From positions 1 through 46,313 of the forward strand of contig JAAUZY010000069.1 of assembly GCA_014804355.1 (NCBI GenBank): a DNA stretch of 46,313 nt. The letters are read 5' to 3'. The notes beneath the pieces are model-generated. The model was not told the DNA's origin, did no database searches, and worked only from the letters and a program-made list of their open reading frames with translations. The stretch's first letter is position 1, and every line of letters starts with the position of its first letter. Of the stretch, positions 1-46,313 are shown in pieces. A program made the position numbers and the translations under genes. Origin of the DNA: Lachnospiraceae bacterium. Lineage in GTDB: Bacteria > Bacillota > Clostridia > Lachnospirales > Lachnospiraceae.

Positions 1-1172
1 ATTGTATTGTTGGAATTAAACTTATCATCCCAAAAATTATCATAAGAATACTGATAGTAGATCCTATATGAACTGCTGCCGGTCAAAGCGCTTCCATCTG
101 CCTGCTGCAGCTCCATTGCCGCTTTCATCTTACTATAAGAAGGCGTGAAATCCAAATTTAACCTATAGGAATCTGACTGGAGCGTATAGTTCCCCTCGGG
201 ATCTTTCGTTACCGCTAATTCCTCAGCCTCCACTTTCTCGGCATTCACCGTAAATGTGCCGCTTGCCCTGGAACTGCTAAACTCTACTAACAAGTAAACA
301 GTTTCATTCGCCTGCATACGATAAGTACAACTGAAATTTCCGTTCTGCCCATTCGCATAGTCCCGATCAAAATAGGTATACTCATTTTCTGTTTTTTCAT
401 GGAAAAGATATACATATTTAGATTGATAAGAACCGTCTTCCGATGTGGAATAAAACCGGAATAGCCCATCCTGCGGCGCAGCAAAGGACAGCCACTGCTT
501 CTCCTCTTCTGCCAATGTAACCGTCTGCGGATTATCAACCGTCAGAGTCAGTTCTTCTTCCTTGATACTCTGTACTGACACACTGCCTTCCGGTTTGTCT
601 TGTGCATTGTCGGATTCTCTCTCTGAATTATCCTCAGCATCGGCTTCGTCTTCACCTACTAAACCATCACTGTCGTTATTGTCTTCGCCTTCCGTCGTAT
701 TATCATCGTCCTCCGGTCCGCTTTGTTCAGCATCGTTTTCACTGCCGGTGTCGTTTCCTGCTGTATTGCCTTCGTTGTCGGTGCCGTCTCCCGTTGCGCT
801 GTCCTCGCTGTCGGCAATGTCTCCTGCCATACCGTCATCGTTTATGTTAGTACCGTCATCCGTTGTTTCACTTCCCGCAGCATCGCCTTCCGTGCTGCCG
901 GCTTCAGAGCCGCTTTCCGTTCCGTTTTCGCTATTCCCGGAATCGACTCCGTTCTCTGCCTGATTTTCTTCCGGTTTCTCCCCGTCTTCCGCTGTGGAAT
1001 TGCTCATCGCGTCTTCTGCCCGGAGCTCCGAAACCTCCCCTGTGTCCGATACATTCTGCACAGCGCTGACTGTCCCTACATCTGACTGCGGACTCATCGC
1101 ATAAGCTGTATCACTGATACCACCTGTCAGCATGCATACACTGAGCAGAATGGCTAAGCCTCGTTGAAACAT
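1..1172 (-). CDS. Secreted acid-rich protein with PPC-like beta domain (3' end outside window)
   Basis: The frame runs from an ATG at 1172 off the left edge, so 390 codons are visible and the stop is missing. A purine-rich GGAGGAGAGGAG sits directly before the start. Residues 1-25 are a signal peptide (MFQRGLAILLSVCMLTGG, then a cleavage-like TAYA). Residues about 45-205 are low complexity, built of Asp, Glu, Ser, Gly, Asn and Thr, and probably form an extended surface linker. From about 210 the sequence becomes beta-rich (WLSFAAPQDGLFRFYS, then ETVYLLVEFSSSRASGTFTV), which resembles the pre-peptidase C-terminal (PPC) fold. Gene structure (signal, acidic linker, PPC-like part) matches the product at 7674-9785. 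Catalytic or anchoring domains, if any, lie outside the window. Function unknown; a cell-surface or secreted role is inferred. Confidence 0.85.
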   Translation of the reverse strand, partial: MFQRGLAILLSVCMLTGGISDTAYAMSPQSDVGTVSAVQNVSDTGEVSELRAEDAMSNSTAEDGEKPEENQAENGVDSGNSENGTESGSEAGSTEGDAAGSETTDDGTNINDDGMAGDIADSEDSATGDGTDNEGNTAGNDTGSENDAEQSGPEDDDNTTEGEDNNDSDGLVGEDEADAEDNSERESDNAQDKPEGSVSVQSIKEEELTLTVDNPQTVTLAEEEKQWLSFAAPQDGLFRFYSTSEDGSYQSKYVYLFHEKTENEYTYFDRDYANGQNGNFSCTYRMQANETVYLLVEFSSSRASGTFTVNAEKVEAEELAVTKDPEGNYTLQSDSYRLNLDFTPSYSKMKAAMELQQADGSALTGSSSYRIYYQYSYDNFWDDKFNSNNT

Positions 1173-1306
1173 CTCCTCTCCTCCTCTTCCTAATCCTTCA
1201 GTATTTTAAATATGTCCAGTCCATTTTACCCTCCCCCGTATAGTTTTTGCAACCGTATCTTATGCTTTTTCCATCTTCTTTGGTTTTTATTCGGATTGAC
1301 GCCGAA

Positions 1307-1335
1307 GTTATAGAAATTTTTTTGCTGCAAAACAA
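1307..1335 (-). promoter_or_regulatory. Possible promoter of the secreted protein at 1-1172
   Basis: On the minus strand TTGTTT (1330-1335) and TATAAC (1307-1312) are 17 bases apart. The -10 matches consensus at five of six positions, but the -35 matches at only three. It would give a leader of about 130 nt before the ATG at 1172. Confidence 0.35.
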
Positions 1336-1424
1336 GAGCAGAGCCATCAGACATCCTACTATAATGTCATAATGACCCCACTCCTGTTCGGGTTACTATA
1401 TGATTCAATTAAAAGCGTAATCTG

Positions 1425-1631
1425 TTATTTCTTATCCGGCTTCGTCTTCCATTTACAAGAACCACCGATCTCAAAAGCACCTCCGCCTGACAAGAAACCA
1501 TTAAACTGACCAATGGGTACTCCATTTTTTCTAAACCACGTAATCTGGAATATTCCGCCTACGCTGATCAGACTGGCGGTTGCCTGTATTGCTTTTCCCG
1601 GCTCTTTTGCAGCGCCATTCATGCTGCCCAT
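1425..1631 (-). pseudogene. Decayed copy A of a small unrecognised gene
   Basis: An open frame of 68 codons begins MGSMNGAAKEPGKAIQAT. Its first 24 residues match the remnant at 3255-3383 (MNGVAKELGRAMQATASL), and the shared DNA is 71 bp at about 93 percent identity. Upstream of the shared ATG the two copies differ by two bases in length, so copy A is frameshifted relative to copy B. There is no good ribosome site. The C-terminal half (Gly-rich, ending KWKTKPDKK) is not shared with copy B. It could still be expressed as a short protein, but decay is the simpler reading. Confidence 0.45.
1557..1627. repeat. 71-bp direct repeat, left copy (partner 3318-3388)
   Basis: This stretch and 3318-3388 align without gaps and differ at about five positions. 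The two copies lie in the same orientation on either side of the Rpn gene. They encode the conserved core of a small protein of unknown function. Confidence 0.85.
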
Positions 1632-1668
1632 ATTCGGTATGCTCTTTCAATACTTTCTTCATTTCTTT

Positions 1669-1875
1669 TCAGGATGGAAGGTCTATCACCCAATAAGATT
1701 CATCGATGGCTAAGTCCTTGTAATCACGCATGATATACATAGCGATCCCCAAAGAAATACCAACCAGACATATTATGGGAATTGCTATCTCAATAAGTAA
1801 TAAACGATAAACCTCTTCTCTCGTTTTATTATGAACCTGACAATTGCGAATATAGATAAAATATATATCCTTCAT
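1669..1875 (-). CDS. Possible small single-span membrane protein
   Basis: A 68-codon frame encodes a charged N-terminal part (residues 1-25), one hydrophobic helix (about 26-47, LLLIEIAIPIICLVGISLGI) and a short polar tail. It lies 33 bases downstream of the Rpn gene on the same strand. No convincing ribosome site precedes the ATG, so it may be a remnant or may start elsewhere. The family is not recognised. Confidence 0.3.
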   Translation of the reverse strand: MKDIYFIYIRNCQVHNKTREEVYRLLLIEIAIPIICLVGISLGIAMYIMRDYKDLAIDESYWVIDLPS

Positions 1876-1908
1876 GACAGGGTTAAAAAAGCGGACGTCA
1901 GTTTTGTC

Positions 1909-3054
1909 TTATAAAAGCATCGTTCCGAAATACTTCTTCACTTGTTTCCCACTCAACTGATACTGCTCACAGATTCGCGGGATGATTTCTTCTTCCGGTA
2001 TGTTCAGGCTCCGTAGAATATTTATTGTGCTGACAATACTTTGATCTTGCATTTCATCATTTTTTCTATGTAATTCTTCAATCATTCGATTCTGCTTGTC
2101 GAGTTCGTCTTTCTGCGCATCTATTGTGTCCTGTTGCTTATTTAGTTCATCCTTCTGCGCATCTATCGTATCCTGCATCTCATCAATCATGTATTGCACT
2201 GTATTTCTGTCAAGCTCATACAATTCTTTCGAGAACATCTCCATCACCCTCTCCATATTCAGACAGATCTCATAGCCTTCCTCATAAATTGCACGAAATT
2301 CCGGATATTCTTTCATTAACCTTATGATCTCCTCCGGTTCATCGCTCGTAAACAGGGTCAGCCATGCATCTCTCCTGTCGCTTATGTTCCTATTGTGCTT
2401 GCTTTTCTTAAAGATGTCAAGCGGAATGAACAGGTATTTCTGTAAAAGTTCTATCTGCAGCCCTGTATCGGACTTCTGTTCGAAAAAGTGATAACATGTA
2501 TCAGGATAGTTATGAAACTCTCCCGGGCTTTTCTCAAACAGGACAATCGTATAGACGTTCCTGATATCCCGGAAGCTGAATTTCTTTTGTTTCTCGCCCC
2601 GGACACGCTTATACTGGCGCAGCAGTAAATCCGCTGAGTAACAGGCACTCCTCTGCCCCGGAAACAGATAGCCGATCTTCTGCATCTCAACATTGGCTAT
2701 GCTCCCGTCTTCCAGTTCCACAACGATATCCATGATTAACAGCGAGCTCTCATCTGCAATTCTGGTAGAATCACCGGGCAGGACCTTCACTACCCTTACT
2801 CTCTGACCCAATAGGCCGGAAAGAAAGTCATTAAACCGCTCCGGTACATACTCCGGGTTCATAACCTCTTTGAAAAAGCCGTCATACAGAAGTTTCAGTC
2901 CTTTCACACCGGTACAGATATTTAAAAAATCTTCCTGCTGCTCCGGCTCCCAGCCGTCAAACTTAGCTTGAAGCATGCCGCTCTTCGCAATCTCTGCCAG
3001 CACCTTCTCCTGCTCCCTAATCATTGGGAAATATTCTTTTAATCTTGTTGCCAT
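1909..3054 (-). CDS. Rpn-family PD-(D/E)XK nuclease / putative transposase, copy 1
   Basis: The protein has 381 residues. The ATG at 3054 is chosen because AGGAGG lies 7 bases upstream; the frame is open further upstream but that part carries the leader hairpins. The nuclease core is D109 in LLIMDIVVELEDGS and E123-M-Q125 in NVEMQ, the D...ExQ arrangement of the PDDEXK_2 group that includes Rpn proteins. Family members promote RecA-independent recombination and are usually called transposases although they are not classic insertion sequences. Residues about 305-365 form a coiled coil with a 14-residue tandem duplication (DTIDAQKDEL twice). A paralogue at 18564-19640 shares most of the sequence plus its promoter and leader. 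Function as a nuclease is inferred from family. Confidence 0.88.
   Translation of the reverse strand: MATRLKEYFPMIREQEKVLAEIAKSGMLQAKFDGWEPEQQEDFLNICTGVKGLKLLYDGFFKEVMNPEYVPERFNDFLSGLLGQRVRVVKVLPGDSTRIADESSLLIMDIVVELEDGSIANVEMQKIGYLFPGQRSACYSADLLLRQYKRVRGEKQKKFSFRDIRNVYTIVLFEKSPGEFHNYPDTCYHFFEQKSDTGLQIELLQKYLFIPLDIFKKSKHNRNISDRRDAWLTLFTSDEPEEIIRLMKEYPEFRAIYEEGYEICLNMERVMEMFSKELYELDRNTVQYMIDEMQDTIDAQKDELNKQQDTIDAQKDELDKQNRMIEELHRKNDEMQDQSIVSTINILRSLNIPEEEIIPRICEQYQLSGKQVKKYFGTMLL
2101..2184. repeat. 42-bp tandem duplication inside the Rpn coiled coil
   Basis: Two 42-base units (2101-2142 and 2143-2184) encode DTIDAQKDELNKQQ-like and DTIDAQKDELDKQN-like heptad pairs. The paralogue at 18564-19640 has one unit only, so this is a recent in-frame expansion lengthening the coiled coil by four turns. 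Confidence 0.75.
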
Positions 3055-3105
3055 AAACAATCCTCCTAGGTAAAATTTTTCTCCAAGCAAAAAAGTTGGA
3101 ATCTC

Positions 3106-3138
3106 CGGCAGAAACCGCCGATTGTGCGAAACGCACAA
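3106..3138 (-). promoter_or_regulatory. Two-hairpin leader of the Rpn gene, copy 1
   Basis: Between promoter and start codon lie two small stems: CGGC/GCCG (3106-3109 with 3117-3120) and a perfect 7-bp stem TTGTGCG/CGCACAA closing an AAA loop (3122-3138). The same pair occurs before the second Rpn gene (19699-19730) with the first loop changed but both stems kept. This suggests that the RNA structure matters, perhaps for translation or stability. Confidence 0.6.
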
Positions 3139-3179
3139 ATGATAAAACTATAAGAATAAATTTGATATGATATGATATT

Positions 3180-3208
3180 AAGTTATCGCTTTTGAAGTGG
3201 GTTGTCAA
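3180..3208 (-). promoter_or_regulatory. Promoter of Rpn copy 1
   Basis: Minus strand: TTGACA (3203-3208), a 17-base spacer, then TAACTT (3180-3185). The second Rpn gene has the same layout (TTGACA, 17 bases, TAATTT). Conservation in both copies supports a real promoter despite the weak -10. Confidence 0.6.
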
Positions 3209-3254
3209 GTTTTTTACAAAAAGGCAGAGAATTGCCGCCGCCTATTCCCGGTTT

Positions 3255-3383
3255 CTACGCGCTTTCATCAAATTCCCACGGCTTGTTCTTCGGTTCACAT
3301 TTCACTTTAGACCAAATGCCTACGCTGATCAGACTGGCGGTTGCCTGCATTGCTCTTCCCAGCTCCTTTGCAACGCCATTCAT
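3255..3383 (-). pseudogene. Decayed copy B of the small gene duplicated around Rpn
   Basis: A 42-codon frame starts MNGVAKELGRAMQATASL and ends WEFDESA. The frame stays open upstream of the ATG for about 20 codons (ending KKEDGESLNQRLSS), so the 5' part of the original gene is missing. An AGGAGG is present but about 24 bases from this ATG. It overlaps the 71-bp direct repeat. The gene family is not recognised. Confidence 0.4.
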
Positions 3384-3388
3384 GCTGC
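3318..3388. repeat. 71-bp direct repeat, right copy (partner 1557-1627)
   Basis: See the left copy. The pair brackets about 1.7 kb that holds the Rpn gene, its promoter and its leader. Confidence 0.85.
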
Positions 3389-3466
3389 TCAGACGCTGGT
3401 TGAGAGATTCCCCATCCTCCTTCTTTATTTTGTATGAAAAATGGGAAGTTTAAACTCTTATATTAA

Positions 3467-3495
3467 TTGACCTTATACTCCTTTAAGAGTATAAT
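3467..3495 (+). promoter_or_regulatory. Promoter with palindromic operator for the ART-like/HTH pair
   Basis: TTGACC (3467-3472), 17 bases, then a perfect TATAAT (3490-3495). The spacer and -10 are filled by an inverted repeat, TTATACTC (3473-3480) and GAGTATAA (3487-3494), with a 6-base centre. A repressor bound here would block RNA polymerase directly. The HTH protein encoded second in the operon is the obvious candidate, giving autoregulation typical of toxin-antitoxin loci. Confidence 0.8.
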
Positions 3496-3523
3496 ATAAA
3501 CTGAGAATGGAGATGATACTTCT

Positions 3524-4174
3524 ATGACTAAAACACTTTATCACGGTTCTTCTGCTATTATTGAGAAGCCAATATTTGGATATGGAAAAACTTATAATGA
3601 CTATGGGCTCAGCTTTTACTGTACCGACAGTCTGGAAATGGCAAAAGAATGGGGTGTAGGCAAAGATCAGGACGGCTATGCCAACTGTTACGAACTGGAC
3701 TGTGACGATCTCCAAATTCTCAATCTGAACTCATCGGAATATTGTCTGCTGCACTGGTTGACGATACTGTTACAGAACCGGGAATTCGATATTCCCTCCG
3801 GTCTTGCGCTGGAAGCCAAGGAATATCTGCTTGCCACATTTGCCATTGATTATAACACCTATGATGCAATCATTGGCTATCGGGCCGATGACAGCTATTT
3901 TTCATTTGCACAGGATTTTATCAACGGCACGATCTCCTATCGCCAGCTCAGCAATGCCATGCACCTAGGCAAGTTAGGACAACAATTTGTCCTCAAAAGC
4001 AAGACGGCATTTGAACATATTCGGTTCATTGGCAGTGAAATTGCCGAGAGCAGCGAGTGGTACGCAAAGAAAATGCTTAGGGACAGAACCGCCCGTCGGG
4101 AATATTTCAGTGTGGAGCGTAACCGCCGTCAACGGGGGATTTATATATTACGCAAATCATGGATGAGGAGATGA
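3524..4174 (+). CDS. DUF3990-type, ADP-ribosyltransferase-like protein (putative toxin)
   Basis: The protein has 216 residues and starts at an ATG with GGAG 11 bases upstream. The N-terminus LYHGSS plus DYGLSFYCTDSLEMAKEW has the look of a PARP-like ADP-ribosyltransferase fold: the HG[ST] NAD-binding motif followed by G-x-x-F/Y-x-(T/A) and a helix. The middle (AIIGYRADDSYFSFAQDFI) and the C-terminal basic segment match what I remember of DUF3990 proteins of gut Firmicutes. The next gene starts 6 bases after the stop and encodes an HTH protein; the shared promoter carries a palindrome. Together these suggest a toxin with its antitoxin, the toxin modifying a target or consuming NAD. Enzyme activity and target are not shown by the sequence. 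Confidence 0.72.
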   Translation: MTKTLYHGSSAIIEKPIFGYGKTYNDYGLSFYCTDSLEMAKEWGVGKDQDGYANCYELDCDDLQILNLNSSEYCLLHWLTILLQNREFDIPSGLALEAKEYLLATFAIDYNTYDAIIGYRADDSYFSFAQDFINGTISYRQLSNAMHLGKLGQQFVLKSKTAFEHIRFIGSEIAESSEWYAKKMLRDRTARREYFSVERNRRQRGIYILRKSWMRR

Positions 4175-4180
4175 GGCCCA

Positions 4181-4849
4181 ATGATCCACGCCTATGACAA
4201 AATTTATCTTGATAAAGCCCGCATTGCCCTGGGGCGTATGCTGGACTTTGCAGTGTATGATCTGCAATATGATATCGAAGAATTTTTTAATCTATTCATT
4301 CATTCCGGTGTTTCAGCCCGATTTGAGATCGGAGATTTCAGCGTGATTACCGGCATGTCCGGAGTTGAGCTTGCCTATGAAGTCTTGGAGCAGTCCGGAA
4401 ACCAGCCAAAACGCATCAAACCAAACTACACAATAGACCGCAGTGAGGAATTCTGGACAGGCTGGGCGCTGGCATATTATCAGTGGGAAACCTCCATGCG
4501 CTTTGTCGAAATTGTGCAGTATGTGCCAATCAAGGAGATTCTCGCGCTTTATTCGCCCTATCATGAAATGGATATTCGCCAGTTTGTGGATAAGATGAAC
4601 GCACTATATATGGCAGCCAAACCGGAAACCAATCTCAAACTCATGCGGCAAAAAGCCGGACTCTGCCAGCGCGAACTTGCGGAGCTGTCCGGCGTTCCGA
4701 TTCGCACAATCCAACAATATGAGCAGCGGCAAAAGAACATCAATAAAGCTCAGGCAGAATATCTTGTGATGTTTTCAAGAGTTCTGTGCTGTGAGGTTGA
4801 GGATCTAATGGAAAAAGTCGGGACTCGCGCTGAGGCGAATCCCTTATAA
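4181..4849 (+). CDS. HTH (XRE-type) partner protein, putative antitoxin and autorepressor
   Basis: The protein has 222 residues. The ATG follows a GAGGAGATGAGG ribosome site that overlaps the end of the upstream gene. Residues 1-150 form an alpha-rich domain I cannot name (for example FFNLFIHSGVSARFEIGD and ISGMSG-like VITGMSGVELAYEVL). Residues about 150-210 are a clear helix-turn-helix (MRQKAGLCQRELAELSG, then RTIQQYEQRQKNI). In this arrangement the N-terminal domain may bind the toxin and the HTH the palindrome at 3473-3494. The toxin gene comes first, an order also found in RES-Xre-like families in reverse. No terminator is visible before the convergent gene at 4888. Confidence 0.75.
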   Translation: MIHAYDKIYLDKARIALGRMLDFAVYDLQYDIEEFFNLFIHSGVSARFEIGDFSVITGMSGVELAYEVLEQSGNQPKRIKPNYTIDRSEEFWTGWALAYYQWETSMRFVEIVQYVPIKEILALYSPYHEMDIRQFVDKMNALYMAAKPETNLKLMRQKAGLCQRELAELSGVPIRTIQQYEQRQKNINKAQAEYLVMFSRVLCCEVEDLMEKVGTRAEANPL

Positions 4850-4887
4850 AATGTCTTTAAGTGATAAATAATACTGTAACGGCAATT

Positions 4888-5742
4888 TCAATTTTTTATT
4901 TTCGGATACTCCAAACTATAAATATCTTCACCATATGGAATATTTAAGTTGTACGATGAGTCCAGAACATATTCCTTATTGCCTATCCGAAATACGCTCC
5001 CCGGCTCGTAATCTGTCAAAAACCCTTCCGATGTCAGACTCTGGTAATGGGAATCGTATCTCTCTTTCGATAGAATGGGAATGGTCACCTTCGTCGCCGA
5101 ATAATAATGAGTCGTTTCCCTGTCCCCCATCCTGACAGTAAAAAACCCTGTTTTAATACCGGCTTCATCCATGTACTGTCTGATTTGCTCCTCCGGATAC
5201 GTCTTCGTAATAAATACGGGATCTTTCGACATCGTATAATTCCAAAATCCGACATACTGCTGCAACACCCTGTCATAAGATTCATCACGCATATATTCGG
5301 TAAAAACTGAGTTGATTCCCTTGCCATTCGTATACGCACAGTGCTCTGTTCCGTTCTTCTCCACGTATTTAAAGTATCGATTCCTGCCAAAATCCATGAT
5401 ATTATTATCCGCATGAATCTCTCCCAGCGAATCCGGTTGCACTTTCGGAATCTGATCCGCAGTAAAAGACACGCCTTCGCACACATATACATCTCCGTAC
5501 TTTTGCACTTTGGAAATATTGTCATTCATAACTAACATGAGATGTTCCGAAATCATTCCCTTATGTTTCTTCATAGGAGCTTCATACAACCCTGCGTCAT
5601 TTATTTCCGCCCTCGTGAAAGAGTCTCTCTTTACGTTACGCGCAACATTGTGCTTACCGAGTAAAGTTGCGATCGCATTCTTTCTTATGCTGATCGAATT
5701 CAGTTTCCTATTCATATTCCAAGATGTAATATTGATATTCAT
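4888..5742 (-). CDS. Protein of unknown function in the secreted-protein cluster
   Basis: The protein has 284 residues. The ATG at 5742 is preceded by AGGAAAGGG at 8 bases; a TTG two codons earlier lies too near that site. No signal peptide or membrane helix is seen. The sequence is polar with conserved-looking stretches (FGRNRYFKYVEKNGTEH, VQKYGDVYVCEGVSFTADQI, TGFFTVRMGDRETTHYYSA). The N-terminus MNINITSWN is similar in style to small export-like or filament-associated proteins of Lachnospiraceae, but this is only an impression. It is last in a minus-strand run after a secreted PPC protein, separated by 19 bases, so co-transcription is likely. Not recognised. Confidence 0.7.
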   Translation of the reverse strand: MNINITSWNMNRKLNSISIRKNAIATLLGKHNVARNVKRDSFTRAEINDAGLYEAPMKKHKGMISEHLMLVMNDNISKVQKYGDVYVCEGVSFTADQIPKVQPDSLGEIHADNNIMDFGRNRYFKYVEKNGTEHCAYTNGKGINSVFTEYMRDESYDRVLQQYVGFWNYTMSKDPVFITKTYPEEQIRQYMDEAGIKTGFFTVRMGDRETTHYYSATKVTIPILSKERYDSHYQSLTSEGFLTDYEPGSVFRIGNKEYVLDSSYNLNIPYGEDIYSLEYPKIKN

Positions 5743-5761
5743 GTACAATTCCCTTTCCTAT

Positions 5762-6613
5762 TTATGGAGTTATCTCGATATCATCCTGCACATATGTTGA
5801 TACAACCGGATATGCATAATACAACTCTATTGATGGTGTAAAAGACACATCCTTCTTGTATTCATATGTAATTGACCAGTTGCTTTTTAGTGGCATATTC
5901 AAATTAACCAGTCCTGATTTATTCCATGAATATTTATCCAAATTAACCGTATTATTACTGCTAAGATTTCTTACCGATATATTGGTAACATCCAAATTCC
6001 TTACGTTTCGTACCGCCATCATATATACTATAGCACCGTCTGGCAAAACATTTTCCGTACTAATATTAAAAGTTGATAATCCATTTCTATTATTTGCCAT
6101 GGTTACAGTAGTCAAATTTACTTTACAACTCGCAACTGTATAAACCGGATCACCTACTAATAATATATAACTTGTGGAAGACGACATAATTCCTGTAATT
6201 TTAACATAATACATTCCATCCGTCGTTGCTGTAAATGGATGGGCCGTCGATCCTAAAGGTGCCTTTTTATATACCTGTCCAGTAATGAAATTCCCATTCG
6301 AATCATAAACATCAAAACGATACGAATCACCATTGCAAATTACATATTGTGTTCCTGCTGTCAGATACACCTTATACCAATCAGTGTCCGTTTTGCTTGT
6401 ATCTCCATACACAACATTTTCATCTTCATGTTTACCGCTAACTGCCTGTGCTGCAGAATCATGATTTGCCATAATCAGCTCTGCTGTTTCCATTGTGTCA
6501 TTAGGTTCCTTTTCACGCACCTCATCAGCATACGACATCATACTGGATCCGCTGAAAATAAACACAAACATAATACATATAACTATATTCTTTAATAACC
6601 TACTTTTAAACAT
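5762..6613 (-). CDS. Secreted protein with PPC domain
   Basis: The protein has 283 residues. The start is the ATG at 6613 with GGAGG 9 bases upstream; an ATG seven codons earlier precedes that site and is rejected. Residues 1-30 are a signal peptide (IVICIMFVFIFSG, cleavage after SYA). Residues about 33-150 match a pre-peptidase C-terminal domain: EKEPNDTMETAELI, DTDWYKVYL, FDVYDSNGNFI, GMYYVKITG, SYILLVG. PPC domains usually accompany secreted peptidases or adhesins and are removed or used as binding modules. The rest (150-283) is a beta-rich domain without a known signature, ending in a Tyr/Val-rich strand. It is flanked by two unrecognised genes on the same strand. Confidence 0.82.
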   Translation of the reverse strand: MFKSRLLKNIVICIMFVFIFSGSSMMSYADEVREKEPNDTMETAELIMANHDSAAQAVSGKHEDENVVYGDTSKTDTDWYKVYLTAGTQYVICNGDSYRFDVYDSNGNFITGQVYKKAPLGSTAHPFTATTDGMYYVKITGIMSSSTSYILLVGDPVYTVASCKVNLTTVTMANNRNGLSTFNISTENVLPDGAIVYMMAVRNVRNLDVTNISVRNLSSNNTVNLDKYSWNKSGLVNLNMPLKSNWSITYEYKKDVSFTPSIELYYAYPVVSTYVQDDIEITP

Positions 6614-6663
6614 ATTCTCGTACCTCCGATTCATTTTTCATTAACATTAACAACCTATTATTC

Positions 6664-7599
6664 TTACCGCCGTTTGATCACAAGCCCCGGTGATGTCCTA
6701 TTGATGTAGAGCTTATTTAAGAAGTTATTATACCATTTATGATTTTCTTCCTTGCCACTGTTTACCCGCAGCAAATCCGACAAGTAGAAATAGTCTATTG
6801 CTGATTTTCCAGCTTCTCGAAGCGCAAAAGCCATATTTATGCTCTCCGACCAGCCTTTACCGCTGATTATAAGCAGATTATCCTTCTCGCCGTTATCTCC
6901 ACCTCTTTTAAAGAAGAACGAAAAATCCCTTGGTGGCACTGCGTCTTTATTCACAATTCCGCCTGCATAATACATGCATTGTGCCATATAATTCCACTTA
7001 TCATGAAAATTCGGAGTGCCTGTCGGATATGTTTTCTGGAAATTCTCATCCCTTTTCACCGCGTCCACTTCTACACCATATTTTGCCCCGTACTCTTTTG
7101 CCGCTTCCTGCAAAGCTGTATGTATCTCCTCTGACTTATAATAATACTCTGCATCATAATACACCATAAAATGGCTATCTCGTCCCTCTTTATTCGCAAT
7201 CCTCTCTCCTTCCTCGAAGCAGGCCGAAACAGCCGCCGCATAGCCTACGTCCAAAAAAGTCTCGTACACATTCAGTATTGCCTTCTCACCTCTCGCAGAC
7301 AATCCAGAACAATATTCCGTAAAAAATTCTTTGATATCCTCTGCACTGACCTTCCCTTCATAATAGCCCTCCATAACTTCCCGCATCTCTGCCCGATCAT
7401 CCCGAGCAGGCCAGTCAATTACAGCTAATTTTGTATACGCAGGATACCTGAGTTCCTTACAGCCCGATCTTTCAAAGATATCTCTTGTCTGTTTTATGTC
7501 CTCTTCCGTATACTGCACAACCATCCTCTTACTTCTAATCCGCTCTGCATAGCTTGAATCTTCTGTTAATTTATAAGGATTGCTATCAACATAAAACAT
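6664..7599 (-). CDS. Protein of unknown function, cytosolic by sequence
   Basis: The protein has 311 residues. The ATG at 7599 follows GGAGG at 6 bases. No signal peptide or membrane segment. The sequence has an alpha-helical acidic middle (YTEEDIKQTRDIFERSG, EDIKEFFTEYCSGLS) and an aromatic segment (SHFMVYYDAEYYYKSEE). It ends with a basic tail (SPGLVIKRR). It sits between two secreted proteins with 50 and 74 bases of spacing, so it is probably part of the same transcription unit. The family is not recognised; no catalytic motif is apparent. Confidence 0.7.
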   Translation of the reverse strand: MFYVDSNPYKLTEDSSYAERIRSKRMVVQYTEEDIKQTRDIFERSGCKELRYPAYTKLAVIDWPARDDRAEMREVMEGYYEGKVSAEDIKEFFTEYCSGLSARGEKAILNVYETFLDVGYAAAVSACFEEGERIANKEGRDSHFMVYYDAEYYYKSEEIHTALQEAAKEYGAKYGVEVDAVKRDENFQKTYPTGTPNFHDKWNYMAQCMYYAGGIVNKDAVPPRDFSFFFKRGGDNGEKDNLLIISGKGWSESINMAFALREAGKSAIDYFYLSDLLRVNSGKEENHKWYNNFLNKLYINRTSPGLVIKRR

Positions 7600-7632
7600 T
7601 TTGCACCTCCGTTATGCTTTCATAATAATATT

Positions 7633-7663
7633 CCAACAGCCACTGGAGTTAAGTGACTGTTGG
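7633..7663 (-). terminator. Hairpin after the large secreted protein
   Basis: CCAACAG (7633-7639) pairs with CTGTTGG (7657-7663), and CAC/GTG extends the stem past one mismatch. On the minus strand it is followed by AATATTATTATG, with no solid U-tract. It could weaken transcription between 7674-9785 and the next gene. Confidence 0.4.
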
Positions 7664-7673
7664 TTGACTCTGG

Positions 7674-9785
7674 TTATTCCCTCGGAACAATTGTAATCGT
7701 TGCATCACCATATTCATAATAATAAGAAAAAGTTACCGATGGGTAATAATTCATTGATGAACTGCCCGATTTTAAAATTATTCCCATATCCCATGAGCCT
7801 TTTGCAAAGGTATTCAGTGATCCTACTGGGGTAAAGTTATAGTTAATATACATATCTCCTGTTGAAGATGTTCTATAGCTTGATTGCCCAGGTGCCCGTA
7901 ATCTCCATCTGCCTAATTTAGTATACTGCATACCACTTATATATGCCTCGTTCATCTGTGCTGTTGTTGGGACACTATCTTTATTCATATTCAAGGATGT
8001 TGAAGAATAAGAGGATGCATTCAATGTAACCGAACTTCCAAATACCTCCTCATGATCAAGTCCATACATTGGTTGCCCTACCCCTAATCGAAATTCCTTT
8101 TCTAACACACCTGTTCCTTCCTCGGGAGTACTGTTATAAAGCACCAAATAATGCCGCTGACCTGTCAGCGCCGCAAATGTTGCCTTCTCGGCATATGAAT
8201 ATTGTCCTGTAAATTTCGTAGAATGCATTTTATTCCATGTTGAATCATTAGAATCAAATTTTACATCCAGAGTGTCTATATCGAGTAGCTTTATCCGAAG
8301 TTTTGCACTATGGCTCAAAAGTGTCAAGGTTGATGGAGATGGCATATTTGTAGTAAACCAATATTCATCATCTCTTGGCGTATACGCACTTAGAATATAA
8401 TTATCCTTGTCATCAAAAAACATATCTAAGTCTACAACATTTTCCAATCCGCCCATCATTGCTTCAGCATCATCTTTATTTCCTATAATTACCCTAAAAG
8501 CTCCCGAGCTTGCGTCATATGAAGTTGCAAATACTTCAACTGTATAATGACCAATTTCGGTATCTGTATTTGGTTTATCTATGTATATCCACCTCTTAGG
8601 ACTTCGAAAGCCGGTCGAATCTGCCATCAAAGTATTTCCATTCTCATCTGTAACCCGCATCTTAACTTCCGATTTTCCTGTCCGAACAAGACATACTGCT
8701 GCTGTATCCATGCCTGTAAAATCAATATCAATGGAATAAGATTTAACATCTACGACCGAAGTAACACTATCCTCAATCGTCTGGCAATCAAATTCAGGCA
8801 CCACCGTAACGGTAAAACCTACCAGTTCAGATTGCTCCCCATCTTCGTTTTCTCCATAACATAAAACATTATAGGTCCCCGGTGTATAAAATTTTGTTGC
8901 AAACCCGTCCTCTGCGTCGATAGTAATATATCCGCTCTGGAATCCTCCATAATAATATATTGCTGCATCTCCAGTAAATAACCATATGATTTCCGTTTCC
9001 GTAGTTATCATTCCGTCTCTTAACGAATCAACATTTCTAATAAATGGTTCAAGTCCCGCAGATGGTGCCGCAAGTACTTGTACACCCTCGCCTGTTGCTT
9101 GTGCCTCATTGACATTCTTCTCGCCTTGAACTATTTCGCCCTGCTTCTCTTCGTCATTAATCTCAAGCCCTTGAACTTCATCTTTTCTTTCCTCTCCGTC
9201 CGCAGATTCTTCATCCACAGTATCATCTGTCAGTTCTGTTTCATCCTCAATTTCTTTATCCACAATCTTATCATTCTGCTCTGATCCGGCAGAAGTTTCT
9301 TTATCCAAAATCTCATCTATCTGTCGCTCTTCAACAGATAATTCTTTGTCTAAACCCACTTCAATCTCTTCACTTGCCGCTGTTAGCTCATTTTGCCCGT
9401 TTACTTTATCTTCAGCCGAAAGCTCCTCTTTCAAAATATTTTCATTCTGAGCACCAATTCTCGAAATTCCCTTTATACCATTATTCAAAATACCTTCCCT
9501 ATGAATATTATATAATTCGCTTAACCTCCCTGTGCCCTCTTTGCTATTTCCCACTTCAATAAAGCCGCCATTATAGTTACTGACCGCCCTTATATTTGAC
9601 GTAGCACTGTTTACCCACTCTTCTTCTGATATATCTGCAAATTTCTCCATCCCTCTTTCGTAATCTACAGCTATTAGATCGGATTGATTTTCTTTTGCAT
9701 TAATAGGCACCATCAAACAATTAAATAATAGTGCAAACAGCACCATGCTACTTAAGATTTTTTTCACTTTTTTTCTCATTTTCAA
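7674..9785 (-). CDS. Large secreted protein with acidic linker and PPC-like domains
   Basis: About 703 residues. The start is a TTG at 9785 with AAGGAG 7 bases upstream, or the ATG two codons on at 9779. Residues 1-30 are a signal peptide (ILSSMVLFALLFNCLMVP, then NAKE). Residues about 110-245 are strongly acidic and repetitive (Glu, Asp, Lys; several DKE/DEE blocks). A beta-rich, Ig- or PPC-like domain follows (GYITIDAEDGFATKFYTPGT, VLCYGENEDGEQSEL), then a PPC-like region (SYSIDIDFTGMDTAAVCLV, IGHYTVEVFAT) and a C-terminal Tyr/Ser-rich beta domain. It has no sortase motif or C-terminal anchor, so it is probably released or bound non-covalently. Its promoter overlaps operator-like sites shared with the divergent BlaI-type gene, so control by that repressor is likely. 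Confidence 0.82.
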   Translation of the reverse strand: MKMRKKVKKILSSMVLFALLFNCLMVPINAKENQSDLIAVDYERGMEKFADISEEEWVNSATSNIRAVSNYNGGFIEVGNSKEGTGRLSELYNIHREGILNNGIKGISRIGAQNENILKEELSAEDKVNGQNELTAASEEIEVGLDKELSVEERQIDEILDKETSAGSEQNDKIVDKEIEDETELTDDTVDEESADGEERKDEVQGLEINDEEKQGEIVQGEKNVNEAQATGEGVQVLAAPSAGLEPFIRNVDSLRDGMITTETEIIWLFTGDAAIYYYGGFQSGYITIDAEDGFATKFYTPGTYNVLCYGENEDGEQSELVGFTVTVVPEFDCQTIEDSVTSVVDVKSYSIDIDFTGMDTAAVCLVRTGKSEVKMRVTDENGNTLMADSTGFRSPKRWIYIDKPNTDTEIGHYTVEVFATSYDASSGAFRVIIGNKDDAEAMMGGLENVVDLDMFFDDKDNYILSAYTPRDDEYWFTTNMPSPSTLTLLSHSAKLRIKLLDIDTLDVKFDSNDSTWNKMHSTKFTGQYSYAEKATFAALTGQRHYLVLYNSTPEEGTGVLEKEFRLGVGQPMYGLDHEEVFGSSVTLNASSYSSTSLNMNKDSVPTTAQMNEAYISGMQYTKLGRWRLRAPGQSSYRTSSTGDMYINYNFTPVGSLNTFAKGSWDMGIILKSGSSSMNYYPSVTFSYYYEYGDATITIVPRE

Positions 9786-9881
9786 TCTTCTTCTCCTTTG
9801 AATTTATACATAATTTTACTATATGCCTGATATTAAAATCTTTTCCGCGGAATGCCCATTAGTAAAATTATTTATTTACTA

Positions 9882-9910
9882 ATCATACTGCTTCCAGCTA
9901 TAAAAGTCAA
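9882..9910 (-). promoter_or_regulatory. Promoter of the large secreted protein
   Basis: Minus strand: TTGACT (9905-9910), 17 bases, TATGAT (9882-9887). The palindrome at 9858-9883 starts at the -10 and covers the likely start of transcription. Confidence 0.75.
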
Positions 9911-9919
9911 TAAATCTAG

Positions 9920-9948
9920 TTGACATTGCAAAAAAAATATTTTACTAT
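9920..9948 (+). promoter_or_regulatory. Promoter of the BlaI/M56 operon
   Basis: TTGACA (9920-9925), 17 bases, TACTAT (9943-9948), with an operator-like decamer on the -10. The leader is about 25 nt and carries AAGGAG before the ATG. Confidence 0.75.
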
Positions 9949-9976
9949 TAAAAAAAATAAAATTTAAGGAGTCAAA

Positions 9977-10360
9977 ATGAATTACGACCTAAAACCCAAA
10001 GAATATGAAATCATGAAATTCATATGGACGAATGCCCCCGATGGTGTAGCCTTTGGCGAGATCCACGACTTCGTGAACAGCCTAGGCAAGAAAGAGTCCC
10101 GTCAGCGGATCAACTGTTTTATACAGTCACTTCTAAGCAAGGGAATACTTGCCGCCACCGGAGAAGACCGTCACAAAGTATATACTCCCACGATCTCCAA
10201 ACAGGAATATGATCAGATACTCGCAAATCAACTACTAAATCAGTTATTTGACGGTTCCCTCAAGACATTCGTATCGGCGCTGTCCGGCGGCGACAGTATT
10301 TCCGATGAAAACGCGAAAGAGCTACGTAAACTACTTCGAGAAAGGAATAAGAAGAAATGA
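9977..10360 (+). CDS. BlaI/MecI/CopY-family repressor
   Basis: 127 residues, the normal length of the family. Residues 5-75 are the winged helix (LKPKEYEIMKFIWTNAPDGV, then RINCFIQSLLSKGIL), and residues 80-125 the helical dimerisation part (QILANQLLNQLFDGSLKTFV). AAGGAG lies before the ATG. The stop overlaps the next start by 4 bases (ATGA), so repressor and sensor protease are translated together. In the family the repressor is removed, directly or indirectly, after activation of the M56 partner. The likely targets are its own promoter and the divergent secreted-protein gene. Confidence 0.9.
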   Translation: MNYDLKPKEYEIMKFIWTNAPDGVAFGEIHDFVNSLGKKESRQRINCFIQSLLSKGILAATGEDRHKVYTPTISKQEYDQILANQLLNQLFDGSLKTFVSALSGGDSISDENAKELRKLLRERNKKK

Positions 10361-11697
10361 ACCTCCTTTTCGTCATGTCTATAAGCGGCAGTATTGTTTT
10401 CTTTTTATATCTGTGCACCAAACCTTTCTCCAACCGCTATTGTACCGCCCACTGGCAGTATAACTTTCTAAAGATATGTCTTCTTTTTTATCTTATTCCT
10501 TATCAATGTCTTCAGAATAAAGGTCTCATACTCTGTAACATCCTGTTCGGAAACGGAGAGGCAGTCAATCCTTTGCGCGATGGTATCCATAAATTTGAAG
10601 ATAACTATACCATTTATATAACACCCGATGGGAAAATGCATTATAAATACTGGCTTCCGCTGTTAATCGTTTTGATCGCGTGGCTGTGCATCGCTGCCTT
10701 TGTGCTATACCGTCAAATAGGAAAATATCATTCCTGCCGAAATAAGTTGATGCTTCTTTCAGAAATCTCCGATGCAGAAACTGGTGATACTGCAATACCA
10801 CATGATGTTATGCCGTCCGTCCAAAAGAAACTGAAGAAGATCATATTTTGCCCACTCATCAGCAGTCCGCTTACCATCGGTTTATTTCATCCCGTCATGA
10901 TACTTCCCAAGGAGTATAATAGCGAGGACCTGCCGATGTATCTGTCACACGAGTTATGCCATATCAGGAACCATGATGCATTGTGGAAATTTATCTCTTT
11001 TATCACTATATTGATCCACTGGTATAACCCGTTTTCTTATCTTCTCTTCTTAGAAATATGTGGTGTGTGTGAAAAGAATTGTGACGAAATGGTAATTGCG
11101 CCTTTCAATGAAACGCAGAAAATGCATTATGCGAACTTGATCATTGAGTCCGCCCGAAATCATAGTGGCTCACCCCTTCTCTTTACCGGCACTTTTTCTA
11201 CCAATTACAAATTGACCAAAGAAAGGATATTATCTATGGAAAGAAAAAAATGTAAATCACTCTGTCGAAAAGTCATTACCGCCTTGTTAATAGGTGTCGT
11301 TGCTTTGTCAATGCCTATATCCGTACTGGCATACCAGCCGGTTTTCGTGTATAGAGATCTGCAAGATTACGATCCGAATGGAGATGTCATGTATATTGTA
11401 TTTAACGGTGAGCAATCTCCGCTTGCTGCACCAGATACATCATATTTAGATTTTTCCATGTCAGATGAAATAATCGTGGATAAATACGGTAACCAGTACA
11501 CAGTCAATACGGAATGCACACAGACTGCACGGTCATGCACTCATGAATACATAACCGGACAGCGAAATTATCATGTGAAAAACGGCAGCGGAGGATGTAC
11601 AACATATATTTATGAAGGAACATATTGTAAAAAATGCGGCTACTGTTTACAAGAAACTCTGATCGGTCAAACCAGCCTCATAAAATGTCCACACTAA
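10357..11697 (+). CDS. M56-family (BlaR1/MecR1-like) membrane metalloprotease with Cys-rich sensor tail
   Basis: 446 residues. Hydrophobic helices lie at about 2-22, 36-50, 98-122 and 210-232, and a further helix at about 305-330 (ALLIGVVALSMPISVLAY). The zinc site is H198-E199-L-C-H202 in YLSHELCHIRNHD, with E239 or D243 in the following CEKNCDE as third ligand. In place of the penicillin-binding domain of BlaR1, the outside tail (330-446) is short. It ends in a cluster of eight cysteines with CKKCGYC, which could bind zinc or form disulfides. The stimulus is therefore unlikely to be a beta-lactam acylating a serine. Paired with the BlaI-type gene by a 4-base overlap. Confidence 0.87.
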   Translation: MNLLFVMSISGSIVFFLYLCTKPFSNRYCTAHWQYNFLKICLLFYLIPYQCLQNKGLILCNILFGNGEAVNPLRDGIHKFEDNYTIYITPDGKMHYKYWLPLLIVLIAWLCIAAFVLYRQIGKYHSCRNKLMLLSEISDAETGDTAIPHDVMPSVQKKLKKIIFCPLISSPLTIGLFHPVMILPKEYNSEDLPMYLSHELCHIRNHDALWKFISFITILIHWYNPFSYLLFLEICGVCEKNCDEMVIAPFNETQKMHYANLIIESARNHSGSPLLFTGTFSTNYKLTKERILSMERKKCKSLCRKVITALLIGVVALSMPISVLAYQPVFVYRDLQDYDPNGDVMYIVFNGEQSPLAAPDTSYLDFSMSDEIIVDKYGNQYTVNTECTQTARSCTHEYITGQRNYHVKNGSGGCTTYIYEGTYCKKCGYCLQETLIGQTSLIKCPH

Positions 11698-11738
11698 CTG
11701 CCTCCCAATATATAGCAACCGAATCGGAAGAAAAACGC

Positions 11739-12554
11739 CTAACCCCTCACAATCTTATAACTATTAATCCTCGGTGCCTCGAAATCCAGCAGCTCAATCC
11801 GCCGCAGCTTCTCCTGCTCGATATACGGCGCCGCCAGACTTTCCGGCACGAAACTGATTCCCGCAAACGTAATCAGATACGGGATCAGCTTCGTACTGTT
11901 GTCAATCTCAAATCCGAACTGGTAATGCGGTGGAAAAAGCTCTCTGATAAAGACTCCCACCTCCTGCAGGGCAAAATTACAGTACAGATAATTAGAATGA
12001 AGCAGCTCTTCCTTCGTAATGCCGTCTTGGTATGTCGTATTCCCGTATCCCGTGACGAGTACCAGCTCATCCGTTGCAAACACATCGCACCGAAATCCCG
12101 CATGATAGAACGGCAGATACGAGTACGCCACATCCAGCAGATTATCCTGTATCGCCTGCAACAGATCATTGGAATGCCCAATCGTGATCTTCACGGCATG
12201 CTCGGGGTGTGTCTCCATATATTCTCTGATCATCGGAAAGAGATAGCACTCATAGATCGTATTCGTTGTCCCGATCCAATAGGTATCCTGATATTTCTTA
12301 AGGGAATTAACTTCCTGAATCCCCGCAGTCTGTAACTCCAGAATCCTTTTCGCATAGAAAAGAAAAGCTTCTCCCTCCTTGCTCAGAGTCACTTTCCTCT
12401 TATTTCTGTCAAAAAGCTGTTTCCCAATCTCCCGCTCCAGCTCCGCTATCCGGTTCGTCACCGTGGACTGCGCTATGAACAGCGCGTCAGCGGTCTTGGT
12501 AAAATTCCGGTACTCTGCCAGTGCGATAAAAGTCTGTAATGATTGCGTGTCCAT
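11739..12554 (-). CDS. LysR-family transcriptional regulator
   Basis: 271 residues from the ATG at 12554, which has GGGAG 7 bases upstream; a longer frame upstream lacks a site. Residues 1-60 are the winged helix (MDTQSLQTFIALAEYRNFTK, AQSTVTNRIAELE, GKQLFDR). The remainder is a substrate-binding domain (YWIGTTNTIYECYLFPMI, LLDVAYSYLP, FAGISFVPESLA), slightly shorter than typical. The divergent neighbour is a GNAT acetyltransferase, and a perfect palindrome between them is a likely binding site. Effector unknown. Confidence 0.88.
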   Translation of the reverse strand: MDTQSLQTFIALAEYRNFTKTADALFIAQSTVTNRIAELEREIGKQLFDRNKRKVTLSKEGEAFLFYAKRILELQTAGIQEVNSLKKYQDTYWIGTTNTIYECYLFPMIREYMETHPEHAVKITIGHSNDLLQAIQDNLLDVAYSYLPFYHAGFRCDVFATDELVLVTGYGNTTYQDGITKEELLHSNYLYCNFALQEVGVFIRELFPPHYQFGFEIDNSTKLIPYLITFAGISFVPESLAAPYIEQEKLRRIELLDFEAPRINSYKIVRG

Positions 12555-12636
12555 ATGGTGGCTCCCTTCGTAATATCTGCAAGTATTATTATTCAAAAAT
12601 TAAATTAGTGACATCTGATTAATCACATTTACAGAT

Positions 12637-12657
12637 AGTATATCATGCAGATATACT
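12637..12657. promoter_or_regulatory. Palindromic operator between lysR-type and GNAT genes
   Basis: Perfect arms AGTATATC (12637-12644) and GATATACT (12650-12657) around a 5-base centre. It contains a T-N11-A core as expected for LysR-type sites. It lies 45 bases before the GNAT start and 82 before the regulator start, a position suited to control of both. Confidence 0.7.
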
Positions 12658-12702
12658 TGATTCAAGCAAAAACAAATAATAGAAATCAATAAGGAGGAAA
12701 CC

Positions 12703-13179
12703 ATGCACACATTTTCAATCACTTTACGACAAGTACCCTACAGTCATCCCGATTTTCTTCAACTATGTAACGAACTGGATCAGTTCCTCAATCTGGCGAT
12801 CGGCGGCGAGGATAAACGGGAGAAATATAAGAAATACAATCACTTAGACACTATGGACTATGTGATCATTGCTTACGATGGACAGCACGCCGCAGGCTGT
12901 GCGGCGCTGCGGAAGTATTCGGATACCGAAATTGAAGTCAAGCGGGTTTTCGTGCAGGAACCCTATCGCGGACAGAATATCGGCGGCCGCCTGCTGGCAC
13001 ACTTAATTGAACACGCACAGGAATCGGGCTATAAACGCATGCTGTTAGAGACCGGTGCATTTCTGTCTGCCTCTGTTCGCCTGTATCAACGTTACGGCTT
13101 CGAACAGATCAGTAACTACGGCGACTACAAGGATATGCCGGAATCACTTTGTATGGGACGGGATATCAGCACCCCATAA
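12703..13179 (+). CDS. GNAT-family N-acetyltransferase
   Basis: 158 residues with AAGGAGG before the ATG. The acetyl-CoA pyrophosphate loop is visible as VFVQEPYRGQNIGGRLL (R/Q-x-x-G-x-G/A), followed by the helix and LETGAFLSASVRLYQRYGF of motif B. The closest style is the small YjdJ/PA4794-like group acting on small molecules or protein termini; the substrate cannot be read. Divergent from the LysR gene and probably controlled by it. Its last 36 bases overlap the end of the convergent exosortase gene. Confidence 0.88.
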   Translation: MHTFSITLRQVPYSHPDFLQLCNELDQFLNLAIGGEDKREKYKKYNHLDTMDYVIIAYDGQHAAGCAALRKYSDTEIEVKRVFVQEPYRGQNIGGRLLAHLIEHAQESGYKRMLLETGAFLSASVRLYQRYGFEQISNYGDYKDMPESLCMGRDISTP

Positions 13180-13980
13180 CCGTCTTGTAATCCACCCTCC
13201 GACCGCTATTATCGCACACACACTCCCACACACCCCGCCAATCACCGCCGCGTATGCCCCGAATCCCGCCATATCATGATGATACACCCGTTTCACAAAA
13301 GGCAGCGCCAGCACGACCAGAAGATACCAAAATGCCGGCGCAGTCAGCTGCCTATACTGTATCGTGCGTGCAGATACTTCTCCGGAGAATGCTTCGACGG
13401 CTTTCCCACCCTCCCGCTGAATCCGCTCGAAACTGCGTTGGTGAATCGACAACGCCAGCAGATAAATCACGCACAATGATATAAAATACGTTACGGTTCC
13501 GATCAGCGTATGCAGTCTGTCGGGTGTCAGCCACCCGTCCATGAGCTGTTTTCTTTCCAAAACAACGGGCAGGTAGATGGACGCAACGATCCGTATGCCG
13601 TTGACCAAAATCGTGGATACATAAGCAAACACCAGACTAAATCCAAGCCATGCCCACTGTTTTTCCGGGCCTCGTGCGGATTCATTTCTTCCGAATGAAA
13701 AAACCAGCATCAGAAACGTGATCAGCATAAAGCGGCACCCCGCGCAGGAAGGCGCGATCACAAACTGCCAGAGATGATTAACATATCCCTGATGAGGAAG
13801 ATATTCAAAAGGAATACCGCCAAGGATACTGACCCACCATGCGGTGGGTGTCAGTATCCAGGTAAGAGCGTCACTGTCGCTTGTCCTGCAGAAATAACAC
13901 ATCACGAGAGCAATAACGGCTGATGCTATGAGAATTATCCGATTCTGATATATTCTGTCGTACATTACATATTTTCCCAT
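13144..13980 (-). CDS. Exosortase-family transpeptidase, XrtK-like
   Basis: 278 residues from the ATG at 13980 (AGGAA upstream; an ATG two codons before abuts that site). Several membrane helices. In the numbering of the longer frame the family triad is Cys81 in APSCAGCRFM, Arg132 in VNGIRIV and His159 in RLHTLIGTVTYF, as in exosortases and archaeosortases. These enzymes process C-terminal signals of a motif, a membrane helix and basic residues. The gene directly upstream on the same strand (82 bases) encodes a VIT/VWA protein with just such a tail (GSEPGD, helix, KRRLQIRR). This looks like a dedicated enzyme-substrate pair. I assign the exosortase K subfamily from memory of its SEP-type partner, so the subfamily is tentative. 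Confidence 0.78.
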   Translation of the reverse strand: MGKYVMYDRIYQNRIILIASAVIALVMCYFCRTSDSDALTWILTPTAWWVSILGGIPFEYLPHQGYVNHLWQFVIAPSCAGCRFMLITFLMLVFSFGRNESARGPEKQWAWLGFSLVFAYVSTILVNGIRIVASIYLPVVLERKQLMDGWLTPDRLHTLIGTVTYFISLCVIYLLALSIHQRSFERIQREGGKAVEAFSGEVSARTIQYRQLTAPAFWYLLVVLALPFVKRVYHHDMAGFGAYAAVIGGVCGSVCAIIAVGGWITRRLWGADIPSHTK

Positions 13981-14062
13981 TTTCATTTCCTATCTGCATA
14001 CACATTTTCTTACGTATAAACCTGTTTCGAGTACGTGTCATCACACTAATACCCATGCCTTC

Positions 14063-16069
14063 TCACAGCCTGCGAATTTGTAACCGCCTTTTCACCAGCG
14101 CCGACAATAGCAAAAGCACCATCAACATTCCGATAAACATGATATCCCCCGGTTCCGATCCGATCCGATAACCGACTGCCAGATTGGACACCTCCAACGG
14201 CAAAGGAAGCGGCTGGTCCACATCCGTGCTGTCACCCTCGGGATTCCGAACGGTATCCAACACCGCGATAAAGGATGTATAGGGCGTAATCATATGGTGG
14301 TCTAATCCGATCTGTGTCACTTCTGCCCGTACCTTCGGATCGTCTTCGCTTCTGCCGTAATCAGTCAGCCGCTCCACTCTCTTGCGCGCCCACAGATATC
14401 CTACCGCATCGTTCTGACCGTTTTTTGCCTCCGACACATCTATGCTCTGCGAGTATTGTCCCTCACCGGTCATGCCGCTGATCCGAATCGTTCCAGTCGC
14501 TTCGCCTCTCCATTTGCCCAGCAGAACAATGGGCTTCTGCGCATACAGTGTCGGCAGCACGGTGGGTTCAAAATCATAAGTATCCATTCCTTCAAAAACT
14601 ACCCTGATATCCGTCAGTACCGGAGACTGTATGTATGTGCGGAACTTTTCCGCCACCTCGGATGCCTCTTTTTCATCAGTCACGATAAAAGGCTCTCCCT
14701 GTCCGATCGACGCGATTCCTTCGATCAGATAGCGGTTTACGGCGGAGCCGATACCGAAGGAAAAGAAATCCGCTTTATCCATATTGTCATTAATCATATC
14801 AAATACTTCCGACTCTCCGTATATGTATCCGTCACTTATAATAACGATGTTGCGGGACGTGTCCGCTGTCGCCGGAATCTGCAGCGCATCTTCGAGTGCG
14901 GAAGCCAGCTCGGTGCCGCCCGCTCCCTTCTGCGCGTTAATCAGACGGAGCGCCTTATTAACATTTTCCTCCGTGGCCGGAACCGAACTGTCCGACATCT
15001 GCAAAGAATCCCCGGAAAATAAGATCAGGTTAAATGTATCGGTCTCCCGCAGGCCGGATACCAGATTATTAATCAGCTTCTTGGCCGTATTCAGTGGAAA
15101 TCCCGACATGGAACCGGATACATCCAGTACGAAAATATATTCTCTGGGCGGAATCTCCTCCACTTCATAGCGTTCCGGCGGCTGTATCATTAACATGAAA
15201 TAATTCTCATTTTCTCCCTGACTGGTGATAAGTCCCGTATTGATCTCTTCCCCTGTCAGACTATAGTCCAATATAAAATCTCGATTGCCGGCATAATCCG
15301 ACGAATCCGCCAGACTGACATGGGCTGTCGTACTCTCTTCCCAGTCGATCTTGACGTCATGCGAACTGCTCGAAAGCGACGAGATCGGCACACCGGAGGC
15401 AACCGTCACATTAATATGGTATTGATCGGCGGGCGCAGTCCCCTCCGGCAGATACGCTGTGCTTGTCCATTCCTCACGATTTCCCGTATCGTCCAGCACG
15501 GGACCCACATACCGCGGACCCACCACTGTCGGATAGACGAACTGATATGTTCCGTCTGTGGGCGTAATCAACTCCGTATAGTGCAGCTCAATCCGCACCT
15601 CATCACCGGGCATAATATTGGCAACGTCCATCGTGAACACATTTGCTCTCTTCTCCGACAGCATGGAGGCGCTTTTACCCTCACTCTTAGCAGTTTCAAA
15701 TTCCTGCTTCGCCTCTTCCTTTTCCTTAATGACCGCCTTCACAATCTGGTTCCCGATCTGCATCTGCATACCATGTATCGTGACCTTAGTCGATGCCGGG
15801 AAAATGTAGCTGGCATTAATCGGCTTCGTCCCTTGGTTGGCATATGTCTGCACTACATAAGTGTCCGCGATGATTCCCTCTATCGTTGTGTTCACATCCG
15901 TACTTTTTAACGGCAGGCAGTCCACTCCCGTCTCTTCACTTTCCACATAGAAATAAGGTGAAAGTGTTCTGTCCTCATTGGTTTCCTCTTCCGCATGTAC
16001 TGTGGGCGCATAACCCATAAGCAATAACAGTACAGCCAAAAAGCTTAATAATTTTCTGTGTTTTCTCAT
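14063..16069 (-). CDS. VIT and VWA domain surface protein with exosortase-type C-terminal signal
   Basis: 668 residues from the ATG at 16069, with GGAAGG 9 bases upstream. Residues 1-26 are a signal peptide (LLSFLAVLLLLMGYAP, cut after VHA). A VIT domain covers about 45-170 (TIEGIIADTYVVQTYANQG, FPASTKVTIHGMQM, ASMLSEKRANVFTMDVANI). A VWA domain follows from about 308 with MIDAS residues D316-x-S318-x-S320 in FVLDVSGSMSG, and GGTELASAL and IVIISDG later. The tail is GSEPGD (637-642), a 17-residue hydrophobic helix and KRRLQIRR. VIT/VWA proteins are inter-alpha-trypsin-inhibitor-like modules of adhesion or complex assembly, with metal-dependent ligand binding. An array of 11-bp repeats sits 85 bases before the gene. 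Confidence 0.88.
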   Translation of the reverse strand: MRKHRKLLSFLAVLLLLMGYAPTVHAEEETNEDRTLSPYFYVESEETGVDCLPLKSTDVNTTIEGIIADTYVVQTYANQGTKPINASYIFPASTKVTIHGMQMQIGNQIVKAVIKEKEEAKQEFETAKSEGKSASMLSEKRANVFTMDVANIMPGDEVRIELHYTELITPTDGTYQFVYPTVVGPRYVGPVLDDTGNREEWTSTAYLPEGTAPADQYHINVTVASGVPISSLSSSSHDVKIDWEESTTAHVSLADSSDYAGNRDFILDYSLTGEEINTGLITSQGENENYFMLMIQPPERYEVEEIPPREYIFVLDVSGSMSGFPLNTAKKLINNLVSGLRETDTFNLILFSGDSLQMSDSSVPATEENVNKALRLINAQKGAGGTELASALEDALQIPATADTSRNIVIISDGYIYGESEVFDMINDNMDKADFFSFGIGSAVNRYLIEGIASIGQGEPFIVTDEKEASEVAEKFRTYIQSPVLTDIRVVFEGMDTYDFEPTVLPTLYAQKPIVLLGKWRGEATGTIRISGMTGEGQYSQSIDVSEAKNGQNDAVGYLWARKRVERLTDYGRSEDDPKVRAEVTQIGLDHHMITPYTSFIAVLDTVRNPEGDSTDVDQPLPLPLEVSNLAVGYRIGSEPGDIMFIGMLMVLLLLSALVKRRLQIRRL

Positions 16070-16154
16070 ACTGCACATCCTTCCTTCTCGCGTCTTTTGA
16101 TCATCCTGAATCTGACGGTACGTGTAATCTCTACGTCTATGCTACCGTGTGAAA

Positions 16155-16242
16155 GCATCAATCCTGCATCAGATTTGCAAAATAAAAGCATAATCTTTGC
16201 ATCAAAACTCCATCAAATTTGCATCAAAATTGCATCATCATC
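16155..16242. repeat. Eight direct repeats of 11 bp upstream of the VIT/VWA gene
   Basis: Starts at 16155, 16166, 16177, 16188, 16199, 16210, 16221 and 16232, exactly 11 bp apart with no gaps. Consensus GCATCAAAATT on the plus strand (TGATGC hexamer on the coding strand of the downstream gene). Five units have a perfect GCATCA; the units at 16177 (GCAAAA), 16188 (GCATAA) and 16210 (CCATCA) deviate. The spacing is one helical turn, like direct-repeat sites of OmpR/PhoB-type regulators. No clear -35 box follows it, and a TAGCAT-like -10 lies next to it, which fits an activator-dependent promoter. Confidence 0.8.
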
Positions 16243-16272
16243 TAAGAATGTGCGCTTTTTTTACGGAACTGC

Positions 16273-17235
16273 CTAGGTCAGTTCCGCCAGATATCTGTCA
16301 TACTGTTCTCCGTCCTCTTCTACCCGCTCACCTTTCTGGAATCCCAGCTTCCGGCACAATGCCGCCGACTTCTCGTTTCCCTCCATTACAAGTGCCTGCA
16401 CCTGTGTAAAACCCAATTCTATCTTTGCATAATCGAGAATCGCCCTGCACACCTCATAGGCGTATCCCTGCCCCTGCCAGAGCACCCCGATCACGAATCC
16501 CAGCTCCGGCAGGTCAAATCCCTCACGCCAGCTTATGCCTGCCCGGCCGATCACCGTACCCTCTTTCGTAAGCACCGTCCACATGCCATACCCATAGAAT
16601 CCGTACATTTTCTCCCTATACTCTGCGACATAGGCCAGTTCTTCTTCCCGATCCTCATACAAATCTTCCATATATCTGGTAATCCCAGGTTCCGCATATA
16701 TATTGTAGAAACTGTCCACATCCGCCTCCGTAGTCTCGCGGATTATGCACCGCCTCGTCCTGAGAATCTCCCACGGCAGTCCCGCAAGCCGCCTATACGC
16801 CAGATCAACCGTCTCATAATCAACCTCTTCAATCTGCTCAATCACATACAGTGCTCCCATAAAATCCGCGGTCTTATTATTCTCATGTCGATATGGCAGC
16901 ACATATCTTCCCCGCTGCCTCAGAAGGCGATAGGTCTCCTCCGAATCTGTGATGTACAAATTCTCTTCTAAACTGTCTCCAAAACCTTCTTCTACACCGC
17001 CATATACTTCATCCATCCCTTCCGCTTCACAGCATTTTGCCCCATTACATTCTGTACTGTTACATGCCGCAGTGTTCTCTTCTGCTTCAATATCCACAGC
17101 GGCACTCTGTCCCTGCCCAATAGCGATCTCCACCCCATGTTCCCGCAAATCATCCGGCAGTATACTTTCCCCACACAGCACTTTTTGCTGTAAAATATCT
17201 TCCTCGATCAGTAAAATCACTTTTTTCAGCATCAT
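16273..17235 (-). CDS. GNAT acetyltransferase with N-terminal regulatory-like domain
   Basis: 320 residues; ATG at 17235 with GGAG 9 bases upstream. Residues about 155-320 are a RimJ/RimL-like GNAT domain (RRCIIRETTEADVDSFYNIY, WQGQGYAYEVCRAIL, GNEKSAALCRKLGF). Residues 1-150 form a separate domain (VILLIEEDILQQKVLCGESI, then ITDSEETYRLLRQRGRYVLP and ALYVIEQIEEVDYETVDLAY) that recurs in Lachnospiraceae GNAT proteins as I recall, with a response-regulator- or HAD-like alternation of strands and helices. An acidic insert at about 47-92 carries five cysteines and looks like a local expansion. Substrate unknown. Confidence 0.82.
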   Translation of the reverse strand: MMLKKVILLIEEDILQQKVLCGESILPDDLREHGVEIAIGQGQSAAVDIEAEENTAACNSTECNGAKCCEAEGMDEVYGGVEEGFGDSLEENLYITDSEETYRLLRQRGRYVLPYRHENNKTADFMGALYVIEQIEEVDYETVDLAYRRLAGLPWEILRTRRCIIRETTEADVDSFYNIYAEPGITRYMEDLYEDREEELAYVAEYREKMYGFYGYGMWTVLTKEGTVIGRAGISWREGFDLPELGFVIGVLWQGQGYAYEVCRAILDYAKIELGFTQVQALVMEGNEKSAALCRKLGFQKGERVEEDGEQYDRYLAELT

Positions 17236-17271
17236 TTATTCGTTCTCCGTAAAATTAATCCCCATGCCCTC

Positions 17272-17301
17272 TTGCATTATCCGTCTTGTACTATATATAA
17301 T
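17272..17301 (+). promoter_or_regulatory. Probable promoter of the cyclophilin gene
   Basis: Perfect TATAAT (17296-17301) with a poor -35 TTGCAT (17272-17277) at 18 bases. It lies about 60 bases before the start codon in the divergent gap. Confidence 0.5.
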
Positions 17302-17366
17302 ATTACCATATCAAAATTTCAGAAACGAGAAAATTGCGCTAAAGACAGCGCGGAAATGAGGAAACT

Positions 17367-17888
17367 ATGTCACAAAACCCAATCGTTACTTTTACAATGG
17401 AAAACGAAGATGTCATCAAAGCGGAGCTTTATCCCGATATTGCGCCGGTCTCCGTCAACAACTTTATCAGCTTAATTAATAAGAATTTCTATGACGGACT
17501 GATCTTTCACAGAGTCATTAAAGGCTTCATGATTCAGGGCGGAGATCCGGAAGGCACCGGCATGGGCGGCCCCGATTATTCTATCCGCGGAGAATTCGCA
17601 CAGAACGGATTCCCCAACGACCTGAAGCACACCGAGGGCGTACTCTCCATGGCAAGAAGTATGCACCCCGATTCTGCCGGAAGCCAGTTCTTCATCATGC
17701 ACAAGACAAGCCCTCACTTGGACGGCGCTTATGCGGCGTTTGGAAAAGTGATAGAAGGTATGGAAATTGTCAATAAGATAGCCGAGACAGCTACTGATTA
17801 CAACGACCGTCCTTTAGAAGATCAGCGGATTAAAAAGGTTACGGTTGATACTTTCGGCGTAGAGTATCCGGAACCGGAGAAGATCTAA
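17367..17888 (+). CDS. ppiB: Cyclophilin-type peptidyl-prolyl cis-trans isomerase
   Basis: 173 residues, the usual size of bacterial cyclophilins, and no signal peptide, so cytoplasmic. Signature residues are seen: FHRVIKGFMIQGGDPEGTG, then GVLSMARSMHPDSAGSQFFI and LDGAYAAFGKVIEGMEIV. The Arg, Phe, Gln and His/Leu positions of the active site are all present (FHRV, QGGD, SQFFI, HLDG). It catalyses proline isomerisation in protein folding. Start ATG with GAGGAA upstream. Divergent from the GNAT gene; no terminator is obvious after the stop. Confidence 0.95.
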   Translation: MSQNPIVTFTMENEDVIKAELYPDIAPVSVNNFISLINKNFYDGLIFHRVIKGFMIQGGDPEGTGMGGPDYSIRGEFAQNGFPNDLKHTEGVLSMARSMHPDSAGSQFFIMHKTSPHLDGAYAAFGKVIEGMEIVNKIAETATDYNDRPLEDQRIKKVTVDTFGVEYPEPEKI

Positions 17889-18006
17889 GCAGTTTCGGGG
17901 AAAAGTATCATTCGGTACTGTTCAGTACGACTTTTATAAAATTTGTTGTCAAAATTGTTGTCAATTCTTATCTTGAAGAACAGCGTCAGACACTCCCTTG
18001 AAGATA

Positions 18007-18171
18007 TTAAATTGCAATGTTGTTTGCATGACCCATTATCTCCAGAATTACCTTGATGTTCGTTTCATTTTCGTAAAATCGTGTGCAAAACGTATGGCGA
18101 AAGACGTGGTAACTGAAATGAAGGATGATAATGGGTTCTCTATTTTCTTCCTGAGCTTTTTGATCTTGGGA
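18007..18171 (-). pseudogene. Remnant of a tyrosine recombinase (integrase) C-terminus
   Basis: The minus strand encodes 54 codons with the catalytic core of a phage or ICE integrase: HVFRHTFCTRFYENETNIK followed by VILEIMGHANN. This is the H-x-x-R box and the MGH motif. Upstream a TGA and downstream a TAA (in place of the IYAEAT segment) break it. The catalytic tyrosine is absent. Downstream, two TTGTTGTCAA-like repeats at about 17942-17962 look like the tail of such genes. An integrated element once ended here. Confidence 0.75.
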
Positions 18172-18180
18172 TCAGCACAC

Positions 18181-18504
18181 TCACAATACCTCCGCAAGCA
18201 CCACACTCACACATAAGAGTCCAATACAGATCAACAGCACATCCATCTTCTGCGGCGTACGTTTCGTGCGTATGGAACCCGGATTACGAGGATTCAGATA
18301 AATAGGGTAATCGCTTCCCTCCTTGTACTTTTTCAAAAGTTTCCGTCTGCTGTACACTTCGCCTGTTGTATTTTGATAAGAATAATTATCGTAGCGGTAT
18401 GCAAAAATCGGATCATAATAAGTCCACCCATACCTGCCGCCTCTGCAAGCCCTCGCACCCATGTAGATGGCCGTTATCTGCTGCAGGCTCTGTACCCATT
18501 GCAT
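18181..18504 (-). CDS. DUF3592-like membrane protein, 5' end lost
   Basis: A 107-codon frame from the first ATG. Residues 28-82 (YDPIFAYRYDNYSYQNTTG, GSDYPIYLNPRNPGSIRT) match the outside domain of DUF3592-type proteins, and a C-terminal helix (VLLICIGLLCVSVVLAEVL) follows. The first membrane helix expected in the family is missing. The frame stays open upstream to 18588 (VFIGIRSQADRCLRKYR), overlapping the end of the Rpn gene, and that part also looks like the family. The gene therefore seems to have been truncated at its 5' end by the arrival of the Rpn segment. It has no ribosome site and is probably not functional. Confidence 0.5.
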   Translation of the reverse strand: MQWVQSLQQITAIYMGARACRGGRYGWTYYDPIFAYRYDNYSYQNTTGEVYSRRKLLKKYKEGSDYPIYLNPRNPGSIRTKRTPQKMDVLLICIGLLCVSVVLAEVL

Positions 18505-18563
18505 GTTAAATATACAGGCGGACCGGTATTTCCTTAGGCATCTATCAGCCTGGCTTCTAATGC

Positions 18564-19640
18564 CTATAAATACTTCTTCACCTGTTCCTCATCAATCTGA
18601 TACTGCTCACAGATTCTCGTGACGATCTCCTGTTCCGATATGCTCAGGCTCCTCAGGATGCTTACCGCTCCACCCAACGTCCTTTCATGTTCTTCCCGTA
18701 ACTCTGTAATTGTCCGGTTCCGCTCGTCGAGCTCCTCCTTCTGCGCATCTATCGTATCTTGCATCTCATCAATCATATACTGCACTGTATTCCGGTCAAG
18801 CTCGTACAGTTCTTTCGAGAACATCTCCATCACCCTTTCCACATTCCGACAAATCTCATAGCCTTCCTCATATATTTCACGGAACTCAGGATATGCTTCC
18901 ATCAACCCTATAATAATTTCCGGCTCATCACTTGAAAACAAGGCCAACCATGCTTCCCTCTTGTCTTTTATGTCTTTATTTTGCTTGCTTTTCCGAAAGA
19001 TGTCAAGCGGAATGAACAGGTATTTCTGCAGAAACTCCATCTGCAATCCTGTGTCAGACTTTTGTTCGAAAAAATGATAATATATGTCAGGATATTCATA
19101 GAATTCTGCAGGGCTCTTCTCAAACAAAACTATTGTATAGACACTCTTGATATCGCGATAGCTGAACTTCTTTTTCTTCTCTCCTCTCACCCGCTTATAC
19201 TGGCGCAGCAACAGATCTGCTGAGTAGCAGGCACATCTTTGTCCCGGGAACAGATAACCAATCTTCTGCATCTCAACATTGGCTATACTCCCATCCTCCA
19301 GCTCCACAACAATATCCATGATCAGCAGGGAACTCTCGTCCGCGATCCTAACGGAATCATTCGGCAAAACCTTCACTACCCTGACCTTTTGACCCAACAG
19401 ACTGGATAGAAAATCATTGAACCGTTTTGGTACATACTCCGGGTTCATGATCTCTTTAAAAAAACCGTCATACAAAAGTTTCAGCCCTTTTACACCAGTA
19501 CAGATATTCAGGAACTCTTCCTGCTGTTCCGGCTCCCAGCTGTCAAACCTTTCCTGAAGTGCATCGTTCTTTGCAATCTCTGCCAGCACCTCCTCCCCCT
19601 CCCTGATTATCGGGAAATATTCTTTCAATTTTGTTGCCAT
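18564..19640 (-). CDS. Rpn-family PD-(D/E)XK nuclease / putative transposase, copy 2
   Basis: 358 residues from the ATG at 19640, with AGGAGG 7 bases upstream; a much longer open frame upstream (to 19832) reads through the leader and promoter and is rejected. The core is the same as copy 1: LLIMDIVVELEDGS with the catalytic Asp and NVEMQ with Glu and Gln. Most residues are shared with the product of 1909-3054, but the coiled coil is one 14-residue unit shorter. The last codons overlap the open frame of the truncated DUF3592-like gene. Promoter and hairpin leader are conserved with copy 1. Role in recombination is known only for the family. Confidence 0.88.
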   Translation of the reverse strand: MATKLKEYFPIIREGEEVLAEIAKNDALQERFDSWEPEQQEEFLNICTGVKGLKLLYDGFFKEIMNPEYVPKRFNDFLSSLLGQKVRVVKVLPNDSVRIADESSLLIMDIVVELEDGSIANVEMQKIGYLFPGQRCACYSADLLLRQYKRVRGEKKKKFSYRDIKSVYTIVLFEKSPAEFYEYPDIYYHFFEQKSDTGLQMEFLQKYLFIPLDIFRKSKQNKDIKDKREAWLALFSSDEPEIIIGLMEAYPEFREIYEEGYEICRNVERVMEMFSKELYELDRNTVQYMIDEMQDTIDAQKEELDERNRTITELREEHERTLGGAVSILRSLSISEQEIVTRICEQYQIDEEQVKKYL

Positions 19641-19698
19641 ACCTTGTCCTCCTCTTAGGTAAAATTTATTTCTCCAAACATATAACAGTTGGAAGTTC

Positions 19699-19730
19699 CG
19701 GCAGAGTCCGCCGAGTGTGCGAAACGCACA
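19699..19730 (-). promoter_or_regulatory. Two-hairpin leader of the Rpn gene, copy 2
   Basis: CGGC/GCCG (19699-19702 with 19710-19713) and TGTGCG/CGCACA closing AAA (19716-19730). The first loop differs from copy 1 while both stems are intact. Confidence 0.6.
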
Positions 19731-19767
19731 AATGATATAACTATAAGAATAAATCTGATATGATAAT

Positions 19768-19796
19768 AAATTATCTCTTTTGAGTAGGATTGTCAA
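19768..19796 (-). promoter_or_regulatory. Promoter of Rpn copy 2
   Basis: Minus strand TTGACA (19791-19796), 17 bases, TAATTT (19768-19773). Same layout as at 3180-3208. Confidence 0.6.
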
Positions 19797-20001
19797 GTAT
19801 TTCCGCCTCTCCCGCAGCAGTGCCCCAGGCACGTATACGGATATTTGTGTACATCCACGTTCATGATTTGTTCATATTTAATTTAAAAAAACTTCATTCA
19901 GGAATCATTTTTTAGACATTTCTCTTGCGTATACTAAGACCATAAGATAACAACAGAGAACACATCAAAGTAACTGATTAATTAAAACTTTTTCATAATA
20001 A

Positions 20002-20032
20002 ATGCCAAGTAAAGATTTTCTTTACTTGGCAT
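20002..20032. other. Perfect 13-bp hairpin in the gap before the symporter
   Basis: ATGCCAAGTAAAG (20002-20014) and its exact complement (20020-20032) enclose ATTTT. Neither strand has a run of T after the stem, so it is a poor intrinsic terminator. It could be an operator, a processing site or part of a small RNA. The remainder of 19800-20060 is AT-rich and shows no gene. Confidence 0.6.
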
Positions 20033-20060
20033 CCTCCCTTTTCTGGGGTATTTTATTTCC

Positions 20061-20089
20061 TTGCTATGGCATTCATTCTATGATATACT
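20061..20089 (+). promoter_or_regulatory. Promoter of the AGCS symporter
   Basis: TTGCTA (20061-20066), 17 bases, TATACT (20084-20089). Transcription would begin near 20096, giving a leader of about 108 nt. Confidence 0.6.
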
Positions 20090-20141
20090 TTGTAGCGTGT
20101 AAACTTACATATAATATATCAATAAGTGATTTCCGAATGTC

Positions 20142-20175
20142 AGCGTAGGCATACTTATCATGTCTGCGCTTTTTT
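20142..20175 (+). terminator. Leader terminator (attenuator) before the AGCS symporter
   Basis: An 11-bp stem (20142-20152 with 20160-20170, two G-U pairs) with a 7-base loop is followed by T at 20171-20175, the form of an intrinsic terminator. It lies between promoter and ribosome site. TTCCG (20131-20135) and CGGAA (20177-20181) enclose it. ATAAGT (20122-20127) can pair with ACTTAT (20153-20158) in the loop, offering an alternative fold. The ligand or factor is not identifiable. Confidence 0.65.
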
Positions 20176-20203
20176 ACGGAAGCGAATGAAGGAGGAGACT
20201 ATT

Positions 20204-21697
20204 ATGAACGAATTCTTTACCGGTCTCGTTGATACCATTACAACGGTCAACGGGGCGGTCAACAATTTTGTCTGGGGTATCCCGATGCTGATACTCCTTG
20301 TCGGTACAGGTATTCTGATGACCGTACTTACTAAATTCTTCCAGTTGTCACATATCGGACACTGGTTTAAAAACACCATAGGCGGTATCTTCAGTGACAA
20401 ACACATCACGAAGCATACCGACAAGGACGACAAATCTATATCCCAGTTTCAGTCCTTATGTACAGCGCTCGCGGCTACGATCGGTACCGGTAATATTGTA
20501 GGTGTAGCCAGCGCATTGATTGCAGGCGGTCCCGGTGCGATCTTTTGGATGTGGATCGTTGCTTTCTTCGGCATGATGACGAACTATTCCGAAAATGTCC
20601 TCGGTATCTACTATCGTCGTAAGAATTCTAACGACGAATGGTGCGGAGGCGCCATGTATTACTTAAAAGACGGTCTCGGCTCCTACAAAGGCTGTAAACA
20701 GATCGGTGCGGTACTTGCGGTACTGTTCTCTGCATTCTGTCTGCTTGCTTCCTTTGGTATCGGCAACATGAGTCAGGTAAACTCCATCTCCGCTAACATG
20801 GAGGCGGCATTCTCGATTCCGACTGTTGTGACAGGTATCGCATTGATGATCTTAGCGGCGCTTGTTATTGTAGGCGGTCTGAAGAGAATCGCATCCGTTA
20901 CCGAGAAACTGGTTCCTTTCATGGCAATCGCATATATCCTCGGCGCACTGGTAATCTTCTTCGCTAACATCGGTCAGGTTGGTGCCGTATTTGCCGCTAT
21001 CTTCAAAGGTGCGTTCGGCTTAAAAGCAGTAGGCGGCGGTATCGTCGGCTCCGGGGTCAAGATGGCTCTGACATGGGGTATGAAGCGTGGTGTGTTCTCT
21101 AACGAAGCCGGACTCGGTTCCTCCGTTATGGTACACTCCAACTCTAATGTAAAAGAACCTGTTCGTCAGGGTATGTGGGGTATCTTCGAAGTATTTGCGG
21201 ACACTATCGTTGTCTGCACGCTAACAGCATTTGCCGTTCTCTCTTCCGGTCTTGTTGATCTGGAAACCGGCGCAGTCTTAAGCGAGTCCTCCGGTTCCGC
21301 ACTGGTAGGAGAAGCGTTTGCAACTATTTTTGGTTCCTTCGGACCTATGTTCATCGCTCTTGCGATCCTGTTGTTTGCATTCTCCACGGTTCTGGGATGG
21401 AGTCATTACGGTTCCAAGGCCTGGGAGTACTTATTCGGCACGAAGTCCACAATCGCCTATAAGATTGTATTCGTTCTGATGATCTTTATCGGAGCAACCA
21501 TGAACCTGAGTCTTGCATGGGATCTCTCCGATACATTTAACGGCTTAATGGCTATGCCCAACTTGATCGGTGTGCTCTGCCTCTCTCCGCTTGTGATGAA
21601 GATTACGAAAAACTATGTAGACCGCATAATCCGCAAGAAAGATGTGCAACCGATGTTGTCTGTATTCCCGGATATCAACGAGGATCATGCGGAGTAA
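20204..21697 (+). CDS. Alanine/glycine:cation symporter (AGCS family)
   Basis: 497 residues. The ATG at 20204 has AGGAGG 8 bases upstream; an in-frame GTG at 20126 would place the terminator hairpin in the coding region. About eleven membrane helices. Family signatures include LAATIGTGNIVGVASALIAG, GGAMYYL, GLGSSVMVHSNSN and the final FSTVLGWSHYGSKAWEYL. The transporter imports alanine or glycine with Na+ or H+ through the cytoplasmic membrane. It is single, with its own promoter and leader attenuator, so it appears to be controlled by premature termination. Confidence 0.93.
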   Translation: MNEFFTGLVDTITTVNGAVNNFVWGIPMLILLVGTGILMTVLTKFFQLSHIGHWFKNTIGGIFSDKHITKHTDKDDKSISQFQSLCTALAATIGTGNIVGVASALIAGGPGAIFWMWIVAFFGMMTNYSENVLGIYYRRKNSNDEWCGGAMYYLKDGLGSYKGCKQIGAVLAVLFSAFCLLASFGIGNMSQVNSISANMEAAFSIPTVVTGIALMILAALVIVGGLKRIASVTEKLVPFMAIAYILGALVIFFANIGQVGAVFAAIFKGAFGLKAVGGGIVGSGVKMALTWGMKRGVFSNEAGLGSSVMVHSNSNVKEPVRQGMWGIFEVFADTIVVCTLTAFAVLSSGLVDLETGAVLSESSGSALVGEAFATIFGSFGPMFIALAILLFAFSTVLGWSHYGSKAWEYLFGTKSTIAYKIVFVLMIFIGATMNLSLAWDLSDTFNGLMAMPNLIGVLCLSPLVMKITKNYVDRIIRKKDVQPMLSVFPDINEDHAE

Positions 21698-21876
21698 GCA
21701 ATACATATCCGGATATCTGCACTTTTAATCATCCGGTTTGAGTAAAGTGCATACTAATATGGATATATCTACCGTAATATACAAAAAGTAACAGTAAAAA
21801 TAAATACGGCACGTCTGGCAGGAACAGACGATTTATAGTACAATAAAAAAAGTAAGTAAAAAAGGTGCGGATCATT

Positions 21877-22875
21877 TTGAAGAAAAAACGCAAACTCTTT
21901 ATTGTTCTGTTAATCTTAATACTCCTGCTGGCCGTGCTGTATTTTATTCTGGTGAATTTCCTTGTAAGCGCCGCGCTGGTGCCTTCCTTTATGCGGAAGC
22001 TGGAATCCTTTCAGCGAATCACGGATGAGAGTTACGCCGCACAGGTACAGACATCTGATATTCAGGTAAACCGGCAGCTCGCCCTAAATCATACGAATGA
22101 ATGGCTGGATACAGTAGACTCAGACAAGATTTCAGTCGTAAGCGCAGATGGCTATCCTTTGATTGCAACTGAATTCTACGTGCAGAATCCGAAGGATAAC
22201 ACACATCTGTGGGCACTCGTGCTTCATGGCTATACGGGCTGGAAAGAAGAGATGTATCCCTTCGCCTGCTGGTATCATGAGTCAGGATATCACGTCATTG
22301 TGCCCGATCTGCGATGTCAGGGCGAGAGCGAGGGTGATTTCATCGGAATGGGATGGACGGACCATTACGACTGTAATCTCTGGATCGACTATATCCTGTC
22401 GCAGGACCCGGAAGCACAGATCATCATACACGGACAATCCATGGGCGCATCCACAGCGTTAATCATGACCGGGGAAGAGACTCTGTCAGATCATGTCGCC
22501 GCTGTCATCTCAGACTGTGCCTACACGGATGCTTACTCCATGTTCGGTGACAAGGTGACGGAGTGGTTCTATCTGCCCGCTTTTCCGCTGGTGGATTCCG
22601 CCCGCGTCGTTCTTAAGCTTCGCGGCGGGTACGACCTGATGGATGCCTCGGCAATCGATGCCGTAGCTAAGAGCACTACCCCGACCCTCTTTATACACGG
22701 CGCTTCGGATGCCATGATATCTGTCCGGATGTCAGAAGAACTATACGAAGCCGCATCCTGTCCCAAAGATCTGTTGATCGTGGAAGGCGCGGGACACGCG
22801 CAGGCACAGGACAAAGACCCGGAAGTATATTATGATACGATTTCGGAATTTTTGCAGAAATATGTTGGCAAGTAA
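21877..22875 (+). CDS. Membrane-anchored alpha/beta hydrolase
   Basis: About 332 residues. I choose the TTG at 21877 (AAGGTG 8 bases upstream); a GTG at 21865 lies on that site. Residues 1-30 are a basic N-terminus and a signal anchor (LFIVLLILILLLAVLYFIL). The hydrolase follows: LHGYTGWKEEMYPFA as oxyanion loop, GQSMGASTA with nucleophile Ser, HGASDAMI with acid Asp and GAGHAQA with His. This is the BAAT/YqkD-like lineage of outward-facing hydrolases. Substrate not evident. Ends before a bidirectional terminator. Confidence 0.88.
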   Translation: MKKKRKLFIVLLILILLLAVLYFILVNFLVSAALVPSFMRKLESFQRITDESYAAQVQTSDIQVNRQLALNHTNEWLDTVDSDKISVVSADGYPLIATEFYVQNPKDNTHLWALVLHGYTGWKEEMYPFACWYHESGYHVIVPDLRCQGESEGDFIGMGWTDHYDCNLWIDYILSQDPEAQIIIHGQSMGASTALIMTGEETLSDHVAAVISDCAYTDAYSMFGDKVTEWFYLPAFPLVDSARVVLKLRGGYDLMDASAIDAVAKSTTPTLFIHGASDAMISVRMSEELYEAASCPKDLLIVEGAGHAQAQDKDPEVYYDTISEFLQKYVGK

Positions 22876-22879
22876 AAAA

Positions 22880-22936
22880 TCGAGCTACGCTCGATTGCGA
22901 GATTTGTTCGCTTACGCTTCACAAACTCGAGCGCAA
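22880..22936. repeat. Tandem hairpin element in an intergenic region
   Basis: TCGAGC/GCTCGA closes a TAC loop (22880-22894). Next to it a longer stem is formed by ATTGCG/CGCAAT ends with TTTGT/ACAAA inside. The motif CTCGA recurs in the 3' arm. It has the form of a small REP-like palindromic repeat; other copies would be needed to prove it. Confidence 0.5.
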
Positions 22937-22955
22937 TTTCAATTATATAAAAAAA

Positions 22956-22999
22956 CGCCGCGACATAACCGGAAAGTGGTTATGCTGCGGCGCTTTTTT
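22956..22999. terminator. Bidirectional terminator between hydrolase and aldolase
   Basis: CGCCGC...CATAACC (22956-22970) pairs with GGTTATG...GCGGCG (22978-22992) around a 7-base loop. Six T follow on the plus strand and seven A precede it, so it can stop both converging transcripts. Confidence 0.9.
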
Positions 23000-23029
23000 A
23001 TTTTATTAATATTACGTTCCGCCTGCTTC

Positions 23030-23998
23030 TTACGCCTTGCCGTCAGAACCAAGAACATTCTTAATCTTATGAGCAACCATATCTTTAACAGCCTGACGAG
23101 CCGGTTTCAGATACTGACGAGGATCGAAGTGATCCGGATGCTCTGCGAAGTATTTACGGATGTTACCTGTCATTGCAAGACGGATATCGGAGTCGATATT
23201 GATCTTACATACTGCAAGCTCAGCTGCTTTACGAAGCTGCTCTTCCGGAATACCTACTGCATCGGGCATATCGCCGCCGTACTGGTTCACCATCTTAACG
23301 AACTCCTGCGGAACGGAAGAAGAACCGTGCAGAACGATCGGGAAACCGGGCAGACGCTTGATGCACTCCTCTAATACGTCGAAGCGAAGCGGCGGGGGAA
23401 CAAGAATACCATCTGCATTTCTTGTACACTGAGCTGCCGTAAATTTGTACGCACCATGGGAAGTACCGATTGCGATCGCAAGAGAGTCACATCCTGTTCT
23501 GGAAACGAACTCTTCTACTTCCTCCGGACGTGTATAGGACTCTTTACCTGCCTCTACGACAACTTCATCCTCAACACCTGCCAATGTACCAAGCTCAGCC
23601 TCAACAACTACGCCCTTATCATGAGCATACTCTACAACCTGCTTCGTTAAAGCGATGTTATCCTCGAAAGATTTGGAAGAAGCATCGATCATAACGGAAG
23701 TAAATCCGCCGTCGATACAGGATTTACACAGTTCAAAAGTATCGCCGTGATCCAGGTGAAGAGCGATCGGGATCTCAGGATTCTCTGCAACTGCTGCCTC
23801 TACTAACTTAACCAGATAAGTATGGTTAGCATAAGCACGAGCTCCCTTGGAAACCTGAAGAATAACAGGGCTCTTCAGCTCGCCTGCTGCCTCTGTAATA
23901 CCCTGAACGATCTCCATGTTGTTGACATTGAACGCACCAACCGCATAGCCGCCATTGTATGCCTTCTCGAACATTTCCTTTGTTGTAACTAATGGCAT
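23030..23998 (-). CDS. fba: Fructose-bisphosphate aldolase, class II
   Basis: 322 residues. The ATG at 23998 gives the family start MPLVTTKEMFEKA with GGTGG 8 bases upstream; an ATG two codons earlier is also possible. Zinc and catalytic parts are visible: HLDHGDTFE, DGGFTSVMIDAS, EAELGTLAGVEDE, IGTSHGAYKF, VLHGSSSVP and CKINIDSDIRLA (phosphate and Asn/Asp of the second zinc region). It cleaves fructose 1,6-bisphosphate to two triose phosphates in glycolysis. Monocistronic, between its own promoter and the bidirectional terminator. Confidence 0.96.
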   Translation of the reverse strand: MPLVTTKEMFEKAYNGGYAVGAFNVNNMEIVQGITEAAGELKSPVILQVSKGARAYANHTYLVKLVEAAVAENPEIPIALHLDHGDTFELCKSCIDGGFTSVMIDASSKSFEDNIALTKQVVEYAHDKGVVVEAELGTLAGVEDEVVVEAGKESYTRPEEVEEFVSRTGCDSLAIAIGTSHGAYKFTAAQCTRNADGILVPPPLRFDVLEECIKRLPGFPIVLHGSSSVPQEFVKMVNQYGGDMPDAVGIPEEQLRKAAELAVCKINIDSDIRLAMTGNIRKYFAEHPDHFDPRQYLKPARQAVKDMVAHKIKNVLGSDGKA

Positions 23999-24070
23999 TG
24001 TCATTACCACCTTTCTTATTATTTTTATTATTATGACCGGCTGTCGCGCCGGATATTAACTATCGTACTT

Positions 24071-24099
24071 ATTATAACCCAAAGCTTGACCTTACGCAA
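24071..24099 (-). promoter_or_regulatory. Promoter of fba
   Basis: Minus strand TTGCGT (24094-24099), 17 bases, perfect TATAAT (24071-24076). A small CCGGC/GCCGG stem lies in the leader at about 24038-24053. Confidence 0.75.
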
Positions 24100-24126
24100 A
24101 CATATTCTGGAAAATATTAGTTTTGA

Positions 24127-25020
24127 TTACTCTTCCGGAACCCTGATGCTCAGCGCTCTCTGTCTGTTCTCGATCACCGCCTTGCAGTGTTCCCCTCCGA
24201 ACTCTCCGTCCAGAGTCCATGAGACAGGCTCCTCGCTCTCCACAACCAGCCGGGATGTCTTAAACGTATGAATATGCTCTGATTTCACACGCTTATCTAC
24301 CAGCGCCAGAATAATATTATTCAGATCCAGCGGATTAGTCGGCTTGCGGATCATCGTCACCTCAAAGAGCCCGTCATCCAACAGAATATCCTGCCCCGTT
24401 ATTCCGCGAAATCCGCCTACGGAATAAGAATTCGTAACCATACCGTAAAGAAATTCTCCCTCAATCACCTGATCATTACAGGTGATCTTTAGCGGATAGG
24501 AGCGCACCGACGGTAACCGCTTAACCCCCTCCAACAGATATGCGGCATGTCCCAGAACATTCTTGACATCCTGCTTTGTCTCATAGGACACATCCGTAAA
24601 AATACCGAATGCAGCCACATAGATAAAAGTATCGTTGTTAAAAGCACCGATATCACAGGCGTAATCCCTGCCGCTAACCACTACGTCAGCCGCCTTGATC
24701 ATGCTCTTGGGAATCTTCAGACTATTGGCAAAATCGTTGGTGCTGCCTGCCGGAATATATCCGATTGGAAGTTTTTCCTCACACTGCATCATACCGCTAA
24801 CCACTTCGTCCAGCGTCCCGTCTCCGCCGCTGCATACTACAATATCATACCCTTCATGCCGTGTTTTAACAGCCTTGATGGCATCTCCGGCGGCCTGCGT
24901 CGGGTAGGCGGTCACTTCATAGCCCGCTTTCACAAATATATCTATAATATCCAGCAGATTACTGCGAATCTGCGCTTTGCCCGCTCTGGGATTATAAACA
25001 AACAGCATTTTCTGATCCAT
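24127..25020 (-). CDS. Diacylglycerol kinase-family lipid kinase (YegS/DgkB-like)
   Basis: 297 residues; ATG at 25020 with GGAGG 5 bases upstream. The N-terminal nucleotide-binding motif is GGDGTLDEVVSGM, with IPAGSTNDFANSL after it. NPRAGKA at residues 10-16 is the first nucleotide-contact loop. The C-terminal half is the beta-sandwich (DILLDDGLFEVTMI, SWTLDGEFGGEH). Members phosphorylate diacylglycerol or related lipids at the inner membrane face, recycling lipid from wall-polymer synthesis. The exact lipid is not readable. Separated from the crh gene by a terminator. Confidence 0.9.
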   Translation of the reverse strand: MDQKMLFVYNPRAGKAQIRSNLLDIIDIFVKAGYEVTAYPTQAAGDAIKAVKTRHEGYDIVVCSGGDGTLDEVVSGMMQCEEKLPIGYIPAGSTNDFANSLKIPKSMIKAADVVVSGRDYACDIGAFNNDTFIYVAAFGIFTDVSYETKQDVKNVLGHAAYLLEGVKRLPSVRSYPLKITCNDQVIEGEFLYGMVTNSYSVGGFRGITGQDILLDDGLFEVTMIRKPTNPLDLNNIILALVDKRVKSEHIHTFKTSRLVVESEEPVSWTLDGEFGGEHCKAVIENRQRALSIRVPEE

Positions 25021-25128
25021 ATCTGCCTCCGTTCTTCCATGTACACCTATATGATTATTTATACCCTATTCTACCATTCCCATATAATGGGTGCAAATTA
25101 TTTTTGCCATCTTGTAATTTCATGCAAC

Positions 25129-25157
25129 AAAAAAGAGACTCCCCCTCCGGAAATCTC
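25129..25157 (-). terminator. Terminator of the hprK-crh operon
   Basis: On the minus strand a 9-bp stem (25149-25157 with 25135-25143, including G-U pairs) is followed by six T (25134-25129). It lies about 45 bases after the crh stop. Confidence 0.75.
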
Positions 25158-25204
25158 CCTTATATTGTGCCTTATCTAAATGTCAAATACGAAGTCTGTG
25201 GCTA

Positions 25205-25459
25205 TTATCTGCCGCTTAAGAATTTCTCAATCTCCTCAACCGCAGCCCCTTCATCATTGCCCTCCGCAACGACCACAACTTCTTCACCGCTGGCAAGTCC
25301 CAGACTCATCATACCCATAATGCTCTTTGCATTGACTTTTCTGTCATCCGCATTGATGTAGACTGTGCTCTCAAACTGACTCGCCACCTGTACAAGCATA
25401 GCAACCGGTCTGGCTTCCAAGCCTGTCTCCAGCTTGATCTGGATAGATTTTTGTATCAT
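25205..25459 (-). CDS. crh: HPr paralogue lacking the active histidine (Crh-like)
   Basis: 84 residues, HPr fold. At position 15, where HPr has the His that takes phosphate from enzyme I, this protein has Glu (TGLEARPVAM). Ser46, the HPr kinase target, is kept in NAKSIMGMMSLGL. It therefore cannot pass phosphate to sugars but can be phosphorylated at Ser46 by HprK and act as a signal, as Crh (Gln15) does in Bacillus subtilis with CcpA. It is the last gene of an operon that begins with hprK and follows whiA by 15 bases, as in B. subtilis. GGAGG precedes the ATG. Confidence 0.85.
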   Translation of the reverse strand: MIQKSIQIKLETGLEARPVAMLVQVASQFESTVYINADDRKVNAKSIMGMMSLGLASGEEVVVVAEGNDEGAAVEEIEKFLSGR

Positions 25460-25474
25460 AATGTTCTCCTCCTT

Positions 25475-26380
25475 TTACGGTTTGATCCCACCGGCTATTT
25501 CACTCAATCTACGTAATCTGTGATTGACACCTGATTTACCCACAGGTGGTTCCAGATATCCGCCCAATTCCTTGAGCGCGGCATCCGGATACTCCAATCG
25601 AATCTCCGCCATCTGTCTTAAATTGTCCGGCAGATTCTCGAACCCATACTTGTCTCTGATCAGTAATATGTCCTCGATCTGCTTAGACGCTGCGGTAACG
25701 GTTTTGGAGATATTCGCCGTCTCGCAGTTCACACGCCTGTTAATGGAATTACGCATCTCCTTGACGATCCTGAGATTTTCCAGATTCATCAGCGACACAT
25801 GCGCTCCCATAACATTCAGAAGATCAACGATCCCTGCGCCTTCTTTTAAGTACACCACTTCATACTTCTTGCGTTTAATGGTTTTCGCGTCGATCTGGAA
25901 TTCCCCCATCATATCGCAAAGCTGTCTGGCCTGTACGCTGTCTGTGCATACATATTCCAGATGATAACCCTTCGCCGGATCGCTCATGGAGCCGATACAT
26001 AAAAACGCTCCCCGCAAATACGCCCTTGCGCAACAGGAGTTCTTGATCAGAAGGGAACTGACCGGCATCTCAAGCGCAATCAACTCTCCGTCCTTCCCCG
26101 TAAGGTGAAGGGCCTGTATCACTTTTCTCTCCATCTCGTCGTCGGGCAGTAATCTGCTCTTTTCTTTCATCACAACATTATCTATATTAAATGTTTTTTT
26201 GAATAATGTAAAGCACTTTCTGGCAACTGCTTCATTTTCCGTATGAAAACTTAGGTGTGTCCCGTTCTCACAAGTGCTTCCGGCAAAATGAATCAGTGCC
26301 GCCAGTTCCGCAAGCTGGCAATGTCTCGCCGCGCCGATCTGTGCCGCCAGTTCTTCTTTCACTGTTCCGGAAAAAGACAT
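25475..26380 (-). CDS. whiA: WhiA, DNA-binding protein with LAGLIDADG-like domain
   Basis: 301 residues. N-terminal WhiA domain (MSFSGTVKEELAAQIGAARH), LAGLIDADG-derived middle (SSLLIKNSCCARAYLRGAFL, GSMSDPAKGYHLEYVC), and C-terminal HTH (LPDNLRQMAEIRLEYPDAAL, GKSGVNHRLRRLSEIA). The protein binds DNA and affects division and chromosome segregation in Firmicutes and sporulation in actinomycetes. The ATG lies next to the rapZ stop (1 base between), with GGGAG upstream, so it is translationally linked. Confidence 0.95.
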   Translation of the reverse strand: MSFSGTVKEELAAQIGAARHCQLAELAALIHFAGSTCENGTHLSFHTENEAVARKCFTLFKKTFNIDNVVMKEKSRLLPDDEMERKVIQALHLTGKDGELIALEMPVSSLLIKNSCCARAYLRGAFLCIGSMSDPAKGYHLEYVCTDSVQARQLCDMMGEFQIDAKTIKRKKYEVVYLKEGAGIVDLLNVMGAHVSLMNLENLRIVKEMRNSINRRVNCETANISKTVTAASKQIEDILLIRDKYGFENLPDNLRQMAEIRLEYPDAALKELGGYLEPPVGKSGVNHRLRRLSEIAGGIKP

Positions 26381-26381
26381 T

Positions 26382-27245
26382 CTACACTCCCTGTTTGATA
26401 TCCCTGTGATACAGCTTAACGCCGTAATTTCCGTGATCCTTCATGCCCGCATAAAGCTCATTCGCCAAAGTAACGCTCCTGTGCTTGCCGCCGGTACAGC
26501 CTATGCCAATCACCAGTTGATGCTTCCCTTCTTTGATATAATTAGGGATCAGGAAATCCAACATCCCCATCAGCTTCTCCATGAATACGGACGCTTCGGG
26601 AAAACTCATCACGTAATCCTGTACTTCCGTGTCATTACCGGTTTTATGCTTCAATTCATCGATATAGAACGGATTCGGAAGAAATCTGACATCAAACACC
26701 AAATCGGCATCTGCCGGTATACCATTCTTGAAGCCGAAAGACAGGATCGAGATCATTAGCGAACTATACTCTTCATTGCGCACAAAAATATGATCGATCT
26801 CTTCTTTCAATTCCCTCGTCAGAAGATTGGACGTATCAATGACGTAGTCGGCTTTCTGCTTAGTTTCCCGCAGGATCTCCCGCTCCTTATTGATGCCCTC
26901 TTCCACTCTTCCGTCCTGCGACAGCGGATGCATCCGCCTTGTCTCCTTATAACGCTTGAGCAACGCCGAATCTCCCGCATCCATAAAAAGGATCTCGAAC
27001 AGATAACCATTCTTCCGCATCTTATTCAGAACACTCTGTGCCTCACCGAAAGGCTGATCGGCGCGTACATCCAATCCTAAAGCAACTTTATTGATCTCAC
27101 TGTTAGGCGTCGCGACCAACTCCACAAACTTCTCAATCAGTGGAACCGGCAGATTATCCACGCAGTAAAACCCTACGTCCTCCAACATCTTCATGGCCGT
27201 TCTCTTCCCGGCGCCACTCATGCCGGTCACCACCACAAATCTCAT
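26382..27245 (-). CDS. rapZ: RapZ/YvcJ nucleotide-binding protein
   Basis: 287 residues. Walker A GMSGAGKRT (residues 8-16), with Arg in place of the usual Ser before Thr, and a conserved FVRNEEYSSLMISILSFGFK link. The C-terminal domain has the family pattern GIGCTGGKHRSVTLANEL. In E. coli RapZ controls glmS small RNAs and thereby glucosamine-6-phosphate; in Firmicutes YvcJ binds nucleotides and its role is less clear. It lies between murB and whiA on one transcript. AAGGAGATGACGCT precedes the ATG. Confidence 0.95.
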   Translation of the reverse strand: MRFVVVTGMSGAGKRTAMKMLEDVGFYCVDNLPVPLIEKFVELVATPNSEINKVALGLDVRADQPFGEAQSVLNKMRKNGYLFEILFMDAGDSALLKRYKETRRMHPLSQDGRVEEGINKEREILRETKQKADYVIDTSNLLTRELKEEIDHIFVRNEEYSSLMISILSFGFKNGIPADADLVFDVRFLPNPFYIDELKHKTGNDTEVQDYVMSFPEASVFMEKLMGMLDFLIPNYIKEGKHQLVIGIGCTGGKHRSVTLANELYAGMKDHGNYGVKLYHRDIKQGV

Positions 27246-27299
27246 AGCGTCATCTCCTTGTATGCTGTAATCCGGTGACCCCCGGATATGACGATCTCA

Positions 27300-28199
27300 T
27301 TAGAAATCTCCCAGGAAAACCACTTCCGGCTCCAGCGAAACATGAAATCTCTCCTTGACCCGTTCCTGCACTTCCTCTATCACTTCCTTGATATCCGCCG
27401 CAGTTGCCCTGCCTGTATTAATGATAAAACCGCAATGTTTATTCGAAACCTGCGCGCCGCCGATGCGGTATCCTCTCATACCGGCCTCCATAATCAGCTT
27501 GCCCGCGTAATATCCCTCCGGTCTCTTAAAAGTACTGCCCGCACTGGCATACTCCAAGGGCTGTTTATTTCTCCGCAGCTGTGCCAGCTCCTCCATCTTC
27601 GCGCCGATCTGCTCCGGATCGCCCTCCGCAAGCCGCAGCACAACCTCCAGCACAATAAACGGTCTGTTCTTAATAATACTGGTACGGTATCCGAACTCCA
27701 TCGTATCATTATCCAGTGTCGTGATCTCTCCTTCCCGATCGATCACGCGGACTGTCTCTACCACCTGTTTCATTTCTCCGTCATACGCGCCGGCGTTCAT
27801 GACCACACCGCCGCCGATCGTTCCCGGTATGCCCGCCGCAAACTCCAGTCCCGTGAGCCCGTTCTCCTTAGCTGCCGCCGCTACCTTGGCAAGCGGCGCA
27901 CCCGCCTTCGCCGTGATGCGTGTACCGTCCGTCCGGATCTGTTCCATCGGGCCATCAAACTTAAGCACGATTCCCCGATATCCCTTATCGCCTACCAGCA
28001 GATTGCTGCCGTTTCCTAAAATAAAGTAATCCTGCTCTATCTGATTCAGGTAAGGAATCAGTTTTACCAGCTCTTCCTCCTGCTGTATGGTAATAAAACA
28101 TTCCGCCTCTCCGCCCACGCGGAAAGTGGTGTGCTGATTCATGGGTTCATGAAACAATATACGCTCCCTCGGAATAAACGTTTTGATGTAATCATACAT
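27300..28199 (-). CDS. murB: UDP-N-acetylmuramate dehydrogenase
   Basis: About 299 residues. Ribosome sites are poor: ATG at 28199 (MYDYIK) or TTG at 28211 (four residues longer) both fit. The FAD domain is clear: TTFRVGGEAECFI, LGNGSNLLVGDKGYRG, GIPGTIGGGVVMNAGAYDGE. The proton donor Ser lies in AGSTFKRPEGYYAGKLI and the last Glu in EPEVVFLGDF. The enzyme reduces UDP-GlcNAc-enolpyruvate to UDP-MurNAc in peptidoglycan precursor synthesis, using NADPH. Downstream rapZ follows after 54 bases. Confidence 0.95.
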   Translation of the reverse strand: MYDYIKTFIPRERILFHEPMNQHTTFRVGGEAECFITIQQEEELVKLIPYLNQIEQDYFILGNGSNLLVGDKGYRGIVLKFDGPMEQIRTDGTRITAKAGAPLAKVAAAAKENGLTGLEFAAGIPGTIGGGVVMNAGAYDGEMKQVVETVRVIDREGEITTLDNDTMEFGYRTSIIKNRPFIVLEVVLRLAEGDPEQIGAKMEELAQLRRNKQPLEYASAGSTFKRPEGYYAGKLIMEAGMRGYRIGGAQVSNKHCGFIINTGRATAADIKEVIEEVQERVKERFHVSLEPEVVFLGDF

Positions 28200-28260
28200 T
28201 GATGTGTTCAATCTCTATACCGTCCGTTTCGCAGATTTACTTCTTACTTATATATATTCC

Positions 28261-28298
28261 GGCAGACCGTCGGCCGCTACAGCCAATACCGGTCTGCC
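28261..28298 (-). other. Stem-loop between glk and murB
   Basis: Perfect 9-bp stem GGCAGACCG (28261-28269) with CGGTCTGCC (28290-28298) and a 20-base loop. No T-tract on the minus strand. It may serve mRNA processing or stability between the two genes and does not look like a full terminator. Confidence 0.45.
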
Positions 28299-28345
28299 CG
28301 CATTCTATCTTAGAATAATCCGATACCGTGCGAATTATGTATCGC

Positions 28346-29284
28346 TTAGTCCAATACCATCTTAGCCGCACCGTATATACCGGCATCATTGCCCAATGTA
28401 GCCAGCGCGAATTTTGTATCCTTGCAGCCGTGGAACACCGTCTTGTCAAAAGCAGGTCTGATATAATCAAACAATACTTCCCCCGCCTTAGACACACCGC
28501 CGCCGATCACGAAGATCTCCGGATTAATAACACCTGCTATCACCGCCAGCCCTTTGCCGAGATACTCACCGAACTGCTGTGCAACCTCAATGGCAAGCTC
28601 GTCCCCTGCCTTCACCGCATCAAATACGGTCTTCGCGGATACTTCGCCCTGTCTGAGCACGCTGTCCTTATCACTTGCCTGCAGCTTCCGATTGGCAAGT
28701 CTGGTAATGCCCGTAGCGGAAGCATACTCTTCGAGGCAGCCGTAATTACCGCAGCCACATGCCTCTGACTCTTCGTCCTCCACATGAATATGCCCTATCT
28801 CGCCACCGGATCCGGTAGCGCCTGTCATTATCTTACCGTTAATGATGATTCCGCCGCCGACACCCGTTCCGAGCGTAACCGCCACCAGATTGCTGTAGCC
28901 TTGTCCGCCGCCTTTCCACATCTCGCCGAGCGCCGCTACATTGGCATCGTTGCCGCCCTCTACTCTCATGCCGCTTAAGAGCGTACTAAGCTCCTGCTTC
29001 AGGTTCATCTCGTTCCATCCTAAGTTGACCGCCTTGTGAATGATCCCCGCGCCGTCCACCGGTCCCGGAGCGCCGACACCGACACCTGCTACATTGTCCT
29101 TGTCAATATTTTTCTCCAACATCTTATCCTGAATACTCTGCGCGATGTCCGGCAGGATATTCGTCCCGCCGTTCTCGGTTCTGGTGGGAATCTCCCATTT
29201 ATCCAGTACATTGCCGCTATTGTCAAAAAGTCCAAGCTTAACTGTCGTGCCGCCTATATCTACCCCAAATACATATTCTGCCAT
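28346..29284 (-). CDS. glk: ROK-family glucokinase
   Basis: 312 residues. The phosphate loop is GVDIGGTTVKLGLF, the catalytic Asp is in EGGNDANVAALGE, and LGTGVGGGIIING follows. The ROK zinc site is H165 with C176, C178 and C183 in CGCGNYGCLE. It phosphorylates glucose at C6 with ATP in the cytosol. It starts 20 bases after the hprK stop and has GGAGG upstream, so sugar kinase and HPr kinase are made together. Confidence 0.94.
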   Translation of the reverse strand: MAEYVFGVDIGGTTVKLGLFDNSGNVLDKWEIPTRTENGGTNILPDIAQSIQDKMLEKNIDKDNVAGVGVGAPGPVDGAGIIHKAVNLGWNEMNLKQELSTLLSGMRVEGGNDANVAALGEMWKGGGQGYSNLVAVTLGTGVGGGIIINGKIMTGATGSGGEIGHIHVEDEESEACGCGNYGCLEEYASATGITRLANRKLQASDKDSVLRQGEVSAKTVFDAVKAGDELAIEVAQQFGEYLGKGLAVIAGVINPEIFVIGGGVSKAGEVLFDYIRPAFDKTVFHGCKDTKFALATLGNDAGIYGAAKMVLD

Positions 29285-29304
29285 GATACTCTTCCTCCTC
29301 TTCT

Positions 29305-30243
29305 CTACTCTTCCTCATCTCTCTTGCCTGCCAAAGATTTCTGTACTCGCTTGTACAGCTCCTGCGCCGCATTGTAACCCATCTTCTTCTGACGATGATT
29401 AACCGCCGCCGACTCACAGATAATCGCCAGATTACGCCCCGGTCTGATCGGTATGCTGTGGCAGACTACTTTATTGCCCAGATATTCCGTATATTCCTCC
29501 TCCAGTCCGAGACGGTCGTACTCTTTCTCTTTATCCCAGTCTTCCAGTCTGATGACCAGATCAATGTTCTGCGTATCTTTGACACTGGAAGCACCGAATA
29601 ACGCTTTCACATCCACAATACCGATACCTCTCAGTTCAATAAAGTGTTTTGTAATATCGGGTGCGGAACCTACCAGCGTATCCTCGCTGACTCTTCGCAG
29701 TTCCACCACATCATCAGTGACAAGACGATGACCCCTCTTGATCAGTTCCAGAGCCGCCTCAGATTTACCGATACCGCTCTCACCCGTAATCAGCACACCC
29801 TCGCCGTATACGTCCACCAGAACGCCGTGCACGGAAATACACGGAGCCAGCTTTACATTAAGCCATCTGATCACCTCCGCCATGCATGCCGATGTCGCCT
29901 TCTTCGTCATTAACAGCGGCACCCCGTACTTCACTGCCGTCTTCTTAAACAAATCATTCGGATGCAGCTCTCTGCAGAAAATAATTCCGGGAATCGGATT
30001 ATTAAGCAGCTTCTCGTATATTTCGATCTGTCTCTCTTCGTCCAGTCCGTTCATATACGAGTATTCCACAAATCCCACCACCTGTAAGCGCGTGGTTTCG
30101 AAATGTTCGAAATAGCCTGCGATCTGCAACGCCGGTCTGTTAATATCCGGCTGCGTCACATTAATCTTGGAAATGTCGATCTCCGGTGTGAGGTTCTCCA
30201 ACCTGAATTTCTCGATGACTTTCGTCAAACTGATGCTTGCCAT
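29305..30243 (-). CDS. hprK: HPr kinase/phosphorylase
   Basis: 312 residues from the ATG at 30243 (AAGGAGAAGG upstream); the longer frame upstream covers the leader and is rejected. The N-terminal domain covers 1-130. His139 in SVHGVLVDVYG starts the kinase domain; Walker A GESGIGKS is 154-161. The HprK signature IGIVDVKALFGASSV and the late RPGRNLA are present. It phosphorylates Ser46 of HPr and Crh when fructose bisphosphate is high and reverses this at high phosphate. First gene of the operon ending with the Crh-like gene. Confidence 0.97.
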   Translation of the reverse strand: MASISLTKVIEKFRLENLTPEIDISKINVTQPDINRPALQIAGYFEHFETTRLQVVGFVEYSYMNGLDEERQIEIYEKLLNNPIPGIIFCRELHPNDLFKKTAVKYGVPLLMTKKATSACMAEVIRWLNVKLAPCISVHGVLVDVYGEGVLITGESGIGKSEAALELIKRGHRLVTDDVVELRRVSEDTLVGSAPDITKHFIELRGIGIVDVKALFGASSVKDTQNIDLVIRLEDWDKEKEYDRLGLEEEYTEYLGNKVVCHSIPIRPGRNLAIICESAAVNHRQKKMGYNAAQELYKRVQKSLAGKRDEEE

Positions 30244-30366
30244 ATCCTTCTCCTTATAATTGATGTGAAATAGTGTTACCAAATTACAATGTACTAACCC
30301 CTGTATCATACAATATAGTACAAGACCGGACATCCGTGTCATATACGGATTGCGGAACCCTTGTAT

Positions 30367-30395
30367 ATTGTAGCATACAAAAGAAGTGTTCGCAA
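30367..30395 (-). promoter_or_regulatory. Promoter of the hprK operon
   Basis: Minus strand TTGCGA (30390-30395), 17 bases, TACAAT (30367-30372). The leader of about 115 nt includes an ATCCGT/ACGGAT stem near 30326-30350. Confidence 0.6.
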
Positions 30396-30448
30396 TTATA
30401 AGTACTTTATCATATGGTTTTAATTTCCTTTTATTTTATGTTTCAGAA

Positions 30449-31126
30449 TCATTCATTAACGATCTTGCCATCCTTCACTACAATTACACGATTACAGCTC
30501 TTAGTCAGTTCCATATTATGAGTGACAAAAAGAATCGTTTTGTTCATGCGGTCAGAAAACTGCTTCAAGAGCTTTACCACCACCTGCGTGTTCCTGCTGT
30601 CCAGATTCCCCGTAGGCTCATCTGCCAGAATAATGTCCGGTTCACTGAGAAGCGACCTTAACACAGCCGCCCTCTGCTGCTCCCCGCCGGATAACTGCAT
30701 GGGAAAAGCATTTTTCTTCTCCTTCAACTTCAGCATATTCAAAAATCCGTCAATAATTTTCTCGTCTATCTTTTTTCCTTTTAACTGAAAAGGCAGAATT
30801 ATGTTCTCGTATATAGTCAGTTCATTGATCAGGTTGTAATCCTGAAAAATAAATCCCACCCGCCTGCGCCTGTATAATGTCCTCTGTCTGTCGTCAAAAT
30901 CAGATATCACATCCCCCGCAACGGTAATCGTTCCCTCACTGACACAGTCCATTCCTCCCACCAGATTAAGAAGCGTTGTCTTACCACTGCCCGAATCTCC
31001 CACGATTCCCACAAACTCACCCTTCTTAATGCTGACATTCACCCGATCCAGAACGCGGCTCCTTCCGGACTGACTCTCATAAATTTTACTCACATCCTTC
31101 ACATCAACTACGATTTCTCTCTCCAT
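30449..31126 (-). CDS. ABC transporter ATP-binding protein, MacB/LolD type
   Basis: 225 residues. Walker A GDSGSGKT (about 43-50), Q-loop FIFQDYNLI, signature LSGGEQQR and Walker B ILADEPTGNLD with the NLDS extension that marks the MacB/LolD/FtsE group. It powers the FtsX-type permease encoded 22 bases upstream. Such pairs act as mechanotransmission exporters or as peptide-antibiotic resistance and sensing systems. No adjacent sensor kinase is present; the HTH-membrane gene upstream is the likely regulator. Start ATG with AGAAGT-like weak site, the two genes probably coupled. Confidence 0.92.
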   Translation of the reverse strand: MEREIVVDVKDVSKIYESQSGRSRVLDRVNVSIKKGEFVGIVGDSGSGKTTLLNLVGGMDCVSEGTITVAGDVISDFDDRQRTLYRRRRVGFIFQDYNLINELTIYENIILPFQLKGKKIDEKIIDGFLNMLKLKEKKNAFPMQLSGGEQQRAAVLRSLLSEPDIILADEPTGNLDSRNTQVVVKLLKQFSDRMNKTILFVTHNMELTKSCNRVIVVKDGKIVNE

Positions 31127-31148
31127 ATTTTACTTCTCCCTTCTCACA

Positions 31149-33608
31149 TTACTCTCTACACGCCCGTATCCTATACAGAAAATCCTCTTTCCTGTCCATT
31201 ACCCTATACGCCACCCACGGCACCAAAACCGCCACTGCGCACCCCAACACCGCAAACATCAGATAGACGACCGGATAAAAATGATATTCTATATAAGGCT
31301 CCATCAAAAGCCTCTCAATCAACACCCGGACACCTGGCACTGTGACCAACACTCCCGGCACGAATCCCCCTACCATATACAACATTCCCTCTTTAGCAAG
31401 GCTCTTCCGGATCTCCTGCTCTTCCATACCCATACTCTGTAAGATCGCAAACTCTTTTCTCCTGTTGTAAACACTTCCCACCATGCAATTGACAAAGTTC
31501 AAAATCCCCATGGACAGTAAAATCATGCTCAGGACAACCCCTGCCAGCTTTAATCCTCTCACATACCCTTTTGCCTCCGCGCCCGCTGTCTTGGCTGACC
31601 GATAGGCAAGCCGGTCGTCTTTTCCCTTTATGCTGCTCTCTAAGGCGTTGTCCCATACCTCATGAAATTCCTCCTCCACATCGAAGGCATACAGGTAATA
31701 ATCATTCCGCTTTTCCCTTTCCTGCCACTCTTCCATCGGAAGATATATCTGACTCGCCGGGTACCTTCCCGGAAATGCCAGCGAATAATGCAGGTCTTCC
31801 ACAACAGCCATGACCGTATAAGTCTTTTCTTCCCCGCTCCTGAACGGAATCGTCACCTCGTCTCCCGGTTCATAACACGCTGCATTTTCCAGATTATTAT
31901 CACTGTAAATAGGGTCTAACAGTACATAGTTTCCCGTGTGGAACAGCTCTAAATCTATTTCACCTTTTATGGGCTTTAGCTTTCTTAATATCATGTCATC
32001 CACCCCGTAAGCCCCTGTCCACATCTCACCCGGTGTAGAATAACAATCCTCACCCGCGATCCTGACGAAATTGTCCCATACCTGCTCAGATGCATAGATA
32101 CATATATGAGACATAGTGGCTCCGCCTTCCTCTTTGATTCCGGGCAGGTCTCTGTATGCTGCAATCTCTTCTTGTGTAGTGCGCAGATAGGAAATGGGAT
32201 TCACATTCGGACTCGAAAATATGGGTTCTTTTGCAATGATAAAATCTGCATCTAAATCGCTCTTTACATATTCCTCCTCGTCAAATCCTGCTGCCACGGC
32301 ATAGAAGGCATTGGCAAGCAGAATGCTGAGTGCAACGGATATGCATACTTTTAATACTTTTGCCTTATCGCTCTTAAAATTCCTCACTACAAACTTTCTC
32401 AGGCAGTTCTTGTTGTCGGCTGTTTTCACCCGCCTGAACTTCCCCATATACCGCTTCATTTCTATCGGAGAGGCATTCTTCGCAAGTCTGACTGACTTTC
32501 GCTCACTGACCTTCACCGTCGCATAGGAAAACGCCAGAGAGAAAACGAAGATCATCGCATTACCGCTTCTTTCGATCTGAATCGTGGCATAAGCGCTTAA
32601 AATACCGGGCAGTATGGCAGCCGAAAAAACATAGCCCACAAGCAGCGCCGGAATGGCGGAAATCAGAAAAAGGATATTATTTTTTCGCTGGACGATCTTC
32701 CTGATCTCCCTTTTTGTCACCCCGTTAGTGGACAGTTTCCCGTAAAACCGTGCATCTCCGGATATGGAAATCTGGAAAATGTTTGAGATAAACAGATACC
32801 CGATCATCATTACAAAAAGAAGCAGCCCCAGAATCGCCGCCCACGCCCCGACTCCCATACCGTCAAGCAGGGAAACATCATTTACAATAATCTCATCTTC
32901 TTCCAGATCAAGCTCTTCCTCCGCAATCAGCATGGACACGAGCCTCCTTACATTCCCGCGAGATTTAAACATAACACCCGATATTTGATATGTTGCGTCT
33001 TCAACCTTGATTCCGCGCTGCTCTAGCCGTTCGCATACATCACTGTAAAAGTCATCTGATGTCAGCACGACATGCAGAGGCTGTCCGGCCATCTCATACT
33101 TTCCCACTATCGTAAAAGTGTCTGTATACTCTTCCTCCTCAACATAATACGTCAACTCTATCTGCTCACCTGCCTTGTATGTAAGTCCGCGGTCCTTCAG
33201 ATACTGGTCGGATACCACGATCTCATTACCCTTTTCGGGCATATGTCCCTCTACAGGGTAATACTTCATCCACTGCGCCATCTTGTCCTCAAAATTGAAT
33301 AGCGGGATTCCTCCGACGCCCGAAGGTTCTATCATAACGCCAAATCGTATTCCCCTACCCGCCTCCGCGACACGCTTACTCTGACAGATTCTTTCGTATT
33401 CTTCCTCCGTTACGCTAAATGCTGCATCCGACCGTATCGGCGAGGTCGCCTTCATCATCTCTTCCGCCGCGTCCATCACAAAGAACAAGGTAGAAAAAAC
33501 CGTGACAAACAATACTGTCGTAAAAAATACTGCCGACATAACGCAGAGACTTTTCCCCTTTTCCCTGATCGCTTTCCTTATGGGAATTTTCTTTAATGTA
33601 CCTACCAT
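31149..33608 (-). CDS. FtsX-like ABC permease
   Basis: 819 residues, ATG at 33608 with AAGGAGG before it. An N-terminal helix (SAVFFTTVLFVTVFSTLFFV) and a large outside domain (about 45-260) are followed by a helix cluster, a second outside domain (about 440-680) and three terminal helices. Both FtsX modules are visible (AILGLLLFVMMIGYLFISNI and GVVLSMILLSMGILNFVNCM). The length is that of the BceB/YtrF-like or macrolide-type exporters of Firmicutes. The substrate cannot be told. It forms an operon with the ATPase downstream. Confidence 0.9.
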   Translation of the reverse strand: MVGTLKKIPIRKAIREKGKSLCVMSAVFFTTVLFVTVFSTLFFVMDAAEEMMKATSPIRSDAAFSVTEEEYERICQSKRVAEAGRGIRFGVMIEPSGVGGIPLFNFEDKMAQWMKYYPVEGHMPEKGNEIVVSDQYLKDRGLTYKAGEQIELTYYVEEEEYTDTFTIVGKYEMAGQPLHVVLTSDDFYSDVCERLEQRGIKVEDATYQISGVMFKSRGNVRRLVSMLIAEEELDLEEDEIIVNDVSLLDGMGVGAWAAILGLLLFVMMIGYLFISNIFQISISGDARFYGKLSTNGVTKREIRKIVQRKNNILFLISAIPALLVGYVFSAAILPGILSAYATIQIERSGNAMIFVFSLAFSYATVKVSERKSVRLAKNASPIEMKRYMGKFRRVKTADNKNCLRKFVVRNFKSDKAKVLKVCISVALSILLANAFYAVAAGFDEEEYVKSDLDADFIIAKEPIFSSPNVNPISYLRTTQEEIAAYRDLPGIKEEGGATMSHICIYASEQVWDNFVRIAGEDCYSTPGEMWTGAYGVDDMILRKLKPIKGEIDLELFHTGNYVLLDPIYSDNNLENAACYEPGDEVTIPFRSGEEKTYTVMAVVEDLHYSLAFPGRYPASQIYLPMEEWQEREKRNDYYLYAFDVEEEFHEVWDNALESSIKGKDDRLAYRSAKTAGAEAKGYVRGLKLAGVVLSMILLSMGILNFVNCMVGSVYNRRKEFAILQSMGMEEQEIRKSLAKEGMLYMVGGFVPGVLVTVPGVRVLIERLLMEPYIEYHFYPVVYLMFAVLGCAVAVLVPWVAYRVMDRKEDFLYRIRACRE

Positions 33609-33739
33609 AAAGCAAACCTCCTTATTTTTACATTCTTATATTTTTACAGTCTCACTGATAAATGCTTCAATTTTGACTAATCAGTTCTGCATTTTTTATA
33701 ACGGTTCCTGCCGCAATCTTACCGCCCGTCGGCCACAAT

Positions 33740-34519
33740 TCATCTGCCTTCATTGCTGTGTCCTGTATCTGTCATAGTCAATCTGCATTTATACAAAATA
33801 TAACTATGTATAAACTCAACAATAACCGTATAAAACGGCGATACGACAGCACCTGCCAAGAACGGTCCTATCACTTCAAAATGCGTATAATTAATGCTGA
33901 TTGCCATAACGTTGATCATAAAAATAGCAAAACCGATCGTCCATGTCAGCTTTCTCACATATTCTAATGTGCAGACAATTTTATTCATCTCATTTTCATT
34001 GTATTTTCTTATGTTGAACAAGCATTTGTATCCGGCTATATATTTGGGGAACGCCCCTGTAACACCCAATATAAAAAGAAAAAGTCCGACCATGTAAAAT
34101 ATTGTAGGGACATTGAAAAAATATACGATGTTTGTTGCGCCAACCACATGCACCAATGTTAATACCATAGCGCCGATCATAATCGGAATACTGCATAATA
34201 TTCCCAGAAGTCCGCTCCATTTCGACTCTTTTACATCGCTTACCTCCTGCATGAGCCCGATTACGTTATCCTCGGCTTTTTTCATGTATTCCTTTTCCGA
34301 ATACTCTGAAAAATCTTCCCCTGCCAATAATTCATTGATCGTTATTTTCAGAACATCGCACACATTCTGCAAAATTGCTACATCGGGCATTCTTAATCCG
34401 GTCTCCCATTTGGAAACGGTCTTATTTGACACCCCGACCGCTTCCGCAAACTGCATCTGTGTCAGTTCCTGCTCTTTCCTTTTCCGCGCTATAAACTCAC
34501 CAATCTTGATCTGATCCAT
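33740..34519 (-). CDS. HTH (XRE) regulator fused to a membrane domain
   Basis: 259 residues. Residues 5-65 are an XRE helix-turn-helix (IGEFIARKRKEQELTQMQFA, GVSNKTVSKWETG). From about 105 four hydrophobic helices follow (LLGILCSIPIMIGAMVLTLV, IFYMVGLFLFILGVTGAF, TWTIGFAIFMINVMAISI, VIGPFLAGAVVSPFYTVIV). The last two resemble the MotA/ExbB pattern (IGP.LA.A...FY), though this is only a local likeness. It likely senses a membrane signal and controls the ABC exporter genes 131 bases downstream on the same strand. Confidence 0.8.
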   Translation of the reverse strand: MDQIKIGEFIARKRKEQELTQMQFAEAVGVSNKTVSKWETGLRMPDVAILQNVCDVLKITINELLAGEDFSEYSEKEYMKKAEDNVIGLMQEVSDVKESKWSGLLGILCSIPIMIGAMVLTLVHVVGATNIVYFFNVPTIFYMVGLFLFILGVTGAFPKYIAGYKCLFNIRKYNENEMNKIVCTLEYVRKLTWTIGFAIFMINVMAISINYTHFEVIGPFLAGAVVSPFYTVIVEFIHSYILYKCRLTMTDTGHSNEGR

Positions 34520-34730
34520 CTGCGAACATCCCTTTCCTTACGCCTTTATTGATTTTGCCCGTGGTCATCTTTATATTCTGTCCACTTATATAGCTTACAT
34601 TATACCCTGCACGGCTTGTATAATCATTTGTATTTGCGGAGAACAGTTCTCCGTTTTGTAGAATTACCGAAACTTCCGAATACCTGCCTTCACTCGCCTT
34701 TGGGCACTCGCCTTGGACGGAAAAACACGT

Positions 34731-34759
34731 TTGACAGATACCACCCCTCATGCTATACT
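34731..34759 (+). promoter_or_regulatory. Promoter of the mntP riboswitch transcript
   Basis: Perfect TTGACA (34731-34736), 17 bases, TATACT (34754-34759). It starts a transcript a few bases before the aptamer. Confidence 0.88.
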
Positions 34760-34776
34760 CTTACTAAATATTTGCC

Positions 34777-34941
34777 CATGAGGGAGTAGCAAGCGTATAT
34801 CGTAGCAAGTCAACATACTGACCGTCCGGTCTGGCTTGTTTTAAATTGCGAGACTCATGTATAGCCGAAACTATGCATGGAGTCTGTATATTTACGAATA
34901 TATAACCAAGTATAGTCTGAAGGCTGTACTTGGTTTTTTGT
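34777..34941 (+). promoter_or_regulatory. yybP-ykoY manganese riboswitch
   Basis: The aptamer P1 stem is CATGAG (34777-34782) with CTCATG (34854-34859). It frames the two conserved loops, AGGGAGTAGC at 34781 and GCGAGAC at 34848, that make the Mn2+ pocket of the yybP-ykoY class. AGACTC (34851-34856) can instead pair with GAGTCT (34880-34885), so P1 and this stem exclude each other. A terminator follows at 34906-34939. With Mn2+ bound the aptamer should hold its P1 strand and allow read-through into mntP. Confidence 0.88.
34906..34939 (+). terminator. Terminator in the expression platform of the manganese riboswitch
   Basis: CCAAGTA (34906-34912) pairs with TACTTGG (34927-34933) and is followed by six T (34934-34939). 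Confidence 0.85.
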
Positions 34942-34963
34942 TGGTAACAGGGAGGGACAAAAG

Positions 34964-35548
34964 ATGGAATGGAATTTATTATTTTTCTTTAACAGCGCAT
35001 TGCTCGGCGTCGGACTGGCGATGGATGCCTTCTCGGTATCTCTCGCAAATGGTCTGCATGAACCGGATATGAAAAAGAAAAAGATGTGCGGAATCGCCGG
35101 TGTATTTGCGCTTTTTCAGGCAGTCATGCCTCTGACCGGCTGGATCTGCGTGCATACTATATCACAGTATTTTAAAGCATTTGAAAAATTTATTCCTTGG
35201 ATAGCACTGGTTCTGCTCCTTTTTATCAGCGGCAAAATGCTGATCGAAGGAATTCAAAATAAGCCTGAAGAAACACAGCCTCCCAAAGTCGGCATGGCTG
35301 CTCTTCTCGTACAAGGTGTGGCAACCTCCATAGACGCTCTGTCTGTCGGATTCACAATCGCGAATTACGGCTTCCTTATGGCGCTCGTGTGCGCGCTGAT
35401 CATTGCGGCTGTCACTTTCATCATCTGTATGGCGGGTCTGGTGATCGGTAAGAAATTCGGAATGCAGTTTTCCCATAAAGCATCTATACTGGGCGGGGTG
35501 ATCCTGATTGTGATCGGAGTTGAGATTTTTGTGAAAGGGGTGTTTTAA
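34964..35548 (+). CDS. mntP: Manganese efflux pump MntP
   Basis: 194 residues with six membrane helices, the normal MntP (DUF204) size. Both conserved Asp-containing repeats are present: GVGLAMDAFSVSLANG near the N-terminus and GVATSIDALSVGFTIA in the second half. It exports Mn2+ from the cytosol. GGGAGGGACAAAAG precedes the ATG. The upstream riboswitch of the manganese class supports the assignment. No gene follows on this strand. Confidence 0.95.
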   Translation: MEWNLLFFFNSALLGVGLAMDAFSVSLANGLHEPDMKKKKMCGIAGVFALFQAVMPLTGWICVHTISQYFKAFEKFIPWIALVLLLFISGKMLIEGIQNKPEETQPPKVGMAALLVQGVATSIDALSVGFTIANYGFLMALVCALIIAAVTFIICMAGLVIGKKFGMQFSHKASILGGVILIVIGVEIFVKGVF

Positions 35549-35571
35549 AACAGTTTATAGCTATCCCCTCC

Positions 35572-36393
35572 TCAGTATACGGATAGAATATTAGAAAAAT
35601 AATCCAGTTTTTTCGCATACTGATCATAATCAATATAATAAACTCTTCCCCAGCTTACCACTTGCAGGATATATTTGTAGTTCTGAGTCCGCTCGTCCGG
35701 ACACTTGTACAGTCCTATTATTGTCATATAATGGGAATCTGCATTTGCCGGGTTATCCCTTTGTGAAACGTTATCTTTTGCTTCCTGTATACTGTCATAT
35801 AATATAATGCTTTTCTTAGCAAAACTATGATATGAAAATACTACCGGAAGATCCGCATTCAGCATCCTTTTAATTTCATTCAATATCTTCTGTTTTCTTG
35901 TGATGCCGGCAACCTTGCCGTATCTCGCCCATTTAACATTTGTACGGGAGCTGTGATTTGCCCTTAGAAAATTACGGAATCCGCCTGTCATTTTCCACGG
36001 ATACAGTCCGACCATAGTATTCACGAAGCTACCGGTAATTGTATATTTTGTGTGATACAACCGTTCTATATAGTCTCTGTAGGCATCTATTCTACACCAT
36101 CCGGTCTGCCGGGTATTTTCATCAAACGTGGAGGAGACGCTCAGACTGTACCCGCTATTTTGAAGTGTCAAATATAACTCCGCGTCACTCATTGCAATTA
36201 TTCCGCAGCCGATCTTCCATAAACGGTAATATTTATCCTCTTTCAGTCTTCTTCTATGTCCCACATCATCGCCGGTTGTCACCTTATCCTGCCACCAGCC
36301 CTGATTTCCGCCGTGATAAGTCGAACCATCGTTTCCCGCAACATTAATATAATAATCCGAAAACTTACTGTTCAGTTTTTCAACTTCATACAT
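35572..36393 (-). CDS. Papain-like (C39-like) cysteine peptidase-type protein
   Basis: 273 residues; ATG with AGAGGT upstream. No signal peptide. Cys63 in KIGCGIIAMSDAEL, His221 in NADSHYMTIIGLYK and VVSWGRVYYIDYD (244-256) make the Cys-His-(Asp/Asn) order and spacing of C39-like and papain-like peptidases such as the BtrH/NlpC relatives. Thus it may be a peptidase or a transglutaminase-fold protein. No partner peptide gene is adjacent. The gene stands alone between mntP and the two-component system. Activity is inferred from motifs only. Confidence 0.6.
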   Translation of the reverse strand: MYEVEKLNSKFSDYYINVAGNDGSTYHGGNQGWWQDKVTTGDDVGHRRRLKEDKYYRLWKIGCGIIAMSDAELYLTLQNSGYSLSVSSTFDENTRQTGWCRIDAYRDYIERLYHTKYTITGSFVNTMVGLYPWKMTGGFRNFLRANHSSRTNVKWARYGKVAGITRKQKILNEIKRMLNADLPVVFSYHSFAKKSIILYDSIQEAKDNVSQRDNPANADSHYMTIIGLYKCPDERTQNYKYILQVVSWGRVYYIDYDQYAKKLDYFSNILSVY

Positions 36394-36499
36394 CTTATTG
36401 ACCTCTTTTCTGCGGTTCCGGTATTCTTATGTTTATTATATGGACTAATTAAGTGCAGCGTTTATTTGCAAAGCATGATATGAAAAAGATGCGTCAATA

Positions 36500-36540
36500 C
36501 GCAAAAATTTCAGAAGTAACTTAAATGCTGTCAAGAAAAC
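36500..36540 (+). pseudogene. 5' remnant of an AAA-DUF4143 ATPase gene
   Basis: These 41 bases match 41223-41263 at 34 positions, including the CGCAAAAAT box, the ribosome-site region and the ATG plus first codons (ATGCTG.CAAGAAAAC). Nothing of the remaining gene follows; the sequence runs into the end of the response regulator gene. A 17-mer at 36497-36513 is also exact at 41148-41164. Confidence 0.55.
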
Positions 36541-36558
36541 CGCTTTCTTCTCCCGGAA

Positions 36559-37278
36559 TCATATGCCTTTCATCATACGTGTGGACATGAGGCAGGACTC
36601 CCCATTGACAAAATAGATAATCCTATTCTTTGTATCCACCTCTTTAATGTTGTTCCTGTTCGCAATAAAAGAACGGTGACAGCGCACAAAACTGTCATCC
36701 AGCGTGTTCTCCAGATCTTTCATAGTTCCGGAAAATTCTATCTGGCGGTCTTTGGCGTGTAAAACGACCTTGTGAATATTGCTGGAGGTTTCAAAAAAGA
36801 GAATATCCTGATAATCGACGCTGATTTTTCGCTCCCCAATCTCAATCGTATAAGTTTTATGAACCTTGTTCGTCTGCGAGGTATGGCGCTCCCACGCGTG
36901 AAGCAGACACTCTCTGATTTTTACCTTTGCCTCGGCGGGATTATCCTTCAGTACGAAGTCCATCGCCTCTACCCGGTACTGGAATGTCATATAGCTCAAT
37001 TCCGAATGGGCGGTTATAAATATGATAAAGCAGCGGGGATCGAACTTCCTAATCTGCTGGGCCAGCTTCATTCCGTTCATGTCACAGTTCAAATCAATAT
37101 CGAGAAAATAGATTCCCGTATTCCGGCTTGTCTTGACCACCTCTAACAACTCATAAGGATCGGCGGTATCCAGAACAAGCTGCATATCCAGTTCTTCCAT
37201 CATCACCGTATTATGAATGGTCTGTACAACATTCCTCCGCTGTGCATCATCATCTTCGCATACAAAAATATGAAGCAT
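36559..37278 (-). CDS. LytTR-type response regulator (AgrA-like)
   Basis: 239 residues. Receiver domain 1-125 with acidic pocket CEDDDAQRR (8-10), phosphoacceptor D60 in IYFLDIDL and the FITAHSELSY switch region. LytTR DNA-binding domain about 140-239 (DYQDILFFETSSNIHKVVLH, SFVRCHRSFIANRNNIKEVD). It pairs with the histidine kinase encoded 19 bases upstream. Targets unknown; no clear LytTR box pair could be assigned nearby. Confidence 0.93.
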   Translation of the reverse strand: MLHIFVCEDDDAQRRNVVQTIHNTVMMEELDMQLVLDTADPYELLEVVKTSRNTGIYFLDIDLNCDMNGMKLAQQIRKFDPRCFIIFITAHSELSYMTFQYRVEAMDFVLKDNPAEAKVKIRECLLHAWERHTSQTNKVHKTYTIEIGERKISVDYQDILFFETSSNIHKVVLHAKDRQIEFSGTMKDLENTLDDSFVRCHRSFIANRNNIKEVDTKNRIIYFVNGESCLMSTRMMKGI

Positions 37279-37297
37279 TCTACTCCTCCATTCTTAC

Positions 37298-38620
37298 TCA
37301 GCTTGCAAGTTTGGACTTTCCCCCTGCAATCTCCAAATACTGCGTAAAACAGCCGTCCTTCGTGGTGGTTTCCCAAAGTATGTTGTCATACGAACGAATC
37401 ATTCTCTGCGCATTCGCAAGACCGATTCCCGTATGTCCTGCTTTTGTGGTAAATCCCTGTTGTTTCAGTTTATGCAGGGCTATGTCGCCATCTTGCAGGC
37501 TATTACTGATAATGACTGCAACTGTGCCCGAATTCTGTATGATATTCAATCCGACTTCAGGATGTACTGCCTCCAGAGCCGCTTCCACGGCATTGTCCAG
37601 GAAAATTCCAAGAATCCGGGCTAAATCTACCGTATCCATGGGAAAGCACGGGATATTCTCCGGAATATCAATGGTGACATTGATTCCCATTTCATGTGCA
37701 TGAATCATTTTGGCGGAAAGCAGGCTCTTGATCTCCAACACAGCAATATTGCTGAGCTGATTCAGCTTATAATCCCCCTGCATAATCAGATTTTCGGTGG
37801 GGAGAATTTTTTCCTCAAAAAAGTCCTTCAACTCCGCCATATCTCCATTCTCAATATAACCGGACAGCGAGGTCAGGATATTGATGTAATCGTGCTTAAA
37901 GGAGCGCAGCCCATCATACATGGCTTCTAAGTTACGTGTGTAATCCTGTAAATCCTGAAATTCTCTTTGCTTGGTTTCTGTCTGTATTTTTTCGCGATAG
38001 GTCCTGAACATCGAAAGAGACAGTAAAACCGCCACCAGGAAATAGCCCACAAAGGGCAGCGCATTATAATAAATCAGTCCGGCGGCCGAAGCTACATCCT
38101 TCCCGACTCCCGTAAAGAAAAACACAATGACAAACAGCAGCAGAGCCGCATCAATCAGATACCATACCTGCTGCATCTGCAACAAGCCCTTCCTGTTCAG
38201 CAGTCCGCGCCGGATTGCCTTACCGCAAAGCAACGTAATGATATAGTAAAACATCACTCGGAGAACCACCTCGCAAACCTCTGTACAGAGATTATCCTGC
38301 AAAGGCTCTATAGGCAATGACCTCCAGAAAGCCGCAAGCACATTCTCCAGAATAATGGCAAGTGCGCATCCGAAAAGTCCCATGCAAATATTTTTAGGGC
38401 GGGTATCCCGATAAGTAATCAAGCCGTATAAACAGACAGCCAACAGAACATTGAAAAATCCATACTGCTTGAATGTCAACAGCGGTGTGGGCAGTGCGGC
38501 ACAAAACATCATAGCATAAAGCACCGCAAAGGCTTTTAACCCCATTTTTTGCGGCCAGACATTTCGAATCGTGATTGCAATAAAAAAAATGGAAAATAAC
38601 AGAGAAAGATAAGGTTCCAT
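37298..38620 (-). CDS. GHKL sensor histidine kinase (AgrC-like)
   Basis: 440 residues. Six or seven membrane helices cover 1-205. A coiled linker follows, then the phosphoacceptor H243 in LRSFKHDYINIL, the N-box ILGIFLDNAVEAA with N343 and the G-box GHTGIGLANAQRM (398-400). This is the HPK10/AgrC group, which senses peptides or other ligands in the membrane. No agrB/agrD genes are adjacent, so the signal may be encoded elsewhere or not be a peptide. GGGAG precedes the ATG. Confidence 0.92.
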   Translation of the reverse strand: MEPYLSLLFSIFFIAITIRNVWPQKMGLKAFAVLYAMMFCAALPTPLLTFKQYGFFNVLLAVCLYGLITYRDTRPKNICMGLFGCALAIILENVLAAFWRSLPIEPLQDNLCTEVCEVVLRVMFYYIITLLCGKAIRRGLLNRKGLLQMQQVWYLIDAALLLFVIVFFFTGVGKDVASAAGLIYYNALPFVGYFLVAVLLSLSMFRTYREKIQTETKQREFQDLQDYTRNLEAMYDGLRSFKHDYINILTSLSGYIENGDMAELKDFFEEKILPTENLIMQGDYKLNQLSNIAVLEIKSLLSAKMIHAHEMGINVTIDIPENIPCFPMDTVDLARILGIFLDNAVEAALEAVHPEVGLNIIQNSGTVAVIISNSLQDGDIALHKLKQQGFTTKAGHTGIGLANAQRMIRSYDNILWETTTKDGCFTQYLEIAGGKSKLAS

Positions 38621-38883
38621 CCGGTTTCTCCCTTCGAGTTTCGCAAGCGTATATTATTATACTGAATGAAGAACCCAATAGCAAGCATCATGCAAAAATG
38701 ATGAATAACCGTTGTTTTCAGAGGCATGGAAAAGCGTTTATTCACAAAATCCGGCATTTTACGACAGTTTTGAAGGAACCGCTGCTTTTTCTGCTATGCT
38801 GTATTCGCGAGAGAGCTGTGAACACGGCACAACAGAAATATGCTTATTAATAGTTTATATTTGGTTTTGAAAGGAGATTCGAA

Positions 38884-39075
38884 ATGATGAAGCATTTTAT
38901 AAAAGGAGCTGTCGCAATAGCGATAACAATAATTGTTAATATAATAGTCCATGTAATCTGCAATATGCGTGGCACTGACTTGAATTCGATAGTAACAACC
39001 GTAGTGTCAACGATTTGTGCTATCCTGATTTATCAGGGATTGACCAGAAATGAAAATATAAACGCTGAGAAATGA
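38884..39075 (+). CDS. Small two-helix membrane protein
   Basis: 63 residues with AAAGGAG 7 bases before the ATG (a second ATG follows at once). Two hydrophobic segments: VAIAITIIVNIIVHVI and SIVTTVVSTICAILIYQG. It lies 10 bases before the esterase-like lipoprotein gene, so the two form an operon. Unrecognised family; perhaps a helper or stabiliser of the lipoprotein. Confidence 0.75.
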   Translation: MMKHFIKGAVAIAITIIVNIIVHVICNMRGTDLNSIVTTVVSTICAILIYQGLTRNENINAEK

Positions 39076-39085
39076 GGTATTTTAC

Positions 39086-40336
39086 ATGAAGTTGAGAAAA
39101 TTTTTAAGTGCCTGTACGGCATTGATAACCTGTCTGGCTCTGCTTACGGGTTGCGGCAATTCCGCCTCATCTGCGTCGGCGGATTTTTCTTATACGCAAG
39201 CCGACGTTGACATGATTCCCATATCCTCTGATGTACAGGTAGTGGGGCTGGGAGAGGCAAGTCATGGCGTGGCACAATATCATCAAATGAAAGCCGATGT
39301 ATTCAAATCATTAGTAAACAACAACGGCTGCCGGACTTTTATTATCGAAGGAGATTTCGGCGGTGCGCTGAAAGTAGACAATTATATCAATGGCGGTGTC
39401 GGTTCTGCCGAAGAAGCTGCGTCTGAAATCGGTTTTGCCATTTACCGGACTCAGGAAATGACTGATTTGATAGAATGGATGCGATCTTATAATGAAGCTG
39501 TTTCACCAGAGGAAGCATTGCATTTCTATGGCATGGATGTGCAGCGCTTTGACAATAACAAAGAGTATCTGTTTTCCGTTCTAGACCAGACTGTTCCGGA
39601 ATTAAGCGCGGAATATACGGAAAGTTTTGCCCAGCTTACGGATGAAAACGGATATTCTTTAGATAAGACCTCGTTAAACAATGCAAAAGAAGCAGCCGCA
39701 GAATTAATTAATCAAATGGATACTGCCCGCGCCGACATTGTAGAGCTTTCCGGAGAATATGCTTTTGATTTTGCAAGAGAATGTGCGAATACAATTTATG
39801 CGAATTGTGATGTGCAGTTGAGCAATGACTACAATACGACACGCGACCAATATATGTACGAAAAAGTAGAATGGTTCTTACAGCATGGAGACGGCAGTAT
39901 TCTGTTTATCAATGGTCATAATGGACATATCGGAAAAACATCTGTTGCCAGATACACATGTTTAGGAGAGTTATTGTCAGAAAATCTTGAAAACGGCTAC
40001 TATGCGATCGGAACAGACGCGCAGAAAACACGATTTAATTCGCAGAGAGACAAGGGCGGGTTTGAGGTTGTTGAAGTCAGCAATTCAAATGAACTGAACA
40101 GCCAGCTTGATGATACCGACAACAATTACTATTTCATTGACTTTATAAGCGCGCAGTCTGATGAAAGATGGGAACAGATTGTGAGCAGCGAGCAGACTAT
40201 TACCACTCTTAATGTCGGTCTGTCCGGTATGCTGAAAATGTTAAAATCTGCATATACAGCAATTATCATTCCACAATCCACATTTGACGGCATGATTGTC
40301 TTCCATGCAGTTACACCGTCAACGTTTATCGAATGA
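39086..40336 (+). CDS. Erythromycin esterase-like lipoprotein
   Basis: 416 residues. Signal peptide with lipobox LLTGC (Cys23), so anchored outside the cytoplasmic membrane. Then the erythromycin esterase-type domain: VVGLGEASHGVAQYH (E57, H60), FIIEGDFGGALKVDNYI, MDVQRFDN, RDQYMYEKVEWFL and FINGHNGHIGK. Ere enzymes hydrolyse macrolide lactones, but the wider family (also called succinoglycan biosynthesis-like or EreA/TcmP-like) has many other members. A lipoprotein form outside the cell is unusual for a resistance enzyme, so macrolide activity should not be assumed. Follows a small membrane protein gene. Confidence 0.85.
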   Translation: MKLRKFLSACTALITCLALLTGCGNSASSASADFSYTQADVDMIPISSDVQVVGLGEASHGVAQYHQMKADVFKSLVNNNGCRTFIIEGDFGGALKVDNYINGGVGSAEEAASEIGFAIYRTQEMTDLIEWMRSYNEAVSPEEALHFYGMDVQRFDNNKEYLFSVLDQTVPELSAEYTESFAQLTDENGYSLDKTSLNNAKEAAAELINQMDTARADIVELSGEYAFDFARECANTIYANCDVQLSNDYNTTRDQYMYEKVEWFLQHGDGSILFINGHNGHIGKTSVARYTCLGELLSENLENGYYAIGTDAQKTRFNSQRDKGGFEVVEVSNSNELNSQLDDTDNNYYFIDFISAQSDERWEQIVSSEQTITTLNVGLSGMLKMLKSAYTAIIIPQSTFDGMIVFHAVTPSTFIE

Positions 40337-40385
40337 TGGATCGGGTGGTAATCTTCTGGTAATTACAATCTATGCCATTAATAAA

Positions 40386-40593
40386 CTGCCGCTTTGCGAA
40401 CATTCACTTGCTAAAGCGGCGGTCTCCACAACTAATTCTCCTGAACTTCATAGAACTCCAAGTCCGGCCAGATCTCGTACCAGTCGATTCCTTCCTCTTC
40501 TGCATCTTGCGCTATCTCTTTGATGACACATAATCTTCTGATATCTGACAGAGTAGAGCAGGTTGATGCCTTGCTGTAAGGACTGGAACTAAA
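40386..40593. repeat. 208-bp direct repeat, left copy (partner 42551-42758)
   Basis: Aligns to 42551-42758 with a constant offset of 2165 bases; the 150-base right part is about 89 percent identical by eye, the hairpin part less. Starts with a hairpin GCCGCTTT (40388-40395) / AAAGCGGC (40413-40420). The two copies enclose the AAA-DUF4143 gene and about 650 bp of decayed sequence. Confidence 0.85.
40432..40593 (-). pseudogene. C-terminal fragment of the membrane protein encoded at 42597-43259
   Basis: The minus strand encodes RRLCVIKEIAQDAEEEG and IDWYEIWPDLEFYEV, nearly identical to the end of the product of 42597-43259. The N-terminal membrane part is absent, and the frame is joined to unrelated sequence at about 40594. 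Confidence 0.75.
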
Positions 40594-40752
40594 AAAGAAA
40601 GGATTGCGCATATAAAAGAAAGACACCCGTTAGACTATGAACGTTTCTATTCATACATTCCGGAAATTATAGAAGCTCCGGATTATATTCTCAAGTCAAC
40701 TAAGCCAAATACGGCAATGATTTTAAAAGAAATTACCGATGAGCGAGAGTAG
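40591..40752 (+). pseudogene. Remnant of a PBECR-like nuclease domain
   Basis: The frame reads RIAHIKERHPLDYERFYSYI, then PEIIEAPDYILKSTKPNTAM and a premature TAG. The pattern (H-I-x-x-R-H-P-x-D, I-P-E-I-I-x-x-P-D-Y-I, pNta) recalls the phage-barnase-EndoU-colicin-RelE-like (PBECR) nucleases of polymorphic toxins and phages. No start codon or upstream toxin is present. The reading is based on memory of the motif, so the family is tentative. Confidence 0.45.
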
Positions 40753-40896
40753 GCACGCTCGCCAAAGAAGTCGATCTGTTTAATATGACTCAAAGCAGTC
40801 TTACTTTTTTGCCGTATGCGGTAACGAATATTTCATCAAAATTAGACCGGACACGGTGATCATCAAATATACTGCAAGCGATGTAAAAACAAAATA
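40753..40896 (+). other. Decayed coding sequence without an intact frame
   Basis: Two short frames look protein-like: GTLAKEVDLFNMTQSSLTFL in one (from 40749) and FFAVCGNEYFIKIRPDTVII in another (to 40896, ending TAG). They are shifted relative to each other and to the remnant before. I do not recognise the family. Confidence 0.35.
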
Positions 40897-40908
40897 TTAG
40901 TAAACATA

Positions 40909-40966
40909 GAGCCTGGAGCCGAAACAGTGAATCCTTAAACGGATTGATTGTATTGGCTCTTTTTTT
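40909..40966 (+). terminator. Terminator-like nested hairpin
   Basis: GAGCC (40909-40913) pairs with GGCTC (40955-40959), and inside it AATCC (40930-40934) pairs with GGATT (40941-40945). Seven T follow (40960-40966). The long open internal loops make it weak. Confidence 0.4.
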
Positions 40967-41138
40967 ACAGCGGGATATTCTGTAGCATCCAGAGGCTGAT
41001 TGACCTCATTCAAAAAAAGTCCCGCCGGGTTGCGCATAGTAAAACCAGAGGCGTGGCGGGTTCTGTTGTAATCAGTATAGGGAATAGGCAGAAAAAGGTC
41101 AAGAGTTTCTTTACCGCGAGATAGTGATAAATAAAAAA

Positions 41139-41156
41139 TTTGCGTATATACGCAAA
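41139..41156. promoter_or_regulatory. 18-bp perfect palindrome upstream of the AAA-DUF4143 gene
   Basis: TTTGCGTATATACGCAAA is its own reverse complement. The half-site CGCAAAAAT recurs at 41151-41159 and 41223-41231 and at 36500-36508 in the remnant of another copy. A regulator site about 92-109 bases before the ATG is inferred. Confidence 0.6.
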
Positions 41157-41247
41157 AATTTCAGTTCTGTCAGTGGATTTTTCTACAGATATTTGGTAAA
41201 ATTATAAAACAGTATTTCAATTCGCAAAAATCCCAGAGGTGATTTAG

Positions 41248-42564
41248 ATGCTGCCAAGAAAACAATACCTGGAGAAACTGATCCAAAAAAGAGAGAACGG
41301 GCGGGCAAAGGTTATTACAGGTCTGCGTAGATGCGGGAAATCCGTTTTGCTCTTTCATCTGTACAAAGATTATCTGATTAGCGAGGGTGTCCCGCCGGAG
41401 CAGATTATCGGTCTTGCTTTGGATATCCTTGCAAATGCAAAGTACCGGAATCCGATAGAACTGGATAATCATATCCGGGAACAGATCACCGACAACAACA
41501 AGCAATACTATGTGTTCATAGATGAGATCCAGTTTGTATCCGAAATACCGAATCCCTATGTGAACGATCCTGAAGCAAAAATCACATTTATTGATGTGGT
41601 ACTTGGGCTCATGCAGATGCCGAATGTAGACGTCTATGTAACCGGAAGTAACTCAAAGATGCTTTCCTCGGACATTCTGACACAGTTTCGCGACAGAGGT
41701 GATGAAATCAGGGTGTTTCCGCTTTCATTTGCGGAATTCTACGAGGCGTACGAGGAAGACAAGCGCGGGGCATGGCAGGACTACTACACTTACGGTGGTA
41801 TGCCTGTTGTGACAACACTGGATACGCATGAAGAAAAAAGCAGATACCTTCGTGATCTTTTCAGCAGGACTTACCTCAAGGATGTGCTTGAGCGTCATAA
41901 GATTGTAAATCAGGAGGAAGTGTTGGAGATTCTGCTGGATGTCCTCGCATCAGGCATCGGTTCATTAACCAATCCCAATAAGCTGTCAAACACCTTTAAA
42001 AGTGAAAGGCGGGTCAATATATCGCCGGAAACTATAGACCATTACTTGGATTACTTTTTGGACGCATTTCTGATTCAGAAGGCAATGCGGTATGATGTCA
42101 AGGGAAGAAAATACATTAAAACCCCTTCTAAATACTACTATTCTGATCCGGGATTGAGAAATGCCAGACTTGGATTTCGTCAATTGGAAGAGACGCACCT
42201 AATGGAAAATGTATTGTATAACGACTTGATCCGGAGAGGGCTTGATGTTGATGTCGGTGTTGTTGAATATAACACCAAGGGACAGGATGGGAAGAGCATG
42301 AGAAAACAGCTTGAGGTTGACTTTGTGGTGAACAGGGGAAGCGACAGGTTTTACGTCCAGTCTGCTCTCAGCATCGCAGATCCGGAGAAAAAAGAACAGG
42401 AGATCGCATCGCTGCTACGCATTCCGGATTCTTTCAAAAAGATTGTTGTTGTGAAAGACTACCTGAAACCCTGGACGGATGAACACGGTATACAGTATAT
42501 CGGAATAGAACAGTTCCTTCTTGATGAAGGGCTGTTGAAGTCTTATGATGCTGCCGCTTTGTGA
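41248..42564 (+). CDS. AAA-family ATPase with DUF4143 domain
   Basis: 438 residues; ATG with GAGGTG upstream. Walker A GLRRCGKSVLLFHL (about 25-38), Walker B YYVFIDEIQFV, sensor-like VYVTGSNSKMLSSDI, and FRGRGDEIRVFPLSF-type arginine region (RDRGDEIRVFPLSFAEFYEA). The DUF4143 part follows from about 210 (YLDYFLDAFLIQKAMRYDVK, RKQLEVDFVV). These proteins are abundant, multi-copy and strain-variable in gut Firmicutes and Bacteroidetes; a nuclease-like DUF4143 end suggests defence or mobile functions, but no role is proven. The stop lies in a hairpin that starts a 208-bp repeat. A 5' remnant of another copy lies at 36500. Confidence 0.9.
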   Translation: MLPRKQYLEKLIQKRENGRAKVITGLRRCGKSVLLFHLYKDYLISEGVPPEQIIGLALDILANAKYRNPIELDNHIREQITDNNKQYYVFIDEIQFVSEIPNPYVNDPEAKITFIDVVLGLMQMPNVDVYVTGSNSKMLSSDILTQFRDRGDEIRVFPLSFAEFYEAYEEDKRGAWQDYYTYGGMPVVTTLDTHEEKSRYLRDLFSRTYLKDVLERHKIVNQEEVLEILLDVLASGIGSLTNPNKLSNTFKSERRVNISPETIDHYLDYFLDAFLIQKAMRYDVKGRKYIKTPSKYYYSDPGLRNARLGFRQLEETHLMENVLYNDLIRRGLDVDVGVVEYNTKGQDGKSMRKQLEVDFVVNRGSDRFYVQSALSIADPEKKEQEIASLLRIPDSFKKIVVVKDYLKPWTDEHGIQYIGIEQFLLDEGLLKSYDAAAL

Positions 42565-42587
42565 ATGATCATTCGCAAAAGCGGCAG
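42551..42587. terminator. Hairpin at the convergent ends of the ATPase and membrane-protein genes
   Basis: CTGCCGCTTT (42551-42560) and AAAGCGGCAG (42578-42587) pair over 10 bp, and GAATG/CATTC continues inside. T-tracts are short, so termination is plausible but weak. Confidence 0.5.
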
Positions 42588-42758
42588 TTAATAAAATTAA
42601 TCCTCCAAAACTTCATACCACTCCAAGTCCGGCCAGATCTCGCACCAGTCGATTCCTTCCTCTTCTGCATCTTGCGCTATCTCTTTGATGACACATAATC
42701 TTCTGATGTCCGGCAAGGTAGCATAGGTTGACGCCTTACCGTAAGGGCCGGAACTAAA
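42551..42758. repeat. 208-bp direct repeat, right copy (partner 40386-40593)
   Basis: Contains the end of the ATPase gene, the hairpin and the last 54 codons of the membrane-protein gene. See the left copy for the alignment. Confidence 0.85.
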
Positions 42759-43259
42759 GACAGTTTCCCCGATATATAGATTTTGAAAAGATTTATATTG
42801 TATATATTCATCTACACCCTCATAATAATTTTGTAAACTGACTGCCGTTCTATATGCTCCCGATACAAATTCTTCCTCAATAACCAAATTTATTTTTTGC
42901 ATTACCGTTTTGTCTTTTTTTATGACTGCATTGGCTGCTTCTACCATATCCGTCAGCAGGTTTGCGTCTTCATGATCACGTATTTGATATGTATATGTGA
43001 TATATTCAGCTGACACACCAAGATTACCCGGGTTTCTTAATTGTTTGCCACAATAACGTACTTTTTCATCGCCTACCGCTTCATAGATTGCTTCCGAAAT
43101 AATATCATCGGGTTTGTATTTTTTCTCATAAGATTTAGACACAATAATAAGACCGCCGATTACTATTGTCGCCACTCTGACTACCATTCCAGCCGCTACT
43201 CCAACTGCTACCAAAGCTATAAGAGTATTTACACATTTTTCAATTATTCGTTTTTTCAC
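42597..43259 (-). CDS. Membrane protein of unknown function
   Basis: 220 residues from a GTG at 43259, which has GAGGAG 6 bases upstream. The frame continues upstream to a TTG at 43367 (with DKQYIEIFYPYTDEETVV), which has no site. A hydrophobic segment at about 9-40 (TLIALVAVGVAAGMVVRVAT, then VIGGLIIVSK) is followed by a polar domain (KYKPDDIISEAIYEAVGDEK, SAEYITYTYQIRDHED). It ends in an acidic Trp-rich tail (EIAQDAEEEGIDWCEIWPDL). The tail is duplicated as a fragment at 40432-40593. Lies after the ABC operon on the same strand. Confidence 0.65.
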   Translation of the reverse strand: MKKRIIEKCVNTLIALVAVGVAAGMVVRVATIVIGGLIIVSKSYEKKYKPDDIISEAIYEAVGDEKVRYCGKQLRNPGNLGVSAEYITYTYQIRDHEDANLLTDMVEAANAVIKKDKTVMQKINLVIEEEFVSGAYRTAVSLQNYYEGVDEYIQYKSFQNLYIGETVFSSGPYGKASTYATLPDIRRLCVIKEIAQDAEEEGIDWCEIWPDLEWYEVLED

Positions 43260-43391
43260 AACTGTCTCCTCATCAGTATATGGATAGAATATTTCAATAT
43301 ACTGCTTATCACCTTCACGCGTTGCGTCTATTCCCCAAAATCTTTGTTCAACACAGGCACAAACCAATCCATATTTTTGCCGGCATTCTTA

Positions 43392-44066
43392 TCAATTAAC
43401 CATATCCCCAGGATATAAAGATAACATCCGGCTTTTCAGCGTTTCTACGAGCTGCAGCGTTTCTTCCGATGTAACAAAAAACTCATTATCCATTACATCC
43501 GCATAAGCAACATATGTTGTATCATCCGAAGTCGGCACTATCACATTCTGACGCTCTTCATAGCAGAACACCGGTGCAATAATAAAATCATCGCACAATT
43601 CAACTAATAGATCGCCGGTTTCCATCTCCTCACTTACAGCTTCCGCAAACACCAAATATTCCGTTCCAACCTCCATGATATTCACAAATCTTCTTCCAAT
43701 CGAGTCATGATTTCCATCTGAAACTAATTGCCAATGATTAGAAAAAATATATATCTCTTCACCTTTTTCCAATTCATTGCCCGCATATACTTCCCGAATT
43801 ACTGCCTTCTGCCTGCCCACCTGAAACAAATGCTCAATCTCTCCGGTCACTTCTACCCTTAATATAATAGCTGAATTTGGCAGACTTTGGGACATGACAG
43901 CACATGCATTCTCTGCAATTTTTTCCGGTAATTCTGCAACCTGAACCTGCGCCAGATAATTTTCCTGTTTCGTCAAATCTGTATATGTCTGTTTTTTCAC
44001 AATACCCAACGCCATTACTGCTAAAAATACACATACGGTAAAGAACAATAATAGCTTTTGCCTCAT
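43392..44066 (-). CDS. Extracytoplasmic protein with N-terminal membrane helix, in the ABC operon
   Basis: 224 residues from the ATG at 44066 (AGGAGG 7 bases upstream); this ATG overlaps the TGA of the ABC ATPase gene (ATGA). Residues 1-20 are a signal anchor (LLLFFTVCVFLAVMALGIV). The outside domain is beta-rich (ILRVEVTGEIEHLFQVGRQK, KGEEIYIFSNHWQLV, FVNIMEVGTEYLVFAEA), recalling the OB-like shape of accessory proteins with ABC-2 transporters. Translational coupling to the ATPase suggests a part of the transporter complex. Family not recognised. Confidence 0.75.
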   Translation of the reverse strand: MRQKLLLFFTVCVFLAVMALGIVKKQTYTDLTKQENYLAQVQVAELPEKIAENACAVMSQSLPNSAIILRVEVTGEIEHLFQVGRQKAVIREVYAGNELEKGEEIYIFSNHWQLVSDGNHDSIGRRFVNIMEVGTEYLVFAEAVSEEMETGDLLVELCDDFIIAPVFCYEERQNVIVPTSDDTTYVAYADVMDNEFFVTSEETLQLVETLKSRMLSLYPGDMVN

Positions 44067-44707
44067 AAATCCGCCTCCTGCTTTATTACATGACCATTTT
44101 CTACTCTGTACCATTCATCTGCCAAAACCTGAATATCCGTTTTATTATGACTTGCCAGCAGGATCAATGCCCCTCTTGCTTTTTCCTCTAAAATGATCTT
44201 TCGGATCTCCTCTACCCCCGTTTCATCAAGAGCATTTGTAGGCTCATCCAACATAATTACATCAGGTTTTTCCATAATAGCCTGAGCAATCGCAAGACGT
44301 TGTTTCATTCCAAGTGAATATTTTCCGTATAATCTTTTATCATATGGATCCAATCCAACACGGGTAATCGCATGGATTATCTCTTCCTGCCCGACTCTCT
44401 TTGTCAAGTTGGCAAGATATGTAAGATTTTGTATACCTGTAAAATTAGGATACAAACCTGCATTTTCTATGATAATTCCCAAACTCGGCAATACCGAAAA
44501 ATCTTTGTGCAGAGTTTTTTCTTCCCATACGATACTGCCGGAATCTATTCTCATCAGTCCCGACAATGCCCGAAACAGCATTGTTTTCCCTGATCCGTTT
44601 TTACCGACGAATCCATATACATTTCCGCTTTGTAAGCAAAGACTGACATTAGAAAGTATCACTCTTCCCCGTATCGTTTTGTTTATGTTATTTGCAATCA
44701 ATTCCAC
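44063..44707 (-). CDS. ABC transporter ATP-binding protein (bacteriocin-immunity type)
   Basis: 214 residues from a GTG at 44707 with GGAGG 8 bases upstream. Walker A GKNGSGKT (about 35-42), signature YSLGMKQRLAIAQAI and Walker B VIMLDEPTNALDETG. The short size and SLGMKQR signature are those of ABC-2 exporters of the lantibiotic-immunity and drug type. It starts right at the end of the permease gene upstream and overlaps the next gene. It drives the two permeases encoded upstream (44708-45541 and 45541-46313). Confidence 0.92.
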   Translation of the reverse strand: MELIANNINKTIRGRVILSNVSLCLQSGNVYGFVGKNGSGKTMLFRALSGLMRIDSGSIVWEEKTLHKDFSVLPSLGIIIENAGLYPNFTGIQNLTYLANLTKRVGQEEIIHAITRVGLDPYDKRLYGKYSLGMKQRLAIAQAIMEKPDVIMLDEPTNALDETGVEEIRKIILEEKARGALILLASHNKTDIQVLADEWYRVENGHVIKQEADL

Positions 44708-45541
44708 TTATGGTACCTCCGCTTCCAAATCTGAAACCAATAAATCGTACTCTTTTACAATAAACGCTCCTATAGATGTAATAATTATTCCAAACAGCAA
44801 AAACACTATTAGGGAACAGTTCAAATCCACCTGCATATATGGTGATGTAAGAACTTGACTGACTCTTTCTATATTACTGCTATGCCAAGCCAATACCAGA
44901 TGGGCAACAGGATTCCATTTTATAACTTTTTCATATGACAGCTTACCACCATCATAATACCTTACAAGCCAATCCATAAGATTTAACAGCACGATACAAA
45001 CCAACTGTACAGAAATCACTAACCCATATGCTGTATTGCTCCCAAAATATATAGCAAGCAAATTTACTGACAGTGCCATTGCATAGATCCACAACGAATG
45101 GATCAAAAAATGATATGCCATCAACACTATGCCTGCACTGTCTATCTGTAATTCATAGCGGCCGGCAGATGTAAGTATTGTCACTGCCAGTAAAATCAAA
45201 TTAAATATACATACTGCCCCTCCCAGATGACCGGCTTCCCTAATATACCACTTTACACGATACGGATAACGTGAAAAAATATAAATGCTTGCTGTGCAAA
45301 AATGACGATATAACATAATCCCTGCATACAATTCAAAAATAAATTCCGGAAACAAACGCATTCCAAAATCCACAAGATCAGAATATGAAAAACCCAATAC
45401 AAACCTGCCTCGTGAACCACTTATCTGTAAAATCATTTCTGAAAGCGCAGCTACGCCACTATATGGATTTATATACATCACAGAAAGATACACACCACCC
45501 AATACCGCTATTAAAAACAATAGCCGATACCTATTCTTCAT
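44708..45541 (-). CDS. ABC-2 type permease subunit
   Basis: 277 residues from the ATG at 45541, with AAAGGA 9 bases upstream; this ATG shares a base with the stop of the gene before (TAATG). About six membrane helices, with an N-terminal helix (LLFLIAVLGGVYLSVMYI) and a long outside part before the second. The C-terminal helix (SLIVFLLFGIIITSIGAFIV) ends in an acidic tail. Pairs with the other permease and the ATPase. Substrate unknown. Confidence 0.82.
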   Translation of the reverse strand: MKNRYRLLFLIAVLGGVYLSVMYINPYSGVAALSEMILQISGSRGRFVLGFSYSDLVDFGMRLFPEFIFELYAGIMLYRHFCTASIYIFSRYPYRVKWYIREAGHLGGAVCIFNLILLAVTILTSAGRYELQIDSAGIVLMAYHFLIHSLWIYAMALSVNLLAIYFGSNTAYGLVISVQLVCIVLLNLMDWLVRYYDGGKLSYEKVIKWNPVAHLVLAWHSSNIERVSQVLTSPYMQVDLNCSLIVFLLFGIIITSIGAFIVKEYDLLVSDLEAEVP

Positions 45542-46313
45542 TACAGACAATCCTTTCTTCCGCTAACGCAGATAGCACCTATCAAAAATAAGACGAGCAC
45601 CAATATACCTGTTAACCCAAAACTTATACTCTTTAATTCATCATTAAAAAGCAAAACATAATCATACCACTTGATGCTGGGTGCATCTTTCGGAAAACCT
45701 CTCGCTAATATCGTTGACATATTCAGAGTAACAAAGACAGGCAGAAAAAGAAAAACATTATATTTAACTCTTATAACTGAAGATACCGCCACAGTAAAAA
45801 CACCGAGCAATCCTGATACAACTCCAAAAAGAAGCGTTCCAATCACAGCATACAGATATGGGGAATACAGATATATGCTTTTCATAAAGTAACGATTTAC
45901 ACCAATTATGTAAGCACTGTCATATATTGACATATTTGATAAATCACCCGTGGCGGACAGAGGAAATGACAGACAGTTCAAAATAATCTCCAACAAGAAA
46001 GGTCCTGTAAAAATAATCATTGTTGTCAGAAATGCAGACAAGTATTTACTTACCTGATATGTAAAATTTCCTAATCTGGAAACCAAAAATACTCTTGTAC
46101 CAAGCTGATACTCCCTTGCCAATGAAAACCCCGCCGGGCATACCACCAAGAGAGGATATAGCTGAAGCAACAGCAGCGTATTTGACGCGTTCCAATTAAT
46201 ACGGTTATAACTTAGCAAAAGCAATTTCATTGGTTGATACATCTTCACAACATCTTTGCCTTGAAAATATAGTACATTACCAATAAAATTTATAATCACC
46301 ATAAAAAAAAGAA
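45541..46313 (-). CDS. ABC-2 type permease subunit (5' end outside window)
   Basis: The frame is open to the right edge; an internal ATG at 46302 gives 253 codons, but the residues before it (LFF) look like a continuing helix, so the true start probably lies beyond the window. At least five further helices (TLLLLQLYPLLVVCPAGFSL, FLTTMIIFTGPFLLEIILNC, LLFGVVSGLLGVFTVAVSSV, GLTGILVLVLFLIGAICV). First visible gene of the operon that continues with a permease, ATPase and accessory protein. Confidence 0.78.
   Translation of the reverse strand, partial: LFFMVIINFIGNVLYFQGKDVVKMYQPMKLLLLSYNRINWNASNTLLLLQLYPLLVVCPAGFSLAREYQLGTRVFLVSRLGNFTYQVSKYLSAFLTTMIIFTGPFLLEIILNCLSFPLSATGDLSNMSIYDSAYIIGVNRYFMKSIYLYSPYLYAVIGTLLFGVVSGLLGVFTVAVSSVIRVKYNVFLFLPVFVTLNMSTILARGFPKDAPSIKWYDYVLLFNDELKSISFGLTGILVLVLFLIGAICVSGRKDCL

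Follow-up and report, generated by a model that had tools for sequence, protein, structure and literature searches.

What function does a long, strictly phased repeat array have in front of a gene that is linked to an exosortase? We address this question for a 46,313-nucleotide stretch of Lachnospiraceae DNA (contig C69 of genome G000; hereafter the window), in which an initial annotation placed eight phased 11-bp repeats at 16155-16242 and described them as possible OmpR/PhoB-type sites that form a multi-site activator platform or a counting switch at a promoter lacking a clear -35 box.

A phased array with a -10-like hexamer

The array comprises eight TGATGC-type half-sites in exact 11-bp steps on the minus strand, from 16237 down to 16150, with cores in the order TGATGC, TGATGC, TGATGG, TGATGC, TTATGC, TTTTGC, TGATGC and TGATGC. 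Read on the minus strand from 16237 to 16139, the sequence is TGATGCAATTT TGATGCAAATT TGATGGAGTTT TGATGCAAAGA TTATGCTTTTA TTTTGCAAATC TGATGCAGGAT TGATGCTTTCA cacgg TAGCAT. This is the array first annotated, in a slightly shifted frame, the best frame being minus strand 16150-16237. The eight 11-bp steps stand as described and identical cores do not, since five of the eight are perfect TGATGC; the phasing is therefore perfect and the units imperfect. Seven of the eight units in the real array are good, whereas no run exceeded three good units when the 46-kb window was re-created 200 times by an order-1 Markov model. When exact plus-strand hexamers are counted at periods of 8-14 bp, the array is the sole place in the window with at least four copies in eight phases.

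A -10-like hexamer, TAGCAT, lies at 16144-16139 on the minus strand, exactly 10 nt past the last core, and was missed in the initial annotation. The same offset recurs widely: in 101 of 107 arrays, a set gathered without regard to the -10, TANNNT comes after the last core at a distance of exactly 10 nt. A consensus promoter scan of 15900-16400 found nothing for the VIT/VWA gene, its single promoter-like match being on the plus strand, in keeping with the earlier description of a promoter without a -35 box. From the end of the array to the ATG at 16078 there are 71 bp.

The gene behind the array (14063-16078, minus strand) encodes a 671-residue protein with Pfam VIT and VWA domains and a C-terminus composed of SEP, a hydrophobic stretch and a basic tail. 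The next gene on the same strand (13144-13986) encodes an exosortase K homologue (XrtK; TIGR04287, 124.2 bits against a curated cut-off of 55). Among the 44 VIT/VWA orthologues listed, 43 carry SEP or AEP followed by a hydrophobic stretch, the other (L183) having CEP, and some tails are only weakly basic. With the short C-terminal motif, hydrophobic stretch, basic tail and adjacent XrtK gene all present, the VIT/VWA protein is a plausible exosortase K substrate, as had been proposed. Elsewhere in the window, 9977-11697 holds a pair of genes, one for a BlaI-type repressor and the other for an M56 (BlaR1-like) peptidase, both scoring far under curated beta-lactam cut-offs.

Recurrence before envelope genes

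The motif TGATGC-N5-TGATGC, with at most one mismatch, is found at 33 places in the genome versus 5 for the reversed pattern. Contigs C20, C114 and C59 each carry one array with four good units and C99 carries two; the hexamer at N10 is TATAAT in four of these five and TAATCT on C59. Upstream of the C59 array, one unit with three of six matches is followed by one perfect unit, so that this array can be read as six units. The C20 array precedes a gene for a PdaA-like deacetylase, the two on C99 precede genes for lipoprotein-like proteins that have no Pfam match, and the C59 array precedes that of a CwlD-like amidase; behind the C114 array lies a gene for a sulfatase-family membrane protein, of which only the start is present before the contig end. 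A query for this last family matched in 3 of 15 genomes. Judged from sequence, the window array is one member of a putative regulon in which the element TGATGN-N10-TANNNT stands before other envelope genes of the genome. It is not a one-off and instead represents the long form of a regulon-wide element of 2, 4, 6 or 8 units. In some relatives, the array-bearing amidase is fused to a polysaccharide deacetylase domain (L142:3182-4708).

A sequence-only model (R1), built from six arrays of this genome including that of the window, was run on 40 relatives and on the genome itself. Its full-length match at 16136-16196, which spans units 4 to 1 (16150-16193, the half nearer the promoter, over and upstream of the -35 position), is not independent, as this stretch is among the model inputs; a weaker match lies on C5 (E 2.6e-4). 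At E ≤ 0.1, R1 finds matches in 22 of 24 same-genus genomes (G016 and G020 are without), although G005 is matched only at 9.6e-4 by a weak 27-bp hit, and in 8 of 16 genomes of other genera, where the best value, 0.006, is close to noise level. We retrieved and read sixty loci from the R1 match list (array-fetched loci). The search of related genomes that the initial annotation called for was also run at the VIT/VWA gene itself: a clear array (score of at least 8.2, against a maximum of 2.8 in reversed sequence) lies upstream in 46 of 52 loci from named genomes, mostly Lachnospiraceae. These 46 loci are non-independent, as six encode a protein 96-98% identical to that of the window, and some are records of genomes already in our numbered genome set. 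Three further loci (L180, L187 and L189) have degenerate arrays, and in three from distant groups (L200, L201 and L204) no array was found.

Even unit numbers and 22-bp pairing

Unit number was compared across 119 distinct arrays of at least three units, anchored on the -10. Under strict counting, 50 arrays have four units, 36 have six and 17 have eight, while the 16 odd ones have three (9), five (4) or seven (3). The number is thus even in 103 of 119 arrays, and in 109 of 119 under a lenient count that accepts, by one rule for all arrays, every contiguous unit with at least four of six matches. Arrays of six or eight units show a 22-bp alternation, both in how well each unit matches (core plus AA) and in the spacer letters, and their best-scoring pair, by mean matches at each position, is the one farthest from the promoter; in the window array, which forms four 22-bp pairs, this outer pair belongs to the far half (units 8 to 5, 16194-16237). 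Even counts together with a 22-bp alternation are the pattern expected of tandem dimers of the OmpR/PhoB family. Unit number shifts mostly in pairs with the -10 phase kept, and the variable, unphased repeats that would have pointed to simple slippage were not seen.

Unit number also differs by target class, in an assignment to gene families that skipped arrays of fewer than four units and so left out nine three-unit arrays. VIT/VWA arrays have eight, six or four units, with five cases of five or seven; those of the amidase/deacetylase class have four or six, with two cases of eight and one of five; and arrays of other genes have four units in 27 of 28 cases. Expressed in pairs, the tendencies are one for a lipoprotein cluster, two for most lipoproteins, two or three for amidases and deacetylases, and two to four for VIT/VWA. 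The single-pair elements stand at the same -10 offset before tandem genes in G320, where four of five inspected have a lipoprotein-like frame close behind. They lie on the minus strand of L253 (G320:C7) near 2292, 6765, 12291, 14496 and 18691, each with TATAAT at the 10-nt offset and, where a frame was found, a lipoprotein-like gene.

A candidate response regulator

The OmpR-type DNA-binding domain has 38 matches in the genome, none of them on contig C69, which agrees with the initial remark that no such regulator is adjacent. A regulator encoded within the window was likewise rejected, the neighbouring regulatory genes being BlaI/M56 and LysR genes. The BlaI and LysR families bind inverted-repeat sites.

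The leading candidate is the OmpR-type response regulator RR_C59 (G000:C59:21853-22524), which heads an operon of regulator, kinase and a third gene (P296) that leads into the array-bearing amidase. When 37 OmpR-type regulators of the genome were used as queries on the 60 array-fetched loci, counting alignments of more than 150 residues, RR_C59 had orthologues in 10 loci at 73-92% identity and was the sole one of the 37 with a relative of at least 70% there; any other regulator type of this genome appeared at one locus, at 46%. The recognition region [ST]RT[LV][DE][LI]HVQR[LM]R is kept in all 15 aligned regulators, those of G241 and G327 included, which fits a conserved site.

The converse search, by regulator position, fetched 38 loci, of which 32 are RR_C59-type and six hold only relatives of 57-60% identity. 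Of the 32, 19 have a flagged array downstream of P296, including five with only three good units (L222, L224, L225, L236 and L245) and one (L232) in which the array lies about 3.6 kb away. Arrays are degenerate in L223, L246 and L247, with L223 inside the background range; contig ends truncate L228 and L233; and in L250 the array sits at the neighbouring VIT/VWA gene. No array was found in the fetched stretch of the other seven (L219, L226, L227, L230, L231, L244 and L248), two of which (from G022 and G018) have an amidase with an upstream model match farther along the contig. In the regulator search, G018:C8:364189-364845 shows one in-frame TGA; the frame used in L231 (4681-5340) is open.

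Regulator and VIT/VWA genes are also found close together. The VIT/VWA-XrtK operon adjoins the regulator-amidase locus in G006 and is separated from it by about 7 kb in G319, and in G241, a member of another family, about 1.2 kb separates VIT/VWA from the response regulator and kinase genes. Upstream of the G241 VIT/VWA gene is a divergent four-unit array, GGATGC-N5-TGATAC-N5-GGATAC-N5-GGATGG-N10-TAAATT, with 18 of 24 core matches, a value that random windows also reach, at a rate of 103 in 2000 with real arrays among them. In G334-G338, a regulator paralogue of 60% identity has TGATGC-N5-TGATAC-N10-TAAATT before its own gene.

P296 (L013:3880-4770 and orthologues) is a conserved membrane-anchored protein encoded between the kinase and the amidase. 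The copy in this genome matches no Pfam (E ≤ 0.1) or NCBIfam (E ≤ 0.01) family, and its AlphaFold model (mean pLDDT 74.5) has no PDB match at E ≤ 0.001.

Co-occurrence of regulator and arrays

Co-occurrence was assessed in 46 genomes chosen independently of VIT/VWA, namely 26 of the genus and 20 others from hits and misses of the RR_C59 search, with thresholds of E ≤ 1e-3 for arrays and E ≤ 1e-78 for the regulator, the latter admitting the 57-60% relatives in G238 and G258. Arrays are present in 24 of 28 genomes with the regulator versus 3 of 18 without it (Fisher p=5.8e-6), and within the genus in 20 of 20 versus 3 of 6 (p=0.008), both p values being optimistic because the genomes are related. 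Arrays occur without a detected regulator in G008 and G024 (67-68% complete), G339 and G005 (the weak 27-bp match). The regulator occurs without an array at E ≤ 1e-3 in G223, G241, G258 and G238 of the 46 genomes, and in G327 and G330 among 20 VIT/VWA genomes. These 20 are the regulator-bearing ones of 21 genomes from the 52 VIT/VWA loci that were searched for the regulator, and 18 of the 20 have arrays; the twenty-first is G339.

VIT/VWA is present in 11 of the 46 genomes, all with the regulator, and in none of the 18 that lack it, and a PdaA-like orthologue is present in 9 of 26 genomes, again all with the regulator. Array-poor genomes of the genus have 10-19 OmpR-type regulators versus 38 here, so the absence of RR_C59 from them says little alone. 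In G241, which has six regulators, only three of the 37 OmpR-type regulators have a match of at least 60%, and the two other than RR_C59 are also found at 83-95% in G005, G016, G020 and G166, genomes without an RR_C59 orthologue, in a comparison that covered 30 of the 55 regulators of these four.

Proposed mechanism and alternatives

We consider it quite probable that the array is an operator-promoter for a response regulator of the OmpR/PhoB family, most likely RR_C59, that drives envelope genes. As in operators of this family, the repeats run in one direction at a spacing of about 11 bp and keep a core of 6-7 bp, the half-sites pair into 22-bp dimer sites, and an OmpR-type regulator gene is linked, here through RR_C59 in relatives and with none inside the window. 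The comparison among genomes supports both the OmpR/PhoB-type direct repeats at one helical turn and the multi-site platform at the promoter that were suggested initially, and yields no direct evidence of a counting switch. From the DNA itself we read the array and its constant phase to the -10, its repeated occurrence ahead of envelope genes, the rule of even unit numbers, the alternation at 22 bp, and the synteny and co-occurrence of RR_C59; what we infer is that the regulator binds, that it activates instead of repressing, that it loads cooperatively, and what signal it answers.

In the proposed mechanism, one dimer would sit head to tail on each 22-bp pair of half-sites. The promoter-proximal pair would cover the -35 region and recruit RNA polymerase to the -10 without a -35 box, while extra upstream pairs would add dimers, the farthest probably serving as a high-affinity anchor. 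RR_C59, its kinase and P296 may together sense the envelope, and RR_C59 would switch on the VIT/VWA-exosortase K operon together with genes for lipoproteins and for peptidoglycan amidases and deacetylases. Cooperative loading at the array is a guess and should not be assumed, given that KdpE binds two half-sites without cooperativity, according to excerpted text of PMC3264566.

An operator of the same family might instead be bound by another regulator, although we find this unlikely; examples are the L091 type (G000:C99:1867) and the C71 regulator, which is 53% identical to RR_C59. L091 lies on contig C99, which carries two arrays about 15-20 kb off, has a 55% reciprocal-best match in G241, and has a 57% relative at L187:1143-1841, about 3 kb from VIT/VWA in a genome with a degenerate array; nevertheless, L091 relatives are at 0 of the 60 array-fetched loci versus 10 for RR_C59. 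Comparably small is the chance that the array is a repressor site, with the regulator holding the promoter shut until a signal arrives. VicR sites that overlap promoters mediate repression as well as activation in the passages available from PMC4168254, but the distance from the nearest half-site to the -10 is fixed, as polymerase contact would give, and no -35 box was found for the VIT/VWA gene, neither of which is proof.

We give distinctly less credence to a SARP-type activator or to a protein other than a response regulator that polymerises on direct repeats. Excerpts of PMC10936776 describe SARP activators such as AfsR, whose 11-bp direct repeats near the -10 can replace the -35 contact, much like the geometry seen here; SARPs are, however, actinobacterial, and their 3' repeat ends 8 bp from the -10, compared with 10 nt from core to -10 in the array. 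BldC, a MerR-like protein, also docks head to tail on direct repeats whose number varies, but these are 9-bp repeats in the sections seen of PMC5859096, and the 11-bp period of the array led us to reject a BldC-type filament site. Counts that change pairwise would be unexpected for a monomer filament, and the synteny and co-occurrence favour an OmpR-type regulator. Scarcely credible at all is a functionless slippage minisatellite. Unit number does vary among orthologues (four, six or eight), yet spacers differ between units while cores and phase stay constant, and slippage is contradicted as well by the constant distance to the -10, by unit counts that are mostly even, and by the recurrence of the element before non-homologous genes.

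The number of dimer boxes may also be a heritable dose code, a reading that we rate as somewhat less likely than not: classes would keep their own number at a fixed -10 offset, giving different thresholds or steepness per target under one regulator, with whole 22-bp boxes gained or lost at the far end. Promoters that naturally carry from one to four dimer boxes without a change of offset would offer a convenient test of how tandem response-regulator sites set promoter strength and steepness. More broadly, the sequences are enough to sketch a two-component regulon for gut Lachnospiraceae, most of them uncultured: its operator can be recognised, a regulator and kinase can be put forward, and its envelope targets extend to an exosortase system; we found no literature on such a regulon among open-licence papers.

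Comparison with known direct-repeat operators

OmpR sites at ompF and ompC provide a precedent for several tandem dimer sites before one promoter, but these are Gram-negative porin genes and their spacing is less regular than that of the array. The site of PhoB is a 22-bp pair of 11-bp direct repeats arranged head to tail, on which dimers load hierarchically and cooperatively (excerpts of PMC2648988 and PMC4415409), and the array resembles this Pho box in its architecture. It differs in its core (TGATGC versus CTGTCAT) and in its targets, which are envelope genes rather than phosphate uptake genes, and RR_C59 scores 199.9 bits against the PhoB cut-off of 296.2, so that membership in the Pho system is rejected.

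WalR/VicR (YycF) is closer in its targets, as its sites are hexamer-N5-hexamer direct repeats before cell-wall genes in the portion consulted of PMC4168254. The WalR core given there, TGTWAH, misfits TGATGC, in which the third base is A and not T, so that TGTWAH-N5-TGTWAH does not describe the array, which has up to eight units. Membership in the WalR system is likewise rejected by protein scores, with RR_C59 at 183 bits versus 340 for YycF and its kinase at 186 versus 725 for WalK.
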